Translations under genes and position numbers: made by a program | From: Deltaproteobacteria bacterium | GTDB taxonomy: Bacteria > Desulfobacterota > Syntrophorhabdia > Syntrophorhabdales > Syntrophorhabdaceae | Assembly (NCBI GenBank): GCA_029777945.1 | Contig: JAKORG010000083.1 | Coordinates: forward strand, 1 to 64,000 | DNA: 64,000 nt | Direction of reading: 5' to 3' | Shown here: one piece after another, positions 1 through 64,000 of the stretch | How positions within the stretch are numbered: the stretch's first letter is position 1 | Layout: the number at the start of each line of letters is the position of its first letter | Notes under the pieces: generated by a model | Databases searched by the model: none | What the model saw: the letters and a program-made list of their open reading frames with translations, nothing else | What the model was told of the DNA's origin: nothing

Positions 1-215
1 AGGAATTGGAAAAACAGCTCTCAGGTATCAAGACCTTTGATATAGTAGAAAAGACAGAGAATGAAGGAATCAGCACATTAGATGGCAATACGGTAAATAT
101 AGAATCACAGATGGTGAAATTAAACGAGAACAGCATGCTCTACAGTGCCCTTGTCCAGTTGATTTCTAAGAAATTTTCCATTATGAGATATATAATAAAC
201 GAAGGAAGGAGATAA
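1..215 (+). CDS. flgB: FlgB, proximal rod protein (C-terminal part only)
   Basis: The reading frame is open from the window edge, so the N-terminus is missing. The visible ~70 residues carry the FlgB C-terminal signature: a DGNTVNIESQM segment followed by a helix with LNENSMLYSALVQLISKKFS and the end INEGRR. FlgB forms part of the proximal rod in the periplasm above the MS ring and is exported by the flagellar type III system. It is followed after one base by flgC, the usual flgB-flgC-fliE order. The identification rests on this C-terminal motif and the neighbours. Confidence 0.9.
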   Translation, partial: ELEKQLSGIKTFDIVEKTENEGISTLDGNTVNIESQMVKLNENSMLYSALVQLISKKFSIMRYIINEGRR

Positions 216-216
216 G

Positions 217-648
217 ATGGGTCTTCTCGATATACTAAAGATTGGTGCCTCAGGGCTTAAGGCTCAAAGGATAAGAATGGAGACTATTGCCACAAACCTC
301 GCAAACATCCATACTACAAGAACAGATGAAGGTGGCCCCTATGTTAAAAAGGAAGTGGTGTTCAGGGTAGTAGATGTGTCTGAAAAAGATGAATTTGGTA
401 AAGTGCTTTCTGAAAAGATAGAGGGCGTAAAGGTAGAGGAGGTAGCAAGAAGTAATAAGAACTTTGAAAAGGTTTATGACCCAGGCCATCCCGATGCAGA
501 TAAAGAAGGGTATGTAACTTATCCGAATGTTAATCTTATGGAAGAGATGGCAGATATGATATCGGCAACAAGGTCATATGAGGCAAACATAAATGTTATA
601 AATACAACAAAAGAGATGTTTTTAAAGACACTCGACATAGGCAAGTAG
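217..648 (+). CDS. flgC: FlgC, proximal rod protein
   Basis: This 143-residue protein has the usual FlgC length. The N-terminus (MGLLDILKIGASGLKAQRIR, then ETIATNLANIHTTRT) is the rod/hook-family N-terminal helix with the ANxxNxxT motif, and the C-terminus (VNLMEEMADMISATRSYEAN) is the matching C-terminal helix. These two helices pack together in the rod. A GGAGA ribosome site precedes the ATG at 217. The gene ends in TAG and is followed by a strong ribosome site for fliE, so flgB, flgC and fliE are translationally linked. Confidence 0.96.
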   Translation: MGLLDILKIGASGLKAQRIRMETIATNLANIHTTRTDEGGPYVKKEVVFRVVDVSEKDEFGKVLSEKIEGVKVEEVARSNKNFEKVYDPGHPDADKEGYVTYPNVNLMEEMADMISATRSYEANINVINTTKEMFLKTLDIGK

Positions 649-658
649 GAGGAAAAAT

Positions 659-946
659 ATGAAGGTTGAGACATTTCAGTTACCCCATTTTCCTGAAAAT
701 AAATAGATAAACGAGAAAAAGACATCCATTTCTTTTACAGAGATTTTAAAGGATTCTATAAATAAGGTCAGTGCCCTTGAGAAGGAAGCGGACGAGGAGA
801 TAAAAAAACTGGCAACAATGGAAAACAAAGATATCCATACAACTATGATTGCCGTTGAAAAGGCAGACATGACATTCCAGCTTATGATGCAGATAAGAAA
901 CAAAATAATCAGTGCCTATGAAGAGATTATGAGGATGCAGGTATAA
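659..946 (+). CDS. fliE: FliE, MS ring-rod adapter, with in-frame TAG at codon 16
   Basis: Reading through one TAG (704-706) gives a 95-residue protein of normal FliE length. The ATG at 659 has an excellent ribosome site (GGAGG, 6 bases upstream). The part after the TAG holds the conserved FliE core: SFTEILKDSINKVSALEKEA, then IHTTMIAVEKADMTFQLMMQ and the end AYEEIMRMQV. No ATG, GTG or TTG lies between the TAG and the conserved core, so re-initiation would need a non-standard start. FliE links the MS ring to the rod and is needed to start rod export. The gene is either read through or broken by a nonsense mutation. The same codon interrupts flgG and flgK. Confidence 0.85.
704..706 (+). other. 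In-frame TAG inside fliE
   Basis: The sixteenth codon of fliE is TAG in the context AAA-TAG-ATA. The reading frame is open before and after it to the proper TAA end at 944-946. The N-terminal region of FliE is variable, so the family does not say which residue belongs here. Confidence 0.9.
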
Positions 947-948
947 TC

Positions 949-2562
949 ATGGCACAGTTAGAGTTTATTGCGAATAATGTAAAAAATTTTTTAAAAACAA
1001 CACCAAAAAGTAAACTTTACCTGTATTTATTTATATTGATTGCCGTAATAGGTGGTTCTACCGTAGGATTAACACTCATGCAAAGGGAGAATTACCAGCC
1101 GCTATTTTCAGGCCTTAATATGGAAGAGGCCTCCATGATTGTAGCGAAATTAAAAGAGCAGAAGGTGCCCTATAAGTTAGGTTTAGGCGGTACTGTTATT
1201 TATGTTCCGAAAGAAAAGGTGAACGAGATAAGATTAAACCTTGCCTCACAGAATGCACTACCCGGAAATACAGGAGTTGGTTTTGAACTTTTTGACAAAA
1301 CCAATTATGGAATGACTGAATTCATGCAGAACATAAACTATAAAAGGGCTACCCAGGGAGAGCTTGCCCGTACCATTAATCAGATGCCAGAGGTTAAATC
1401 ATCAAGGGTTCACATTGCAATTCCTGAAAAAACACTTTTTACAGATAAGGAAAAAAACGTTTCTGCATCGATATTTTTAAATTTAAAACCTGGAAGAGTG
1501 CTTTCAAAAGAACAGATAAACGGTATTGTGCTTTTTGTAGCAGGCAGCATCGAAGGCCTCAAGCCTGATAATATAACTGTGATAGATTCGTCGGGAAAGA
1601 TACTCTATAAAGGCAATGATAGTAGTTCTCCCATTGTTCTCACAGGTCAGCAGTATGAGGTTCAGAAAAATATAGAAAAAAAGATAGAAGAGTCCATTAA
1701 ATCCATGCTTGATGCCTTTTTGCCTGCAGGAAAAACCATTGTAAGGGCAAATGTGGAGCTTAATCTAAAAAAGGTAGAGGTACTGGAAGAAGAGTATAAC
1801 CCTGATAAGGCTGTTGTAACTGCATTGAAAAAAAGCATGGAAAAGGTCACAAACAGGGCTGCCAGACCCGGTGGTGTTCCAGGCGTTGCATCTAATGTAA
1901 ATGTTTCCCAGAGGAATAATGTATCTGATGAAGAAAAATTAACGGGTTCTGAAAGACAGGATGAACAGAAGACCTATGAATTGAGTAAGGCCATAAGAAA
2001 GATAGCAGAACCTTACGGTGATATCAAAAAGATCTCCCTTGCAGTTGTTGTGGACGGAAAATATGAAAAGGTAAAAGAGGGGAAAAAAGAGGTGCTTAAA
2101 TATACGCCCCGGTCCCAGAAAGAGCTACAGGATATAAGAAACCTTATTGCAAGGGCAGTGGGCTATAATGAAGAAAGGGGGGACAAGATAGAGGTATTAA
2201 ATATACCCTTTGAGACAGAGCCCCTTGCAGATGAAAAACAGGGCAGCTTTATAAGCAGGGAGATGTTGTATGATCTTGTAAAGTATGGATTTTATCTTGT
2301 CATAGCATTGTCCATTATAATTTTCGTAGTAAAACCCATCATGGGCATCCTTAAAGAAAGACCTGCTTCTATTTCATTAAAGGAAGCCGAAAAGGTTAAA
2401 GATATATACACAGGTGCAAAGACAGTTAAAGACAAGGAAAGTATTGCTCAGGGAACAGATCAAGCGCCGAGCCTTGCAGGTATGCAGCCTGCCATTGCAA
2501 ATGCCTTACAGGATAAAGAACTTGTAAAGCTGATTCTTAAAGAATGGGTAAGACAAGGATAG
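949..2562 (+). CDS. fliF: FliF, MS-ring protein
   Basis: This 537-residue protein builds the MS ring in the inner membrane, the foundation of the basal body and the housing of the export gate. A first membrane segment lies near residues 23-43 (YLYLFILIAVIGGSTVGLTL) and a second near 445-465 (GFYLVIALSIIIFVVKPIMG), flanking the periplasmic ring-building domains. The C-terminus (LVKLILKEWVRQG) matches the FliF tail that binds FliG. The ATG follows the fliE stop by two bases. The stop is TAG, and fliG begins in the same frame one codon later, so UAG readthrough would give a FliF-FliG fusion. Confidence 0.97.
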   Translation: MAQLEFIANNVKNFLKTTPKSKLYLYLFILIAVIGGSTVGLTLMQRENYQPLFSGLNMEEASMIVAKLKEQKVPYKLGLGGTVIYVPKEKVNEIRLNLASQNALPGNTGVGFELFDKTNYGMTEFMQNINYKRATQGELARTINQMPEVKSSRVHIAIPEKTLFTDKEKNVSASIFLNLKPGRVLSKEQINGIVLFVAGSIEGLKPDNITVIDSSGKILYKGNDSSSPIVLTGQQYEVQKNIEKKIEESIKSMLDAFLPAGKTIVRANVELNLKKVEVLEEEYNPDKAVVTALKKSMEKVTNRAARPGGVPGVASNVNVSQRNNVSDEEKLTGSERQDEQKTYELSKAIRKIAEPYGDIKKISLAVVVDGKYEKVKEGKKEVLKYTPRSQKELQDIRNLIARAVGYNEERGDKIEVLNIPFETEPLADEKQGSFISREMLYDLVKYGFYLVIALSIIIFVVKPIMGILKERPASISLKEAEKVKDIYTGAKTVKDKESIAQGTDQAPSLAGMQPAIANALQDKELVKLILKEWVRQG

Positions 2563-2565
2563 CTA

Positions 2566-3564
2566 ATGGATACAATAAACATATCGGGTATTAGAAAGGC
2601 AGCGATACTTTTACTTACAATGGATGAACAGCTTTCAAAGGAAATACTAAAGGATTTTGAAAAGGAAGAGATTGAGGCAATAGGAAAAGAGGTGGCAAAA
2701 TTAAAATTCATACCTGAGAGTGTTGTAAAACAGGTGCACGAGGAGTTTTTAAGCAATATTAGAAAGGTAGGACAGGTAATCATAGATGGGAAGACAAAGT
2801 TTAAAACCCTTGTAAAGAAAAGTTTAGGTGATGAAGCTGCAGAATCTTATCTACAGGCAGTTGAATCAGGAAGTGGCACACCAGGTGATTTTGTAAAGAC
2901 ATGTGACCCAAGATTACTTGCCACAAATATAAGAGGAGAACACCCACAGACAATAGCACTCATAATATCTCTTCTTCCACCGAGAAAGGCCTGTGATGTA
3001 ATAAGCGCACTCCCTGAAAATATACAGGGCAATGTGATAACGAGGATGGCAAATTTAGGTAAAGTTGATAAAAACATACTCCTCGATATAGAAGATATCA
3101 TCAGGGAACAGCTGCAGGATGTAGGGGTTGGAGAGGAAAGGCAGATGGGCGGTGTAGGTGCTGTGGCGAGCATACTAAACCAGATGGATAAAAAAAGAGA
3201 GGCCGAGCTTCTCGGTTCTATTGAAGAGGCAAATCCTGAGCTTGCCCAGAGGATAAGGCAGTTGATGTTTACATTTGAGGACTTGATAAAGCTCGATAAT
3301 AAGAGCATACAGACTTTATTAAAAGAGGTTACTTCAGAAGAGCTTGCCATAGCCTTAAAAGGTGCCTCTGATGTCATAAAAGAGAAGATATTTTCTAATA
3401 TGTCAGAAAGGGCTTCGGCCATGCTAAAAGAAGACATGGAATCAATGGGGCCAGTAAGATTATCAGAAGTGGAGCAGATGCAAACAAAAATAGCCTTAAC
3501 AGCCAAGAGATTAGAAGCAGAAGGAAAGATTATAATAACCGGTGAGAATGAACAATTCATCTAA
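2566..3564 (+). CDS. fliG: FliG, motor switch protein
   Basis: At 332 residues it has the standard FliG length. FliG sits on the cytoplasmic face of the MS ring, contacts the stator and FliM, and transmits torque. The start MDTINISGIRKAAILLLTM is the FliF-binding N-terminal domain. The middle has the EHPQTIALIISLLPPRKA motif (EHPQ, FliM contact), and the C-terminal torque domain follows (TFEDLIKLDNKSIQTLLKEV). It overlaps the start of fliH. Confidence 0.97.
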   Translation: MDTINISGIRKAAILLLTMDEQLSKEILKDFEKEEIEAIGKEVAKLKFIPESVVKQVHEEFLSNIRKVGQVIIDGKTKFKTLVKKSLGDEAAESYLQAVESGSGTPGDFVKTCDPRLLATNIRGEHPQTIALIISLLPPRKACDVISALPENIQGNVITRMANLGKVDKNILLDIEDIIREQLQDVGVGEERQMGGVGAVASILNQMDKKREAELLGSIEEANPELAQRIRQLMFTFEDLIKLDNKSIQTLLKEVTSEELAIALKGASDVIKEKIFSNMSERASAMLKEDMESMGPVRLSEVEQMQTKIALTAKRLEAEGKIIITGENEQFI

Positions 3565-4222
3565 TATTGAACCTTTTGTATTAAAATCTATTGATGAAAT
3601 AGAAGAAGTTGAATCAACTACAGAGAGTGCCTTTATATCCTTTTTCCAGGAAACACAGCAACATAACAAAATTGAGTCTGAGGAAAATAACGATTTAGAA
3701 AATAACGACTTAGAAAATAAGACTCAGGAGATAGACATAGAGGCAGAGGCAAGAAGAATCTTCGAGGATGCATACAGAGAAGGAGAGAAGGCAGGTTTTG
3801 AGATGGGAATGAAAAAAGTGGAACCAATCATAAAGAGACTAAACGGAGAATTAGCTGCCATTGAATCCTTTAAAGAGACATTATTAAAAAAAGTGGAAGA
3901 TATGTCCATTGAACTCGCCTTTTTATTTGCAGAGGCGATAATACTTAAAGAGTGCACAGAAAACAGGGATATTATCGTGAACATGGTAAAAAAGGCCCTT
4001 GAGATATGCGAAGACAAATACGATATAAAGATACGCATGAGAAGTAGTGACATTAAATACATATCAGAAGAAAATATAAAAACATTAAATATAGTGCCCG
4101 ATGATACGATAGCTGAACCTGGTTTTATAATAGAGACGAACTTTGGCGAAATAGACGGAAAGATTTCTACTCAAATAGATGAACTAAAAAGACAAATTTT
4201 AACGCAAAAGCAAGGTGAATGA
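3548..4222 (+). CDS. fliH: FliH, export ATPase regulator
   Basis: This protein of about 224 residues is the negative regulator and peripheral stalk of the FliI ATPase. Its N-terminus is acidic and low-complexity and contains a tandem ENNDLENNDLENK repeat from a near-perfect 15-base duplication (about 3685-3715). A central helix with small-residue spacing follows (AREGEKAGFEMGMKK region), then a C-terminal FliH domain. The ATG at 3548 overlaps the fliG end; a GTG at 3542 is an alternative. It overlaps fliI by 8 bases, indicating translational coupling of fliG-fliH-fliI. Confidence 0.88.
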   Translation: MNNSSNIEPFVLKSIDEIEEVESTTESAFISFFQETQQHNKIESEENNDLENNDLENKTQEIDIEAEARRIFEDAYREGEKAGFEMGMKKVEPIIKRLNGELAAIESFKETLLKKVEDMSIELAFLFAEAIILKECTENRDIIVNMVKKALEICEDKYDIKIRMRSSDIKYISEENIKTLNIVPDDTIAEPGFIIETNFGEIDGKISTQIDELKRQILTQKQGE

Positions 4223-5531
4223 ATTTATAGAAAACTTAAAGGGACGCCTAAAAAATATATATCCCTATAAAATTTACGGTAAAGTAAATCAGGTTGTAGG
4301 ATTAGTTATTGAGGGTAAAGGACCCATCTCTTCTGTAGGCGATGCAGCCCAGATATTTCCTGTGGACGATACATATCCCATAGAGGCAGAGGTTGTAGGT
4401 TTCAAGGAAGGGAAGACTCTTCTTATGCCATTAGGTGACATAAGGGGTATAGGCATTGGTTCTAAGATCATATCCCGTAAGCAGGCGGTGCATACAAGGG
4501 TTGGAGAGGCACTTTTGGGAAGGGTGATAGATGGTCTTGGAAACCCAATAGATGGGAAGGGACCCCTTAATTGTTCAGATGTAACACCGATTTACAGGGA
4601 TACGGTAAATCCCATGAAGAAAAAAAGGATAAGGGAACCCCTTGACCTTGGTATAAGATGCATAAACGGTCTTCTTACATGTGGAAAAGGCCAGAGGATA
4701 GGGATCTTTGCAGGCTCAGGTGTGGGTAAAAGCGTTCTTCTGGGTATGATAGCACGCCATACAGAGGCAGATATTAATGTAATAGGTCTAATCGGCGAAA
4801 GGGGTAGAGAGGTAAGAGAGTTTATAGAAAAAGACTTAGGAGATGGGCTTAGCCGTTCTGTTGTGGTGGTTGCCACATCTGACCAGCATCCCCTGATAAG
4901 GGTAAGGGGTGCATTTTTAACCGTTGCCATTGCAGAATATTTCAGAGATAAGGGGGCAAATGTCCTTCTGATGATGGATTCCCTTACCCGTTTCTGTATG
5001 GCACAGCGGGAGATAGGCCTGGCCATAGGTGAGCCACCCACCTCAAAGGGATACACACCGAGTGTATTTTCTCTTCTTGCAAAACTCCTCGAAAGGTCAG
5101 GTAATGGAGAAAAAGATGGAACCATGACTGCCATATATACGGTGCTTGTGGAAGGGGATGATTTAGAAGACCCTATTGCCGATACATCAAGGTCCATTCT
5201 TGATGGACACATTGTGCTTTCCAGAAAATTATCCGACATGAACCATTATCCACCCATTGATGTCTTAAGAAGTGTCAGCAGGATTATGAAGGATATCGTA
5301 TCGAAAGAGCAGATAGAGTATTCTACAAAAATTATCGAGATATTATCCGAATACGAAAAGGCAGAAGATTTGATAAACATAGGGGCATATCGCGCAGGTA
5401 GCAATCCAAAGATAGACTATGCCATATCCATGATAGATAAGGTAAAGGTATTTCTTACGCAGGAAATAGATAAAAAGGTTACTATAGAAGAGGCCATAAA
5501 CAGTATGAAAATGCTTTTTTATATGAAGTAA
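4215..5531 (+). CDS. fliI: FliI, flagellar export ATPase
   Basis: This 438-residue ATPase resembles the F1 beta subunit and drives unfolding and delivery of flagellar substrates to the export gate. The Walker A motif is GIFAGSGVGKS (about residues 165-175). A Walker B-like LLMMDSLTRF follows, then the family segment GEPPTSKGYTPSVFSLLAKL. The start is GTG at 4215, inside the fliH end. Length and order (fliH-fliI-fliJ) are standard. Confidence 0.97.
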   Translation: MNEFIENLKGRLKNIYPYKIYGKVNQVVGLVIEGKGPISSVGDAAQIFPVDDTYPIEAEVVGFKEGKTLLMPLGDIRGIGIGSKIISRKQAVHTRVGEALLGRVIDGLGNPIDGKGPLNCSDVTPIYRDTVNPMKKKRIREPLDLGIRCINGLLTCGKGQRIGIFAGSGVGKSVLLGMIARHTEADINVIGLIGERGREVREFIEKDLGDGLSRSVVVVATSDQHPLIRVRGAFLTVAIAEYFRDKGANVLLMMDSLTRFCMAQREIGLAIGEPPTSKGYTPSVFSLLAKLLERSGNGEKDGTMTAIYTVLVEGDDLEDPIADTSRSILDGHIVLSRKLSDMNHYPPIDVLRSVSRIMKDIVSKEQIEYSTKIIEILSEYEKAEDLINIGAYRAGSNPKIDYAISMIDKVKVFLTQEIDKKVTIEEAINSMKMLFYMK

Positions 5532-5544
5532 AAGGTTATTGTAT

Positions 5545-5982
5545 ATGACAATAAAAGTGCGCTTTGATAAACTCATTGAAGTAAAAGAAAACCTGCTTTC
5601 AGAGAAAAAAAAGGAGTTACAGTATACAGTTAGTTCATTTGAAATGATATCCCAGGAAATAATTACCATTGAGGAAGATATAAAAAGAAATTATGCACAG
5701 TTATCCCTTGTTGTTTTAGATAGTAATGAGGTATACGTTTTGAGGGAACATATAATATGGCTTGAGGCAAAAAAATCAACACTTTTAAAAGAAAAGGATA
5801 AACTCGAAAAAATCATTAACAGCCTTAAAACAGAGCTTGCCCATATTCTAAAGGAAATAAAGATGCTTGAAACCTTGAAATCAAAGGCACTTTATAGCTT
5901 GAAAAAGACCATAAGCAGGAAAGAGCAGAAAAAACTCGACGAATTAGCCTTGCGTTTAAATTTAAAATCCTATCAAAGATAA
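5545..5982 (+). CDS. fliJ: FliJ, export chaperone/ATPase stalk
   Basis: This protein of about 145 residues is predicted to be almost entirely coiled coil (repeated KKKELQ, KEKDKLEKIINSLKTEL). That matches FliJ, which inserts into the FliI hexamer and connects to FlhA. Sequence conservation in this family is weak. The call rests on the coiled coil, the length, the FliJ-like start (IKVRFDKLIEVKENLL) and the position directly after fliI. ATG 5545 is preferred; TTG 5539 is possible. Confidence 0.85.
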   Translation: MTIKVRFDKLIEVKENLLSEKKKELQYTVSSFEMISQEIITIEEDIKRNYAQLSLVVLDSNEVYVLREHIIWLEAKKSTLLKEKDKLEKIINSLKTELAHILKEIKMLETLKSKALYSLKKTISRKEQKKLDELALRLNLKSYQR

Positions 5983-6089
5983 ACCTGTATAGGAATTTTT
6001 TTCCCATAAGGAAATAACTTCCCTGTTATCTTATGAAGAAGCAGTCAGGTCTAAAGCTTAAATAAGTAAAATTATTGACTTATTTTTTT

Positions 6090-6105
6090 TGGCATAAAAC
6101 TTGTT
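6090..6105 (+). promoter_or_regulatory. Probable sigma-54 promoter of fliK
   Basis: The sequence TGGCATA-AAAC-TTGTT matches the -24/-12 consensus with correct spacing; the -12 GC is GT. An AATAAGT/ACTTATT inverted repeat lies just upstream (6061-6083). Transcription would start near 6116, so the fliK leader would be almost absent. Confidence 0.6.
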
Positions 6106-6111
6106 ATAAAT

Positions 6112-7515
6112 ATGTCCATGGACATATGGGCATTTATAAATTTTTTAACCCCCGATACATTGCAGGCAAAGGAGTTTAATAATCTTTGCCTTAACACTGG
6201 AAATAAAAATATAAATTTTTCAGAATTTTTAAAATATGCCTTTTTAGCCGAGGCAGATCTGGGAATAAAAGATTTAGATGCATTTGCTCAGGAAAATGTT
6301 ACATCCGTTGAAAATAAATGGATGCATTCGGAAATTATTTTGCAGCTTTTGACATGGAAAAACCAAAATCTTTCTTTAGGCGAACAAACACAAGATGTGC
6401 TGCCCATTGTTTTACATTTAGATGATAATTCAATATCAATTAGTATTGATTCTCAATCAGATACAAAAATTTCAGAAAAAAAGAGACTGGTAGAGCTTTT
6501 AGCGTCTATCATAGATGGAATATTAAAAAATGTATCAAAAGGAAAAAGGATAGATAAAGATAGTGGTTTAGATACATTAGAAGGTAATCCTCTACCTAAA
6601 GACCCTTTTGAAAAAGAACCAGACAACAAAGAAGAGGCTAAAACCATTACAATCAATCTCACAGGCACCCCTTCTGTTTTACATATTGAAAAACAAGTAG
6701 AAAGAGAATCAGTTAATACAGAAAGTCCTGTAGAATTGAAAGATTTTAAACCCATCTTATTTTTTGAAGGTGTAGAAAAAAATATTAATGAAGAAGAATT
6801 GATTAAGTTAGAGGCATCTGAGGACAGTAGAATAGATTTTGATTTAATCCAGAAGAAGACATTAAAAGAAGATACTGTAGAGACGCATGCTTTAGATGAA
6901 AAAGAAATCGAATTAAAAGGAATCACGAATAACATAGAATTACATACATCTAAACCTAAAGTGGAATGGGAAAAAAGGCCAAACGATATCTTACCTAACT
7001 TAGAAGAGGTAAAAGGCACAGAAAAAAACAGGGAAAGATCAGAATCAAAGGAAGAAGGATTAGTTTATGGGAAGATAAATGCATACGATATGGATACAAA
7101 CAAAATAACGGATATAAAGGTAGATGAAAAGGTAAAAATACAAACCAGTGAAATGGCTGAGAAGATAGAAAAGGTCATAGATAGATTTTCCCAGGGGAAA
7201 GAGACATCTAATATGATTATTAAGTTTAAGCTCAACAAAAATGACATGCTGTTTGTTTCTTTAAAAAGAGAAGGTTTGCATATATCGGTAAATATAAAAT
7301 CTGAAAATGCTGATGTAATAAATATGTTCTATGCCCAGAAAGAAACGATTGTAAAAAGTCTTGAGGAAAAGAATATTTTTACAGAAATCTTTGTCTATCC
7401 CGACGGAAGTCAGAATAAAAAAGAACAGCAGTCCGGCAAAGACGAAAGAAAATACTATAGAAAAAGAAACAATGAAAAAGAATTTTATGAAGTTTTAATG
7501 ACACAGAAGGTATAG
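6112..7515 (+). CDS. fliK: FliK, hook-length control protein
   Basis: This 467-residue protein has a long, acidic, poorly conserved N-terminal ruler region and a C-terminal Flg_hook-type domain. The latter includes NMIIKFKLNKNDMLFVSLKR and ISVNIKSENADVINMFYAQK before a basic tail. FliK is exported during hook growth and switches FlhB specificity from hook to filament substrates. ATG 6112 or 6118 could be the start. The predicted sigma-54 transcription start near 6116 favours 6118. The stop TAG is in frame with flgD four codons later. Confidence 0.87.
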   Translation: MSMDIWAFINFLTPDTLQAKEFNNLCLNTGNKNINFSEFLKYAFLAEADLGIKDLDAFAQENVTSVENKWMHSEIILQLLTWKNQNLSLGEQTQDVLPIVLHLDDNSISISIDSQSDTKISEKKRLVELLASIIDGILKNVSKGKRIDKDSGLDTLEGNPLPKDPFEKEPDNKEEAKTITINLTGTPSVLHIEKQVERESVNTESPVELKDFKPILFFEGVEKNINEEELIKLEASEDSRIDFDLIQKKTLKEDTVETHALDEKEIELKGITNNIELHTSKPKVEWEKRPNDILPNLEEVKGTEKNRERSESKEEGLVYGKINAYDMDTNKITDIKVDEKVKIQTSEMAEKIEKVIDRFSQGKETSNMIIKFKLNKNDMLFVSLKREGLHISVNIKSENADVINMFYAQKETIVKSLEEKNIFTEIFVYPDGSQNKKEQQSGKDERKYYRKRNNEKEFYEVLMTQKV

Positions 7516-7524
7516 GAGGAAGAC

Positions 7525-8124
7525 ATGGAGACAACACCCGTTTCATATAATACGGCAATAACAGGTAGTAATAAAAAGCTCGTTAATAAAGATGATTTTC
7601 TAAAGATTCTTGTGACACAACTTAAATACCAGAATCCCTTAGACCCGCAGAAACCTGAAGAGTTTCTTACCCAACTGTCCCAGATGACACAGGTTGAACA
7701 GCTCCAAAACATAACAAGTTCTTTAGAAAATATTAAAAAATCCATGGAGCAGTCCAATATCTCCCAATGGATTTCTGCTGTTAACAAAAAAATGCTTGTA
7801 GATGATACTGTTATGTCAAAGGGCGATGAACTTTATTTAAAGCCAGGCGGAGACTTTGATGAAATCCAACTTACAAAAAAGAGCCTAAGTACAGGTCAAA
7901 CGGAAACAATTACAATTAAAAAAGGAGAGCCCCTTGTATATACCCATGAAGGAGATGATCCAGTAATGATATCCGTTTCTGCTAAAAAGGATAATAAGTT
8001 GGTTGAGTGTAGATCGTTATTGTACAGGGTTATATCAGGTGTGAACATAGAACAGGAAAAGCCGATCCTTGTTGCCGTAAACGGTGATACTTACTCGTTA
8101 GAAAAAGTAAAAGAGATAAAATAA
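7525..8124 (+). CDS. flgD: FlgD, hook cap/scaffold protein
   Basis: This 199-residue protein carries the FlgD signature near its N-terminus: KDDFLKILVTQLKYQNPLDP followed by PEEFLTQLSQMTQVEQLQNI. FlgD caps the growing hook and is required for FlgE polymerisation. A GGAGGA ribosome site lies upstream of the ATG. The C-terminal half is the beta-rich FlgD Ig/tudor-like region. It lies between fliK and flgE as expected. Confidence 0.96.
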   Translation: METTPVSYNTAITGSNKKLVNKDDFLKILVTQLKYQNPLDPQKPEEFLTQLSQMTQVEQLQNITSSLENIKKSMEQSNISQWISAVNKKMLVDDTVMSKGDELYLKPGGDFDEIQLTKKSLSTGQTETITIKKGEPLVYTHEGDDPVMISVSAKKDNKLVECRSLLYRVISGVNIEQEKPILVAVNGDTYSLEKVKEIK

Positions 8125-8141
8125 GTTAAAGGAGGGCAAAC

Positions 8142-9719
8142 ATGTTAAGCTCATTTTTTTCAGGCATAAGCGGTCTTTTGACAAATAGTCAGTCCATAAA
8201 CGTTGTGGGTAATAACATCGCCAATGTCAATACAGTAGGTTATAAGGCAAGCAGGGCCACGTTTCAGGATGTGCTTTATCAATCCATAACAGGTGCCTCA
8301 GGCACAAGCCAGGTTGGAAGAGGGACAACCTTAAGTTCCGTTGATACATTGTTTTCCCAGGGGTCTTTTGAGAGCACAAGTGAGGCAACAGATTTAGCAA
8401 TAGGCGGTAGTGGTTATTTTATAGTCAGATCATCAGAGAATGATACTAAATATTATACAAGGGCAGGTCAATTTAGATTTGATAAGGAAGGTTATATGGT
8501 AAACCCCAGTGGCTTTATCTTGCAGGGCAGAGAGATTGACAGGGCTACAAAGACACCTGTCGGCGTAAGTAAAGATATAATAATTTCTCCTGAACCCAGT
8601 GAACCAAAGGCAACAGAAAAGATTGGAATGGCAGTGAATCTCCAGTCCAATTCAGAATGGAAGGGAAGTATTGGAAGTTTAAGTGGTTCTGGTTCTATTT
8701 CAGCTGTAAGCGCAAGTTCAGGCAAATACATAAGGACAGGAGAATATACAGCGACAGTGAGCGGTGGAACATTGACCGTGTCTTTTAAAGAGATAGGGCC
8801 TGACGGTGAATACACGGGATTTGAAGACCAATGGTCTGATACTATTGAGCCATCAAAGACATACACAGACTGGAAAGGAACAGGTTTGGATATTGTAACA
8901 GGTTCTTCAATAACCAATACTACACAGACTTTTACTGTTACAGGTTTTAAATATACCTATGAGAGTGTCACATCAAACCCCACTACCACATCAAACTATT
9001 CATCATCCATATCTGTATATGATTCTCTTGGTCAATCCCATGTGGTAAACATCTATTTTCGTAAGGCATATGAAGATTTAAGCACAGGAAATAGCACATG
9101 GCACTGGCATGCAGTTCTTGAGGCAGCTGATGCTAGTTCAGGTGCAGATACCTTAGTTGATTGGGGAGAATTGGTTTTTAACAATAAAGGCACACTGGTT
9201 ACAGGCGGTGACCCTGTTACCGTATATTTTGATTTCTCTCAAGGTGCAGAATCACATCAGCCCATTGACCTTATATTCGGTAAACAATCAGGCGGTGGTG
9301 CGTCAACGCAGTACCCTATAGCATCCACTACTAATTTTCAAACCCAAGATGGTTATCCCCCAGGAGTTCTCCAGAATGTGACTGTAAGTCAGGAAGGTAT
9401 TATTTCAGGTCACTATTCTAATGGACAGATTATTGATTTATATCAGATTACCCTTGCCAATTTCAGTAACCCCCAGGGGCTGCAGAGAGAAGGTGGAAAT
9501 CTATTTAGAGAGACAATTGACTCAGGACCTGCCTATACAAATGCACCTGGCTCAGGCGGTTTGGGAAAGATAAACCCCAACTCCCTTGAGCAGTCCAATG
9601 TGGATTTAGCAACAGAGTTTGTGAAGATGATTATTGCACAAAGGGGTTTTCAGGCAAACGCAAGGGTTATAACCTCAACTGATGAGATACTTCAGGAGCT
9701 CATGAACCTGAAGAGATAA
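8142..9719 (+). CDS. flgE: FlgE, hook protein
   Basis: This 525-residue protein starts MLSSFFSGISGLLTNSQSIN followed by [13 protein letters not shown], the rod/hook N-terminal helix motif. It ends with VDLATEFVKMIIAQRGFQAN and a RVITSTDEILQELMNLKR helix. The large Ser/Thr/Gly-rich middle holds the exposed hook domains. It forms the universal-joint hook outside the cell. A GGAGGG ribosome site precedes the ATG. Two hairpins follow the stop, so the fliK-flgD-flgE unit probably ends here. Confidence 0.97.
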   Translation: MLSSFFSGISGLLTNSQSINVVGNNIANVNTVGYKASRATFQDVLYQSITGASGTSQVGRGTTLSSVDTLFSQGSFESTSEATDLAIGGSGYFIVRSSENDTKYYTRAGQFRFDKEGYMVNPSGFILQGREIDRATKTPVGVSKDIIISPEPSEPKATEKIGMAVNLQSNSEWKGSIGSLSGSGSISAVSASSGKYIRTGEYTATVSGGTLTVSFKEIGPDGEYTGFEDQWSDTIEPSKTYTDWKGTGLDIVTGSSITNTTQTFTVTGFKYTYESVTSNPTTTSNYSSSISVYDSLGQSHVVNIYFRKAYEDLSTGNSTWHWHAVLEAADASSGADTLVDWGELVFNNKGTLVTGGDPVTVYFDFSQGAESHQPIDLIFGKQSGGGASTQYPIASTTNFQTQDGYPPGVLQNVTVSQEGIISGHYSNGQIIDLYQITLANFSNPQGLQREGGNLFRETIDSGPAYTNAPGSGGLGKINPNSLEQSNVDLATEFVKMIIAQRGFQANARVITSTDEILQELMNLKR

Positions 9720-9736
9720 AAAGGAGATAAATAAAA

Positions 9737-9796
9737 AGGGGTGGCTATATGCCACCTCTAACCTTTAGTGTCAAAGATATGACACTTTTATTTTTG
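9737..9796 (+). terminator. Double hairpin with T-rich tail after flgE
   Basis: A first stem pairs AGGGGTGGC with GCCACCTCT (9737-9759). A second stem pairs AGTGTCA (9767-9773) with TGACACT (9780-9786), followed by TTTATTTTTG. The second is a typical Rho-independent terminator. The remaining intergenic sequence to fliL (237 bases in all) holds a sigma-54 promoter. Confidence 0.75.
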
Positions 9797-9913
9797 TTAC
9801 CCCCGTATTTTCTAAAATTTTAATATCCCTATAGCCTTGATTTTTTCGTAAAAGCTATTAATATCAGCGATAACATTTTGAAATCATTTAAAAATTTCTG
9901 TCAGATACATATT

Positions 9914-9929
9914 TGGCATACTTATTGCT
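9914..9929 (+). promoter_or_regulatory. Sigma-54 promoter of the fliL operon
   Basis: TGGCATA-CTTA-TTGCT is a near-perfect -24/-12 element with GG-N10-GC spacing, 28 bases before the fliL start. A strong ribosome site (GAGGAGGTG) lies downstream of the expected transcription start near 9940. Confidence 0.82.
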
Positions 9930-9956
9930 TAAATGCATCTCGAGGAGGTGTAGCGT

Positions 9957-10472
9957 ATGCCAGAAGAAGTTGTTCAGGAAAAAGAAGTAACAGAGGAGCC
10001 GAAAAAAAAGAAGGGTAAGTTCAAAATCCTGTTGATTATCATCTTTTGTGTAATCTGTCTTGGTCTGGCAGGGACATATTTTTTATACGGTAATGTTTTG
10101 ATTGAAAGGTTTCTGGGTAAGGAAAGCTCAGAGGAACAAAAAAAGGAGGTAAAAAAGGCAGAGGTGCCCACAGGGCCTATTATGTCTTTAGAGCCTTTTC
10201 TATTCAATATTTCAAATGCACCTGGCAGATACGCCAAGATTTCTATAAGTATACAGTTTAAGGACAAAAAGGCCATGGAAGAGGCCCAAAAGATAACCCC
10301 TGCCTTAAGGGATAAGATTCTCACAGTTCTCGGTTTTAAGGGAATGGATGTTCTGATGGATGTAGACAATCGCAATGTTTTAAGACAGGAGATACATAAT
10401 TCTCTAAAAAATCTATTTCACAAAGAAATGGATATAGTTGCAATCTATATTACTGACATTATGATACAGTAG
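9957..10472 (+). CDS. fliL: FliL, stator-associated basal body protein
   Basis: This 171-residue protein has a short basic cytoplasmic N-terminus, one membrane segment (about residues 23-43, ILLIIIFCVICLGLAGTYFL) and a periplasmic domain with SLEPFLFNISNAPGRYAKIS and RQEIHNSLKNLF. FliL surrounds the stator units and supports torque or mechanosensing. It starts after a strong ribosome site. Its TAG stop is in frame with fliM three codons later. Confidence 0.93.
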   Translation: MPEEVVQEKEVTEEPKKKKGKFKILLIIIFCVICLGLAGTYFLYGNVLIERFLGKESSEEQKKEVKKAEVPTGPIMSLEPFLFNISNAPGRYAKISISIQFKDKKAMEEAQKITPALRDKILTVLGFKGMDVLMDVDNRNVLRQEIHNSLKNLFHKEMDIVAIYITDIMIQ

Positions 10473-10481
10473 GGCAAGGAT

Positions 10482-11471
10482 ATGGAACAGATATTAACGC
10501 AAGAAGAAATAGATGCGCTTTTAAGCGGGCTTTCAGACGGGACTATAGAGCCGGAACAGATAAAGGAACAGGAGCCTGAGCTAAAGGCAGAGAAAAAGGA
10601 CATCAAAGAATTCGACATCCTAAAATGGACTAGGACAAAAAAGGAAAACCTTCCCACCCTGCAGTTTATATACGATAGGTTTTCCAAGGCCTTACAATCT
10701 TCCCTTTCATTATTTTTGGAAAAGGATGTGGAGATAGAAAATAGCCCCCTCCAGAATATTGAATACAGGGAGTTTATAAAATCGCTTCCATTACCTACTA
10801 ATATGAATATTGTAACAACAGAAAATCTAAACGGTTTTTTTATAATTATCTTTGATACAAAGGTAATATTTTATGTCCTTGAGACATTATTCGGTAACCC
10901 AAATCCATCAGTAGCAAGAATAGAGGGCAGGGATTTTACTAAAATAGAGCTCTATGTAATAAAAAGGCTTGTAGAGATAATTTCTTTAGAGATGGAAAGG
11001 GCATGGGCACCTGTTTTTTCTTTAAAATGCAGATATTCAAGGTCAGAGATGAATCCCAATTTTGTAACCCTCATATCTCCAGATGAGACTGTAAATGTAT
11101 CACAATTCAATATTGAATTGGGAAATGTGGGGGGATGGATGAAGGTGTGTATTCCCTATTCAATACTTGAGACCATAAAAGACTTTCTCACATCAACGCC
11201 TTCGAAGGAAGATATAGAAATGAGGCAGAAGTGGGTTGAAAAGGTGAAAGAAAACCTATCCCATGTCCCTATTGAGATAAAAGCAATACTTGGAAAGAAA
11301 AAAATTTCATTAAAAGAATTTGTAAATATCAAGGAAGGTAATGTCATTCTTGTGGATAGATATGTGAATGACCCCATAGAGATTTTAATTGGTGATAAAC
11401 CAAAATTCAAAGGGAAAATGGGTATATTAAAAGGAAACAAGGCGGTCCAGATTGAAGGGCCTATAATTTAA
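10482..11471 (+). CDS. fliM: FliM, motor switch protein
   Basis: This 329-residue protein starts MEQILTQEEIDALLSGLSDG, which contains the EIDALL CheY-P docking motif. The CheC-like middle domain and a C-terminal SpoA domain (IEIKAILGKKKISLKEFVNI) follow. FliM forms the middle of the C-ring, binding FliG above and FliN below, and receives the chemotaxis signal from CheY. The intact docking motif agrees with the full chemotaxis set in this island. Confidence 0.97.
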   Translation: MEQILTQEEIDALLSGLSDGTIEPEQIKEQEPELKAEKKDIKEFDILKWTRTKKENLPTLQFIYDRFSKALQSSLSLFLEKDVEIENSPLQNIEYREFIKSLPLPTNMNIVTTENLNGFFIIIFDTKVIFYVLETLFGNPNPSVARIEGRDFTKIELYVIKRLVEIISLEMERAWAPVFSLKCRYSRSEMNPNFVTLISPDETVNVSQFNIELGNVGGWMKVCIPYSILETIKDFLTSTPSKEDIEMRQKWVEKVKENLSHVPIEIKAILGKKKISLKEFVNIKEGNVILVDRYVNDPIEILIGDKPKFKGKMGILKGNKAVQIEGPII

Positions 11472-11488
11472 AGATTCAAGGAGGAACC

Positions 11489-11800
11489 ATGGACGGTTTC
11501 AATGCAGAAAATCAACAAACAGAGGCTTCAAAAAAGGCAGAATTTAATTTCGATAGCCTGCTCGATATATCTATTGAGATATCTGTTGAAATAGGAAGGA
11601 CAAAGATGGTGATAGGTGAGCTTTTATCCCTTTCAAAGGGCTCAACTATAGAACTCGATAAAATAGCAGGAGAACCTGTGGATATTTATGTAAACGACAG
11701 ACTTTTAGGAAAAGGGGATATGGTTGTGGTTAATGAAAGGCTTGGGGTGAGGATTACAGAGATCGTGACCCCAAAGGAAAGGGTTCAGAAGTTAGGATAG
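11489..11800 (+). CDS. fliN: FliN, motor switch protein
   Basis: This compact 103-residue FliN is mainly one SpoA domain: DISIEISVEIGRTKMVIGEL, then SKGSTIELDKIAGEPVDIYV and KGDMVVVNERLGVRITEIV. It forms the bottom of the C-ring and helps recruit FliH/FliI. There is a clear AAGGAGG ribosome site before the ATG. Confidence 0.96.
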   Translation: MDGFNAENQQTEASKKAEFNFDSLLDISIEISVEIGRTKMVIGELLSLSKGSTIELDKIAGEPVDIYVNDRLLGKGDMVVVNERLGVRITEIVTPKERVQKLG

Positions 11801-11804
11801 AAAG

Positions 11805-12077
11805 ATGGAGATGTTTTTAGATTTACTAAAGGTTATTTTTGCCCTTCTATTTATAGTTTCCTTTATGGTTCTCCTTTATAAATATGGTGATAAATTCAAA
11901 ATCGGTATCAAAAAGACAAAATCCCCCTATAGTTTAAAAAAGATGGACACGATTTATTTAGGGACAAGAAAGTCTATTTCAATTATAGAGGTAGATGATC
12001 ATGTCCTTGTATTGGGTGTTGGAGACAAAGAGATAAGGACACTTCTCAAATGGAAAAAGACAAAGGAATCGGTTTAA
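11805..12077 (+). CDS. fliO: FliO, export-gate assembly protein
   Basis: This 90-residue protein has one N-terminal membrane segment (about residues 7-25, LKVIFALLFIVSFMVLLYKY). A small cytoplasmic domain follows with LGTRKSISIIEVDDHVLVLG, the FliO pattern. FliO promotes assembly of the FliP ring. Its stop overlaps the fliP start in a TAATG arrangement. Confidence 0.9.
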   Translation: MEMFLDLLKVIFALLFIVSFMVLLYKYGDKFKIGIKKTKSPYSLKKMDTIYLGTRKSISIIEVDDHVLVLGVGDKEIRTLLKWKKTKESV

Positions 12078-12835
12078 TGAAAATAGTATTAATTATTGCA
12101 TTAGTCATATCATTTTTTATAGTGCCCTGTTTTGCCCATGCAAAGCAAACAGTAAAAAAAACTGCCGGTGAACCTGAAAACATATTAAATACCTTTACAT
12201 CAGTAGAGGGTGGCAGAAGTCTCATAAATATAGCCATAATGCTCACTATCCTTGCATTCGCTCCGGCTATTCTTTTGCTTATGAGTGCCTTTACAAGAAT
12301 CGTAATAGTGTTTTCTCTTTTAAGACAGGCCCTGGGCATACCGCAGCTACCTCCTAACCAGGTTATAATAGGACTTTCTTTATTTTTAACCTTTTTTATC
12401 ATGGCCCCGACTTATGAGAAGGTGTATACGAATGCTGTTTCACCTTATATGGAAAAGAAGATTGGATTTAATGAGTTTTTTGAGAAATCTTCAAAGGAAC
12501 TAAATGTTTTTATGTTTAAATACGCCAAAGAAAAAGACCTTGCCTTGTTTATGAATGTAGCAGGTTACAAAAGACCTAAAACAGAGGCAGATATACCCAT
12601 GAAGATACTGGTGCCTGCCTTTGCAATAAGCGAATTGAAGAGGGCATTTCAAATAGGCTTTCTCATATATATTCCTTTTCTCGTAATAGATATGGTGATT
12701 GCCAGCGTGCTCCTTTCTGCAGGGATGATGATGTTACCGCCTATATACATATCCCTTCCCTTTAAGCTCATGCTCTTTGTCCTTGTGGATGGATGGAATC
12801 TGCTCGTCAATTCTTTAATAAAAGGCTTTTATTGA
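12077..12835 (+). CDS. fliP: FliP, export-gate protein
   Basis: FliP forms the core of the type III export gate with FliQ and FliR. The ATG at 12077 begins a signal-peptide-like segment (KIVLIIALVISFFIVPCFAH). Family blocks follow: SAFTRIVIVFSLLRQALGIP, PPNQVIIGLSLFLTFFIMAP and FQIGFLIYIPFLVIDMVIAS. Total length is about 252 residues. ATG 12050, inside fliO, is a less likely alternative start. Confidence 0.96.
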   Translation: MKIVLIIALVISFFIVPCFAHAKQTVKKTAGEPENILNTFTSVEGGRSLINIAIMLTILAFAPAILLLMSAFTRIVIVFSLLRQALGIPQLPPNQVIIGLSLFLTFFIMAPTYEKVYTNAVSPYMEKKIGFNEFFEKSSKELNVFMFKYAKEKDLALFMNVAGYKRPKTEADIPMKILVPAFAISELKRAFQIGFLIYIPFLVIDMVIASVLLSAGMMMLPPIYISLPFKLMLFVLVDGWNLLVNSLIKGFY

Positions 12836-12846
12836 AAGGAGAATTT

Positions 12847-13116
12847 ATGGGTTACGATTTAATCGTTCAAATCTTCAGGGAGTTAATAAGAACCGCCTTG
12901 ATTATTATGGCACCTGTTCTACTCACATCTCTTGCTGTAGGTCTATTTATAAGCATATTTCAGGCTGCAACCCAGATACACGAAATGACCCTTGTATTTG
13001 TTCCTAAAATACTTGCAATAAGCGCCTGTCTTTTAGTCATTGCACCGTGGATGTTAAATATTATCATTAAATACACAACTACACTATTCGCAAATATACC
13101 GATGTATGTGAAGTAG
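12847..13116 (+). CDS. fliQ: FliQ, export-gate protein
   Basis: This 89-residue protein has the family's standard size, with two membrane helices and the motif FISIFQAATQIHEMTLVFVP. The ATG at 12847 has an AAGGAGA ribosome site. It ends in TAG, directly abutting and in frame with fliR. Confidence 0.96.
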   Translation: MGYDLIVQIFRELIRTALIIMAPVLLTSLAVGLFISIFQAATQIHEMTLVFVPKILAISACLLVIAPWMLNIIIKYTTTLFANIPMYVK

Positions 13117-13122
13117 GTGTCT

Positions 13123-13887
13123 ATGGAATTAGATGCAACGGTCCAGAGATTTATATTGATATTTTTCAGAACATTTTCCATTCTCTGGCTTCTACCGATT
13201 TTTACCTCACGGGCAATCTCTATCCCGTTTAAGGCAGGTCTTGAACTCGTGCTTTCTTATTTGGCCCTTGACTTTGTTTGGGCACCTCAATATACAAGTT
13301 ACGATACACATATCCTTTTTGTCCTTGTTATAAAGGAGATTTTTATAGGGCTGGCCATCAGTTTTGTAATAAGGCTTCTATTTATGATGATTTACGCCGC
13401 AAGTGAGCTGGCAGCATTTCAAATAGGATTTTCTTTTGCCCGTTTTATGGACCCTTTAACCATGACGCAGATTTCCGTTTTAGAACAGTTCAAAAACATA
13501 CTGGCAATTATGGTTTTTTTTTCAATGGATTGCCACCATGCAATAATTAAAGGGATTTTTTTGAGCTTTAAAGAATTACCCCCTGGTTCTGTTGTTCTCA
13601 ACAGTAACCTTTTTAATTATCTCATAACAGCTACAGGAAAGATATTTTCTGTGGGATTAAAAATCAGTGCCCCTGTTACTGTTACATTATTCATAGTTGA
13701 GTTATCTTTGGGACTTTTATCGAGGCTCATCCCCCAGATAAATGTATTTATAGAAGGTATTCCCGTAAAAATATTGATTGCCATGGTCATCCTTTCTTTC
13801 TCCCTTGGTATAACGGTTACAGCAATAGCAGGTATTTTTAGTGGTATTGAAAATGAGTTGACAAAGGTTATAAGGCTTTTGGTGTAA
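13123..13887 (+). CDS. fliR: FliR, export-gate protein
   Basis: This multi-spanning membrane protein of about 254 residues completes the FliPQR gate. Recognisable blocks are FRTFSILWLLPIFTSRAISI, AFQIGFSFARFMDP and a LGLLSRLIPQINVFIEGIPV segment. ATG 13123 is preferred; GTG 13117, immediately after the fliQ stop, is possible. flhB follows after three bases. Confidence 0.95.
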   Translation: MELDATVQRFILIFFRTFSILWLLPIFTSRAISIPFKAGLELVLSYLALDFVWAPQYTSYDTHILFVLVIKEIFIGLAISFVIRLLFMMIYAASELAAFQIGFSFARFMDPLTMTQISVLEQFKNILAIMVFFSMDCHHAIIKGIFLSFKELPPGSVVLNSNLFNYLITATGKIFSVGLKISAPVTVTLFIVELSLGLLSRLIPQINVFIEGIPVKILIAMVILSFSLGITVTAIAGIFSGIENELTKVIRLLV

Positions 13888-13890
13888 CAT

Positions 13891-14958
13891 ATGGCAGAGA
13901 CATTTCAGGAAAAGACAGAACAACCAACGGAAAAAAGGCTTGAGGATGCGAGGAAAAAAGGTCAGGTAGCCCAATCCAGGGAACTCACCACATGTCTTCT
14001 TATACTCTTTACGACCCTTTTCCTTTATTTTTCCCTTTCCAAGGGATTTGAGGAGATGTTTAGAATCTATACGAGCTATGTGAGAAACATACACCTTGAG
14101 GTAGACGCAAGTAACATACACGAGATTATGCAGTTCGGTCTTTTTAAGGGTCTGAAACTTGTTCTACCTATCTTTGGATTACTTTTGGCAGTAACGCTCA
14201 TAGGCAGTTTTATCCAGACTGGTTTTTTATGGAGTTTTGAGGCCCTTAAATTTAACATAGAGGCTTTAAATCCATTTGCAGGGATAAAAAAACTCTTTTC
14301 AAAGAGATCAGGCGTTGAGGTCTTAAAGGCAATCCTCAAGATCATAATCCTTGTATATGTTTCCTATATGATAATTTTAAAGGAATTGCACGAACTACTG
14401 TCCCTTAACAGCAAGGATACATTTTTTATCGTTCAATATATGGGTAAGATTTCTTTCATCCTTAGTTTAAAAGTGTGTGTCGTCCTTTTATTCATTGCTG
14501 GCCTTGATTTTCTCTTTCAGTGGTGGCAGCACAGAAAAGACCTTATGATGACCCATCAGGAGATTAAAGAGGAGTTCAAGGAAAGAGAAGGTAATCCATT
14601 AATAAAATCGAGGATAAGAAGCATTCAGAGGGAGATGGCAAGAAAGAGGATGATAGAGGATGTAAAGACTGCTGATGTGGTAGTGACAAACCCGACCACA
14701 TTTGCCGTTGCCCTTACATATAAGGCAGGTAAGATGCCTGCACCTCAGGTGGTGGCAAAAGGCGCAGGCTTTATTGCAGAAAAGATAAAGGAAGTAGCAA
14801 GAAAGCACAGAGTTACAATTGTCGAGAATAAGCCCCTTGCCCAGGGACTATTTTATTCAGTTAAGGTAGGCCAGTTTATACCGGAAAAGTTTTATGTTGT
14901 TGTAGCAGAGTTACTGGCATATGTTTATAGACAGAAAAACAGGATGGGTTTGTTATAA
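13891..14958 (+). CDS. flhB: FlhB, export specificity switch, with NPTT autocleavage site
   Basis: At 355 residues it has the normal FlhB length. The N-terminus is FQEKTEQPTEKRLEDARKKG, followed by four membrane helices and a cytoplasmic domain. FlhB normally cleaves itself between Asn and Pro of NPTH to switch export from rod/hook to filament proteins. Here the site reads N267-P268-T269-T270 (14689-14700), so the His is replaced by Thr while Asn and Pro are kept. FliK upstream should be its partner. Confidence 0.96.
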   Translation: MAETFQEKTEQPTEKRLEDARKKGQVAQSRELTTCLLILFTTLFLYFSLSKGFEEMFRIYTSYVRNIHLEVDASNIHEIMQFGLFKGLKLVLPIFGLLLAVTLIGSFIQTGFLWSFEALKFNIEALNPFAGIKKLFSKRSGVEVLKAILKIIILVYVSYMIILKELHELLSLNSKDTFFIVQYMGKISFILSLKVCVVLLFIAGLDFLFQWWQHRKDLMMTHQEIKEEFKEREGNPLIKSRIRSIQREMARKRMIEDVKTADVVVTNPTTFAVALTYKAGKMPAPQVVAKGAGFIAEKIKEVARKHRVTIVENKPLAQGLFYSVKVGQFIPEKFYVVVAELLAYVYRQKNRMGLL

Positions 14959-17013
14959 ATGGCCAATATTTTTGAACAAATAAAAGAAAAAAGCGATGTC
15001 CTTATAGCCATATCCATTGTATTTGTCATCCTTATAATGATTATCCCCCTAAATGCCACCATGATAGATATACTTTTGACATTAAGTATATCCATATCCC
15101 TTCTTATAGTTTTTATTGGCATGTATATCCAAAAGCCCCTCGATTTTTCCGTATTTCCTTCTATTTTGCTCATCACAACCCTTTTCAGACTATCTTTAAA
15201 CATAGCCACAACAAGGCAGATACTTGTAAGGGGAGACGAGGGTGCAGAGGCAGCAGGCAAAATTATAAAGGCATTTGGCACCTTTATCGTTGGAGGTAAC
15301 TATGTTGTGGGTGCCGTTGTATTTATAATACTTGTAATTATAAACTTTGTAGTAATTACAAAAGGTGCAGGAAGGGTTGCAGAGGTAGCGGCACGTTTTA
15401 CCCTTGATGCAATGCCTGGTAAGCAGATGAGCATTGATGCTGATTTAAGCGCAGGACTAATAAGTGATGCAGAGGCAAGGATAAGAAGAGAAAGGATTGA
15501 GCTTGAAGCAGACTTCTACGGAGCAATGGACGGAGCGAGTAAATTTGTTCGCGGAGATGCCATTGCAGGGATCATTATCATCTTCGTTAATATAATAGGC
15601 GGTCTTGTAATCGGCGTTGTTCAAAAGGACATGAATTTTGCAGATGCCCTTTCCATCTATACGATACTTACAATTGGTGATGGTCTTGTGAGCCAGATAC
15701 CAGCGCTACTTACATCCACTGCTGCTGGTATAATTGTAACAAGGGCAGCAAGTCAGTCAAATCTCGGCAAGGATGTGATAAAGCAGATGTTTACCCAGCC
15801 TAAGGCCATGACCCTTGCATCTGTTATAATATTGAGTCTTGGGATGATGCCGGGGATTCCTTTATTTCCCTTTCTTATTCTTTCTTCTGCAACCTTTGGC
15901 ATGGGGTTTCTTATGAAAAAACAGAAAGAAAAAGAGATAACTTCTGTCCCTGCCCCAGCCCCTTCTGAGCCTGAAGAAAAATCTTTAATACAGCCTATGG
16001 AAATTCTTGAACTCGAAATTGGATACGGGCTTATACCCCTTGTGGACGCAGAACAGGGGGGCGAACTCCTTGACAAAATAAAGGCAATGAGAAAACAGAT
16101 TGCAAACGAACTTGGTATCGTGGTGCCCCCTATGAAGTTAAGGGATAATCTGCAGTTAAAATCAAGCGAATATCTTATACTTTTAAAAGGTATTGAGGTA
16201 GGAAGGGGTGAACTCCTATTAAATTATGTCCTTGCCATGGGTCAGGATGAAAAAAATGTTATTACAGAAGGGATCCCTACTAAAGAACCTGTGTTTGGAC
16301 TGGATGCAGTCTGGATAAGGGAGAAAGATAGAGAAAAATATACTGCCCTTGGTTTTACGGTGGTAGACCATGCAACAATTATTGCTACCCACATAACAGA
16401 GATCGTCAGAAACAATGCCCACGAACTTCTCACAAGACAGAAGACACAGAAACTAATAGATGTAGTAAGCACAACCCATCAGAAGGTTATTGAAGAGTTG
16501 AACCAGGCACAGATAAATACAGGGATAATCCAGAAGATTTTACAGAACCTCTTGAGGGAACAGGTCTCAATAAGAGATCTCGTTTCCGTCCTTGAGGCAA
16601 CGGCAGACATTGCATTTTCCACAAGGGATCCCGATGTAATTACAGAATATATAAGGCAGAGAATGGCAAGAAGCATTATTAAGCCTTATCTTGTGGATGG
16701 CATCTTGCACATTATTATTCTGGAAAAATCCGTTGAAGAGACGATCATTAACAGCATACAGCCCGAACAGGGAGGCCTATTCTCCTTTGACCTTTCGTTC
16801 AGCCAAAGGCTTATTGAAAAGGTAGGTAATGAAGTGAAAAAGGCAATACTCCAGAATGTCCAGCCTGTGCTACTTGTGCATCCCATGATAAGGCCAAGGT
16901 TAAGGAGATTTCTCGAGCGTTATATACCGGGGATTGTTGTTATATCCCATAACGAGATACCACCGCAGATAAAAATTCAAACAATAGGGGTTGTAAAGGT
17001 ATATGAGAATTAA
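14959..17013 (+). CDS. flhA: FlhA, major export-gate protein
   Basis: This 684-residue protein has about eight N-terminal membrane helices and the FHIPEP-type signature around residues 130-190 (TKGAGRVAEVAARFTLDAMP, GKQMSIDADLSAGLISDAEA). A large cytoplasmic ring domain binds chaperone-substrate complexes. It starts immediately after the flhB stop and overlaps flhF by 11 bases. Confidence 0.97.
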   Translation: MANIFEQIKEKSDVLIAISIVFVILIMIIPLNATMIDILLTLSISISLLIVFIGMYIQKPLDFSVFPSILLITTLFRLSLNIATTRQILVRGDEGAEAAGKIIKAFGTFIVGGNYVVGAVVFIILVIINFVVITKGAGRVAEVAARFTLDAMPGKQMSIDADLSAGLISDAEARIRRERIELEADFYGAMDGASKFVRGDAIAGIIIIFVNIIGGLVIGVVQKDMNFADALSIYTILTIGDGLVSQIPALLTSTAAGIIVTRAASQSNLGKDVIKQMFTQPKAMTLASVIILSLGMMPGIPLFPFLILSSATFGMGFLMKKQKEKEITSVPAPAPSEPEEKSLIQPMEILELEIGYGLIPLVDAEQGGELLDKIKAMRKQIANELGIVVPPMKLRDNLQLKSSEYLILLKGIEVGRGELLLNYVLAMGQDEKNVITEGIPTKEPVFGLDAVWIREKDREKYTALGFTVVDHATIIATHITEIVRNNAHELLTRQKTQKLIDVVSTTHQKVIEELNQAQINTGIIQKILQNLLREQVSIRDLVSVLEATADIAFSTRDPDVITEYIRQRMARSIIKPYLVDGILHIIILEKSVEETIINSIQPEQGGLFSFDLSFSQRLIEKVGNEVKKAILQNVQPVLLVHPMIRPRLRRFLERYIPGIVVISHNEIPPQIKIQTIGVVKVYEN

Positions 17014-18040
17014 AACATACGTATTCGATGATGTAAAAAGAGGTATTGAAGTCTTAAAGAAAGAATACGGACCAGATACAGTTATTCTGGATATAAAAGA
17101 AAATATAAAAGGTATAGGCAATGATAAACTGTGCGAAATATCAATTGCTATCGAGGATTTAGAAAAAAACAACAATGATTTAAATAATTCGGTTAAGAAA
17201 AGAGAAAATACCTGGTCCAATCTTATGGGAACTACCATAGAAAAGATTGGCCAGCTCGAATCAGAACTAATAAAAGATAGATTGAAGATGTTTCCTCTGC
17301 CGTTGAGGTCTTTTTATGAAAAAATGTTAAAAAACGGGTTTCATGCCTCGATGGCAATGAATATTATATCAGAGATATTTCAAGAGATTGGTGAACTTTC
17401 AGAACAGACCTCCAAAGTAAGTTATTTTATTAAAGAAAAACTGTGTCAAAAGATAAAGGTAAGTAATATTAGCGATATTGATTCCCATATTGTAATTTTG
17501 GGGCCACCAGGGGCAGGAAAAACTCAGACAGCAAAAAAACTCGGGGTTATGCTTTCTGCATTAGGTAAGCCTGTGTCTGTTATCTTATATAAATTTAGGG
17601 AAGAAAGTGTATCAGAAAATGAAAAGAAAGTAATCAATGTTATATCTGTGGATAAAAAAGAGAGTCTGTATCATATTGTGGAGAAAGACGATACAAAAAA
17701 GATTATTGATGTCCCTGGAAAGGTTGAGATTCAAAAAGAGATAGTAGATAGATTAAAGGATGCAAAGAGCATTGCAGTGTTTTCTGCAGGCTCGAGGGAT
17801 GAAAAGATAAAACGATATCTTGATATCTACGATTCTGAAAATATGATGGGACTCATATTTACAAGATTAGACGAAGAGGAGACCTTGGGCCATTTATTGA
17901 GTAACATAATTTTTTTCAACCAGAAGGTCTGTTGTTTTACAACAGGCCGTGGGCTATCGGATATTGTGATGCCTGGCAAGGATTTATTTTACAAAATACT
18001 TTTAGAGGGTAACAGATGGATACAAGAAGAGAAAAGATAA
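17003..18040 (+). CDS. flhF: FlhF, SRP-type GTPase for flagellar placement (divergent)
   Basis: This 345-residue protein has a FlhF-like N-terminus (MRIKTYVFDDVKRGIEVLKK), a helical N domain and a C-terminal NG GTPase domain. The P-loop is GPPGAGKT (residues 167-174). The later motifs are weaker than in typical FlhF: the G3 region reads DVPG and the G4 region TRLDEEE instead of TKLDE. FlhF normally selects the pole or site of the flagellum. It overlaps flhA and flhG, and co-translation of flhA-flhF-flhG is usual in polar flagellates. Confidence 0.88.
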   Translation: MRIKTYVFDDVKRGIEVLKKEYGPDTVILDIKENIKGIGNDKLCEISIAIEDLEKNNNDLNNSVKKRENTWSNLMGTTIEKIGQLESELIKDRLKMFPLPLRSFYEKMLKNGFHASMAMNIISEIFQEIGELSEQTSKVSYFIKEKLCQKIKVSNISDIDSHIVILGPPGAGKTQTAKKLGVMLSALGKPVSVILYKFREESVSENEKKVINVISVDKKESLYHIVEKDDTKKIIDVPGKVEIQKEIVDRLKDAKSIAVFSAGSRDEKIKRYLDIYDSENMMGLIFTRLDEEETLGHLLSNIIFFNQKVCCFTTGRGLSDIVMPGKDLFYKILLEGNRWIQEEKR

Positions 18041-18759
18041 TAGCTATTACAAGCGGTAAAGGCGGTGTAGGTAAATCTTCCATAGTTACAAATCTGGCCT
18101 ATATATTGGCGGCCAAAAACAAGAAGACCTGTATCGTCGATGCCGATTTATCCCTTGGCAATATTGACATTTTTTTTGGAATGATACCTAAATTCAATAT
18201 AAAGGATTTAATAGAAGGAAAAAAGAGCATAAGCGAGATTATGGTGGAAGGTCCAAATAATATAAAGATTATCCCTGCTACTTCAGGGATAGTTGAACTT
18301 TCGAATCTTACAGAGGAGCAGAGGAATATCTTAATGTTTTCCCTCCAAGAACTCGATGGATATGATTTTCTCCTTGTTGATACCCCTGCCGGTATATCTT
18401 CAAATGTGGTATACTTCAATTCTATTAGTAACGATATATTTATAGTTGTGACACCGGACCCGGCAAGTATCGCAGATTCTTATGCTGTGATAAAGGTATT
18501 GTGTAATAAAACAGGTAGAAAAGATTTTAATATTATTGTGAATATGGTAAAGGATGAGCAGGAGGCATTGAGTGTGTATAAAAAGATTTTGAGTGTATCC
18601 GACCAATTTTTAGATGTTTATCTCGATTTTCTCGGTTTTATTCCCCTTGATGCGAACATAAGACAGGCAACGAAAAAGCAAAAGCTGTGGGTAGAACATT
18701 TTCCAGAGACCCATGCAACAAAGGCCCTTATTAAGATATGCAACAAACTTGTTTCGTAG
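18016..18759 (+). CDS. flhG: FlhG (FleN/YlxH), MinD-like ATPase controlling flagellar number
   Basis: This 247-residue ParA/MinD-family ATPase has the deviant Walker A SGKGGVGKSS (about residues 13-22), followed by IVDADLSLGNIDIFFG and LLVDTPAGIS (Walker B region). FlhG stimulates FlhF and restrains flagellar number, in several species through the flagellar master regulator. It starts within the flhF end. Confidence 0.94.
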   Translation: MDTRREKIIAITSGKGGVGKSSIVTNLAYILAAKNKKTCIVDADLSLGNIDIFFGMIPKFNIKDLIEGKKSISEIMVEGPNNIKIIPATSGIVELSNLTEEQRNILMFSLQELDGYDFLLVDTPAGISSNVVYFNSISNDIFIVVTPDPASIADSYAVIKVLCNKTGRKDFNIIVNMVKDEQEALSVYKKILSVSDQFLDVYLDFLGFIPLDANIRQATKKQKLWVEHFPETHATKALIKICNKLVS

Positions 18760-18764
18760 ATAGA

Positions 18765-19505
18765 ATGGCAAAACGTTCAGGATATTTAAAAAAAGAACAA
18801 TCTGAAAAAGAAAGGATTGTAGAAGAATACCTTCCTATTATTAAAAATCTTGCATTTAAGATGTCAAAGGGGTTCGACGATGAAATGACAACAGAAGACC
18901 TCATTTCTGCTGGAGTTATGGGGTTACTTGAGGCAATAGAAAAATACGATCCCACAAAGGGTGCGCAACTAAAAACATTCGCATATTTAAGAATAAGGGG
19001 GGCAATGATCGATGAATTAAGGGCAAGGGACTGGTTTTCAAGAAGTGTAAGGAATAAGGCAAAAAAGATAGAAGAAACGATAGCTACCCTTGAGAGTAGA
19101 CTGGGAAGATTTCCATCTGAAGAGGAAATTGCCTATGAGCTGGATATGGATTTTGAAAAATATTTAGAGTTTATTAAGGATTATAAAAACCTTTCTGTCT
19201 TTAGTATAGATGAGTTATACGAGACCTTAGGCGAGGATAAGGAAAGACTTATTAGATATGTCATTGAAGAAAGTGAAAGTCCTGCAGAGTTAGCAGAGTT
19301 CCGTGAATTGGAAGGCCTTCTTGCAAAGGCCATAGAAAAGCTACCTGAAAAGCAGAAACTTGTGTTGAGCCTTTATTACTATGAAGACCTTAATATGAAG
19401 GAAATTGCTTTAGCACTGGAGATAACCGAGACAAGGGTCTGTCAGATTCACTCCCAGGCCATTCTAAACCTCAAGGCAATCTTAAAAAAATATAATTTTC
19501 GTTAA
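18765..19505 (+). CDS. fliA: FliA, flagellar sigma-28 factor
   Basis: This sigma-70-family factor of about 246 residues has region 2 (DLISAGVMGLLEAIEKYDPT, then FKTFAYLRIRGAMIDELRAR-like) and region 4 (LPEKQKLVLSLYYYEDLNMK, EIALALEITETRVCQIHSQA). It transcribes late flagellar genes from TAAAGTTT-N11-TCCGATAA promoters. Three such promoters occur in this window, and its anti-sigma factor gene flgM is at 31955. ATG 18765 is preferred; ATG 18738 overlaps flhG. Confidence 0.96.
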   Translation: MAKRSGYLKKEQSEKERIVEEYLPIIKNLAFKMSKGFDDEMTTEDLISAGVMGLLEAIEKYDPTKGAQLKTFAYLRIRGAMIDELRARDWFSRSVRNKAKKIEETIATLESRLGRFPSEEEIAYELDMDFEKYLEFIKDYKNLSVFSIDELYETLGEDKERLIRYVIEESESPAELAEFRELEGLLAKAIEKLPEKQKLVLSLYYYEDLNMKEIALALEITETRVCQIHSQAILNLKAILKKYNFR

Positions 19506-19529
19506 AGTTTTTGCCTTTAGTTACGATAA
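19503..19529 (+). promoter_or_regulatory. Sigma-28 promoter of the chemotaxis operon
   Basis: TAAAGTTT-N11-TACGATAA matches the FliA consensus with one mismatch in the -10. It sits immediately after the fliA stop and about 25 bases before the first chemotaxis-block gene, so FliA activates the block next to its own gene. Confidence 0.75.
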
Positions 19530-19553
19530 TATTATAAATAAAATTAGAGAATT

Positions 19554-20450
19554 ATGGTGAACGAGAAAATAATCGTTGAAAGATTAAAAAATATCGACCT
19601 TTTGCCCACCTTTCCCCACATTGTTCACGATGTTTTAAGGGTAATAGAGGACCCCATGAGTTCTGCCTCTGATATTGCAAAACATATGGACGCATCTATG
19701 GTGGGAGAGGTATTACATTTGGCAAATAGCGCCTTTTATAATAGAAGTGGCATAAGGAAGATAACGTCCATCGAGCAGGCAATAGCAATAATCGGTTATG
19801 AACATCTTGCCCATATTATTTTCCAGATGCCCTTTCTTGTCCTTACAAAAAAAGAAGATAGGTTTATGGATGTGAGCGGTTTTATTACCCATTCTTCATT
19901 GTGTGGTATGTTTTCTAAAAACATAAGTCTTACTACACTATTGGGAAATCCCAATGATACTTTTATAGCTGGTTTAATCCATGATGTGGGAACGATTATT
20001 ATATACAAATATTTTTATGAAGAGTGGAAAGAGATTTACTTTCTTGTCCATGAAAGAAATAAATTGAGGTTAGAGGCAGAAAGAGATGTGCTGTCCGTTG
20101 ACCACGGTGTTATAGCAGCAATGTTACTTGATTTATGGGATATCCCTAAATCGATCTCCAACCCCATCCGTTTTCATCATAATCCAGAAGAGGCAAAGGA
20201 AGATGTGGAAAATGTGGCTGCCGTTTATATTGGCAATATTTTGGCTAAACAAATAAATTTTAATTTGATTCAGGACGGTTTAGCTAATTTTATGACATCA
20301 AATATGAATATTGTTAAAGAGATAGAGAGATTTAGACATCCTCTCTCTTCAAATGAAGAAGTGGAGCTATTTAAAAGGGTGTTCGATGCCTTAAAAGAAT
20401 TTAAAAGAATATTTAGGGGACCTGAAGATGACAGAGAATACGACGAATAA
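19554..20450 (+). CDS. HDOD-domain protein at the head of the chemotaxis operon
   Basis: This 298-residue HDOD protein has LPTFPHIVHDVLRVIEDPMS, then IAKHMDASMVGEVLHLANSA and GIRKITSIEQAIAIIGYEHL, followed by FIAGLIHDVGTIIIYKYFYE and VLSVDHGVIAAMLLDLWDIP. HDOD domains resemble HD phosphohydrolases but usually lack the full metal site, and they act in signalling scaffolds. It is expressed from a sigma-28 promoter and overlaps cheB by 23 bases, suggesting a role in the chemotaxis or motility output. The exact function is unknown. Confidence 0.85.
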   Translation: MVNEKIIVERLKNIDLLPTFPHIVHDVLRVIEDPMSSASDIAKHMDASMVGEVLHLANSAFYNRSGIRKITSIEQAIAIIGYEHLAHIIFQMPFLVLTKKEDRFMDVSGFITHSSLCGMFSKNISLTTLLGNPNDTFIAGLIHDVGTIIIYKYFYEEWKEIYFLVHERNKLRLEAERDVLSVDHGVIAAMLLDLWDIPKSISNPIRFHHNPEEAKEDVENVAAVYIGNILAKQINFNLIQDGLANFMTSNMNIVKEIERFRHPLSSNEEVELFKRVFDALKEFKRIFRGPEDDREYDE

Positions 20451-21480
20451 GATTAAAGCCCTTGTTGTAGACGATTCAGCATTTATGAGGGGTGTTATTA
20501 CAAAGATGTTAGAAAGCAATGGAGAGATAGAGGTTATAGGGACTGCAAAAAACGGCCTTGAGGCCATTGAAAAGGTAGAATCATTAAAGCCTGACGTAAT
20601 GACCCTTGATATAGAAATGCCCATTATGAACGGGTTAGAGGCACTAAAACATATAATGGAAAAAAATCCATTACCTGTAATTATGTTCAGCGCCCTTACC
20701 CAGGAGGGTGCAGAGATAACCCTTGAGGCATTAAGTATAGGTGCAGCAGATTTCATAGCAAAGGACTTTTCCAATTTTTCTGTGAATATAATCAATAAAG
20801 AGAACGAGCTCGTTCAAAAGATAAAAACCGTTGCAAAAAAAAAGAGGCTCTATTCAATAAGAAAATTTTTTACTTCAAAACAGGACCTTTCAATAAACAA
20901 ACCCATTAAGGCAAGACAACACAACATCCTTGCCGTGGGTGCTTCTACAGGTGGACCCCCTGCCATTGAACACATCTTATCCAGTCTTCCTGGGGATTTT
21001 CCCGTCCCAGTTATTATTGCACAGCATATGCCGAGGCTATTTACTAAATCCTTTGCCCAAAGACTTAATAATGCTGCTAAAATCGAGGTAAAAGAGGCAG
21101 AAAACGGTGAAAGGCTTAAACCAGGGGTGGCATTTATTGCCCCAGGGGATACACATATGTCAATTAAGAGAAAAGGTGCTGATGTCTTTGTGGAATTTAT
21201 AAATGAAGCAAGGTATGTATATAGACCATCTGTGGATTTACTTTTCAGTTCCACTGCTAATGTATACGGAGAGGGTTCTTTATGCGTTATACTAACAGGT
21301 ATGGGCAATGATGGGCTTATGGGCACAAAGGATATAAAATCGAAAAAGGGTTATGTAATTGCACAGAACGAGGAGACCTGTGTTGTATTCGGTATGCCAA
21401 GGGCTGTTATAAATGCAAATATGGCAGATACAGTATTACCACTGGATAAAATACCCGAGGAAATTATAAAAATACTATGA
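20428..21480 (+). CDS. cheB: CheB, chemoreceptor methylesterase/deamidase
   Basis: This 350-residue protein has an N-terminal receiver domain (ALVVDDSAFMRG; phospho-acceptor in LDIEMPIMNG) and a C-terminal methylesterase domain. The latter carries catalytic Ser in GASTGGPPAIEHIL, His in IAQHMPRL and Asp in GMGNDGLMG. CheB removes receptor methyl groups when phosphorylated by CheA, giving adaptation. No receptor gene lies in the window, so its receptors are encoded elsewhere. Confidence 0.97.
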   Translation: MTENTTNKIKALVVDDSAFMRGVITKMLESNGEIEVIGTAKNGLEAIEKVESLKPDVMTLDIEMPIMNGLEALKHIMEKNPLPVIMFSALTQEGAEITLEALSIGAADFIAKDFSNFSVNIINKENELVQKIKTVAKKKRLYSIRKFFTSKQDLSINKPIKARQHNILAVGASTGGPPAIEHILSSLPGDFPVPVIIAQHMPRLFTKSFAQRLNNAAKIEVKEAENGERLKPGVAFIAPGDTHMSIKRKGADVFVEFINEARYVYRPSVDLLFSSTANVYGEGSLCVILTGMGNDGLMGTKDIKSKKGYVIAQNEETCVVFGMPRAVINANMADTVLPLDKIPEEIIKIL

Positions 21481-21487
21481 GGTGGCA

Positions 21488-23320
21488 ATGGGCATTAAAA
21501 AGAGATTTTTAAAGCTAAAAAATACTTTAATTCATGGCAACAGCCTTGAAAGAGAAAGGGCTATGGAACAGATCATCGAAGAGCCCTCAAAAGAAATCGT
21601 AGAGATGATAATAGAGCTTTTGTATTTTAAAGAGACGGTTATACGAATGTTTGCTGTGGATATTTTAAAAAAGATAGGCAAATACAATATGGAAGCAGTT
21701 TTGAAACTGCTTAAAGACCCAGATGAAGACATAAGGATATATACATGTGAGATTTTAGGAGGTATGAAAGAAAAGGAAACTGTTCCATACCTTATAGAAA
21801 CACTAAAGGATGAAAGCCCAAATGTTCGTAATCTTGCGTGTGTGGCTTTAGGCGATATCGGTGATGACTCTGCGGTAGATGCCTTATTTTCTGCCTTGAA
21901 AGATGATGAATGGGTGGAGTTTTCTGCCATTCAGGCACTCGGAAAAATAGGTAGCAAAAAAGTGATAGCACCCTTATTCGAGATTTTTGAAAAGGAAAGC
22001 GGAATAGTATCATTAATTGCATGCGAAACTCTTATAGATTTTAAAGAAAAAGACATAATTGACAGGGTTATAGAGACATTAAAGACATGGGATAATAACA
22101 CAAGAAGCGAGTATATAAAAGTTATCCTTGAAAAAGAAGATGAGGATATTTTCTTTGCAATGCAGGAAAAGATGGGGCAGGAATTATTCGAGCATCTTGT
22201 GGAGCTGGTAAGGTCAGAGGATAAAAAATCAACTAAAATATTAAAACTCATATCCTATTTTAAAGAACCTGTGGCAGCAGAGGTAATACTCGATTCCTTC
22301 TCAGGTATAAACCCTGACAGTGACGAATATTATGATGTAATTGCCCTTTTTTCAGAGATGTCTTCTGTGTGGGCTTCAAAGGCCCAGGAGTTTTTTGAAA
22401 AAGACGAAAATTGCATGGTTCCTCTTATTAAGGCATGTGAAGCAAATCAGATAAAAATTGATGAAGAAATCTTATTGAATAAGTTTCTCACATCATCTGT
22501 TGAAGTGAAAAGAGAAATCGTAAAGAGTCTACCTTCTATTATAAAACAGGGAGGCTCCAGAATAATAAAAGAGGCATTAGAAGACCCTGACGGTCACATA
22601 AAGGGTGATGCATTGTTGGCAATTGGTGCATTAGGGTTAGTAGAGTTTAAGGATAAAGTGATTGAACTAACCAAAAATGCATATATGGATGTGAGGCAGA
22701 AGGCCTTAAAGGCCCTTTTTAAACTGGATCCTGTAAGATTTTATGAAATTGTCTCTGACTTTGCTCTAAAGGGAAACTTAGAGGACAAAAAACTGTATTT
22801 TTATATAGCCCCTTTTATCAACAAAGACATGAATTATCCTCTTGTGAGGTTTTTATTAAATGAAGGTGATGCTGCAATAAGAAAAGCGGCAATTAATCTT
22901 ATTGGTCATTTACTCGATGACGAAAGATACTTTGAATTGTTTAAAAACCTCTTAAATGGTGACAATGTTCCCCATGAGGTATTAAAGATCATAAAAGATA
23001 AAAAGATGGATATATTCAAAGATAGGCTTGTTCAGATATTTCTTAATATAGAGAATGAAATGTGGACGAGGTATTACGCACTTCTTGCACTCGGCTCATT
23101 TGGAGATAACAACCTCTTTGAAATCTTTTTAAAGGGTCTTGAAAGCGATAGCAATATTATCAAATTGGGTAGCCTTAAGGCACTTTCCAATTTTAATGAT
23201 AAAAGGGTTTTAGATTATATAAGACCTTATTTAATGAGCGAAAACGAAGATATAAAGATGGCAGCAGAGGGAATCTTAGAAAAGTTTTATTCAATGGGAG
23301 AAGATGAAGGTGGGCTATGA
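21488..23320 (+). CDS. HEAT-repeat protein of the chemotaxis operon
   Basis: This protein of about 610 residues is made of repeated helical pairs. The clearest HEAT/PBS-type units lie near residues 70-160: LKDPDEDIRIYTCEILGGMK, LKDESPNVRNLACVALGDIG and LKDDEWVEFSAIQALGKIG. More degenerate units run to the C-terminus (MSENEDIKMAAEGILEKFYS). There is no signal peptide or membrane segment, so it is probably a cytoplasmic scaffold. It lies between cheB and cheR, overlapping the latter (ATGA), so it is co-translated with the adaptation enzymes. ATG 21488 has a GAGG ribosome site; GTG 21482 is possible. Confidence 0.85.
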   Translation: MGIKKRFLKLKNTLIHGNSLERERAMEQIIEEPSKEIVEMIIELLYFKETVIRMFAVDILKKIGKYNMEAVLKLLKDPDEDIRIYTCEILGGMKEKETVPYLIETLKDESPNVRNLACVALGDIGDDSAVDALFSALKDDEWVEFSAIQALGKIGSKKVIAPLFEIFEKESGIVSLIACETLIDFKEKDIIDRVIETLKTWDNNTRSEYIKVILEKEDEDIFFAMQEKMGQELFEHLVELVRSEDKKSTKILKLISYFKEPVAAEVILDSFSGINPDSDEYYDVIALFSEMSSVWASKAQEFFEKDENCMVPLIKACEANQIKIDEEILLNKFLTSSVEVKREIVKSLPSIIKQGGSRIIKEALEDPDGHIKGDALLAIGALGLVEFKDKVIELTKNAYMDVRQKALKALFKLDPVRFYEIVSDFALKGNLEDKKLYFYIAPFINKDMNYPLVRFLLNEGDAAIRKAAINLIGHLLDDERYFELFKNLLNGDNVPHEVLKIIKDKKMDIFKDRLVQIFLNIENEMWTRYYALLALGSFGDNNLFEIFLKGLESDSNIIKLGSLKALSNFNDKRVLDYIRPYLMSENEDIKMAAEGILEKFYSMGEDEGGL

Positions 23321-24144
23321 CAAGGGAAGAATTCATACCTCTTAGAGATTTTATATATGAAAAAACAGGGATTTTTTTTGCCGAGAATAAGATGTATCTC
23401 CTTGAAAGCAGGCTTTCCAACAGACTAAGCGAGTTAGGTTTTGAAACTTATAATGATTATTACTTTTTTTTAAAATACGGCAATGAAGATGCTAAAAAAG
23501 AGATGATTTATTTACTCGATGTAGTTACTACGAATGAAACGAGTTTTTTCAGAAATCCGCCCCAACTGGATGCATTTAGAATCATCATGGAGAAGAATTA
23601 TTTTAAGAATACTAACGGCCAGGGCATGCCGTTAAAAATCTGGAGCGCTGCCTGTTCAACAGGGGAAGAACCTTATACCCTTGCAATCATACTTTTAGAA
23701 TTAATGGAATTAACAAAAAGAAATATACCTTTTATAATATATGCTACAGATATAAGTTACAGGGTCCTTGAGGCAGCCAAAAAAGGTGTATACGGTCCAT
23801 ACAGCATAAGGGGCATGGACCAGACAATGCTCAACAAATATTTTACAAAAAACGGTGATACCTATATAGTTAAAGATATAGTGAAAAAGAATGTAAAATT
23901 TGACTTTATGAACCTTATTGACAAACAATCTTATGTAAAATATAGGTTTATGGATATAATTTTCTGCAGAAATGTCCTTATCTATTTCGATGATAAGGCA
24001 AAGAAAAGGGTGATTGATTCGATTTATGAGTGTTTAAAGCCTGGGGGGTTTTTAACAATCGGTCATGCTGAATCATTGCACAATATATCTCGTGCATTTA
24101 AGCCGATTATGTTTCCAGGCTCAATTGTTTATCAAAAGGGGTAG
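23317..24144 (+). CDS. cheR: CheR, chemoreceptor methyltransferase
   Basis: This 275-residue protein has the CheR N-terminal helical domain (LRDFIYEKTGIFFAENKMYL), the family segment VTTNETSFFRNPPQLDAF, the SAM-binding motif LKIWSAACSTGEEPYTLAI and IIFCRNVLIYFDD. CheR methylates receptor glutamates opposite to CheB. It overlaps the HEAT-repeat gene by 4 bases. Its TAG stop is in frame with cheY two codons later. Confidence 0.97.
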   Translation: MTREEFIPLRDFIYEKTGIFFAENKMYLLESRLSNRLSELGFETYNDYYFFLKYGNEDAKKEMIYLLDVVTTNETSFFRNPPQLDAFRIIMEKNYFKNTNGQGMPLKIWSAACSTGEEPYTLAIILLELMELTKRNIPFIIYATDISYRVLEAAKKGVYGPYSIRGMDQTMLNKYFTKNGDTYIVKDIVKKNVKFDFMNLIDKQSYVKYRFMDIIFCRNVLIYFDDKAKKRVIDSIYECLKPGGFLTIGHAESLHNISRAFKPIMFPGSIVYQKG

Positions 24145-24147
24145 TTT

Positions 24148-24525
24148 ATGAAAAGGATAATGATAGTTGACGATTCATCAACAATAAGAAAGCTCATCAA
24201 CTATATTTTGAGAAAAAAAGATTATCTTATTACAGAGGCAGAGGATGGATTAGATGCTCTGGAAAAGCTTATAGAAACAAAGGTTGATTTGGTGATAGCA
24301 GATTTGAACATGCCTAATATGGATGGAATCGAACTGGTAAAGAGCCTGAGGAATAATTTTTATCATATTGACACCCCTATTATTATGTTGACAACCACAA
24401 GGGACGAGAATTTGAAAAAAAGTGCCCTTGAGGCAGGGGTAAATCTGTTTTTAAATAAACCCATACAGCCTAATTTATTGCTTTACAAAGTAGAAAGTCT
24501 TTTAGAGGGGGAGAAAAATGAGTAA
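24148..24525 (+). CDS. cheY: CheY-type single-domain response regulator
   Basis: This 125-residue receiver-only protein has the acidic pair D8-D9, phospho-acceptor D52 (VIADLNMPNMDG), the LTTT switch region and the lysine in LFLNKPIQP. Placed between cheR and cheA, it is the likely motor-binding output. FliM in this window has the matching EIDALL docking site. It overlaps cheA by 8 bases. Confidence 0.93.
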   Translation: MKRIMIVDDSSTIRKLINYILRKKDYLITEAEDGLDALEKLIETKVDLVIADLNMPNMDGIELVKSLRNNFYHIDTPIIMLTTTRDENLKKSALEAGVNLFLNKPIQPNLLLYKVESLLEGEKNE

Positions 24526-26323
24526 TCAGTCTTTGGAACACGAAGAGATGAAGGAGATAATTGATGAGTTTATAGTAGAGAGTTCTGAATTTATAGAAAA
24601 TGCAACACAGGATATAGTATCTATGGAGGCAGAGCAGGATGATGAGATTATAAACAGCATATTTAGGGCTGTCCATACGATTAAAGGCACATCGAGCTTT
24701 TTAGGCTTTTCTGTTTTATCAAATCTTGCCCATAAGGCAGAGGATCTATTGGGTCTTGTAAGGAAAAAAGAATTGGATATGAGTAAAGAGATTGCAGATG
24801 CCTTGCTCGAGTCCATGGATACGATGAAGCTTTTAATAGAAGATATAAAAACGGATTATACAGAAAAACAAGAGACAGAGCAATTGATCCACAAGCTTGA
24901 AATGCTGGCCAATCCAGATAGAAAACCCTTAGGCGAGATCCTTGTAGAAGAGAAGATAATAACAAAGAAAGAGCTTGATAAGGTTCTTGAAAAACAAAAA
25001 CAGGAAAATAAAAAGATTGGAGAGATTGTATTAGAGGAAAAATTAATTACAGATAAACAACTGGAAAATTTATTGAATAAACAGAAAACAAAAAAAGAAG
25101 ACCAAACGATTAGAATCGATGTAAAGAAACTCGATGAGATGATGAACCTTGTCGGTGAGCTTGTTCTGGGTAAGAACAGACTGAATATGGTAAAAAACAT
25201 GGCAAAGAGGGATATAAGTAAAAGTAGTGTCGTTGACAACCTTGATGAGGTAACTAATTATATTGAAGTAATTACAAACGAGCTCCAATTGTCCATTATG
25301 AAGGCACGTCTTGTGCCTTTAAGCAAGCTTTTCAATAAGGTGCCAAGACTCGTAAGGGATTTGTGCAATTCATTCAATAAAGAGGTGGAATTAAAGATTA
25401 CAGGAGAAGAGACAGAACTGGATAGAACCCTTATTGAGTCCTTGCACGACCCCCTCATACATATAATCAGAAATTCTGTTGACCACGGGATTGAGACAAA
25501 GGAAGAAAGGGCAAAGAAAGGTAAACCAGAAAAGGGAACCTTATCCATAAATGCCTATAACGAAGGTAACAACGTAGTCATCGATATTTTTGACGATGGA
25601 AAAGGTATAGACATAGATGGATTAAAGAAAAAGGTTATAGAAAAAGGGCTAATGAGTGAACACGAGATAAACGACATGACGGAAAAAGAGATAATGAACC
25701 TTATTTTTATACCAGGATTAAGTACGGCTAAAAGGATAAGTAGTGTTTCCGGCAGGGGTGTGGGGATGGATGTAGTAAAGACAAATATTGAAAAGATGAA
25801 TGGTCAGGTTTATGTAGATTCAATGAAAAATCAATGGACCAAGATATCAATTAGACTTCCTTTGACCCTTGCCATTATGGGAGCCCTTATAGTTGAGATA
25901 GGTCCTGAACTCTATGCAATACCTTTAAATAATGTAATAGAGCTTGTAAAGTTAAATAGGGAGTATATAAAAATGGTAGATAAAAACGAGGTCCTGATGC
26001 TAAGAAAAGAGATAGTGCCCATACTCGATGTGGCAAGGATAATGTCTCTTCCTGACAGCGGGAAAGAAAAATATATAGTTATTTGTAAGATAGGCGATAA
26101 AACTTTGGGTATAAAGGTAAATACCGTGGTAGGTCAAGAAGAAATAGTTATTAAATCCCTCGGTGAGTTTATGGGAAACATAAAGGGTATAGGCGGTGCT
26201 TCCATTCGCGGTGACGGCAAGGTAATCTTGATACTCGATATCCCCGCCATGATAAGCGATAGATACATGGAAAAGATAAATAAAAGAAGGGAAGAGACCC
26301 TTGAATACAAATATGCAGTTTAA
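24518..26323 (+). CDS. cheA: CheA, chemotaxis histidine kinase with a repeat linker
   Basis: This 601-residue kinase has a P1 phosphotransfer domain with H53 in AVHTIKGTSSFLGF, dimerisation (about 190-250), ATP-binding P4 (HIIRNSVDHGIE, DDGKGIDIDG, GRGVGMDVVKTN) and CheW-like P5 (about 430-590). No recognisable P2 CheY-binding domain is seen. Instead residues ~136-190 hold two copies of a short motif (LGEILVEEKIITKKELDKVL / IGEIVLEEKLITDKQLENLL) like those in N-termini of type II secretion ATPases. It phosphorylates CheY and CheB. Confidence 0.96.
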   Translation: MSNQSLEHEEMKEIIDEFIVESSEFIENATQDIVSMEAEQDDEIINSIFRAVHTIKGTSSFLGFSVLSNLAHKAEDLLGLVRKKELDMSKEIADALLESMDTMKLLIEDIKTDYTEKQETEQLIHKLEMLANPDRKPLGEILVEEKIITKKELDKVLEKQKQENKKIGEIVLEEKLITDKQLENLLNKQKTKKEDQTIRIDVKKLDEMMNLVGELVLGKNRLNMVKNMAKRDISKSSVVDNLDEVTNYIEVITNELQLSIMKARLVPLSKLFNKVPRLVRDLCNSFNKEVELKITGEETELDRTLIESLHDPLIHIIRNSVDHGIETKEERAKKGKPEKGTLSINAYNEGNNVVIDIFDDGKGIDIDGLKKKVIEKGLMSEHEINDMTEKEIMNLIFIPGLSTAKRISSVSGRGVGMDVVKTNIEKMNGQVYVDSMKNQWTKISIRLPLTLAIMGALIVEIGPELYAIPLNNVIELVKLNREYIKMVDKNEVLMLRKEIVPILDVARIMSLPDSGKEKYIVICKIGDKTLGIKVNTVVGQEEIVIKSLGEFMGNIKGIGGASIRGDGKVILILDIPAMISDRYMEKINKRREETLEYKYAV

Positions 26324-26343
26324 AAAAATTTAATTTTTTGAAC

Positions 26344-26370
26344 TTAAGTTTTTCCTTATTTTTCCGAAAA
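26344..26370 (+). promoter_or_regulatory. Sigma-28 promoter of cheW
   Basis: TTAAGTTT-N11-TCCGAAAA matches the FliA consensus with one -10 mismatch, about 25 bases before the cheW start and just after cheA. It gives cheW its own late-class expression. Confidence 0.7.
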
Positions 26371-26395
26371 TCTCTTTAAAAAGGAGGTTTGTCCT

Positions 26396-26863
26396 ATGAA
26401 TGAAAGTGGTATAAGGCAACTCGTTACATTCAAAATAGAAGAGGATGAGTTTGGCGTGGATATACTAAAGGTTCAAGAGATAAACAGGATGATGAATATT
26501 ACAAGGATACCTAATGCACCTGATTTTGTGGAGGGGGTAATTAATTTGAGGGGGAAAATTATTCCCATCGTTGATTTAAGAAAAAAGCTCGGGTTTCCGG
26601 GCAAAGAATACGATAAATCAACAAGAATTATCGTTGTTGAGCTTGAAGGTATTGTCCTTGGATTTATAGTCGATTCAGTATCAGAGGTATTGAGGATACC
26701 CAATAGCACCATTGAACCACCACCATCTATCATAAAGGGTATTGAATCAGAATTTATTGAAGGCGTAGGAAAGCTTGAGGATAGACTACTTATCCTTCTG
26801 GAATTAAAGAAGGTGTTTACAATTCAAGAACATAGATCTCTGGAAGATTTGAATATGAACTAA
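26396..26863 (+). CDS. cheW: CheW, chemotaxis coupling protein
   Basis: This 155-residue CheW-domain protein has the family blocks VTFKIEEDEFGVDILKVQEI, RIPNAPDFVEGVINLRGKII, PIVDLRKKLGFPG and GFIVDSVSEVLRIP. CheW links CheA to receptors. It has an AAAGGAGG ribosome site and its own sigma-28 promoter. The sigma-54 promoter of the next gene begins 14 bases after its stop. Confidence 0.96.
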   Translation: MNESGIRQLVTFKIEEDEFGVDILKVQEINRMMNITRIPNAPDFVEGVINLRGKIIPIVDLRKKLGFPGKEYDKSTRIIVVELEGIVLGFIVDSVSEVLRIPNSTIEPPPSIIKGIESEFIEGVGKLEDRLLILLELKKVFTIQEHRSLEDLNMN

Positions 26864-26876
26864 ACTGTAGTGGTTT

Positions 26877-26892
26877 TGGTATATAAATTGCT
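26877..26892 (+). promoter_or_regulatory. Sigma-54 promoter of the 79-residue orphan gene
   Basis: TGGTATA-TAAA-TTGCT has the -24/-12 spacing; the -24 is TGGTA instead of TGGCA. The expected transcription start is near 26903, ten bases before the next ATG. Confidence 0.55.
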
Positions 26893-26912
26893 TTTTAAAA
26901 TGTGGGGCCTAT

Positions 26913-27152
26913 ATGAAAGAATTATTTGATATAAACCTTTTGTCCCAGATAAAAGGCCTGGATCAAAAACTATCCGTATCAAAAGAGCAGTTAAGGTTAA
27001 GGCATAACATTAAGGAAAGCCAGAAAAACAAGGGCGGAAGTAAAGATAAAACAGGCCAGGGATTTAAAAATAACGAAGAAGATAAGGAAAAAGACAAGGT
27101 AAAAAAGGTAACAGACAAAGAAGGTCATATCTCGATAGATATAACAGCATGA
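26913..27152 (+). CDS. Small lysine-rich protein of unknown function in the flagellar island
   Basis: This 79-residue protein is not a family I recognise. A helical N-terminus (ELFDINLLSQIKGLDQKLSV) is followed by a very basic, hydrophilic, probably disordered middle (KESQKNKGGSKDKTGQG and similar) and a short beta-like end (EGHISIDITA). There is no signal peptide. It lies alone between cheW and flgF behind its own sigma-54-type promoter, so it is probably made with hook-class genes. It might be an export-related or regulatory accessory, but nothing in the sequence proves this. Confidence 0.65.
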   Translation: MKELFDINLLSQIKGLDQKLSVSKEQLRLRHNIKESQKNKGGSKDKTGQGFKNNEEDKEKDKVKKVTDKEGHISIDITA

Positions 27153-27218
27153 AAAAAATACCTGCCCCGGAAAAATTTTCCTGCATAAAAATAATTCCCT
27201 TCCTCTTTTTTGTTTTAT

Positions 27219-27239
27219 AGGCCTTATTCTTTTTAAGGC
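27219..27239 (+). terminator. Possible hairpin after the orphan gene
   Basis: GGCCTTA (27219-27225) can pair with TAAGGCC (27233-27239) around a T-rich loop. No T-run follows, so termination is uncertain. Confidence 0.35.
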
Positions 27240-27306
27240 CAAAGTCTAACTCATTAAAATCAATTAAGAATTGGTTTTTTACATTTTCCGTTTCCCTTAT
27301 ATATTC

Positions 27307-27322
27307 TGGCACATATATTGCA
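27307..27322 (+). promoter_or_regulatory. Sigma-54 promoter of the flgF operon
   Basis: TGGCACA-TATA-TTGCA is a perfect -24/-12 element. The predicted transcription start (near 27333) is only about 7 bases before ATG 27340, so the leader would be extremely short and contain just GAGAG. Confidence 0.85.
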
Positions 27323-27339
27323 AAAAAATAATGAGAGTC

Positions 27340-28068
27340 ATGTTAAAGGGCATATATAGAACAATAACTGGAAAGGCAGTAACAGAAAGAAGGATGGAGA
27401 TAGTGGCAAACAACATTGCCAACTGTTTAACTGCAGGATATAAGAACTCAAGACCGGTATTTAAGCTCATAGATGATGTTAACGGCTCCGAGGCAGATAA
27501 AACATTGGCACAAAAGGGCAGTATCTATACCCTTAGTTCTTTTATAAACTTCACAGAGGGTGTGCTTGTAGAAACAGGTAATAATCTCGATTTGGGAATT
27601 CAAGGTGATGGCTTTTTCGTTGTAATGGTAAAGGGAAAAAATATGTATACAAGAGATGGCCAATTTACTCTTAATAACGAAAAGAAGCTCGTTACATTGG
27701 ACGGAAATCCTGTTATGGGTGAGGGTGGTGAGATAACCATAGACGGTGCGGATATTAAGATTGAATCAGATGGCACTATTTATGTGGATAAAAAATTTGT
27801 AGACAAAATAAGGGTGGTTACATTTGAAGACAAATCGGTTTTAAAGAATTATGGTAGGAGTTTATTTGTAAATACCGATGAAAGGGCAAAAGAAACAATA
27901 CCTGAAAATTATGGAGTAAAACAAGGTTCCTACGAAGCTTCAAATGTGGATGTCATAAAAGAGATGGTAGAGATGATGTCAACGCTTAGGGCATATGAGT
28001 CGTATACAAAGGTGGACCAATTTTTCAGCGAAATGATGGAAAAATTAATAAATTTAGGGAGGATGTAG
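27340..28068 (+). CDS. flgF: FlgF, proximal rod protein
   Basis: This protein of about 242 residues has the rod/hook N-terminal motif ([34 protein letters not shown]), a middle FlgF/FlgG domain ([27 protein letters not shown]) and the C-terminal helix ([20 protein letters not shown]). ATG 27340 follows the predicted sigma-54 transcription start; ATG 27331 is in frame but lies at or before it. flgG follows after an AGGAGG site. Confidence 0.93.
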
Positions 28069-28078
28069 GAGGTTTTTT

Positions 28079-28867
28079 ATGATAAGGGCGCTTTGGACTG
28101 CAGGAACAGGCATGAATGTTCAGCAGATAAACTTGGACATCATTGCTAATAACATTGCCAACGTGAATACAAACGGCTTTAAGAAGAGTAGGGCCGATTT
28201 TCAGGATTTGATGTATCAGACACTCAGGCTTCAGGGTATAAAAACCGGTGAAGGGAACCAGGTGCCAACAGGTATTGAGATAGGACACGGTGCCATGCTC
28301 GCAGCGGTTCAAAAGGTATTTATGCAGGGTGATTTTCAGGAGACGCAAAACAAACTCGACCTTGCCATAGAAGGCAATGGGTTTCTTACTGTCATACTTC
28401 CCACAGGTGAGAAGGGCTATACCAGGGCAGGGTCTTTAAAGAGGGATTCAGATGGAAAGATCGTTACATCCGATGGATATCCATTAGAACCAGGCATAAC
28501 TATACCAAATAATGCCACATCTATATCTATAAGACCAAATGGTATAGTATCTGCAAAGATAACAGGCCAGTCTGAACCTTAGCAGTTAGGAACAATTGAG
28601 CTTACCATATTTCCAAACCCTTCCGGTCTTAAGGCAATGGGTAAAAGTATATATATGGAAACAGATGCAAGTGGTTCTCCCATTACAGGAAAGCCCGGTG
28701 AAAACGGTCTTGGCACAATACTACAAGGCTTTCTCGAGATGTCCAATGTAAATGTGATGCAGGAGATAATAAACCTGATAGTGGGTCAGAGGGCATATGA
28801 AGTGAACTCAAAGGCAATACAGGCAGCAGATGAAATGCTCCAGATGGCAAATAATGTAAGGAGATAA
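28079..28867 (+). CDS. flgG: FlgG, distal rod protein, with in-frame TAG at codon 168
   Basis: Reading through TAG 28580-28582 gives a 262-residue protein, exactly the family length. The N-terminus is FlgG-like ([46 protein letters not shown]), and the part after the TAG completes the protein ([15 protein letters not shown] to [20 protein letters not shown]). The TAG falls in GQSEP-[TAG]-QLGTI, a position where many FlgG proteins have Gln. The first in-frame ATG after it is at 28637, which would give only a fragment. FlgG forms the distal rod through the periplasm; without it no hook can form. Confidence 0.9.
28580..28582 (+). other. In-frame TAG inside flgG
   Basis: The context is CCT-TAG-CAG-TTA, in a conserved stretch where FlgG is otherwise collinear on both sides. 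A CAG-to-TAG change would restore the usual residue. The six bases after TAG also fit the CARYYA leaky context described for plant virus UAG codons; that rule has not been established for bacteria. Confidence 0.92.
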
Positions 28868-28871
28868 GAAG

Positions 28872-29585
28872 GTGAAAGGGAAACTGTGCATTTTAGCGTA
28901 TAGGGTTATAGGCTTTATTATAATAGCATGGCTTATCCCTGTGTCTGGTATGTGTGCTGAGAAAAGGTCATCCATAGATGCAACAATTATCAATTTTATC
29001 AGTGATTACTACGGCAAAAAAACAGACATTAAGATTTCGCTTACTAATCAACCTTCAATTTTAAAAGAAGGTGATGTGAAAGTAAAAAACATTACCTTTG
29101 CAAGGCTACCAGATACTAATGGAAATGGCATATGTGCATTAGAGATTGTGGATACAAGAAAGATGACGAGAAATGTGTTTGTTCCATTTAAAATCATGGA
29201 GAAAAAAAGAATCTATGTGTTAAAAGAGAACTTAAAAAGAGGCGAGATTTTAACAGAGGACAAACTTGCGTATAAAGACATAATCTTAAGGGAAGACAGA
29301 AGGGATTATCCAGAAGATTTAGAAGATATTGTGGGAAAAAGGCTAAAGAGGGATTTAAGCGCAAATTCGGTCATTACAAAGAATGTTTTAGAAGATCATT
29401 TTGTTATCAAAAGAAACGACATTGTTAGTATAGTGCTGGAAAACAAAAAATTTATGGTAAAGGCAAAGGGAAGGGCATTAGACAAAGGAAGAATTGGAGA
29501 TGTCATTAGAGTCAAAAATTTGACTTCCCATAGAGAGATTGCTGGCAGGGTCGTGGCAGATAGTATAGTGACAGTAGATATGTAG
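28872..29585 (+). CDS. flgA: FlgA, P-ring assembly chaperone
   Basis: This 237-residue protein has an N-terminal signal peptide (about residues 1-29) and a periplasmic domain ending in an SAF-type fold. Recognisable parts are KKRIYVLKENLKRGEILTED, EDIVGKRLKRDLSANSVITK and NDIVSIVLENKKFMVKAKGR. FlgA is a periplasmic chaperone for FlgI. The start is probably GTG 28872, five bases after flgG. It ends in TAG. Confidence 0.92.
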   Translation: MKGKLCILAYRVIGFIIIAWLIPVSGMCAEKRSSIDATIINFISDYYGKKTDIKISLTNQPSILKEGDVKVKNITFARLPDTNGNGICALEIVDTRKMTRNVFVPFKIMEKKRIYVLKENLKRGEILTEDKLAYKDIILREDRRDYPEDLEDIVGKRLKRDLSANSVITKNVLEDHFVIKRNDIVSIVLENKKFMVKAKGRALDKGRIGDVIRVKNLTSHREIAGRVVADSIVTVDM

Positions 29586-29596
29586 GGAGAAGGCGT

Positions 29597-30310
29597 ATGA
29601 AATTTAAATATCTTTATTTAATAATCATCCCTTTATTTTTATTAAGCTGCAATACCACAAATTATACAAGCAGGATTAAAGGTGAAGAGTTTGTCGTAGA
29701 TAATGCATTTAAGCATGAAGAAAAGAAAAAAGAATTAAAGGTTATAAAAACCGGGACGATCTGGCCTGGCGATAGAAGTTCTAACAATCTTTTCTCTGAC
29801 GGAAGGGCAAATCGTATAGGCGATATCATTACAGTAAAGATAGTTGAGGCAACAAAATCAAATGAAAAGGCTACAACAGATTTAAAAAGAACAGGTGCGA
29901 ATGTTAATCTCGGTATACCCAATTTCTTGGGTATGGAATACAATCAGGGAGGGAGAGGTTTTATAAGCCCTGATAAACTCGTGACAGCCACTACAAAGAA
30001 CGATTTTAAAGGTGAAGGTGAAACCGTCAGGGATGGCTCAATGGTAGCTACCATTTCTGCCAAAGTAATAGATGTAATGCCAAATGGAAATCTTGCCATT
30101 GAAGGAAAAAGGGAGATTACACTAAATAACGAGAGAAAGGAGATGTTATTTCAAGGTATAGTGCGGCAAAAGGATATTGCAGCAGATAATTCTGTTTTCT
30201 CAACCCAGGTGGCAGATGCAAAGATTATTCTTGCAGGTGTTGGTGTAATATCTGAAAAACAGTCTCCTGGCTGGTTTGCAAGGCTCCTCGATTTATTGTG
30301 GCCTTTTTAA
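29597..30310 (+). CDS. flgH: FlgH, L-ring lipoprotein
   Basis: This 237-residue protein has a lipoprotein signal peptide with lipobox LLSC (C18). The FlgH core includes NLFSDGRANRIGDIITVKIV, then VRDGSMVATISAKVIDVMPN, GNLAIEGKREITLNNE and VADAKIILAGVGVIS. It forms the L-ring in the outer membrane, direct evidence for a Gram-negative envelope. Confidence 0.96.
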   Translation: MKFKYLYLIIIPLFLLSCNTTNYTSRIKGEEFVVDNAFKHEEKKKELKVIKTGTIWPGDRSSNNLFSDGRANRIGDIITVKIVEATKSNEKATTDLKRTGANVNLGIPNFLGMEYNQGGRGFISPDKLVTATTKNDFKGEGETVRDGSMVATISAKVIDVMPNGNLAIEGKREITLNNERKEMLFQGIVRQKDIAADNSVFSTQVADAKIILAGVGVISEKQSPGWFARLLDLLWPF

Positions 30311-30331
30311 TTTTTCTGTGAGGTATAAACT

Positions 30332-31507
30332 ATGCCTGAAATAAAAAGAAGCTATACAAGGTCAAATGTTAAAGAGAGGGGAAGAAGTTCATTCTGTATT
30401 GGTTTAGTATCGTTTTTATCAATTCTTATATTTTTGTTAGTCTTTTTTACGATACCCTCAACATCTTTTGGAGCAAGGATAAAGGAACTTGCATATATTG
30501 ACGGTGTGAGGAATAACCAACTTATAGGATACGGGATTGTAATTGGGCTTAATGGAACAGGGGATAAGGCAAATACGGTTTTTACAACACAGTCTCTTTC
30601 CAATATGTTAGAAAGGATGGGGGTTAAGGTTGATCCTAATGCAATAAAGGTTAAAAATGTGGCAGCTGTTATGGTAACGGCAAACCTTCCGCCTTTCAGC
30701 AAGGTGGGCACAACTATTGATGTCACAGTATCCTCCCTTGGAGATGCAACAAGCCTTTTAGGTGGCGTGCTAATTATGACCCCCTTAAGGGGAGCAGACG
30801 GCGAGGTATATGCAGTGGCACAGGGACCACTTGTTGTAGGTGGTTTTAGTGCAACAGGCGCTGGTGCTACCATGCAGAAGAATCATCCCACAGTAGGAAG
30901 GATACCAAATGGCGCCACCATTGAAAGGGAAATAGGTTATGAATTTGTAAAGTCCGATTCTATTATTATTTCCCTTAAAATGCAGGATTTTACAACGGCA
31001 AGAAGGATTGAAGAGCATATAAACTCTTTATATAATGATATTGCCTATGCAAAGGATGCAGGCACTGTGTATGTCAAGATACCTGACCCTGTAAAAGAAA
31101 ATCCTGTTAAATTTTTGTCATTAATCGAAAATATCGATGTAAAACCCGACATGGTGGCAAAGATTGTTGTGGATGAGAAAACAGGCACTATAGTAATAGG
31201 TGAAAATGTGCGCATCTCCACAGTTGCCATATCCCAGGGTAATATTAGCGTGATGATAAAGGAAGACTATAAGGTAAGCCAGCCCTTGCCCTTTGCGCCT
31301 CAGACTGCCCAAACTGTTGTTACCCCTGATACCAGAATTAGGGCAGAGGAAGATAAGGGGAAACTATTTATCGTTGAAGGAGATGTAACCATAAGGGAGC
31401 TTGTAGCAGCCTTAAATGCTGTGGGCGTTTCCACAAGGGAGATGATTTCCATACTTCAGGCCATTAAGGCTGCAGGGGCATTACATGCAGAATTAGAGAT
31501 TATATAA
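30332..31507 (+). CDS. flgI: FlgI, P-ring protein
   Basis: This 391-residue protein has a long N-region and hydrophobic signal (FCIGLVSFLSILIFLLVFFT), cleaved after SFGA, and the family blocks RIKELAYIDGVRNNQLIGYG, VVGLNGTGDK-type sequence, MLERMGVKV and the C-terminal TIRELVAALNAVGVSTREMI. FlgI forms the P-ring around the rod. The extended N-terminus before the hydrophobic core (about 25 residues) is longer than usual; a later start would also keep the signal peptide. Confidence 0.96.
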   Translation: MPEIKRSYTRSNVKERGRSSFCIGLVSFLSILIFLLVFFTIPSTSFGARIKELAYIDGVRNNQLIGYGIVIGLNGTGDKANTVFTTQSLSNMLERMGVKVDPNAIKVKNVAAVMVTANLPPFSKVGTTIDVTVSSLGDATSLLGGVLIMTPLRGADGEVYAVAQGPLVVGGFSATGAGATMQKNHPTVGRIPNGATIEREIGYEFVKSDSIIISLKMQDFTTARRIEEHINSLYNDIAYAKDAGTVYVKIPDPVKENPVKFLSLIENIDVKPDMVAKIVVDEKTGTIVIGENVRISTVAISQGNISVMIKEDYKVSQPLPFAPQTAQTVVTPDTRIRAEEDKGKLFIVEGDVTIRELVAALNAVGVSTREMISILQAIKAAGALHAELEII

Positions 31508-31538
31508 ATATAATTTAGGACCTGTGGGATGTGCTTTA

Positions 31539-31554
31539 TGGCATGGCGTTTGCA
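31539..31554 (+). promoter_or_regulatory. Sigma-54 promoter of the flgJ operon
   Basis: TGGCATG-GCGT-TTGCA is a strong -24/-12 match in the gap between flgI and flgJ, with a GGGGAGG ribosome site downstream. Confidence 0.8.
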
Positions 31555-31591
31555 GTATCTTTTAGAAATGAAATAATGGGGAGGCAAAGAT

Positions 31592-31939
31592 ATGGGTGAT
31601 GGAATAAAGTCAGGTGCAATGATAAATTTTCAGGCTCCATCGGCAAGTTTTTATACATCCCGCATTCTTAAAAGTAAACCAGGGGCAGATGGCTTGAATA
31701 TCGAAAAAGTTGCCCAGGATTTTGAATCTTATTTTCTTTATCTAATGCTAAAAGAAATGGAAAAGACCACAAACAGTTCCAATAAAAGCTATATGAAACA
31801 GACCTATATGTCCATAATGTATGAAAAGGTCGGTGATTATATGGCAAAAAAGGGGATAGGCTTAAAAGAGATGATTACTGAACATTTGCAAAAAAATATT
31901 AAAGTTTTAAAAGAAAAGGGCGATAATAATGGTAAGTAA
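31592..31939 (+). CDS. flgJ: FlgJ-type rod-binding protein (single domain)
   Basis: This 115-residue protein matches only the N-terminal rod-binding domain of FlgJ: VAQDFESYFLYLMLKEMEKT then YMSIMYEKVGDYMAKKGIGL. It lacks the muramidase domain of the gammaproteobacterial form, as is usual outside that group. It acts as a rod cap; another enzyme must open the peptidoglycan. flgM follows after 15 bases. Confidence 0.88.
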   Translation: MGDGIKSGAMINFQAPSASFYTSRILKSKPGADGLNIEKVAQDFESYFLYLMLKEMEKTTNSSNKSYMKQTYMSIMYEKVGDYMAKKGIGLKEMITEHLQKNIKVLKEKGDNNGK

Positions 31940-31954
31940 AAAAGGAGGAACATT

Positions 31955-32260
31955 ATGAAGATAACCAATGCCAATCACCCAAACGCCCTTGAGAACATAA
32001 TCAAATCGCTGGAAAATAAGCCTGCCAAGGGCACAGCTGCAGAAGAGAAAAACAAACAGGGTATAACCGATAAGGTAGAGCTTTCTACAAAAAGGCAGGA
32101 AATCCAGAAATTGGTGGATAAGGTAAAGGCCATTCCCGAGGTAAGGATGGAAAAGGTGGAAAAGATAAAAGAGGCCATCAAGTCTGAAACATATAATGTT
32201 AAAGGTGAGCTTGTAGCAAAGAGCATATTAAAAAGCAACATCTTAGACGAAATTTTATAA
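31955..32260 (+). CDS. flgM: FlgM, anti-sigma-28 factor
   Basis: This 101-residue protein has the FlgM C-terminal pattern: DKVELSTKRQEIQKLVDKVK, VEKIKEAIKSETYNVKGELV and AKSILKS. FlgM holds FliA until hook completion, when it is exported. The gene is in a hook-class (sigma-54) operon, and three FliA promoters occur in the same island. It has a strong AAAGGAGG ribosome site. Confidence 0.92.
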   Translation: MKITNANHPNALENIIKSLENKPAKGTAAEEKNKQGITDKVELSTKRQEIQKLVDKVKAIPEVRMEKVEKIKEAIKSETYNVKGELVAKSILKSNILDEIL

Positions 32261-32263
32261 TGA

Positions 32264-32701
32264 ATGGCTGTTATGGAGCATATGTTTTTTGAAATAGCAT
32301 CAAAAGAACTTAATATCCTAAAGGACTTTCAAAAGACATTGAAAGAGGAAAGGGATTCTATAATCGCTTTTTCCATTGAGGGCATTGTAAGAACCAACAA
32401 CAAAAAGGAAGAACTTCTGAAAAAGCTCGAGTTTCTTGAGGCAGAAAAGAAAAGATTGATGGAAGATATGCCTGACAGAGAGAAGATTTTTAACGACGAT
32501 AGATGGAAATTTGTTACAGATGAAATAAAGACAGTTTTGAAAGACATAAATACAGCTTTGGGAAAGAACATTAACCTAATTTCATTTTCTGTGGATTATG
32601 TGAGAAACTCCATAGAAACCATCATTAATTTCGTAAATAAGACATCATACTCAAGGAAAAGCAATCCTAAGTTGTCTATATTTCCTGCAAGAGAGATTTA
32701 A
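32264..32701 (+). CDS. flgN: FlgN, chaperone for FlgK and FlgL
   Basis: This 145-residue, mostly helical coiled-coil protein (LKDFQKTLKEERDSIIAFSI, KKEELLKKLEFLEAEKKRLM) sits immediately before flgK and flgL, its usual clients. Sequence conservation is low; the call rests on length, helicity and position flgM-flgN-flgK. Confidence 0.85.
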   Translation: MAVMEHMFFEIASKELNILKDFQKTLKEERDSIIAFSIEGIVRTNNKKEELLKKLEFLEAEKKRLMEDMPDREKIFNDDRWKFVTDEIKTVLKDINTALGKNINLISFSVDYVRNSIETIINFVNKTSYSRKSNPKLSIFPAREI

Positions 32702-34120
32702 ATGAGTATCTCGTCTATATTAAACATTGCAAAGAATGCACTTTCTGCATCCCAGATAGGGATGCAGGTTACATCCCATAATATATCCAATGTAAATACA
32801 AAGGGTTATGCAAGGCAGGCACCGGTATTTGAAGAACTATCCCCCTCTTCCATAGGTGGACTTCTTTTAGGAAATGGGGTAAAGGTTGAAAGCATTGTGA
32901 GATATGCAGATAAATACATAGAAAAACAGCTAAACTTAAAGAATAACGAATTTCAGGAGCAGACCATATACAGCCAGTATTTCGAAAGGATTGAAGGTAT
33001 TCTCAACGAAGACAGTAACAAATTGACAAGTTATATAACAGATTTTTTTAATGCCTAGCAGGAATTATCCACAGACCCTCAAAGCACTGCCCTAAGACAG
33101 GCAGTGCTTGCCAGTGGAAAAAATATGACCCGTTCCATAAATAATATCTACAGCGGACTAAAAAATCTCCAGATAGAGCTAAACAATAAAGTCAAGTTTG
33201 AGATAGAAAATATAAATAGAATCACATCTTCCATTGCTGATTTAAATAAGATGATATTCGAAGGTGCATCGAGCACAAGCGAGGCAAATGATTATATTAC
33301 TAAGCGAAATGAATACATAAAGGAGCTATCTGGAAAAATCGATATAAATTATTTTGAAGATGAATACGGAAGGGCTACAATCCTCACATCAAAGGGAAAG
33401 ACCCTTGTGGAAGGAAGTCAGTCATGGAACCTCGATGTTGTAGATGATGAGACAACAGGGTTCTATAGAATTACATGGAAAGATTTTTCAGGGAAAGCTA
33501 CGGATATAACAGACAGTTTTCAGGGTGGGAGTGTATACGGTATTTTGACGATGCGTGATGGCGAAATAAACAATTTTATAGCCCATATGGATGAGCTTGC
33601 AAAGGCAATAATCACAGAAGTAAATAATGTGCACAGAGAGGGTTTCACGTTAAATCACGACCCATCATCCACTGACCCCGATAATATTTCCTTTTTTAAA
33701 GAGCTGACAGGTCATTACTCAAAGGATATGGCGCTATCGGACGATGTATTAAATGATATTAAAAACATTGCCACATCGGACAAGATAGATGAAAACGGAA
33801 AACCCATTGGAAATGTTATTGCACTGAATATTGCATCCATTATTGATCAAAAAATCCTAAACAACAACTCATCGACAATCGTTGAATTTACATCTTCCAT
33901 TGCTAATAGAATAGGACAGCTTTCAAAGGCTGCAAAGGATACCCTTGAATATAGCCAGGATACCATGCAGATTATGGAAAAACAGAGAGAGGCTGTATCC
34001 GGTGTATCAATAGATGAAGAAATGGCAAATCTCATTAAATTTCAATATGCATTTCAAGCAGCCACAAGACTCTTTACAGTGGCGGATAATTTATTCCAGA
34101 GTTTACTTGAGGCAGTATAA
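32702..34120 (+). CDS. flgK: FlgK, hook-filament junction protein 1, with in-frame TAG at codon 119
   Basis: Read through TAG 33056-33058, the frame gives 472 residues. The N-terminus is FlgK-like (ISSILNIAKNALSASQIGMQ, SHNISNVNTKGYARQ) and so is the C-terminus (SGVSIDEEMANLIKFQYAFQ, AATRLFTVADNLFQSLLEAV). The TAG sits in ITDFFNA-[TAG]-QELSTDP, where FlgK of many bacteria has Trp or another large residue (FFNAWQEL type). The part after the TAG has no ribosome site or proper start and cannot work alone. FlgK joins hook to filament. It starts directly after the flgN stop and overlaps flgL (TAATG). Confidence 0.9.
33056..33058 (+). other. In-frame TAG inside flgK
   Basis: The context is GCC-TAG-CAG-GAA within a conserved FlgK block. 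A TGG-to-TAG change is the simplest origin. As in flgG, the next codon is CAG. Confidence 0.92.
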
Positions 34121-35007
34121 TGAGGGTGACAGATAGTTTAAAATACGAGACATTCACGAGAAACCTTTCAAAGATAAAAGGGCTTGTTGATACAATACAA
34201 ACCAAAATAGCATCTGGGAAAAAGGTCCTTTCTCCCTCTGATGATCCTGTAGCTTTTTCATCGGGAATTGGTCTTGAAGTAGAAAAGAAGATGAACCTTC
34301 AATACGAAAGAGCACTAAATAAATTAAAAACATTGGGGGGTTTTTACGATACGGCAATAACAGGTATACATGACCTTCTGACAAAGGCAAAAGAGATTGC
34401 CATTACGCAGGCATCTTCTACAATGGATGCTGCAACAAGAAAATCCTCGGCAGAACAGATAAAAGGTATAATAGAACAGCTTGTTACCATTGGAAATACA
34501 AAACTTGGAAATACATATATATTCGGTGGGGAAAAGACAGATTTAGCACCCTTTACTTTAAACGATGACTTCACAGTAACATACACAGGCACAGTAGATG
34601 TTTCATCAGTGTTTATCGACAGGGCAACAAAAGAAGAATCGGGTATATCAGGTAGTAGGGTCTTTATATCTGATACGAACATCTTTACTGTTTTAAAAGA
34701 CCTAAAGGATGCCCTTGAAGAGAACAATGTGGAGGGTATCAAAAGTTCCTTAGATGGACTGAATGCATCTCTTGAAAAGACAGAGACAAATCTATCTTAT
34801 ATTGGAACTTATGCATCAAGGATAGAAGATTATATTTCATACAAGGAAACAAGAAACCTCAATATTGAGGAAGTAATCTCCAGTATGCTCGATATAGACA
34901 TTACACAAGCAGTTACAGAATTTAATGTGCTTACAAATGTATATCAGGCAATGCTTTATAGTATGGCAAAAATTCAGGAAATGAATGTTCTGAACTATCT
35001 TAAATAA
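34120..35007 (+). CDS. flgL: FlgL, hook-filament junction protein 3
   Basis: This 295-residue protein is flagellin-like at both ends: LSKIKGLVDTIQTKIASGKK, SPSDDPVAFSSGIGLE, then GNTKLGNTYIFGGEKTDLAP and the C-terminal AVTEFNVLTNVYQAMLYSMA. It connects FlgK to the filament. It overlaps flgK by one base. Confidence 0.95.
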   Translation: MRVTDSLKYETFTRNLSKIKGLVDTIQTKIASGKKVLSPSDDPVAFSSGIGLEVEKKMNLQYERALNKLKTLGGFYDTAITGIHDLLTKAKEIAITQASSTMDAATRKSSAEQIKGIIEQLVTIGNTKLGNTYIFGGEKTDLAPFTLNDDFTVTYTGTVDVSSVFIDRATKEESGISGSRVFISDTNIFTVLKDLKDALEENNVEGIKSSLDGLNASLEKTETNLSYIGTYASRIEDYISYKETRNLNIEEVISSMLDIDITQAVTEFNVLTNVYQAMLYSMAKIQEMNVLNYLK

Positions 35008-35025
35008 GGTTATAAAAGGTGATGG

Positions 35026-35262
35026 ATGCTCGTTCTTTCCCGTAAAAAAAATGAAGGTATCATTATAAAAGGTAAGGATGGGGACATAAGGATTTTTCTC
35101 ATTGACAGTGAAAGGGGTAGGGTAAGGCTTGGCATTGAGGCGCCAAAGGGTTATACAATAGTAAGGGAAGAATTGTTAACAGAAATTGAAGGGGCAAATA
35201 GAATGTCTGCCCTGAAAGATATGGAAAAAATAAAGAGGTTTATAGGTGAAGGAAACAGTTGA
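35026..35262 (+). CDS. csrA: CsrA, RNA-binding translational regulator
   Basis: This 78-residue protein begins MLVLSRKKNEGIIIKGKDGD and includes RGRVRLGIEAPKGYTIVREE, with the basic RNA-binding surface residues present. CsrA dimers bind GGA in hairpin loops and block ribosome access. Its neighbour fliW encodes the protein antagonist, and the flagellin mRNA leader downstream carries candidate GGA sites. csrA overlaps fliW by 17 bases. Confidence 0.97.
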   Translation: MLVLSRKKNEGIIIKGKDGDIRIFLIDSERGRVRLGIEAPKGYTIVREELLTEIEGANRMSALKDMEKIKRFIGEGNS

Positions 35263-35644
35263 AATAAGGCTCAAGGGAAAGATAATAGGATTTGAGGAAT
35301 TTACCGAATACATCCTTGAGGCACCTTTTGGAGAAAATTCACCCTTCAGGGTGTTGAAATGTATAGGTGCACCAATCTCTTTTGTTGTAATCAATCCCTA
35401 TTATGTATTGGATGATTATTCCTTTGATGTTGACGATGCCATCATTGAAGAAATAATGGATAGGTCAAAAAGCGAAGAAAGTATAGCAGTGCTATGCATT
35501 GTAAGACCTAATGATAGAACCCTTTATGTGAATTTACGTTCACCTATTATTGTAAATACAATAAAAGGCAGATTTATCCAGGTGATCCTTCAAAATGAAG
35601 GATACGGTGTATCTGTCCCCTTTGCTGTAAAAAAACAGGAATAG
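35246..35644 (+). CDS. fliW: FliW, flagellin-binding antagonist of CsrA
   Basis: This 132-residue FliW-family protein begins at GTG 35246 inside csrA. Its blocks are GKIIGFEEFTEYILEAPFGE, FRVLKCIGAPISFVVINPYY and NLRSPIIVNTIKGRFIQVIL. In Bacillus, free FliW binds CsrA and frees flagellin mRNA, while flagellin titrates FliW. The csrA-fliW-fliC order here fits the same homeostatic circuit. Confidence 0.95.
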   Translation: MKETVEIRLKGKIIGFEEFTEYILEAPFGENSPFRVLKCIGAPISFVVINPYYVLDDYSFDVDDAIIEEIMDRSKSEESIAVLCIVRPNDRTLYVNLRSPIIVNTIKGRFIQVILQNEGYGVSVPFAVKKQE

Positions 35645-35657
35645 AAAAAGAAAAAAA

Positions 35658-37232
35658 GTGAAAAAAAGACACAAAGAGAACAAAAATAAGCATGTTTATA
35701 AAAATTTAACATCACATAAGATTCAACAACCCAACACCCCTACCCTTTCTGTATGCATGATTGTAAAGAACGAAGAAAAAAACCTGCCAAGATTATTAGG
35801 CTCTATAAAGGGGCTTGCTGATGAGATTATTGTAGTTGATACAGGCTCAGAAGACAATACAGTAGAGATTGCAAAATCCTTTGGTGCAAAGGTCTATTTC
35901 TTTGAATGGTGTGATGATTTTTCTGCTGCCAGAAACGAATCCTTAAGGCATGCCACCTGTGATTATATACTCTGGCTTGACGGCGATGATGAGCTAAAAA
36001 AAGAAGAACACATTAAGATTAAAAATGCCCTTTCTAAAAACAGGGGATATGCCTTTTATCTCAAAATTAGAAGCATTACAGACAAGGGAGATACAGAGTG
36101 TATACAGATGAGGATGTTTCCCAGAAGAGAAGATATAAGGTTTGAGGGTAGCGTCCATGAGCAGGTTTATCCATCAATAGAGAGGGCAAAGATTCCCATG
36201 AGCTTATGTGATGCATTAATCATCCATCATGGATATAAGGAAAGTAGCGATAGTGATAATAAATTAAAAAGGAATCTTGAAATTCTTAAAAAGGACCTTG
36301 CCAGAGAACCTGATAACGTCTTGACCTTATTTTTTCTTGGAAGGACATTAAGGGGACTTAATCAATTGGAAGATTCAGCCTTTTACTATGACAGGATTAT
36401 TGAAAAAGGGAAAGATGATAGTAGATTAAAAACCACTGATTTGTATCAGATTACCTTATTTGAAAGGGCAGGGATTTTTGCATCAAATGGAAGGCTCAAA
36501 GAGGCAATTGATTTACTTGAAAACAATAGAAATGTAGGCAGTAAAGGTAGCAATAATATAATAGATTTTACCCTCGGTGAGCTGTATTATAAGTCAAAGG
36601 AATACGAAAAGGCATATAAGTATCTATATCGTATAAAGGATGTAAGCTTTAAAGAAGAGTTAGTGCCAATAGACTTAAAACTTATAAAAAATAATCTATA
36701 TCATTATCTCGGCGTATCTTCCCTTTTTGTAAAAGACTACAATACAGCAAAAAAATATATAGGCATTTCAATAGAATATGACCCTCAAAACCCCGAGAAC
36801 TATCATTACCTTATCCTCTGTGAGGAAAAACAGGGCAACATAAAAAAGGCAATAGATATCTGTTCAGAGGCATTAGAAAGATTCCATAACAATATATCCT
36901 TTATTAAAAAAAGGTTTCTTCTAAGACTCGAAAACGGATATCTTTACGACATAGATAAAGACTTACCTTTTTTTGAGCATGAAACCCAGGATGTTGAGAT
37001 TTTATGTGGCCTTTTACTTTTAAGCTCTATGAAGCTCTCCATTGATGGTATAACAAAATACTATAGTGCCATACAAAGGGCACTATTTTTACCTGTTATG
37101 CCCTTTCCTGAGGGGTATATGGAAGTAAAAAATAGGCTCAATGACCTTAATGAAAAAAAGGCACTGTCTCTAATGGAGAGGGTAATAGATACCTTTCTTA
37201 ATCTTCAAAACCAAAACGAGATTACCCTTTAA
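35658..37232 (+). CDS. Family 2 glycosyltransferase with TPR repeats, next to flagellin gene
   Basis: This 524-residue protein has an N-terminal GT2 domain (TLSVCMIVKNEEKNLPRLLG, EIIVVDTGSEDNTVEIAKSF, a LWLDGDDELK metal-binding motif). TPR-like helical repeats run from about residue 215 onward (LFFLGRTLRGLNQLEDSAFY, GELYYKSKEYEKAYKYLYRI, YHYLILCEEKQGNIKKAIDI). GT-TPR fusions modify proteins or bind polypeptide clients. The place between fliW and fliC suggests flagellin glycosylation. The start is probably GTG 35658, because an internal ATG would cut the first GT strand. There is no signal peptide. Confidence 0.82.
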   Translation: MKKRHKENKNKHVYKNLTSHKIQQPNTPTLSVCMIVKNEEKNLPRLLGSIKGLADEIIVVDTGSEDNTVEIAKSFGAKVYFFEWCDDFSAARNESLRHATCDYILWLDGDDELKKEEHIKIKNALSKNRGYAFYLKIRSITDKGDTECIQMRMFPRREDIRFEGSVHEQVYPSIERAKIPMSLCDALIIHHGYKESSDSDNKLKRNLEILKKDLAREPDNVLTLFFLGRTLRGLNQLEDSAFYYDRIIEKGKDDSRLKTTDLYQITLFERAGIFASNGRLKEAIDLLENNRNVGSKGSNNIIDFTLGELYYKSKEYEKAYKYLYRIKDVSFKEELVPIDLKLIKNNLYHYLGVSSLFVKDYNTAKKYIGISIEYDPQNPENYHYLILCEEKQGNIKKAIDICSEALERFHNNISFIKKRFLLRLENGYLYDIDKDLPFFEHETQDVEILCGLLLLSSMKLSIDGITKYYSAIQRALFLPVMPFPEGYMEVKNRLNDLNEKKALSLMERVIDTFLNLQNQNEITL

Positions 37233-37266
37233 ACTAATAAAGCATTAAAAAGATGAAAAAACATAC

Positions 37267-37293
37267 TTAAGTTTTTTAATGCGTCTCCGATAA
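37267..37293 (+). promoter_or_regulatory. Sigma-28 promoter of flagellin
   Basis: TTAAGTTT-N11-TCCGATAA is an almost perfect FliA promoter. Transcription should begin near 37300, giving an 88-base leader before fliC. Confidence 0.88.
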
Positions 37294-37299
37294 TTATAT

Positions 37300-37387
37300 C
37301 AGAAGGGAAGAAAGGAGGTGAAAAAAGGCTTCCCGAAAAAATGAAAAAGGCAAGATGCCAAATAAAAATTAAACAAGGAGGTTTAAC
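37300..37387 (+). promoter_or_regulatory. Flagellin mRNA leader with two AAGGAGGT sites, candidate CsrA target
   Basis: GGGAAG (37305-37310) can pair with CTTCCC (37329-37334), placing AAGGAGGT (37312-37319) in the loop. The same eight bases recur at 37375-37382 as the fliC ribosome site. A small GGCA/TGCC hairpin (37349-37359) lies between. Two GGA sites, one at the ribosome site and one upstream in a hairpin loop, is the arrangement CsrA uses on Bacillus hag mRNA. The base pairing is read by eye. Confidence 0.6.
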
Positions 37388-38509
37388 ATGGCTTTTAGAA
37401 TCGCAACAAACGTAGCATCACTTAACACTCAAAGGTGGCTCTCAGTAGCCAATGCAGGGATGGCAAAATCCCTCGAAAGACTCTCTTCAGGTTATAAAAT
37501 CAACAAAGCAGCAGATGACGCAGCAGGTATCGGTATTGCCACAAAGTTGAATGTGAAGGCAGCAAGTGTTTCTAAGGCAATAGATAATGGTAATCAGGCA
37601 ATAGCAATGCTTCAGACTGCAGAAAGTGGTATAGAGCAGATTGCAAACATTCTAACAAGGCTAAAAGAGCTTGCAACCCAGGCAGCCTCAGATAATAATT
37701 CAACAGACAGGGCAGCCCTTGATAATGAAAGGTCGCAGCTTGAAACAGAGATCAATAAGATCGCCCAGAATACAAAGTATGGCTCTACATCACTCCTCCA
37801 AGGGGCAAATACTATATCATCATATGGTGCCAGTCTCACACCTGCTAATGGTATCTCAGCTATTGATGTATCAAGCGCAGCATTAACAGGTACTACTGCA
37901 TTTACTTTGACAGTATCTGCGGGAGCAACAACAACCCTTTCGCTTACAAGGGGATCGACAACCCAGACAGTGACTGTATCAAGACCTTCTGGTTTAAACA
38001 CTACTGTTGCAAACTTCAGCGACCTCGGTGTTAAAATAACAATCAATGCATCTATAGCAGATATTAGTGCGGCTAATGGTGTTTTTACAGTTACTGTTGG
38101 TACCTCTTCTTTTGACTATCAGTTAGGAGATGTAAACCAGAGCTATGACCAGATAGGTATAAGCATTAAGAACTTCCAGGCAAGTTCTACTGATGTTCTT
38201 AACATCTCTGGTGATATATCAACCAAAGATAATGCCAAGATATATCTCGGGATAATAGATACTGCCATCACGAACCTCAATACAGAAAGGGGTAAAATTG
38301 GTGCTGCCCAGAACCAGATATCATATCACATAGCAAACCTCGAGGCTATGTATGAGAACACAAGGGCAGCCCAGTCCACAATCAAGGATGCAGATTTCGC
38401 AGCAGAGATGGCGAACTTTACAAAGTTCCAGATAGTGACACAGTCTGGTGTTGCAATGCTTGCCCAGGCAAATCAGTTGCCACAGCTAATTCTATCTCTT
38501 ATGAGATAA
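37388..38509 (+). CDS. fliC: Flagellin
   Basis: This 373-residue protein has canonical D0/D1 ends: MAFRIATNVASLNTQRWLSV, RLSSGYKINKAADDAAGIGI at the N-terminus and NQISYHIANLEAMYENTRAA, ADFAAEMANFTKFQIVTQSG at the C-terminus. The middle (about 145-275) is Ser/Thr/Ala-rich and variable, the surface-exposed D2-like part and a likely target of glycosylation. It has a perfect ribosome site, a sigma-28 promoter and a structured leader. Only one flagellin gene is in the window. Confidence 0.98.
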   Translation: MAFRIATNVASLNTQRWLSVANAGMAKSLERLSSGYKINKAADDAAGIGIATKLNVKAASVSKAIDNGNQAIAMLQTAESGIEQIANILTRLKELATQAASDNNSTDRAALDNERSQLETEINKIAQNTKYGSTSLLQGANTISSYGASLTPANGISAIDVSSAALTGTTAFTLTVSAGATTTLSLTRGSTTQTVTVSRPSGLNTTVANFSDLGVKITINASIADISAANGVFTVTVGTSSFDYQLGDVNQSYDQIGISIKNFQASSTDVLNISGDISTKDNAKIYLGIIDTAITNLNTERGKIGAAQNQISYHIANLEAMYENTRAAQSTIKDADFAAEMANFTKFQIVTQSGVAMLAQANQLPQLILSLMR

Positions 38510-38519
38510 CACATCCAAT

Positions 38520-38550
38520 CCCACCCCTTTCTGACAACAGAAGGGGTGGG
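38520..38550 (+). terminator. Strong GC-rich hairpin after flagellin gene
   Basis: CCCACCCCTT (38520-38529) pairs with AAGGGGTGGG (38541-38550), extended by CTG/CAG toward the loop. No T-run follows, so it may stabilise the abundant flagellin mRNA end or terminate only partly before flaG. Confidence 0.6.
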
Positions 38551-38572
38551 TATCTAACAGGTGGTGGCTGAT

Positions 38573-38923
38573 ATGGAGATATCAATAATAAATAACATAA
38601 AAACAAATTCAAAAGTAGTAGATAGGGTAGCACATGTTTCAACTGGAAAGACAGAGAATAAAGCCCCACAGGATTTAAAACCCGTATCCTCTACAATAAG
38701 AGAAAATGAAAAGATAGCAAAAGATATTGAAAAGATGCTCGAATTTTTTAAGCAAAATAGCTCTGTAAAGTTTCAATACGATAAATCAATAAACAGGGTT
38801 ATCATCCAGGTTTTAAATGGCAGCAATAATGAAGTGGTAAAGCAGATACCACCTGAAGACATAGTAAGGTTTTTAAAGGCTTTTAATGAACTAATCGGCA
38901 TTATTATAGATAAGGAGATCTAA
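38573..38923 (+). CDS. flaG: FlaG-family protein
   Basis: This protein of about 116 residues has the FlaG C-terminal domain: KFQYDKSINRVIIQVLNGSN, then EVVKQIPPEDIVRFLKAFNE. FlaG influences filament length in several bacteria and usually sits between flagellin and fliD, as here. ATG 38573 has an AGGTGG ribosome site; GTG 38561 is possible. It overlaps fliD by one base (TAATG). Confidence 0.9.
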   Translation: MEISIINNIKTNSKVVDRVAHVSTGKTENKAPQDLKPVSSTIRENEKIAKDIEKMLEFFKQNSSVKFQYDKSINRVIIQVLNGSNNEVVKQIPPEDIVRFLKAFNELIGIIIDKEI

Positions 38924-40296
38924 TGGCAGGAAATATCTCTTTAACAGGCCTTACAAGTAATATCAACTGGACAAACCTTATAAATGACATGTTAAATGCA
39001 AAAAAGGCTTCTACTATTACACCCCTTGAAAACAAGAAGTCCAATTATCAGGCAAAGCTCTCTGCATACCAATCTTTTAATAGCCTTTTGCTAAGCCTTA
39101 AAAACTATATAGAGGACAATAAACTCGATAAGACTTCAGGTTATAATATCTACAAATATAATCTCACATCATCAAATACGAACATAACGCCAGAAGATGT
39201 TATAGGCATCTCTCTTTCAACAGAAGCGAATATCGGTAACTACTCCATTGAGGTTACAAGTCTTGCCCAGGCAGAAAAGATTGCCTCTGATGCTCAGACA
39301 TCAAAGACTACTGCATTAGGATTATCTGGAACAATTACCGTAAACAGTAAAGAGATTGCTATAGAGACAGAGGATACGCTTCAGTCAATAGCATCAAAGA
39401 TAAATAGTGCCAGTGCCGGTGTTACTGCAAGTATTTTATCTATTTCAGATACAGAACATAGATTGACCCTTGAATCCCAATCAGAAGGCGCTGAAGGCAT
39501 TTCCCTAATAGATGGTAGTAACATCCTTAAAACACTTGGCATATTAGATGGGTTAGATCAAAAGAAAAATATCATAACAGCCGGTGCAGATGCATCCTTA
39601 AATATAGATGGTTACACCATATCATCTTCATCAAATACCGTGGCCAATGCCATATCTGGTGTTACGTTGACCTTAAAGAAGACAAATACAGGAGAACCCA
39701 TAAAATTAGCTATAACAGAAGACCAGAGTGCCATAAGCGGTAAGGTCTCTGCAATGGTAAGCAGCATTAACAGCATACTCAGTTATATCAAGACCCAGAA
39801 CACCTATTCTGGTGAAGGTTCAACATCTTCTCCTCTTATGGGTGACATAAACCTCCAGATGGTCCGTAATAACATAAACGATGTCGTATTCCAGGAGGTA
39901 GAGGGAAACTCTACATACACTACAGCCTCATCTATTGGCTTAACTTTTAGCAAAGATGGCACTTTAAGCCTAAACACCACAACCTTTAGTGATGCCTTAA
40001 GTGCCAACAGGACTGAAGTAATAAATGTCCTTACCCAGCTTGGTGATACCTTAAAGACAAATATGAATGTATATGTGAATCCCTTTACTGGAACTTTATC
40101 CCAGGTAGAAAAATCAATCAACGAGACAATAACCAGCATAGACAAAAGGATAGATGAATTAAACGAGCGTTTTGACAGGCAGATGGTAGAACTTGAGAAA
40201 AAATATAACAGCCTTGAACTTCTTATCTCTTCGTCTAATCTTATGAAGAACTGGCTTACACAGCAAATAGACTATATGAAAAAGAGTAACAGTTAA
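38923..40296 (+). CDS. fliD: FliD, filament cap
   Basis: This 457-residue protein has the FliD N-terminal domain (LTGLTSNINWTNLINDMLNA, SNYQAKLSAYQSFNSLLLSL), a beta-rich middle (SLAQAEKIASDAQT) and the C-terminal coiled coil (DKRIDELNERFDRQMVELEK). Five FliD molecules cap the filament and fold incoming flagellin. It is followed by fliS. Confidence 0.95.
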   Translation: MAGNISLTGLTSNINWTNLINDMLNAKKASTITPLENKKSNYQAKLSAYQSFNSLLLSLKNYIEDNKLDKTSGYNIYKYNLTSSNTNITPEDVIGISLSTEANIGNYSIEVTSLAQAEKIASDAQTSKTTALGLSGTITVNSKEIAIETEDTLQSIASKINSASAGVTASILSISDTEHRLTLESQSEGAEGISLIDGSNILKTLGILDGLDQKKNIITAGADASLNIDGYTISSSSNTVANAISGVTLTLKKTNTGEPIKLAITEDQSAISGKVSAMVSSINSILSYIKTQNTYSGEGSTSSPLMGDINLQMVRNNINDVVFQEVEGNSTYTTASSIGLTFSKDGTLSLNTTTFSDALSANRTEVINVLTQLGDTLKTNMNVYVNPFTGTLSQVEKSINETITSIDKRIDELNERFDRQMVELEKKYNSLELLISSSNLMKNWLTQQIDYMKKSNS

Positions 40297-40311
40297 AAAA
40301 GGGGGAAAAAG

Positions 40312-40812
40312 ATGACATTAAACGGCATCAAAAGTTATAAGAATACTGCAAACATTACTTCAGAGGAAGATAAAGGCCAGCTTCTTCTAAAGGTCTTTCA
40401 AAGGATACTTGAAAAGCTCGATTTGGCAGGTATTTATATAGAAAGCAAAAACTTTGAGAAAAGATACGAAGAGCTATCACAGATAAGACAGGTCCTTGAG
40501 ATACTGTATGACTGTGTTGATACCCAGTATGGTGAAATATCCCAAAATCTAAAGAACCTTTACCTTTACATTATAAAGCGCCTCGATGAGGCAAATGTAA
40601 AAAATGATATAAATGCAGTAATGGAATGCAAATCTCTTATAAAAACAATATACGAAGGTTTTGATGAGGCCTACAAAAAAGAGATAAGTGCTGGAAAAAA
40701 GAATCCCATTTCATCAGATATTTTATCAGTGGACTTAAAAAATAAAGAGATGCCGAACCTTAATTCAACAGTTAGCACCCCTACGGCAGGTGGATACAGA
40801 AGTTATCTCTAA
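40312..40812 (+). CDS. fliS: FliS, flagellin chaperone with long C-terminal tail
   Basis: This 166-residue protein has the four-helix FliS domain (QLLLKVFQRILEKLDLAGIY, VLEILYDCVDTQYGEISQNL, LYLYIIKRLDEANVKNDINA). FliS keeps flagellin from polymerising in the cytoplasm. The family is usually about 125-140 residues; the last ~35 here are a hydrophilic, Ser/Thr/Asn-rich tail. A GGGGGAAA ribosome site precedes the ATG. Confidence 0.9.
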   Translation: MTLNGIKSYKNTANITSEEDKGQLLLKVFQRILEKLDLAGIYIESKNFEKRYEELSQIRQVLEILYDCVDTQYGEISQNLKNLYLYIIKRLDEANVKNDINAVMECKSLIKTIYEGFDEAYKKEISAGKKNPISSDILSVDLKNKEMPNLNSTVSTPTAGGYRSYL

Positions 40813-40876
40813 AGGTGTCAAGGTGTTTGAAAAAGATAAACTCTTTATAAAATGACAAAATATTGACACCTTTTAT
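40811..40876 (+). terminator. Inverted repeat with T-rich tail after fliS
   Basis: AAAGGTGTCAA (40811-40821) pairs with TTGACACCTTT (40863-40873), followed by TATCTTT. The loop is long (about 40 bases), but the stem is perfect over 11 base pairs. It likely ends the flagellin-flaG-fliD-fliS unit. Confidence 0.55.
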
Positions 40877-40906
40877 CTTTAACCCCTACAAAAACATTAC
40901 AGATAT

Positions 40907-40918
40907 TGACTTAAGTCA
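40907..40918 (+). promoter_or_regulatory. Perfect 12-base palindrome upstream of a sigma-54 promoter
   Basis: TGACTTAAGTCA lies 12 bases before the -24 element. Its left half (ATTGACTTA) also occurs just before the fliK sigma-54 promoter. It is a candidate activator-binding site. Confidence 0.45.
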
Positions 40919-40929
40919 TTTGAATCATG

Positions 40930-40945
40930 TGGCACTTTTATTGCA
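40930..40945 (+). promoter_or_regulatory. Sigma-54 promoter of the glycosylation operon
   Basis: TGGCACT-TTTA-TTGCA is a near-perfect -24/-12 element. Transcription should begin near 40957, leading into the four-gene operon 41010-52442. Confidence 0.85.
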
Positions 40946-41009
40946 TATATTTTCATAGCTATTAAAGCAAGTCTGCAGGAATATATTTTTTTAAATTAAA
41001 GGGGCCCCT

Positions 41010-41939
41010 ATGAAGAAAAAAAATAAGAGAGTTAAGACAAAAAAGAAATCCCCCGGGATAATATCAAAAAGTACAGATAGAAGTGCGCACTTCACAGACG
41101 GAGATAGCTATTATTTCTATAATTTAGGCATGCTATTGGGAGAAAGAAAAAAAACAATAGTTCAGGTAGGTAGGGATAAGAAGTTTTTCGATGCCCTTGA
41201 AAAGGGGTTAAAGGCAGCTAATAGGTCAGGGATTGTATTTTATTGCGTTGACCCGGATTCAGTGAATGAAACATTAAATACAGGGAATAATCAAGGTATA
41301 TTTAACTCAGTTGAGTATATTTCTTTATCAGCCGTAGACTGTGCAAAGAGGTTTGAGGATAAAAGTATAGATGTTATTTTCCTTAAAGGTGGTTATGACT
41401 TTTATAATCTATACGATGTTATTGATGCATGGTATCCAAAACTGAAAGATAGTGGCTGGCTTTCAGGTTATTGCCTTTTTTATGACGAAGGCAATTTAGA
41501 AAGGTTTGCAGGGGAAAAGGGACTTGGTTTTTCAATACTTAAAAGACCTCTTACAGATAATATCTTTGAGCTATATCCAGAAGATATTGTATCTGGATTA
41601 AAAAAAATTCAAGATTATCTAAATTGTGGGATGCTTTTAGATGCTGACCAGGTTATAAATCGTATTATAACAGCGTATCCCCATTCGCCTTTTTTAACTA
41701 ATCTAAAGGCAGAGCTTGATTATAGGTGCGGAAAGACATTAGAGGCTAAAAAACAATTTGAAAGGATTATAGACATGTGGCCTTATCATGTAAGGGCAAT
41801 GAATAACCTCGGGGCAATTGAGGCAAACACAGGTTACCCAAAAAAGGCAAGGGCACTATTTGAAAAGGTCCTTGAGATTGACCCGGGTAACGAGGATGCA
41901 ATAGCATCTCTCGATGAGATGGGAAGATTAGGTCTTTAA
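41010..41939 (+). CDS. Methyltransferase-like domain fused to TPR repeats
   Basis: This 309-residue protein has a very basic N-terminus (MKKKNKRVKTKKKSPG) and a Rossmann-type class I methyltransferase-like region (about 35-195: KTIVQVGRDKKFFDALEKGL, IVFYCVDPDSVNET, SIDVIFLKGGYDFYNLYDVI, PKLKDSGWLSGYC). Two TPR units follow (about 205-305: FERIIDMWPYHVRAMNNLGA, GYPKKARALFEKVLEIDPGN). The methyltransferase core resembles families that act on glycans or their carriers, but the glycine motif is weak, so activity is uncertain. It is the first gene of the sigma-54 glycosylation operon. Confidence 0.72.
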   Translation: MKKKNKRVKTKKKSPGIISKSTDRSAHFTDGDSYYFYNLGMLLGERKKTIVQVGRDKKFFDALEKGLKAANRSGIVFYCVDPDSVNETLNTGNNQGIFNSVEYISLSAVDCAKRFEDKSIDVIFLKGGYDFYNLYDVIDAWYPKLKDSGWLSGYCLFYDEGNLERFAGEKGLGFSILKRPLTDNIFELYPEDIVSGLKKIQDYLNCGMLLDADQVINRIITAYPHSPFLTNLKAELDYRCGKTLEAKKQFERIIDMWPYHVRAMNNLGAIEANTGYPKKARALFEKVLEIDPGNEDAIASLDEMGRLGL

Positions 41940-41952
41940 GGGGGCTATATTT

Positions 41953-44010
41953 ATGTTTAATGGTGAACTCATTCCTACAAAAAGGGCGGTTATTGATGTA
42001 AACAGGGTTTGTAATGCAAAATGTAAGATGTGTTACTACACCTACGATAATACAAAATGGACAAAAACATCTGATGACATTAAAAAGGAATTAATAATGG
42101 CAAAAAAAAGGGGTAATACGTCTGTAGACTTCACAGGTGGAGAACCAACTATACACCCTGATATGCCTGATGTTGTTAGATTTGCAGAATCAATTGGTCT
42201 TCATACGTGCATTATAACAAACTCTATTGCATTGGATAAGATTAAAAGGATAGTTGATGCAGGCTGCAGGGAATGGCTTGTCTCAATTCATGGCTACGAA
42301 GACAAGCATGACGAGCTTTTAGGTGTCAAAGGCGCATGGGATAAGATGCTATCTACAGTAGATTATCTCAATAGTCAAAGTTGTTTTGTCAGGGTTAACT
42401 GCACACTTACCAGATATAATTACAGTGACCTTCCGACACTTGCAAAATTCTACATAGACTATGTAAAGGCAAGGATAGTCAACTTTATAAACTTCAATCC
42501 CCATTACCAGTGGGGTGAGGTAAGTCAGCCAGAGGTCTTTTCAAAACTAAATGAGGTTCAGATTAAGGTTTCAGAGGTAGCACCATTTCTCAAAGAAGCA
42601 CTTAAAATGCTTGAAGAATACAATACATGGGTCAATGTGAGGTATTATCCTTTTTGTATGTTAAAGGGTTATGAGACCCATATATGCAATAATCCGCAAG
42701 TCATGTTTGACCCTTATGAGTGGGACTATGGTGTTCATCCTAAAACAGAAGAAAAATATCTTGCCTATGCAAGGTATTTGCAGGCAAACATTAATTCTTG
42801 CGAGGATAAATGTGGTTCGTGTGGTATCTTAAACGTATGTGGTGGTATAAACAGAAATTACGCCAAAATACATGGATTTTCAGAGCTTGAGCCGTATTCT
42901 GAAGTGGCAGAACACCCTTATCATTTCAAAAAAGACCTTGAGGCAGATATAATAATACCTGCATATAAGCCTTCAAGGAACTTGCAATATCTTCTTAATG
43001 AGATAGTAGAAAAATCCATTCAGCCCTATAACATAGTCCTTGTATCAAAGATTCAAAGTGCAGCAAAAAACAGAAACTATGGACTTGAAAGGTCAAAAAG
43101 CCCCTACATAATAATGTGCGACGACGACATTCGCAATTTACCATACGGCTGGAACAGGGCTTTGATAGATGTATTAAAAGAAAACAGAGAAATCATAGCG
43201 GTCTCAGCAAGACTTATGAACCCAGACGGAACACCAGGCAGAAACACGGCCAATAATTTTGACCTTAAGACCCCACTTGTAAAGGTAGATTTTATACCTA
43301 CTGCCTGCTGTGCCATAAGAAGAACTGACATGAGGTTTGATGAGAGATACATAAGGGCAGGCTGGGAAGACACTGATTTCTTTATGCAGATGAAGTCATC
43401 TCTTTCTGGATACATTGTAATTTGCAACGCTGTGAAGGTGGTGCACCTAAACGAAGAAAAAAATGTAGGTGGGACGCAGAATTTATACAACGAAAGATTG
43501 TTTAAGGAAAAATGGTTAAAGAAAAAGACAGTTAAGGAAACCATAGAGGAGTTTATAGACAAAAGAGATTTCAAAGAGGCATTAAATCTACTACACACAG
43601 AACTGTCAAAAACACCAAATGATGCAGAACTACTTAGCCTTTTAGGCTGTATCATGATTGAAATAAACCAGATAGAAGACGCAATTGAATGTTATTATGG
43701 AGCAGCATTATTAAGACCCAACGATGCAAAAATTTTAGTTAATTTTATTGAGGCAAGTAAAAAGATAGAAAAATACGACCTTTTAGAAAAGTTTCTTAAA
43801 AAGATGATGGAACTCAATCCTGACATACCTGAATTTCCATATTTAATGGCAGAGTGCCTTTGCTGGCAGGGTAGATTCAGTGAGGCCATAGATTTGCTGG
43901 ATACTAATATAAAAAGATTTCCCGGCCACAAGGAATCTAAAATGCTAAAGAATTCTCTAACTGAATCTGTTAAAGGCCGTAATAATCTGAATGCAGATTG
44001 GGGATTATAA
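41953..44010 (+). CDS. Radical SAM protein fused to glycosyltransferase-like and TPR domains
   Basis: This 685-residue protein starts with a radical SAM domain (C20-x3-C24-x2-C27 in NRVCNAKCKMCYYTYDN; FTGGEPTIHPDM next). A SPASM-like Cys cluster lies near residues 282-297 (CEDKCGSCGILNVCGG). It continues with a GT-A fold (about 332-520: ADIIIPAYKPSRNLQYLLNE, MCDDDIRNLPYGWNRALIDV with a DDD motif) and ends in TPR repeats. SPASM radical SAM enzymes often modify peptides, so a peptide- or glycan-modifying role is possible. The next gene starts 3 bases after its stop. Confidence 0.8.
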   Translation: MFNGELIPTKRAVIDVNRVCNAKCKMCYYTYDNTKWTKTSDDIKKELIMAKKRGNTSVDFTGGEPTIHPDMPDVVRFAESIGLHTCIITNSIALDKIKRIVDAGCREWLVSIHGYEDKHDELLGVKGAWDKMLSTVDYLNSQSCFVRVNCTLTRYNYSDLPTLAKFYIDYVKARIVNFINFNPHYQWGEVSQPEVFSKLNEVQIKVSEVAPFLKEALKMLEEYNTWVNVRYYPFCMLKGYETHICNNPQVMFDPYEWDYGVHPKTEEKYLAYARYLQANINSCEDKCGSCGILNVCGGINRNYAKIHGFSELEPYSEVAEHPYHFKKDLEADIIIPAYKPSRNLQYLLNEIVEKSIQPYNIVLVSKIQSAAKNRNYGLERSKSPYIIMCDDDIRNLPYGWNRALIDVLKENREIIAVSARLMNPDGTPGRNTANNFDLKTPLVKVDFIPTACCAIRRTDMRFDERYIRAGWEDTDFFMQMKSSLSGYIVICNAVKVVHLNEEKNVGGTQNLYNERLFKEKWLKKKTVKETIEEFIDKRDFKEALNLLHTELSKTPNDAELLSLLGCIMIEINQIEDAIECYYGAALLRPNDAKILVNFIEASKKIEKYDLLEKFLKKMMELNPDIPEFPYLMAECLCWQGRFSEAIDLLDTNIKRFPGHKESKMLKNSLTESVKGRNNLNADWGL

Positions 44011-44012
44011 AA

Positions 44013-47000
44013 ATGCAACTGAACCAATGCGTGCCTCAGGCTATTTTTATACAGCTTGCAACTGCCTGCAATGCAAAATGTATCAACTGCCCTTACATCT
44101 TTACTTACGGAGAAAAAGGTACACATAAAAAGGGAGTTATGGACGACAATGTATGGATCAAGATTGTCCACGATTTGAAAGCTATGAACTTTACAGGACA
44201 GGTTGGTTTCTACCTGCATCACGAACCTTTGCTTGTAAATTCACTTTTCGATAAGGTCGAGGACATAAATAGCAACACAAAGGCCTTTGTCGTCATTTCC
44301 ACTAATAGATTTTTACTGACAAAAGAAAAGAGGAAAGCCTTAATCTCATCAAAACCACGAGTTGTGCACATCAATATTAATTCTGGTGATAAGGCAGAAT
44401 ATGAGTTAATGACTGGCTTAGTTTTCGATATTACAATTGAGAATACTAAGAGTTTTATTGAGGAAGCAAAAGGCAAGATTCATATAGAGATAAACTGTCC
44501 GGTGTTGCCAGGAGTTGATACTGATTTGTTAAAGAATTTGTTTCCAGATGTGCAGGTCAATACGGATTATATGGCAACATCCAGGGGAGGTACCTTAACA
44601 TGGGTTTATTGTAAATCATATTTAAACAGATTTAATCTTGAAAGTTACTGTTATCAACCTATTATAAACTTCAACATTCTTTATGATGGCAGTGTTATTC
44701 TATGCTGTAATGACTGGCTTCATAAAACCAAAGGTTTGTTTTCAAAAGTGACAGAAAGCTCTATCTTTGAAATATATAACTCTGAACTAATGAAAAAAAT
44801 TAGAGCTGAGTTTAAAAAAGGTGATTATAGTAGATTCTCTATGTGTACTTATTGTGCAAAGGAGATGGGCTTTACTATAACAAAAGAAAATGACAACTTA
44901 GCATCATTACATAAGGCCGTCTCATCTGATTTAAAACCAGTTAAAAGGGTACTTCTTACCAATATTAGGATGTTAGATTTTACAGGGAGTGAAATTTACA
45001 CGATGACACTTGCCAAAGGTTTGCGTAAGAGTGGAATAGATACTATCGTATATTCCAAATTTATTGGGGGAGTCATTGAGGCAGAACTAAATAGGGCTGG
45101 CATTCCTTTAGTAAACGACATTAATAAAATAAAAGAAGAGAAATTTGATCTGATACATGCCCATCATAATATAAACGCAATGGAACTCAGGTACCACTTT
45201 CCGGACATATCCATGGTATACATGTCTCATGGAGTTTTACCTGCCTTGGAACAACCTCCTTTTATTGATATCGGTATTGATTTATTTCTCGCGGTAAGTG
45301 AAGAGGTTAGACAGAATCTCATCAATAATGGAGTACCGGAGGAGAGGGTTCTCATATTGAGAAATATGGTGGATTCTGAATTATTCAGAGAGTTAAGACC
45401 TGTAAATAAAGTACCGAAGAAGGTTTTGATCTTTAGCTACAAACTCAACGAACAGATGATTCTTGAGATTAAAAACTCCTGTAAGCGCCTGGGACTTGCA
45501 TGTATAGAAGCGGGAAACTGGGATAATCCTGTGCATTACTATGATTTGCCTTACCTTATGAATGATGTGGACATAGTGATTTCATCTGGCAGAGGCATCA
45601 TAGAAGCGATGCTATGTGGAAGGATCCCTTTAGTCATCGACAGGGGTTACATGGATGGTATGGTCACTCCTTATAACATACGGGAACTCATGAAGTGCAA
45701 TTTTTCGGGAAGAAGGTACCGTATCAATTTTTCCAGAGAGACGTTTGAGTCTGAGATAGAGAAGTACAACCATTTATATGGCCAGGAACTCAGAAAAATA
45801 TCGGTTGAGCTTTTCTCTGCTGATTATCTGATAAATCGCCTGGTTCAGATTTATATTGGTGTTTTACTCAGAAGAGAGAAAGAAAAACACACCAGAAAAG
45901 AACTTCCTGTAATCTTAGAAAAAATCCTGTCTTGCTATAGTGAAATCATAAACGTTAGCTCAAATCATGGGGCAAGATTTCACGGGGGATCTGTCCGGTA
46001 CAAAAGAGTAGGCCCGTCTATTCAACTGGAAGGACATCGTACAAATATTCGAATCCCTTCTGGAGAGATAACCAGTATTCATTCCGGAGACAATTTTCCT
46101 CAGCAGAACGCCGGAAATCTTACATGCCCAGAGAAAAAATTGGTTCATCCTATAGCTTTTTATCTGCCTCAATACCATCCTATCCCTGAAAATGACAATT
46201 GGTGGGGTGAAGGTTTTACGGAGTGGACAAATGTGAGATCCGCAGTCCCTCTCTTTGAAGGACACATACAGCCAAGAATTCCCACTGAACTTGGCTGGTA
46301 TGATTTGCATGATCTCGATGTGATTAAAAAGCAAGTTGAGTTTGCCAGGGAACATGGTATTTACGGGTTCTGTTTTTATCATTACTGGTTTAATGGAAAA
46401 CTTCTACTTGAAAAACCACTTGAGAACTTTCTCAATTGTTCTGAAATAGACTTCCCTTTCTGTCTTTGCTGGGCAAACGAAGATTGGACAAGGGCATGGG
46501 ACGGAAGAAGTGGAGAGGTACTCATCAAGCAGGAGTATTCAGCGGAAGATGATTTATCCCATATCCGTTATCTTATTCCGTTCCTCAAAGATGAAAGATA
46601 CATAAAAGTGGATGGAAAGCCTCTTCTTCTCGTCTACAGGATAAGCAAACTTCCCGATCCTTTGAAAACCACAGAAGTCTGGAGAGAGGAAGCTAAAAAA
46701 GCAGGAATAGGGGAACTATTCTTGTGTAGTGTAGAAAACTTTCCCGAGGACCGTAGAGATCCAAGACATTTCGGTTTTGATGCATCTATTGAATTTCAGC
46801 CAGACTTTGTAAATCTTGGAAATCCTCTTCCGCCCGAAAAATATAACGGAGTAAGGGTTTACGACTATAGGCAGGTAGTGGCAGAAATGCTTCGTAAGGA
46901 ACCAGCCGATTATCCTCGGTTTTTCTGCGTTTTTCCTCAGTGGGATAATACCCCCCGAAGAAAGAAGGATGGCCTTGCTATTATAAATTCAAACCCTGAC

Positions 47001-48998
47001 ACTTATGGCTACTGGCTCGCAGAATCTATAAGAAGAACACTGAAAGCCTTTCCAGAAGGAAGACGTTTGGTCTTCATAAATGCCTGGAATGAGTGGGGCG
47101 AGGGGAATATGCTTGAGCCTGACTCGGTCTGGGGAAGAAGGTACTTAGAAGTTACTAAAAAAGCAGTATCAGATTATGAAAAATTCGACCCTCTGCAAGA
47201 GAAACTGGAACAAATCGAGAGATTATCAGAAAATGGAGAACTCGAAGAGGCAAAGAAACTTGCCTTGTCACTGATCGAGGACCATCCGTATCACCCAATG
47301 TTACTCAACGAACTTGCAGGAATATTTTACAGGGAAGGCGATAAAACAAATGCAATGATCTACCTGAAAAAGGCAGCAGCGTTAAAACCTGATGATATTT
47401 TAATTCTCAAAAATCTTGGGAACATATATATAGAACTTGGAAAGAACGTTGAGGCAGAAAAAATGTTCGAAAAAGTTATTACAATTGACCCTGAAGATAG
47501 TGAATCTCAACAGATTCTTTCATTTCTGAGACACGAACATGAGAAAAAAGATGTTAATAAGCCTTTAGTGTCCATTGTGATTCCCGTTCTTAACAATTTG
47601 GATTTTACCATAAGATGTATCGATTCCATCTTAAAATGTGAGACTGAAATACACTACGAGGTTATAATCGTTGATAACGGTTTCACAGATGAAATAATGG
47701 ACTATTTTACTTCCTTAAAAAATCCAAGTGTCCGTTACGTTCAGTACGAGGAGAACTTGGGTCCTGTTGGAAGTTGCAATAAGGCAGTAGAGGAAGCACA
47801 AGGCGACTTCATTTTTCTTTTGGTTCCGGAAATACAACCGAGAGGAGATTGGCTTAAACCAATGCTGGAGCTTGTGAGTGAGAATAGGGCGACTGCAGTA
47901 ACATCCAAGATAGTTGGTCATGATGAGAGGATAGTTGAAGCAGGGTTTTCTGTTTTTGAGAAAGAAAAATTAGTGGGTAATGGTGAGGGGCACAACAAGA
48001 ACGAAAGCCAGTACAACCATGCATGTAATGCCAAGTCTGGTTCAAGGTATTCAATATTCATCTCAAAAAAAGACTGGATAGAATCAGGAGGTCTTGACAG
48101 CAGATATAGTAGCATCCACATAGCATTGGTTGATATGGGTTTGAACTTGATATCTATGGGAAAGCAGATTCTTTATCAACCTCAAAGTGAGTTTTCGATT
48201 CAGGTAACTGGTAAAGAGGAACTCGGGAAGAGAAGACCACAGATTTTATTCGATTTTTCTAATCAGGTAGAAAACGAGACACGTTCAAAGGTTCTTGTGT
48301 TAGGTGTCTACCTTGCCGAACAACTAAATTTCATCGAGGACATAGTAGAAAGATTTGCAGAATCAAAAAATCATGATGTAGAACAGTATTGGATTTCAAT
48401 TGGTTCAGAAAGAGTAGATAAAAAAGTCCAGGAAGTAACAGTAAAGGTAGTCTATGACAGAACGCCTAAATTTGTACTAATGAATGAGCTGCTCTCTCAG
48501 AAAAATTTGAGTGAATATGAATATATAATTATTGCTGACGATGACATTATTCTTCCCTATGGTTTTCTGGATGAATTTCTGCACTTGCAATCAAAATATG
48601 AATTTGTGCTCGCCCAACCCGCCAGAACTACCAATTCATACATTGACCATCCTATAGTTATGCAACAAAGAGACGTTATTGCAAGACAAACAAAATTCGT
48701 TGAGATTGGACCTTTATTTAGTGTTCATAATTCAATCTATGACTTTATATTTCCCTTTGATACTATATCCCCTATGGGATGGGGGTATGAAAATTACTGG
48801 TCATACGAATTATCAAGAAGAGGCTATAAAATGGGTATTATAGACAATACCCCTGTAGACCACAGCATTAGGAAACCTGTTAAGAATTATGAATGGAGTG
48901 AGGCTGACAGACAAAGAAGAATCTATTTACAGAAGTATCCGCATCTTAAATATGAAGACTGCTTCGTAGTAACAGATGTAATAAGTTTGAGAGGGTAA
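44013..48998 (+). CDS. Giant multidomain protein: radical SAM, GT4, WbsX, TPR, GT2 and a second GT-like domain
   Basis: This protein has about 1661 residues. Domains by approximate residue: radical SAM 1-210 (C19, C23, C26 in ATACNAKCINCPY) with SPASM-type Cys 212-283 (VILCCNDW, CTYCAKEMGF); GT4-like 310-612 (LTNIRMLDFTGSEIYTMTLA); WbsX/GH99-like 709-1049 (AFYLPQYHPIPENDNWWGEG, WANEDWTRAWDGR, NAWNEWGEGNMLEP); TPR 1055-1175; GT2 1184-1406 (VSIVIPVLNNLDFTIRCIDS); C-terminal GT-like 1421-1661 (IIIADDDIILPYGFLDEF, GWGYENYWSYELSRRGY). There is no membrane segment. WbsX domains occur in polysaccharide synthesis. It probably builds or transfers a glycan; substrate unknown. Confidence 0.8.
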   Translation: MQLNQCVPQAIFIQLATACNAKCINCPYIFTYGEKGTHKKGVMDDNVWIKIVHDLKAMNFTGQVGFYLHHEPLLVNSLFDKVEDINSNTKAFVVISTNRFLLTKEKRKALISSKPRVVHININSGDKAEYELMTGLVFDITIENTKSFIEEAKGKIHIEINCPVLPGVDTDLLKNLFPDVQVNTDYMATSRGGTLTWVYCKSYLNRFNLESYCYQPIINFNILYDGSVILCCNDWLHKTKGLFSKVTESSIFEIYNSELMKKIRAEFKKGDYSRFSMCTYCAKEMGFTITKENDNLASLHKAVSSDLKPVKRVLLTNIRMLDFTGSEIYTMTLAKGLRKSGIDTIVYSKFIGGVIEAELNRAGIPLVNDINKIKEEKFDLIHAHHNINAMELRYHFPDISMVYMSHGVLPALEQPPFIDIGIDLFLAVSEEVRQNLINNGVPEERVLILRNMVDSELFRELRPVNKVPKKVLIFSYKLNEQMILEIKNSCKRLGLACIEAGNWDNPVHYYDLPYLMNDVDIVISSGRGIIEAMLCGRIPLVIDRGYMDGMVTPYNIRELMKCNFSGRRYRINFSRETFESEIEKYNHLYGQELRKISVELFSADYLINRLVQIYIGVLLRREKEKHTRKELPVILEKILSCYSEIINVSSNHGARFHGGSVRYKRVGPSIQLEGHRTNIRIPSGEITSIHSGDNFPQQNAGNLTCPEKKLVHPIAFYLPQYHPIPENDNWWGEGFTEWTNVRSAVPLFEGHIQPRIPTELGWYDLHDLDVIKKQVEFAREHGIYGFCFYHYWFNGKLLLEKPLENFLNCSEIDFPFCLCWANEDWTRAWDGRSGEVLIKQEYSAEDDLSHIRYLIPFLKDERYIKVDGKPLLLVYRISKLPDPLKTTEVWREEAKKAGIGELFLCSVENFPEDRRDPRHFGFDASIEFQPDFVNLGNPLPPEKYNGVRVYDYRQVVAEMLRKEPADYPRFFCVFPQWDNTPRRKKDGLAIINSNPDTYGYWLAESIRRTLKAFPEGRRLVFINAWNEWGEGNMLEPDSVWGRRYLEVTKKAVSDYEKFDPLQEKLEQIERLSENGELEEAKKLALSLIEDHPYHPMLLNELAGIFYREGDKTNAMIYLKKAAALKPDDILILKNLGNIYIELGKNVEAEKMFEKVITIDPEDSESQQILSFLRHEHEKKDVNKPLVSIVIPVLNNLDFTIRCIDSILKCETEIHYEVIIVDNGFTDEIMDYFTSLKNPSVRYVQYEENLGPVGSCNKAVEEAQGDFIFLLVPEIQPRGDWLKPMLELVSENRATAVTSKIVGHDERIVEAGFSVFEKEKLVGNGEGHNKNESQYNHACNAKSGSRYSIFISKKDWIESGGLDSRYSSIHIALVDMGLNLISMGKQILYQPQSEFSIQVTGKEELGKRRPQILFDFSNQVENETRSKVLVLGVYLAEQLNFIEDIVERFAESKNHDVEQYWISIGSERVDKKVQEVTVKVVYDRTPKFVLMNELLSQKNLSEYEYIIIADDDIILPYGFLDEFLHLQSKYEFVLAQPARTTNSYIDHPIVMQQRDVIARQTKFVEIGPLFSVHNSIYDFIFPFDTISPMGWGYENYWSYELSRRGYKMGIIDNTPVDHSIRKPVKNYEWSEADRQRRIYLQKYPHLKYEDCFVVTDVISLRG

Positions 48999-49004
48999 TT
49001 TCAT

Positions 49005-52000
49005 ATGAGGTCACAAAATCCTTTGATTAGCGTCATTATACCGACATACAACAGAGCTGATTTACTCAGGTCATCACTTGAAAGCCTTTTAAGGCAAAAA
49101 TTATCAAAAAGCGCTTTTGAAGTTATAGTTGTAAACGATGGCTCAACAGATAGCACGGAAGACATTTGTCAGTCATTTCGTCAACTTATGGATATTAAAC
49201 ACGTGTATCAAAGAAATTCAGGTATATCAGCAGCGAAAAACCTTGGTATCTTGTTGTCAAGAGCCCCATTTCTTCTATTTTTTGATGATGACGACATTGC
49301 AGAGAACGATCTTTTAGCTCAACACGCAAGATTTCATATGCAATATAAGGATGAAAATATCGCGTGTCTCGGTTTTACTACATGGCATCCAAGTCTGAAT
49401 GTAACACCTGTTATGGAATATATAACTGAAATAGGACAATTCCTGTTTTCATATAAAAGCCTAAAACACGGTCAAGAGCTTGATTTTACCTATTTCTGGG
49501 GAGGACGAACTTCGTGTAAGAGGTCCTTTCTTGTCAAACATGGGATCTTCAATCAAGACTTTACCTCCATCATTGAAGACATAGAACTTGGTTACAGGCT
49601 ATCCAAATTCGGTCTGAAAGTTATTTTTAACAAGGATGCTAAAAGTTACATGATTAGACCCATTACATACGACCAGTTCTGCGCGAGATGTGAGAGAACA
49701 GGAAATGCTCTTTACCTTTTCAGCACGTTGCATCCAGACCCTGTTGTGCAGAAATACTGTATAAGACCGATGGCAGAAAAAAAATGGGGCCAAATACGAG
49801 AACAAATAGAGCAGGTAGTAGATAAAGTGCATGAGATTGAGTCGCATCTATTTTCCCATGACGTGTCAGAGACACAGAGACGCTTGCTTCTGGACGAGTT
49901 ATATAAGTTATATGAGTGGAGTTTCACTGCATTCAAGATCAAGGGGATTATAAATGCAAGAGAAAGTAAAAAACATATCATTGACCATATTGATAGAGGT
50001 TCGATAAGCGAAAAAGATGTATCTCTTTACAAAGAAAAATGGAAGTCTTTACCACATGAAAGTAGATTGAAAATATTGGTGATAGACCATTTTCTTCCAA
50101 TGTTTGATAGGGCATCCGGTTCCTTGAGACTGTTCAATATAATTAAGGCACTAAAAACGTTAAAGAACCATGTTACATTTCTTGCATTAAATAACGACTT
50201 TGAGTCTACCTATAGACCCATACTGGAAGACCTGGGAGTGGAAACATATACGTTACAGAACTTAGTAACACAAGGAAAAAATAGGATTAAAGAATGGCTT
50301 GAAACTTCAGAATTTGAGTGGGCTATTATTGAATTCTGGAAAACTGGACAGACATGGATTCCAGTTATAAGAAATATTACCCCACATACGAAGATTATAG
50401 TCGACTCTGTAGATATTCACTTTGTAAGAGAAATCAGAGAGGCCGAGTTAGCCAATGATAGAGAGTTACTTCGTAAGGCTTTTAAGAATAAGAAAGAAGA
50501 GATTGATACCTACAGGCTTGCAGATAGAGTCTGGGTAGTTACAGACAAGGATAAAGAGGCTGTCGAGCAATTTTTACCTGGGATCCCCATAGACATCATC
50601 CCAAATATACATGAAAGGATTCAGATAAACAAAATATTCGAAGACACATCTGATTTACTTTTTGTAGGAAATTTTAATCATCCTCCAAATAGAGACGCTG
50701 TGTTCTTCTTCTGTAAAGAGATATTTCCACTGATAAAAAAAGAGCTCAGAGATGTGAAGCTCTATATAGTCGGCAATAATCCTCAAGATGATATAAGGAG
50801 TCTTACCTGTGATGACATAATCATAACAGGATATGTTGAGGATTTATCGCCATATCTTTCAAAATCCCGCATATCTGTTGCTCCACTCAGATACGGTGCG
50901 GGCATGAAAGGCAAAATAGGCGAGGCCTTATCCTGGGGTTTACCTGTAGTTACAAGCTCAATCGGTGCTGAGGGCATGGGTCTTATAGATGGAATCCATG
51001 TGCAGATTGCCGATAATCCTCATGAATTTGCAGAAAAGGTAATAAGGCTATATAAGGACAAAGAACTTTGGCTCAAGCTATCCGAAGAAGGAAAAAAATT
51101 TATAGAGGAAAATTATTCATCTGAGGCTGTTGAAAAAAGACTAAAAGAAGTTTTCTCTGAAACAAATGCACAAGAAAAGATTTTTAGTGAGGTAGTGCAG
51201 GATACAAAAGTGGATAAAAAATGCGTTTTTGTTGCCAGATTGGAAGCCATAGATTTCCCAGAACCGAATTTCAAAGACATACTGACAAGTATTATCATCC
51301 CTGTAAAAGACAACTGGGATTATACGAAGGCCTGTCTTGAGTCAGTAGTAAGATATACCGATGTTCCATACGAGATTGTGATAGTTGATAACGGCTCAGA
51401 GGAGCCCATTTTCCAGTATGTCAAAAGGTGGAAAGATAGAAATGAGAAGATACCAGTAAGATATCTCCGTTTTAATGAGAACAAAGGATTCGCAGGGGGA
51501 TGCAATGGAGGTGCTTTGGTCTCATCAGGGGATTATCTTGTGTTTTTGAATAATGATACCCTTGTTACCCCCAGCTGGCTTAAAGGGCTGTTAAAGCCTA
51601 TTATTTCAGACAATTCTATCGGTATAACGGGTCCTGTGTCAAACTATGTAAATGGGGGGCAGAGAATAAAAGATTGTCCCATTGCCTTTAAATCACCTGC
51701 TAATATTGATTTTGGGAAATTAGTAGCCTATGCTTCAAGTATCTCAAATAAGAATTCAAACACCTATATGTTTACCGAGGTGGTAATGGGTCTTTGCCTT
51801 GCAATAAAGAAGGAATTATTCGATGGAATAGGTGGCTTTGATGAGATGTTCTATCCGGGAAATTTTGAGGACGCTGATCTCTCCATGCGTATCCACAGGA
51901 TGGGATTAAAACCAGTAATATGTATGGATGTCTTTGTATACCATTTTGGGAATAAGACATTTGGCTCCAAAGAGACCGATTACAAAGATGCATACAAAAA

Positions 52001-52442
52001 AAACCTCGCACGATTTAGGGATAAATGGAAGGCCATCTCTCCAATGGATGAAGAATCTATGTATCATTACATTTTATCCCATAGTTCCCTTATAGATAAA
52101 GAGGCCGTCCCCACAAAACAAAACGAGATACACCATCTTATCTGGACCTTTGATGAAAAGACAATAAAAGATATCATAGGATTTTATTTAAAAGGTGATC
52201 TTCATAAAAAGATGCCCTTAATTATTGCCAGTAATGGACAGAATTTAGAAAAAGAGGCACAGCTTTTACAGGATGCATATCCAGATGGAGAGCTTGAGGA
52301 AAAAGGGGACATCACACTTTTTGACGGGGGTCTAAAAGAACTATTAAGTCAGATAGAAAAGGAAAAAAGACTGTTTATATACTCTTTTAAAAGTAGTATC
52401 TCCCAAGATGTCATAAAATCAGAGTCCATGCTTTTAGTATAG
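49005..52442 (+). CDS. Triple glycosyltransferase (GT2-GT4-GT2)
   Basis: This 1145-residue protein has an N-terminal GT2 (LISVIIPTYNRADLLRSSLE, VIVVNDGSTDST, FFDDDD metal motif). A GT4-type domain spans about 355-720 (KILVIDHFLPMFDRASGSLR, FVGNFNHPPNRDAVFFFCKE, APLRYGAGMKGKIGEALSWG) and a second GT2 about 755-1030 (SIIIPVKDNWDYTKACLESV, GFAGGCNGGALVSSGDYLVF). The last ~110 residues are of unknown fold. It could add several sugars in sequence. It follows the giant gene by 6 bases and ends the operon; the stop is TAG. Confidence 0.85.
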   Translation: MRSQNPLISVIIPTYNRADLLRSSLESLLRQKLSKSAFEVIVVNDGSTDSTEDICQSFRQLMDIKHVYQRNSGISAAKNLGILLSRAPFLLFFDDDDIAENDLLAQHARFHMQYKDENIACLGFTTWHPSLNVTPVMEYITEIGQFLFSYKSLKHGQELDFTYFWGGRTSCKRSFLVKHGIFNQDFTSIIEDIELGYRLSKFGLKVIFNKDAKSYMIRPITYDQFCARCERTGNALYLFSTLHPDPVVQKYCIRPMAEKKWGQIREQIEQVVDKVHEIESHLFSHDVSETQRRLLLDELYKLYEWSFTAFKIKGIINARESKKHIIDHIDRGSISEKDVSLYKEKWKSLPHESRLKILVIDHFLPMFDRASGSLRLFNIIKALKTLKNHVTFLALNNDFESTYRPILEDLGVETYTLQNLVTQGKNRIKEWLETSEFEWAIIEFWKTGQTWIPVIRNITPHTKIIVDSVDIHFVREIREAELANDRELLRKAFKNKKEEIDTYRLADRVWVVTDKDKEAVEQFLPGIPIDIIPNIHERIQINKIFEDTSDLLFVGNFNHPPNRDAVFFFCKEIFPLIKKELRDVKLYIVGNNPQDDIRSLTCDDIIITGYVEDLSPYLSKSRISVAPLRYGAGMKGKIGEALSWGLPVVTSSIGAEGMGLIDGIHVQIADNPHEFAEKVIRLYKDKELWLKLSEEGKKFIEENYSSEAVEKRLKEVFSETNAQEKIFSEVVQDTKVDKKCVFVARLEAIDFPEPNFKDILTSIIIPVKDNWDYTKACLESVVRYTDVPYEIVIVDNGSEEPIFQYVKRWKDRNEKIPVRYLRFNENKGFAGGCNGGALVSSGDYLVFLNNDTLVTPSWLKGLLKPIISDNSIGITGPVSNYVNGGQRIKDCPIAFKSPANIDFGKLVAYASSISNKNSNTYMFTEVVMGLCLAIKKELFDGIGGFDEMFYPGNFEDADLSMRIHRMGLKPVICMDVFVYHFGNKTFGSKETDYKDAYKKNLARFRDKWKAISPMDEESMYHYILSHSSLIDKEAVPTKQNEIHHLIWTFDEKTIKDIIGFYLKGDLHKKMPLIIASNGQNLEKEAQLLQDAYPDGELEEKGDITLFDGGLKELLSQIEKEKRLFIYSFKSSISQDVIKSESMLLV

Positions 52443-52527
52443 CCTTAGTTTTTGTCCTGGAATACCAAATTGATTTTGCTCGAACATTTTACATACTTAT
52501 TTTCTTTCAATTTTTTATTGATAATCA

Positions 52528-52556
52528 AGCAGATGGTCCTTATAAGGCCATCCGCT
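52528..52556. terminator. Hairpin between the converging glycosyltransferase and FecR genes
   Basis: AGCAGATGGTCCT (52528-52540) pairs imperfectly with AGGCCATCCGCT (52545-52556). It lies between two converging genes and may end transcription from both sides; T-runs are weak. The rest of the 149-base gap shows nothing else. Confidence 0.4.
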
Positions 52557-52591
52557 ATAGATTATAAGTAATCTTTTTTGAAAACGACCTT

Positions 52592-53464
52592 TTAATGGTG
52601 GGCCGGCGTTGTATGGGTTGTGGTAGTGCCAGTTGAACCTGTTGCAGCTACTATACCTGCTGCAATTGCTGCAGCACCAGCTACGCCTGCTGCAACAGTC
52701 CCTGCACCAATACCTGCTGCAGTTGCTGTGCCGGCTGTTGTCCCTGCCGCGCCTGCTGCACCTGTTGTAGCCGTGCCTGTAGTTGTTGTCCCAGTGGTTG
52801 CTGCACCTGGGGCTGCAGCACCTGGTTGAAATACAACTAAATTCCACTGATTCATAATACCCTGAAGGGCTGCTGCTGAAAATGGAACTGGGACTGTAGG
52901 TATGGCACCTGCAAGGACAGTTGTAAAATTACCTGCAGTAACTGTCACAACCTGTGTGGGAAAAGCAGGGTTAAAAACAGATACTGACTGCGATATGGCA
53001 TAGATGGTAGTGCCAGGGTTATCAGTAACAACGGTCAACCATTCAGTGCCCCTTGCACCTGCTACTGCCGTTGGGGTGCGAACCTCAAATTTTGAATCGG
53101 GGTCTAAAAACTTCTCTACCTTTGTGTGTAGTGCCCCTGTTCTTAAAGATACAATGCTTTGTCTTTTGTTTTTTTCAAGAAGATACTCTGTAATCTCAAC
53201 CTTAGAGTTGTGTCCTATATTTAATAAGCTATCATCTGTTAACAAAAGCCTTGCCCTTGATAAATTTCCTGTGGTAACAAAATCCTTTGTCTTAACATTA
53301 TCATTTACATTAGGTTTTAATTTTGCCTTTTCCCTTTCTAATGTTACATCACCTCTTATATCAGCAAATTTTCCAATTGTCTCTGCAAAAATGGGTAAAG
53401 GTAATGCCAACTGGATAACTATAAATAATATAAAAAAATACCTTAAAGATGATAAAATTTTCAT
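52592..53464 (-). CDS. Secreted FecR-domain protein with Ala/Gly/Thr low-complexity tail
   Basis: This 290-residue protein has a signal peptide (about 1-27, ending IFAET) and a FecR domain: IGKFADIRGDVTLEREKAKL, NVKTKDFVTTGNLSRARLLL, TDDSLLNIGHNSKVEI and FEVRTPTAVAGARGTEW. After a short beta-rich part, residues ~215-290 are almost only A, G, T, V and I (GTTTTGTATTGAAGAAG and similar), ending in a His-rich tip. It is probably periplasmic or surface-exposed. FecR domains here are not necessarily sigma-factor regulators, since no ECF sigma gene is adjacent. The tail could be a hydrophobic or aggregation-prone anchor. Confidence 0.82.
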   Translation of the reverse strand: MKILSSLRYFFILFIVIQLALPLPIFAETIGKFADIRGDVTLEREKAKLKPNVNDNVKTKDFVTTGNLSRARLLLTDDSLLNIGHNSKVEITEYLLEKNKRQSIVSLRTGALHTKVEKFLDPDSKFEVRTPTAVAGARGTEWLTVVTDNPGTTIYAISQSVSVFNPAFPTQVVTVTAGNFTTVLAGAIPTVPVPFSAAALQGIMNQWNLVVFQPGAAAPGAATTGTTTTGTATTGAAGAAGTTAGTATAAGIGAGTVAAGVAGAAAIAAGIVAATGSTGTTTTHTTPAHH

Positions 53465-53617
53465 TAGAACCCCTCCCTTTTTAAATTTAAAACATTAAAA
53501 ATTATTTTTTTGTCAATATTTATTTTATAAATAATTTTTATTAAAATCACTTTAAAAATTTGTATATAAAAAAGTTATTTTAAAGAGATTAGTGGCATTA
53601 TTTAAAAGGAACAGCCG

Positions 53618-53782
53618 ATGAATTTTCTGATAAAATAGACGACGGAATATTGTATTCAGGCATTAAAGAAATGTGCCTCAAAGAAAGGTGTAGATTTTAT
53701 AGAAGAAGTTACACGCAGGGATATTTTATAGATAGTCTTTGATGCTTTTCACCTATTTAAAAGAAAAATTTTATCCTTTTAA
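53618..53782 (+). other. Short open frame crossed by two TAG codons, or a gene remnant
   Basis: From ATG 53618 to TAA 53782 one frame is interrupted only by TAG at 53636 and 53729. The middle reads like protein (ALKKCASKKGVDFIEEVTRR, then IVFDAFHLFKR). There is no clear ribosome site and no family is recognised. It may be a decayed gene, or chance in AT-rich sequence. It occupies part of the 423-base gap between the FecR gene and the SRP RNA; the rest of the gap upstream is AT-rich with nothing clear. Confidence 0.25.
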
Positions 53783-53822
53783 AAAGGTCAAAATGGGGCT
53801 ATGGAAGTAAGACCAATTTAGG

Positions 53823-53851
53823 TTGACAACCAGACCAAAAAAATATATAAA
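53823..53851 (+). promoter_or_regulatory. Sigma-70-type promoter of the SRP RNA gene
   Basis: TTGACA (53823-53828) and TATAAA (53846-53851) are separated by 17 bases. Transcription would start about 30 bases before the mature RNA 5' end. Confidence 0.6.
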
Positions 53852-53887
53852 AACTTTAAATAAAATCGGATAAAAGGTAATTATTCG

Positions 53888-53979
53888 CCAGGCCCTGCGC
53901 AATGTGGAGGCTACAAACCCCGTCAGGTTCGGAAGAAAGCAGCGGTAGTAGTTTTCCCATGTGCCGCAGCAAGCCTGGC
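53888..53979 (+). ncRNA. ffs: Signal recognition particle RNA (4.5S-type)
   Basis: The 92-base RNA has complementary ends (GCCAGGC at 53888 and GCCTGGC at 53973-53979) and the universal apical segment GTCAGGTTCGGAAGAAAGCA with the GGAA-type tetraloop and symmetric loop that bind Ffh. The small bacterial form has no Alu domain. It precedes dnaX, a common arrangement. Confidence 0.95.
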
Positions 53980-54011
53980 TTTTATTAAAAGAATATAGAG
54001 AAAAAATTAAA

Positions 54012-55502
54012 ATGGCTTACACAGTAATAGCAAGGAGATGGCGTCCTAAGAGATTTGAAGATGTGGTGGGACAGACCCATATCACCACCACAATAAAAAA
54101 CTCCATTAAATCGAACAGGATCGCCCATGCATATCTTTTTACAGGTCCAAGGGGTGTGGGAAAAACCTCTCTGGCAAGAATCTTTGCAAAGGCACTAAAC
54201 TGCAAGGATGGTCCGAGGGAAGAGCCATGCGGCGTGTGTGAAAATTGTAAATCCATTGATAATAATAGTTTTGTTGATATTATAGAAATAGATGCTGCAT
54301 CGGCAAGAAAGATAGAGGATATAAGAGAGCTTACAGAAACTGTGAAGTATATGCCCATGAGGGGCAAGTATAAGGTCTACATCCTCGATGAGGCACACAT
54401 GCTTACAACTGAGGCAAGAAATGCATTTCTTAAGACCCTTGAAGAGCCACCGGGACACAATATCTTTATCCTTGCAACAACAGAGGTGCATAAGATTCCC
54501 TATACGATAATGTCGCGTTGTCAGAGGTTCGATTTTAAGAGGATTACAGAAAAGGATATTGTGGAGCAGTTAAAAAGGATATGTGATGCAGAAGGTATCG
54601 GGTATGAAGTGACTGCCCTTGAACATATAGCCACAGAGGCAGATGGAAGTTTAAGAGATGCAGAATCACTCCTCGACCAGATAATATCATACTGTGGAGA
54701 CTATATACACGAAAGGGATGTGATAAACATAATCGGTATCATAGAAAAGGACGTAATATACAGGATTGTAGAATCAATTTTTAAAAATAATATAAAAAAA
54801 GGTTTCGAAGAACTGGAGGCAATCATAGATGAAGGTTATGATATAACCCAGATATACAATGGTATCGTGTCCTTTTTCAGAAATCTTATGCTTATTAAGG
54901 CCTGTGGAGAAATCCCTCCTTTTGTCTCCATAGGAGAAAATGAAAGGGAAAGGTTTTTAGACTTAGCAGGTTTAATCGATTATATTATGTTACAGGAAAT
55001 ATTAAATGAACTTTTTACTGCTTCAGATAACCTGAAAGGTCCCTTTGCAAGACTTTCTTTAGAGATTCTATTTATCAATCTTTTTAATAAAATAAATAGA
55101 CTGGAAAAAAAAGAAGAAGCAGTAAAAGAGGCTTATAACACTCATGAAATCTATAAATCCCAGAAAAGGATTGAGGCAGATAAAGAGGATCTTTATGAGG
55201 AAGGTTTGAAGAATACAAAGGATTTAAAGGGGTTTATAAGATATGCAAAGGAAAAAAAGCCTTTTATCGGTGCCATGTTTGAAAATATCAAATTATTGAT
55301 GGAGGAAGATATTATTAAAATATTTCTTGATGGAAACCACACCTTTGTAAAGGAAGACAAAAATACAAAGGATGATATAAAGAGACTGGCCTGTGATTTC
55401 TTTAAAAGAGATATTGAAATAATGTTTTTTGAGCCGCAAGAGAAAAAAAACGAAGATATTTACGATTATGTGAAAGAGGCTGAGTCTATATTTAGTTCTT
55501 AA
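54012..55502 (+). CDS. dnaX: DnaX, DNA polymerase III gamma/tau subunit
   Basis: This clamp-loader ATPase has about 496 residues. Motifs: YTVIARRWRPKRFEDVVGQT, Walker A GPRGVGKTSLARIFAKALNC, a zinc site around CGVCENC, the DEAH box (YILDEAHMLT), an EEPP motif and sensor 1 ATTEVHKIPYTIMSRCQRFD. ATG 54012 lies just after the SRP RNA and begins at the family's conserved start. A run of eight A before G (55105-55113) may cause a -1 frameshift making a shorter gamma form. Confidence 0.96.
   Translation: MAYTVIARRWRPKRFEDVVGQTHITTTIKNSIKSNRIAHAYLFTGPRGVGKTSLARIFAKALNCKDGPREEPCGVCENCKSIDNNSFVDIIEIDAASARKIEDIRELTETVKYMPMRGKYKVYILDEAHMLTTEARNAFLKTLEEPPGHNIFILATTEVHKIPYTIMSRCQRFDFKRITEKDIVEQLKRICDAEGIGYEVTALEHIATEADGSLRDAESLLDQIISYCGDYIHERDVINIIGIIEKDVIYRIVESIFKNNIKKGFEELEAIIDEGYDITQIYNGIVSFFRNLMLIKACGEIPPFVSIGENERERFLDLAGLIDYIMLQEILNELFTASDNLKGPFARLSLEILFINLFNKINRLEKKEEAVKEAYNTHEIYKSQKRIEADKEDLYEEGLKNTKDLKGFIRYAKEKKPFIGAMFENIKLLMEEDIIKIFLDGNHTFVKEDKNTKDDIKRLACDFFKRDIEIMFFEPQEKKNEDIYDYVKEAESIFSS
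55106..55112 (+). promoter_or_regulatory. Possible -1 frameshift site in dnaX
   Basis: The zero-frame heptamer A-AAA-AAA is part of an A8 run followed by G. A -1 slip would reach TAA (55136-55138) after eight more codons, giving a gamma-like product of about 374 residues that ends after the clamp-loader domains. No clear stimulatory hairpin or upstream ribosome-like site was seen. Confidence 0.45.
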
Positions 55503-55521
55503 TTTAAAGGAGGAGATTAAT

Positions 55522-55842
55522 ATGTCAAAGAATCTAAGCCAATTGTTAGGTCAGGCAAAAAAGATTCAAGAAAAACTCCAGAAGATGCAGGAAGAAATAG
55601 GGAAAAAGACTGTGGAGGCACAAAGCGGTGGTGGTATGGTGAGCTGTGTTGTCAATGGCAAACAGGAGGTGATTAGTATCAAGATATCCAATGAAATATG
55701 GGAAGAAAGGGATAAAGAACTCCTTGAGGATTTAATAATTGCAGCAGTCAACGAAGGGCTTAACAAATCAAGGGATATGCTACAGGAAGAGATGGCAAAG
55801 ATAACTGGTCTTGCTGGAATGCCATTGCCTTTTGGAATGTAG
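55522..55842 (+). CDS. ybaB: YbaB/EbfC nucleoid-associated protein
   Basis: This 106-residue protein has the family pattern: LSQLLGQAKKIQEKLQKMQE, VEAQSGGGMVSCVVNGKQEV, ISIKISNEIW and DLIIAAVNEGLNKSRDMLQE. It forms DNA-binding dimers. The dnaX-ybaB-recR order is widely conserved. It has an AAAGGAGGAG ribosome site. The TAG stop is in frame with recR two codons later. Confidence 0.96.
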   Translation: MSKNLSQLLGQAKKIQEKLQKMQEEIGKKTVEAQSGGGMVSCVVNGKQEVISIKISNEIWEERDKELLEDLIIAAVNEGLNKSRDMLQEEMAKITGLAGMPLPFGM

Positions 55843-55845
55843 TTT

Positions 55846-56442
55846 ATGTATTATCCTGAGCCAATAGAACATCTCATTACAAATCTGACAAAGCTTCCTG
55901 GCATTGGGAGAAAAACAGCTACAAGGCTCGCCTTTTTTCTCTTGAATGCAAATAGAGATTATGTGCTGGAGCTATCAAAGAGTCTGGCAGATATAAAAGA
56001 CAGGATAAGACTATGCAGCACATGTTTTAATCTCACAGAAAAAGACCCATGTGAAATCTGCACAGATGAAAAAAGGGAGAAAGACATTCTGTGTGTTGTG
56101 GAAGAGCCTTCCCATATGATGGTTATCGAATCGTCTTATCCAAACCATTATAGATTCCACATACTCCATGGCGTTATAAATCCCTTAGAGGGCATAGGTC
56201 CCGATGATATCCGTTTAAACGAATTAAAAGAAAGGATAAAAAAGGAGCAAATAAGAGAGATTATTATTGCCACAAACCCTAATATCGAGGGGAATACAAC
56301 AGCCCATTATATCAGTGAGATTTTAAAAGGCTACAACATACGCATTACAAGAATAGCCTTCGGCATCCCCATAGGAGGAGACATTGTCTATACAGACCCA
56401 CAGACTATTAAAAGCTCTTTAGATAACAGAAAAGACCTATAG
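55846..56442 (+). CDS. recR: RecR, recombination mediator
   Basis: This 198-residue protein has the N-terminal helix-hairpin-helix (LITNLTKLPGIGRKTATRLA), a zinc finger with Cys in CSTCFNLTEKDPCEIC, a Toprim domain (ILCVVEEPSHMMVIESS) and the C-terminal TRIAFGIPIGGDIVYTDPQT. It works with RecO/RecF to load RecA. It converges on the fsa gene, whose stop lies 5 bases away. Confidence 0.97.
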   Translation: MYYPEPIEHLITNLTKLPGIGRKTATRLAFFLLNANRDYVLELSKSLADIKDRIRLCSTCFNLTEKDPCEICTDEKREKDILCVVEEPSHMMVIESSYPNHYRFHILHGVINPLEGIGPDDIRLNELKERIKKEQIREIIIATNPNIEGNTTAHYISEILKGYNIRITRIAFGIPIGGDIVYTDPQTIKSSLDNRKDL

Positions 56443-56447
56443 CGAAT

Positions 56448-57092
56448 TTATTTCTTTATACTCTCCCAGTCCTTTAGAAATTTTTCAATCCCCATATCTG
56501 TTAAAGGATGGGTTATAAGTTGTTTTAATACATTAAAGGGAATGGTTGCAATGTCTGCCCCGAGTAATGCTGCGTCCAACACATGAAGGGGATTTCTTAT
56601 GCTCGCCACAATTATCTCTGTTTCAAATCCGTAGTTGTTGAATATGGTGGTTATGTCTTCTATAATACCCATACCTCTCGATGAGATGTCGTCCAGTCTG
56701 CCAATAAAGGGGCTTACATATGTGGCACCAGCCTTTGCAGCAATCAAAGCCTGAAGGGGTTGAAATACAAGGGTAACATTTGTCTTTATGCCTTCATTTG
56801 ATAAAATCCTTACTGCCTTTATTCCATCCTCTGTCATGGGTATTTTTATAACTGCATTTTCTCCCAGGGATGACAATGCTCTTGCCTCCCTGCACATCCC
56901 CTCGGTGTCTTTTGAAATAACCTCGAGGCTTACAGGGCCACTCACTATGGACATTATTTCCTTTATAATCAAATTTGGGTCTTTCTTTTCCTTTGCAAGG
57001 AGTGTGGGGTTTGTTGTCACACCGTCCACAAGTCCCATCTCAATTCCCTTTTTTATCTCTTCTATATTTGCAGTATCAATAAAAAATTTCAT
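56448..57092 (-). CDS. fsa: Fructose-6-phosphate aldolase/transaldolase-like protein
   Basis: This 214-residue enzyme of the small transaldolase/FSA subfamily starts [20 protein letters not shown], with [16 protein letters not shown], the Schiff-base Lys region [18 protein letters not shown], and [19 protein letters not shown]. It transfers or cleaves dihydroxyacetone units in pentose or fructose phosphate metabolism; which reaction cannot be told from sequence. It follows folK on the - strand by about 20 bases, probably in one transcript. Confidence 0.93.
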
Positions 57093-57111
57093 GGCAACCT
57101 CCGAAGATTAT

Positions 57112-57615
57112 TTATGCATGTTTTTCTATTAATTCTACCCTTTGTTCATCACCAATGTCATCTAAAAAATCTTTTAATTTTCTATTAAATGATGGATGGA
57201 TAATATGAGGTTCTATTTCAATACAGGGAATTATGACAAATTTTCTCCTGTGCGCCTCTGGATGGGGTATAATCAATTTAGGGGTGTTAATGAGAAGATT
57301 ATCAAAAAAAATTATATCCAAATCAATCTCCCTTGGGCCTTTTGGTATGGTTCTTTTTCTACCCATTTCTGTTTCTATTTTAGAAAGAAATGAGAGTAAT
57401 TCAAGGGGAGAGGAACTCCATAATATATTTATTGCACAATTTATAAAGTCATCTTGAGTTATATCTGATATAGGGGATGTTTTATAAAAGGAGGATTGCT
57501 TTATAAGGCGCGCCCTCATGTCAGCCTTAATCCTTTCTATGGCTGTAATACAATTATTAAGACTATTGCTAAGGTTTGAGCCAATACTTATAAATACATT
57601 TCCTTCCATAGCCAT
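57112..57615 (-). CDS. folK: HPPK, 6-hydroxymethyl-dihydropterin pyrophosphokinase
   Basis: This 167-residue protein has FISIGSNLSNSLNNCITAIE at the start, then FYKTSPISDITQDDFINCAI, and the HPPK signature GPREIDLDIIFFDNLL with IPHPEAHRRKFVIIPCIE. It transfers pyrophosphate from ATP to the pterin in folate synthesis. The start is one of two close ATG codons. The gene is divergent from rubrerythrin. Confidence 0.94.
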   Translation of the reverse strand: MAMEGNVFISIGSNLSNSLNNCITAIERIKADMRARLIKQSSFYKTSPISDITQDDFINCAINILWSSSPLELLSFLSKIETEMGRKRTIPKGPREIDLDIIFFDNLLINTPKLIIPHPEAHRRKFVIIPCIEIEPHIIHPSFNRKLKDFLDDIGDEQRVELIEKHA

Positions 57616-57664
57616 TCAATAAACTTATCATCCCGAATTCATTGAGTCAATGTTTTTGCCTATA

Positions 57665-57693
57665 TTGACAATAAAGGAGTTCTGTATTATCCT
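57665..57693 (+). promoter_or_regulatory. Weak sigma-70-like promoter before rubrerythrin
   Basis: TTGACA (57665-57670) is followed after 17 bases by TATCCT (57688-57693). The -35 is perfect and the -10 poor. The 111-base intergenic region also serves the divergent folK gene. Confidence 0.35.
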
Positions 57694-57726
57694 CATAATC
57701 AACAACATATTCTATGGAGGTGTAAA

Positions 57727-58302
57727 ATGAAGAGTGTAAAGGGAACTGAAACTGAAAAATATCTCCTTAAGTCGTTTGCCGGCGAGTCTCAGGCGAGAAA
57801 TAGATATACATATTTTTCCTCTCAGGCAAAAAAAGAGGGTTATGAACAGATTTCCTGGATATTCGCCGATACTGCCGATAATGAAAAAGAACACGCCAAG
57901 AGATTTTTTAAATTTCTCGAAGGTGGCGATTTGGAGATAACGGCCTCTTATCCTGCAGGTAAATTAGGTAATACAATGGAAAACCTTGAAGAGGCAGCCA
58001 ACGGTGAAAATTTAGAGTGGACAAAACTCTATCCTGAAGCAGCAGAGGTTGCAAGGAAGGAAGGCTTTGAGGAGATAGCGGTGGTATTTGAAGAAATAGC
58101 AAAGGTGGAGAAGGAGCACGAAAAGAGATATCGTAAACTCCTTGAAAATGTAAAGAAAGGCACTGTTTTCAAAAGACCTACCCCTGTAAAGTGGAGATGT
58201 CGAAATTGCGGTTATGTATATGAAGGCATAGAGGCACCGGAACAATGCCCTGCCTGTGCATATCCAAGGGCATATTACGAACTTCTGGCAGAAAATTATT
58301 AG
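57727..58302 (+). CDS. rbr: Rubrerythrin
   Basis: This 191-residue protein has an N-terminal diiron ferritin-like domain (GESQARNRYTYFSSQAKKEG, ADTADNEKEHAKRFFKFLEG, IAVVFEEIAKVEKEHEKRY) and a C-terminal rubredoxin-like FeS4 site (CRNCGYVYEG, CPACAYPRAYYEL). It reduces hydrogen peroxide in anaerobes. It has a GGAGGTG ribosome site and stands alone between divergent folK and the downstream nitrilase-family gene. Confidence 0.97.
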   Translation: MKSVKGTETEKYLLKSFAGESQARNRYTYFSSQAKKEGYEQISWIFADTADNEKEHAKRFFKFLEGGDLEITASYPAGKLGNTMENLEEAANGENLEWTKLYPEAAEVARKEGFEEIAVVFEEIAKVEKEHEKRYRKLLENVKKGTVFKRPTPVKWRCRNCGYVYEGIEAPEQCPACAYPRAYYELLAENY

Positions 58303-58404
58303 TTTTTATTAGTTATTTCAAGTTATTGTTTTTTGTTTTTCCTTGAAATGATGTGCTCAATTTGTTAACTTAGCCGTAAAAATTGAGATTGCCAAGAGAG
58401 GGCT

Positions 58405-59232
58405 GTGAAGATAGCGGGAATACAGTTTGCATGTTCAACGGATAAGAAGACCAATACAGAAAAGGCCCTTGAGGTTTTAGAAATTGCTGCAAGAGAAGGG
58501 GCAAAAATTATATGCTTTCAAGAACTCTTTAACCAGTATTGGTTTCCAAAGGATAGGAACGAAAATGCCTTTAGTCTTGCCGATACCTTAAAGGGTGATG
58601 TAGTAGAGGCATTTAGGGAAAAGGCAAAAAAACATAATGTGATAGTTATACTGCCCATATTCGAAAGGCACCGCACACGATATTTTAACAGTTGTGTTAT
58701 AATAGGTAATGATGGAAAAGTCATGGGTGTATACAGAAAGATTCATGTTCCCGATATACCTTTATGGGAAGAGAAATACTATTTCAGCGTGGGAGATAAA
58801 GGCATACCTGTTTTCGCCACTGATTACGGAAAGATAGGTATTCAAATATCCTGGGATAACCTGTATCCAGAAGCAACGAGGGTGCTTGCCTTAAACGGTG
58901 CGGAAATCGTGTTTTCTCCTACTTCATGTGCATTCAAGTCACAGCACCTATGGCAGTCTGTAATTTCCGGTAATGCCATAACAAACTGCATATTTATCAT
59001 GAGGGTAAACAGGGTAGGTAGTGAAGAGCTTCATGATTTCTATGGCATGAGCTTTTGTGTTAATCCTGAAGGTGAATTGATAGGGGGCCCCACAGGAAGA
59101 AACGATAGCATCCTCCTTGCTGATATAGATTTCGATTATCTAAAGGAGATAAGAAGGGAGTGGCCGATTTTGAAAGGCAGGATGCCCCAGTTTTATAAAG
59201 ATTTAATTAAGGAGAATGGTCATGACCGATGA
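58405..59232 (+). CDS. Nitrilase-superfamily protein with catalytic Cys replaced by Ser
   Basis: This 275-residue protein resembles N-carbamoylputrescine amidase-type carbon-nitrogen hydrolases. The triad Glu (E40, FQELF) and Lys (K112, YRKIHVPD) are present. The position of the catalytic Cys, normally in a CWD(N/Q)-PE motif, reads S149 in IGIQISWDNLYPEATR (TCC at 58849-58851). As read, it should not form the usual thioester, so it may be a pseudoenzyme, have changed chemistry, or carry an error. The start is GTG 58405 after a GAGAGGG site. It overlaps the next small gene. Confidence 0.85.
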   Translation: MKIAGIQFACSTDKKTNTEKALEVLEIAAREGAKIICFQELFNQYWFPKDRNENAFSLADTLKGDVVEAFREKAKKHNVIVILPIFERHRTRYFNSCVIIGNDGKVMGVYRKIHVPDIPLWEEKYYFSVGDKGIPVFATDYGKIGIQISWDNLYPEATRVLALNGAEIVFSPTSCAFKSQHLWQSVISGNAITNCIFIMRVNRVGSEELHDFYGMSFCVNPEGELIGGPTGRNDSILLADIDFDYLKEIRREWPILKGRMPQFYKDLIKENGHDR

Positions 59233-59404
59233 GGTAACATTGTGTGTGGTATGTGCGTGGAGAAAAGACTGTCAAAAAAAGTTTTCCACAAGCAGTGATA
59301 TAAAGTTGAGATGTCCTGACTTTACAAGGGATCTGTCTATTAAAAACCTGGAGAAGGAAAGTGATAAGGAAGAGGATACAGGAGCTAATAAAGGAGGCCA
59401 TTAA
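59222..59404 (+). CDS. Small four-Cys protein of unknown function
   Basis: This protein of about 60 residues has Cys in CVVCAWRKDCQKKF and a further Cys in RCPDFTRDLSI. Four cysteines could bind metal or FeS. The ATG at 59222 has an AAGGAG site 7 bases upstream. It overlaps the nitrilase-family gene end and runs into argS (which starts at 59361), so all three are translationally linked. No family name is assigned. Confidence 0.7.
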   Translation: MTDEVTLCVVCAWRKDCQKKFSTSSDIKLRCPDFTRDLSIKNLEKESDKEEDTGANKGGH

Positions 59405-61043
59405 TAATTGTAAGAAAAAGGGTATTTTTTCTTTTGAAGGTGAAATTGACCCTATAATTGAGATACCGAGAGAGGAAGATTTCGGCGATTACTCGACAAA
59501 TCTTGCCTTTATACTGGCGCCTAAATTAAAAAAGAGCCCTCTAAAGATTGCAGAGTTCATTGTAGAAGAGGCTAAAGGATCAGACCTTGTTGAAAAGATT
59601 GAGATTGCAGGGAAGGGTTTTATCAATTTTTTTATAAAAGACGACGTATTAAGGGATGCATTAAAAAACATATTCCAAAAGGGTGTTGATGCCTTTTTGC
59701 CTGATTTGGGGATGGGCAGAAAAATCCTTATCGAGTTTGTAAGTGCCAACCCCACAGGACCATTACATATAGGCCACGGCAGAGGGGCAGTAGTAGGTGA
59801 TGTGCTCGCAAATATTCTGAAATGTGCCGGATTCAATGTTGTTAAAGAGTATTATATAAACGATGCAGGTAGACAGATTGCAACCCTTGGCGAATCCACA
59901 TACCTGAGGTTGAAGGAATTAAGAGGTGAAAAGGTAGAATTTCCTGATAACTTTTATAAAGGCGATTACATAAAAGATATTGCCTCTAAATTTATTGAAC
60001 AGGGAAAAAACCTCCCTGAGACAAAAGAAGATGCTATTAAAAAATTGTCTGAATTTTCAAGTAGCATAGTCATGGAAGGTATTATCAAGGATTTACAGGA
60101 TTTCGGTGTTTATTTTGATAATTATTTTAGAGAGAGCGAATTGTATAAGTCAGGTATGGTGGATAAAACATTAGAAATCCTAAAGGAAAAGGGATTTGCC
60201 TCTGAAAAAGACGGTGCCCTATGGTTTAAAACAAGTCTTTTTGAAAAGGATGAAGACAGGGTCCTTATAAAATCCAATGGAGAAACGACCTATTTTGCCT
60301 CAGACATTGCCTATCATAGAGAAAAGCTAAGCCGCGGGTTTGATTTGCTTATAGACATATGGGGTTCAGACCATCATGGTTATATACCGAGACTTAAGGC
60401 ATCCATTGAGGCATTAGGCGAAGATAAAGAAAAACTGAAGGTGATACTCATACAATTCGTAACCCTTATAAAAGACGGAAAAACAATAGGTATGTCCACA
60501 AGGGCAGGACAATTCACTACATTGAGAGAAGTTGTTGATGAAGTGGGTAAAGATGCGGCGAGGTTTTTCTTTTTAATGAGAAAGAGCGATGCCCATCTTG
60601 AGTTTGACCTTGACCTTGCAAAAAAGACATCAAATGAAAATCCTGTATATTACATCCAGTATGCAAATGCAAGAATAGAAAGCATATTTAGAAATGCTAA
60701 GGAGCAGGGCATATTTATAAAAGGTATTGGAGATGAAGGTGTAACCCATGGAAAAGAGATAAATTTAGGGCTTCTCACTTTAAAGGAAGAGATGGATATC
60801 ATAAAAGGGATTATCCATTTTTATGATACAATAGAGGGGAGCGCAAAAAGTCTTGAACCCCACAGGCTTACGTTCTATCTAATAAATCTTGTAGGGAGGT
60901 TTCACAGCTACTACAATAAGGTAAAGGTTTTAGGAGAGGACAGAAGATTTACAGAGGCAAGGTTAGTTTTATTATTCGTTCTTCAACAAATAATAAAAAA
61001 GGGACTTGATATTCTCGGGGTTTCGGCACCGGATAAAATGTAG
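59361..61043 (+). CDS. argS: Arginyl-tRNA synthetase
   Basis: This 560-residue class I synthetase has the N-terminal Arg_tRNA_synt_N domain (IEIPREEDFGDYSTNLAFIL), the HIGH motif H136-I-G-H139 in NPTGPLHIGHGRGAVVGD, a DALR-like C-terminus with YYIQYANARIESIFRNA, and GMSTRAGQFTTL at the KMSK position (GMS-type variant common in ArgRS). GTG 59361 lies within the small Cys gene. It charges tRNA-Arg. Confidence 0.97.
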   Translation: MIRKRIQELIKEAINNCKKKGIFSFEGEIDPIIEIPREEDFGDYSTNLAFILAPKLKKSPLKIAEFIVEEAKGSDLVEKIEIAGKGFINFFIKDDVLRDALKNIFQKGVDAFLPDLGMGRKILIEFVSANPTGPLHIGHGRGAVVGDVLANILKCAGFNVVKEYYINDAGRQIATLGESTYLRLKELRGEKVEFPDNFYKGDYIKDIASKFIEQGKNLPETKEDAIKKLSEFSSSIVMEGIIKDLQDFGVYFDNYFRESELYKSGMVDKTLEILKEKGFASEKDGALWFKTSLFEKDEDRVLIKSNGETTYFASDIAYHREKLSRGFDLLIDIWGSDHHGYIPRLKASIEALGEDKEKLKVILIQFVTLIKDGKTIGMSTRAGQFTTLREVVDEVGKDAARFFFLMRKSDAHLEFDLDLAKKTSNENPVYYIQYANARIESIFRNAKEQGIFIKGIGDEGVTHGKEINLGLLTLKEEMDIIKGIIHFYDTIEGSAKSLEPHRLTFYLINLVGRFHSYYNKVKVLGEDRRFTEARLVLLFVLQQIIKKGLDILGVSAPDKM

Positions 61044-61063
61044 GAGGTTGTGCATTTAAAAAA

Positions 61064-61687
61064 ATGGAAAGAAAAAAGAGTAAAACAAGAGAATACATTG
61101 AATCTCTTATCATAGCGGCATTAATAGCCTTTTTTGTGAGGAGTTTTTTTGTCCAGGCATTTAAGATACCTTCCAGCTCTATGGAGCCCACGCTTCTAAT
61201 AGGTGACCATCTACTTGTAAATAGGTTAAGCTATGTAATGAAAATCCCCTTTACAGATATTATCATCTTAAACCTTGGTGAACCGGAAAGGGGGGATGTA
61301 ATTGTGTTCAGATACCCCATCGATAAGAGTAAGGATTTTATAAAGAGGGTCATTGCAAAAGGTGGGGATATAGTAGAAATAAAGGATAAAAGGGTTTATA
61401 TAAATGGCAAACAGATAGAGGATAAGTGGGCATACTTTACCGATGATAATATACTACCAGCCCATGTATCGCCTAAGGACAATTTAGGTCCTATCGTGGT
61501 TCCAAAGGGTGCCTATTTTGTTATGGGTGACAACAGGGATAGAAGCCTTGATAGTAGATTCTGGGGCTTTGTAAACAGGGAACATCTTGTAGGCAAGGCC
61601 CTTATTCTTTATTTCTCCTGGAATAATAAGCCTGAGGGTATATTTGATTATGTAAGATGGCGCAGAATCGGCAGGTTGATCAGATAA
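61064..61687 (+). CDS. lepB: Signal peptidase I
   Basis: This 207-residue protein has one N-terminal membrane segment (about 13-32). Catalytic Ser is S39 in IPSSSMEPTLLIGDHLLVNR, and Lys is K94 in FIKRVIAKGGD. The box GDNRDRSLDSRFWG also fits. It cleaves signal peptides on the periplasmic face, including those seen on FlgA, FlgI and the FecR protein. The strong AGGAGG site lies 15 bases before the ATG, farther than usual. Confidence 0.96.
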   Translation: MERKKSKTREYIESLIIAALIAFFVRSFFVQAFKIPSSSMEPTLLIGDHLLVNRLSYVMKIPFTDIIILNLGEPERGDVIVFRYPIDKSKDFIKRVIAKGGDIVEIKDKRVYINGKQIEDKWAYFTDDNILPAHVSPKDNLGPIVVPKGAYFVMGDNRDRSLDSRFWGFVNREHLVGKALILYFSWNNKPEGIFDYVRWRRIGRLIR

Positions 61688-61754
61688 TTATTCGATGTTA
61701 TAAGACGGTTAAATTAGTAGATGTTTTAAAAAACCTGTGTTATGATAAGCTATT

Positions 61755-63416
61755 ATGAAATATTTTATTGTAATCCTTATACTTTTTTTCACACCTCATA
61801 CACTTTTAGGTTGTAGTGGTGACTCCTCTATTTTTCTCTTCTTAAAGGGTTATAGAAGTGAAACCCAGGGAAAGCTCGACGATGCCATTGAATGCTATAA
61901 ATCGGCTATAAAAAATGACCCTTCATCGTCTGCCTTAAGGATAGAACTTGCCGTTGCATACCTTAAAAAGGGAAATCTCGATGAAGCTGAGAAGGTTTTA
62001 AAAGAGACCATTGGTTTAAATAAGAATAATACCGATGCCCTTAAATTGCTTGCAGGTGTCTATTCTGCCCGTAATATGCCTGAGAAGGCAAAGGCATTAT
62101 ACGAAAAATGCATAGAAATAAAAGGCGATGATACTGATGCCTACCTCCATCTCGGTGCAGTTTATATGACGGAAAAGAAATATAAGGATGCCATCGCTGT
62201 TTACGAAAAAATACTCTCCTTTGAGCCAGATAACATCATAGCCACATATTATCTGGGTAGGTTACATGCTGAATTAAAAGATTATGAAAATGCAAAAAAA
62301 TATTATCAAAAGGCAATAGAAATAAAACCAAATTTTGAATCAGCCTATTTTGAAATGGGCGTGGTTTACGAAATAGAAGGTAACAACAAAAAGGCTTTGG
62401 AAAATTATAATAAGGTCATATCCATAAATCCTCTTAATAAAAAGGCCCGTTCAAGGGTAGCAAACATTTTTATAAGGGAGAAGGAATACGATAGGGCAAT
62501 ATACGAGTTTGAAAAGCTCTCAGACATAGATAGGGAAGACCTTTCCATAAGGGCAAAAATCGGTTTATTACACCTTGAAAAAGGTCGTTATGATGAAGCG
62601 ATAAGGGAATTCAATCTTATCCTTGCCACAAAACCAAAAGAAAGCAGTGTAAGGCTTTATCTTGCCATTGCCTTAAAGGAAAAGGGAGACATAAAAAAGG
62701 CAATCGAAGAGTTTTCCAAAATCGACCCTTCATCTGAAGAATTTAACAATGCCGTAAGAAATATGACCTTTTTGTTTATAAAATCTAATATTGTCGATGA
62801 GGGGATTAATATAATCAAGGGTTTTATAGACCTGAAAAAGGATAATATAGAATCTTATATTATGCTTGCAGTTCTTTATGAAGAAAAAAAGGAATTTAAA
62901 AAGGCAATAGAGACCCTTGAAGAGGCAAAAAAGTATGATGTGAAAAACACAGAGGTTATTTATCAGATAGGTGTTTTATACGAAAAAATGGGGGATTCGG
63001 ACAGGGCTGTAGAGGTTATGCAAGAGGTAATAAAGATAGATCCTGACCATGCAAATGCCTTAAACTTTATTGGATATACCTGGGCAGATAAAGGGGTAAA
63101 CCTTGATAAAGCAGAGGAGATGATTAGAAAGGCCCTAAAGAAAAAACCAGAAGACGGTTATATTATCGATAGTATGGGTTGGGTCTATTACAGAAAAGGT
63201 GATTATAAAAAGGCCCTTGAGGAGATTACAAGGGCACATGAAAAATTGCCTGATGACCCTACAATTGCAGAACATCTGGCAGATGTATACGTAAAATTAA
63301 ATGAAATGGAAAAGGCAAGGCAATTTTATGAAAAGGCAATAATCCTTGAAAAGGATGAGAAAAAACAGAATGCTATAAAAGAAAAGCTTGATAAGCTCGG
63401 ATTAGATAAGAAATGA
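61755..63416 (+). CDS. TPR-repeat lipoprotein
   Basis: This 553-residue protein has a lipoprotein signal (lipobox LLGC, C20) and then consecutive TPR units to the end. Examples are EAEKVLKETIGLNKNNTDAL, KDAIAVYEKILSFEPDNIIA and NAKKYYQKAIEIKPNFESAY. It is probably an outer-membrane-anchored periplasmic scaffold for assembly of a secreted or envelope complex. It overlaps the next lipoprotein gene by 4 bases (ATGA), so the two likely work together. Confidence 0.9.
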   Translation: MKYFIVILILFFTPHTLLGCSGDSSIFLFLKGYRSETQGKLDDAIECYKSAIKNDPSSSALRIELAVAYLKKGNLDEAEKVLKETIGLNKNNTDALKLLAGVYSARNMPEKAKALYEKCIEIKGDDTDAYLHLGAVYMTEKKYKDAIAVYEKILSFEPDNIIATYYLGRLHAELKDYENAKKYYQKAIEIKPNFESAYFEMGVVYEIEGNNKKALENYNKVISINPLNKKARSRVANIFIREKEYDRAIYEFEKLSDIDREDLSIRAKIGLLHLEKGRYDEAIREFNLILATKPKESSVRLYLAIALKEKGDIKKAIEEFSKIDPSSEEFNNAVRNMTFLFIKSNIVDEGINIIKGFIDLKKDNIESYIMLAVLYEEKKEFKKAIETLEEAKKYDVKNTEVIYQIGVLYEKMGDSDRAVEVMQEVIKIDPDHANALNFIGYTWADKGVNLDKAEEMIRKALKKKPEDGYIIDSMGWVYYRKGDYKKALEEITRAHEKLPDDPTIAEHLADVYVKLNEMEKARQFYEKAIILEKDEKKQNAIKEKLDKLGLDKK

Positions 63417-63928
63417 GAAGGCTTTTTTTATGGAGTTTATGCCTTTTTCTTTTATTTTCGTGCGCCTTATTACCGAAAATAACAAAAAAAATCGTTTGGC
63501 CTTATCATATAGAATATATGGAGGCAATGTGTGAACTGGATATGGCCTGGATGGATATGAACTATTCAGGGTCTATGTCCCTTGTCATGGAATATCCAGA
63601 TAGGCTTTCCATAGAGGCATATAGTCCATTTGGCGATACTGTATTTTTTTTAAATAAATACAAAAATTACTTTTTACTCTTAACAGGTGAAGAGAGGATA
63701 ACAAGTGAAAAAGGTTTTCAGGAAAAATTCAATCTTAATATAAGGGATTTTATCGATGATTTAGCACTAAAAAATACAGGTCATATTAGTGGAAATAGCG
63801 GGGAATTGGAAGTAGAAAGGGATAGATACAGGATTATATACAGATTAAAGAATCAGAATACTATATGCTGGGAGGCCAGAGAGGGCAGGATCTGTATAAA
63901 ATTTATTGAGGCAAAATTTACAAGGTAA
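63413..63928 (+). CDS. LolB-like outer-membrane lipoprotein
   Basis: This 171-residue protein has lipobox LFSC (C17) and then a beta-rich domain: MNYSGSMSLVMEYPDRLSIE, AYSPFGDTVFFLNKYKNYFL and GELEVERDRYRIIYRLKNQN. The pattern resembles LolB/LolA-type lipid-binding folds (DUF4292-like). This is inference from pattern, not a named match. Its coupling to the TPR lipoprotein supports an envelope role. The 72 bases after it to the window edge show no firm gene. Confidence 0.7.
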   Translation: MRRLFLWSLCLFLLFSCALLPKITKKIVWPYHIEYMEAMCELDMAWMDMNYSGSMSLVMEYPDRLSIEAYSPFGDTVFFLNKYKNYFLLLTGEERITSEKGFQEKFNLNIRDFIDDLALKNTGHISGNSGELEVERDRYRIIYRLKNQNTICWEAREGRICIKFIEAKFTR

Positions 63929-64000
63929 TATTAAATAGAAACATTGGAAAAGATTGTAGCAGGTGAGATAGAAAGATATGAAAAGGAAAGGATAAAGACC

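Follow-up and report, generated by a model that had tools for sequence, protein, structure and literature searches.

A putative flagellin-directed glycan operon with radical SAM modules downstream of fliS

What do four tightly spaced large genes that join radical SAM, glycosyltransferase (GT) and TPR modules build, and on what, when they lie directly downstream of flagellar filament genes? Flagellin glycans influence motility, recognition of the cell surface and attack by phages; those known so far are built, for the most part, from simple sugars or from nonulosonic acids that are formed beforehand. We analysed a stretch of 64,000 nucleotides, here called the window, and we read the operon, genes A to D, as a putative flagellin-directed glycan assembly line with radical SAM sugar tailoring, to which we give a probability of about 0.7.

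The operon and its promoter

The features of the window on which the argument depends are the following:

from 35246: fliW, a neighbour of the operon (Pfam)
35658 to 37232, plus strand: GT2-TPR gene (GT2 and TPR by Pfam), between fliW and fliC
37268 to 37293, plus strand: sigma-28-like site TAAGTTT-N11-TCCGATAA upstream of fliC, read by eye
37388 to 38509, plus strand: flagellin gene fliC, 373 aa, the presumed substrate
38561 to 40812, plus strand: flaG, fliD and fliS (starts at 38561, 38923 and 40312), conserved genes of the filament, which anchor the slot
40930 to 40945, plus strand: sigma-54 -24/-12 site TGGCAC-N5-TTGCA, exact consensus, upstream of gene A
41010 to 41939, plus strand: gene A, 309 aa, methyltransferase-like (Methyltransf_24) and TPR (Pfam)
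41953 to 44010, plus strand: gene B, 685 aa, Radical_SAM (72 bits), GT2 and TPR (Pfam)
44013 to 48998, plus strand: gene C, 1661 aa, Radical_SAM, SPASM, GT4, WbsX, TPR, GT2 and a DUF707-like end
48213 to 48998, plus strand: C-terminal module of gene C, about 260 aa, conserved, GT-A-like
49005 to 52442, plus strand: gene D, 1145 aa, GT2-GT4-GT2 (Pfam)

The initial annotation had described these four genes as tightly spaced, and their coordinates, sizes and gaps (13, 2 and 6 bases for A-B, B-C and C-D) all hold. The domain make-up that it gave was likewise recovered with Pfam, the Methyltransf_24-like domain of gene A scoring narrowly below the cutoff (23.5 vs 26.3 bits), and the flagellin, cap and chaperone genes that it placed beside the operon are there, since fliC, flaG, fliD and fliS lie directly upstream. 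Gene B carries the motifs CNAKCKMC and GGEP, an extra Cys cluster at 283-296 and, in its GT2 part, DDD at 390 and EDTDFF. The length of gene C was counted from an ATG, the listed TTG start at 43998 being one that would run into gene B. Its WbsX domain (PF14307) matches almost over the full profile (5e-135, 450.9 bits vs a cutoff of 25.1, positions 2-349 of 350), with no meaningful match among solved structures, and its DUF707-like end scores under the Pfam cutoff. By Pfam, the operon has several glycosyltransferase genes, as is looked for in flagellin islands. Convergent with its 3' end, at 52592-53464 on the minus strand, there is a FecR-domain gene.

Regarding transcription, the site at 40930 is one of two sigma-54 sites without mismatch in the window, the other lying at 27307 beside a flgF/flgG-type rod gene. 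Sites with one mismatch were found at 9914, upstream of fliL, and at 31539, upstream of a small rod/hook-region gene. Four such sites are by number not far above chance, as 7 of 100 shuffles reach four; all four are placed at flagellar genes. The genome has rpoN, and one-mismatch sites precede the islands of G042, G038, G014 and L038. This placement is consistent with the earlier proposal that the operon uses the promoter class of the hook genes. fliC has a sigma-28-like site, and therefore the operon would be made with an earlier flagellar class, before flagellin, as far as can be inferred from the promoters. The small gene behind the site at 31539 (31592-31939, 115 aa) has no Pfam match.

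The flagellin and the slot downstream of fliS

The flagellin at 37388-38509 is the sole canonical flagellin in the genome. It has no cysteine and 30% Ser/Thr in its central region, and because of both features an O-linked glycan is to be expected; S-linked glycosylation of this flagellin is ruled out by the lack of Cys. The GT2-TPR gene at 35658-37232, which is absent from the initial annotation, is kept at the same place in eight other genomes (G003, G010, G014, G017, G018, G033, G038 and G042) with 39-46% identity. The top NCBIfam match of its product is the SunS peptide S-glycosyltransferase (TIGR04195), at 96.8 bits and below the family cutoff of 350. SunS is also a GT2 that glycosylates a polypeptide, but it modifies Cys, which the flagellin of the window does not have. 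The order of domains is GT2 and then TPR, different from the N-terminal TPR and C-terminal GT-B that define the FlmG class. The product is probably the core flagellin glycosyltransferase, and a good candidate for the one that starts the glycan.

The region downstream of fliS differs in glycan genes among the family members with a readable locus; by this gene content, the slot is a glycan island that varies within the family. The slot of G003 holds an acyltransferase, an oxidoreductase, DegT aminotransferases, a methyltransferase, an epimerase, GTs and a B12-binding radical SAM protein; those of G017 and G033 have a B12-binding radical SAM gene too. In G010 there are a dTDP-sugar epimerase, a dehydratase, an FkbM methyltransferase, GTs and a radical SAM gene barely over the cutoff. 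Sugar-nucleotide biosynthesis genes, which flagellin islands usually, though not always, contain and which the islands of G003 and G010 do have, are not found among A-D. Counting the window (G000), at least 5 of 7 family members (G000, G003, G010, G017 and G033) have a radical SAM gene no more than about 10 kb downstream of fliS; the copy of G014 is slightly past 10 kb and G018 has none. By the genome density of such genes, around 1 of 7 loci would be expected to have one, and the calculated value of 0.001 for this enrichment is indicative only, as the genomes are related. The initial annotation had called radical SAM and GTs in the same chains unusual for flagellar islands; radical SAM beside GTs is undescribed in the literature searched, but radical SAM genes recur in the islands of the relatives. 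Another trait of G000 and its family is the large number of molybdenum hydroxylase (xanthine dehydrogenase-type) large-subunit paralogs, with about nine matches in this genome.

Homologs and fused proteins across the phylum

A search with gene D covered 395 genomes of the phylum. Its seven best homologs (G042, G162, G324, G304, G323, G265 and G175; E <= 1e-118) are all near filament genes, that is, within about 10 kb of fliC, fliD, fliS or flagellin-like genes, and none of the nine weaker homologs checked is (Fisher p about 1e-4, for a cut between both groups that was set after the scores were known, at a clear gap). Among the phylum loci examined, copies of the C-terminal module of gene C were found only beside filament genes (G042, G162, G304, G323 and G324). 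This module has 63% identity in G042 and 54% in L039, and a partial AlphaFold model of it (pLDDT 59, pTM 0.63) resembles GT-A nucleotide-sugar folds. G042 has both a full-length D homolog (53%) and a protein with GT2 and the end of gene C downstream of fliS, like the window.

In G162, G304 and G324, flagellin or flagellin-like genes are adjoined by genes for single chains of around 3300-3700 aa, in which radical SAM, TPR and glycosyltransferase domains are combined with the end of gene C. By their domains these giants would be, in effect, fused versions of genes A-C. The giant of G162, a MAG deposited as Deltaproteobacteria, is found near a flagellin-like gene (L039/L225 2850-13700); it has 3616 aa with a B12-binding domain, three radical SAM domains, WbsX, TPR, GTs including GT2, and the end of gene C. 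That of G304 has 3274 aa with two radical SAM domains, two SPASM stretches, a methyltransferase and TPR, and that of G324 has about 3700 aa with WbsX, radical SAM, a methyltransferase and TPR. The flagellin-like neighbours in G162 and G304 are divergent (G162: Flagellin_N, 3e-12). WbsX-GT giants adjoin fliC also in a Nitrospirae genome (L038) and in G050. In G162 and G304 the D homologs are fused to the GT2-TPR protein, which ties the operon to the gene beside fliC. Synteny and the domain fusions of phylum genomes lend good support to the earlier proposal that flagellin is the target and that the GT modules build a glycan on it. The set of modules is a defined one, which this genome distributes over four genes and related genomes fuse, and synteny gives it a defined and testable substrate, one cysteine-free flagellin.

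A search of genomes for the same four genes next to fliC had also been suggested. The complete A-D set was found only in this genome, whereas the homologs of D, of the end of gene C and of the fused proteins do lie near filament genes. Gene B as a query matches every one of the 60 relatives searched through generic radical SAM and TPR, and only long matches were counted, namely G001 (69%) and G012 (67-68%). The radical SAM-GT4 part of gene C was found in none of the 60. G001 is flagellated and its B homolog adjoins a D-like GT4-GT2 protein; a flagellin was not found in its assembly. In G012 the homolog is a fragment at a contig end (L035 3651-5084) with a Cys to Phe change at one residue of the C-terminal cluster, and no rod gene, flagellin or FliS was detected in this MAG. 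The contig looks genuine and not like a mis-binned contaminant, since a congener has an 86% homolog of the gene next to the fragment. The fragment may be what remains after a loss of flagella, or the assembly could be missing the flagellar cluster. Regarding relatives without flagella, in which the initial annotation had asked for the operon to be absent, this fragment of B is the single case.

Radical SAM modules and the readings of the operon

The radical SAM domains of B and C are over the PF04055 cutoff, and their CX3CX2C and GGEP-type motifs are intact. The closest solved structure to gene B is BlsE (1e-15), a radical SAM sugar decarboxylase (PMC3715490), although its score against the BlsE family (TIGR04466) is 74.1 bits, far below the cutoff of 400, and gene B is almost as near to other SPASM enzymes, both heme and peptide enzymes. 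The closest to gene C is BtrN (2e-7), an aminocyclitol dehydrogenase with one auxiliary cluster and four Cys ligands (PMC9012708). In gene C, Cys 213, 231, 278 and 281 form a Twitch-like pattern, C-x17-C-x46-C-x2-C, and predict an auxiliary cluster; the match to NF033640 Twitch is under the cutoff. The pattern of BtrN is C-x17-C-x44-C-x2-C. Since B is nearest to BlsE, and C to BtrN with four matching Cys, sugar tailoring by these modules is weakly favoured. BlsE and BtrN are free-standing enzymes of antibiotic pathways, to which B and C are only weakly similar.

Genes A-D would then be the strain-specific part of a flagellin-glycosylation island. We infer the following order of steps. Sigma-54 transcription would yield A-D in the basal-body expression class, ahead of flagellin with its sigma-28-like promoter. 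In the cytoplasm, the GT2-TPR protein would put the first sugar on Ser/Thr in the middle of flagellin, and not on Cys, as there is none. The TPR segments of A, B and C may hold flagellin or partners. Extension of the chain would fall to the GT2, GT4 and WbsX modules that B, C and D carry, decarboxylation or oxidation of sugars to the radical SAM modules of B and C, and methylation of sugars to the methyltransferase of A. The decorated flagellin would then be exported with FliS. Binding of flagellin by the TPRs is plausible by precedent, as FlmG of Caulobacter is a flagellin-binding TPR fused to a glycosyltransferase that modifies flagellin in the cytoplasm (PMC7591256), and as a TPR that directs the GT to flagellin is reported for Maf-1 (cited in PMC13317340). 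The FlmG case is alike in having TPR and glycosyltransferase in one chain; it differs in that its TPR is N-terminal and its GT-B C-terminal, whereas here a GT2 (GT-A type) precedes the TPR, or several GTs and radical SAM are in one chain.

More tentatively, we propose a TPR-tethered cytoplasmic line in which radical SAM-GT fusions edit the sugars of flagellin by decarboxylation, oxidation or C-alkylation, which would give filament glycans outside the reach of ordinary sugar-nucleotide pathways. Radical SAM, glycosyltransferases and TPR in the same chains would imply chemical editing of the glycan while it is being assembled, and if so the line would exist in one-protein form in the chains of 3300-3700 aa of related genomes.

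The operon might also glycosylate flagellin but have radical SAM modules whose target is the flagellin polypeptide, or which have degenerated into binding modules. SPASM/Twitch enzymes are often peptide-acting (PMC9012708), an obvious SPASM tail is missing from the radical SAM domains internal to the G162 and G324 proteins, and Salmonella FliB, with a [4Fe-4S] cluster, methylates lysines of flagellin (PMC8598068). FliB resembles the modules of B and C, by description of its function, as an iron-sulfur, SAM-dependent flagellin modifier, and differs in methylating lysine. Nevertheless, the closest solved relatives of these modules act on a sugar or an aminocyclitol and the modules share chains with GTs, while the intact motifs speak against degeneration; we therefore consider this reading unlikely. 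To our knowledge FliB is not fused to a GT or TPR.

Still less probable is a role of the operon in making a polysaccharide of the cell surface (LPS, capsule or exopolysaccharide), with its place after fliS being incidental. Such loci commonly contain GT2, GT4 and WbsX genes, most WbsX genes of the phylum are single-domain and away from flagellin, and the fragment of B in G012 comes without detected flagellar genes. However, homologs of D, of the end of gene C and of the giants are recurrently beside filament genes, D is found fused to the fliC-adjacent GT2-TPR protein, and among the Pfam domains of the operon no lipid-carrier initiating transferase, flippase or polymerase was seen. Finally, decoration of another exported flagellar protein (FliD, FlgK, FlgL or FlaG) in place of the filament subunit is very improbable, since a conserved GT2-TPR gene is directly upstream of fliC and known TPR-GTs modify flagellin (PMC7591256), even if fliD lies between fliC and the operon and FliD has 25% Ser/Thr.

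The flagellin-directed assembly line resembles the Maf/nonulosonic acid flagellin islands of Clostridium, Campylobacter and Aeromonas (PMC13317340, PMC4065374) in its variable glycan genes beside fliC/fliD, its GTs and the replacement from strain to strain, and in Clostridium GT2 proteins with TPR are predicted as flagellin glycosyltransferases (PMC13317340, PMC4065374), as in the window. The operon differs from these islands by its lack of a sugar-nucleotide pathway, and by megaproteins joining radical SAM, WbsX, GTs and TPR, which are undescribed in the literature searched. Our search of open-licence literature gave no relevant paper on radical SAM with flagellin glycosylation and none on WbsX with flagellin. 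By gene content the island itself seems to be of a known kind, and it is for the combination of radical SAM-GT-TPR giants beside flagellin that we found no published description.

In a scan of WbsX in named genomes, a flagellin match within 10 kb was found in 8 of 80 loci, and the loci were mostly single-domain WbsX in unrelated glycan loci. In Thauera, Pseudomonas lopnurensis, Dactylopiibacterium and Comamonas (L041, L042, L043, L060, L069 and L085), WbsX proteins are encoded no more than 10 kb away from flagellin.
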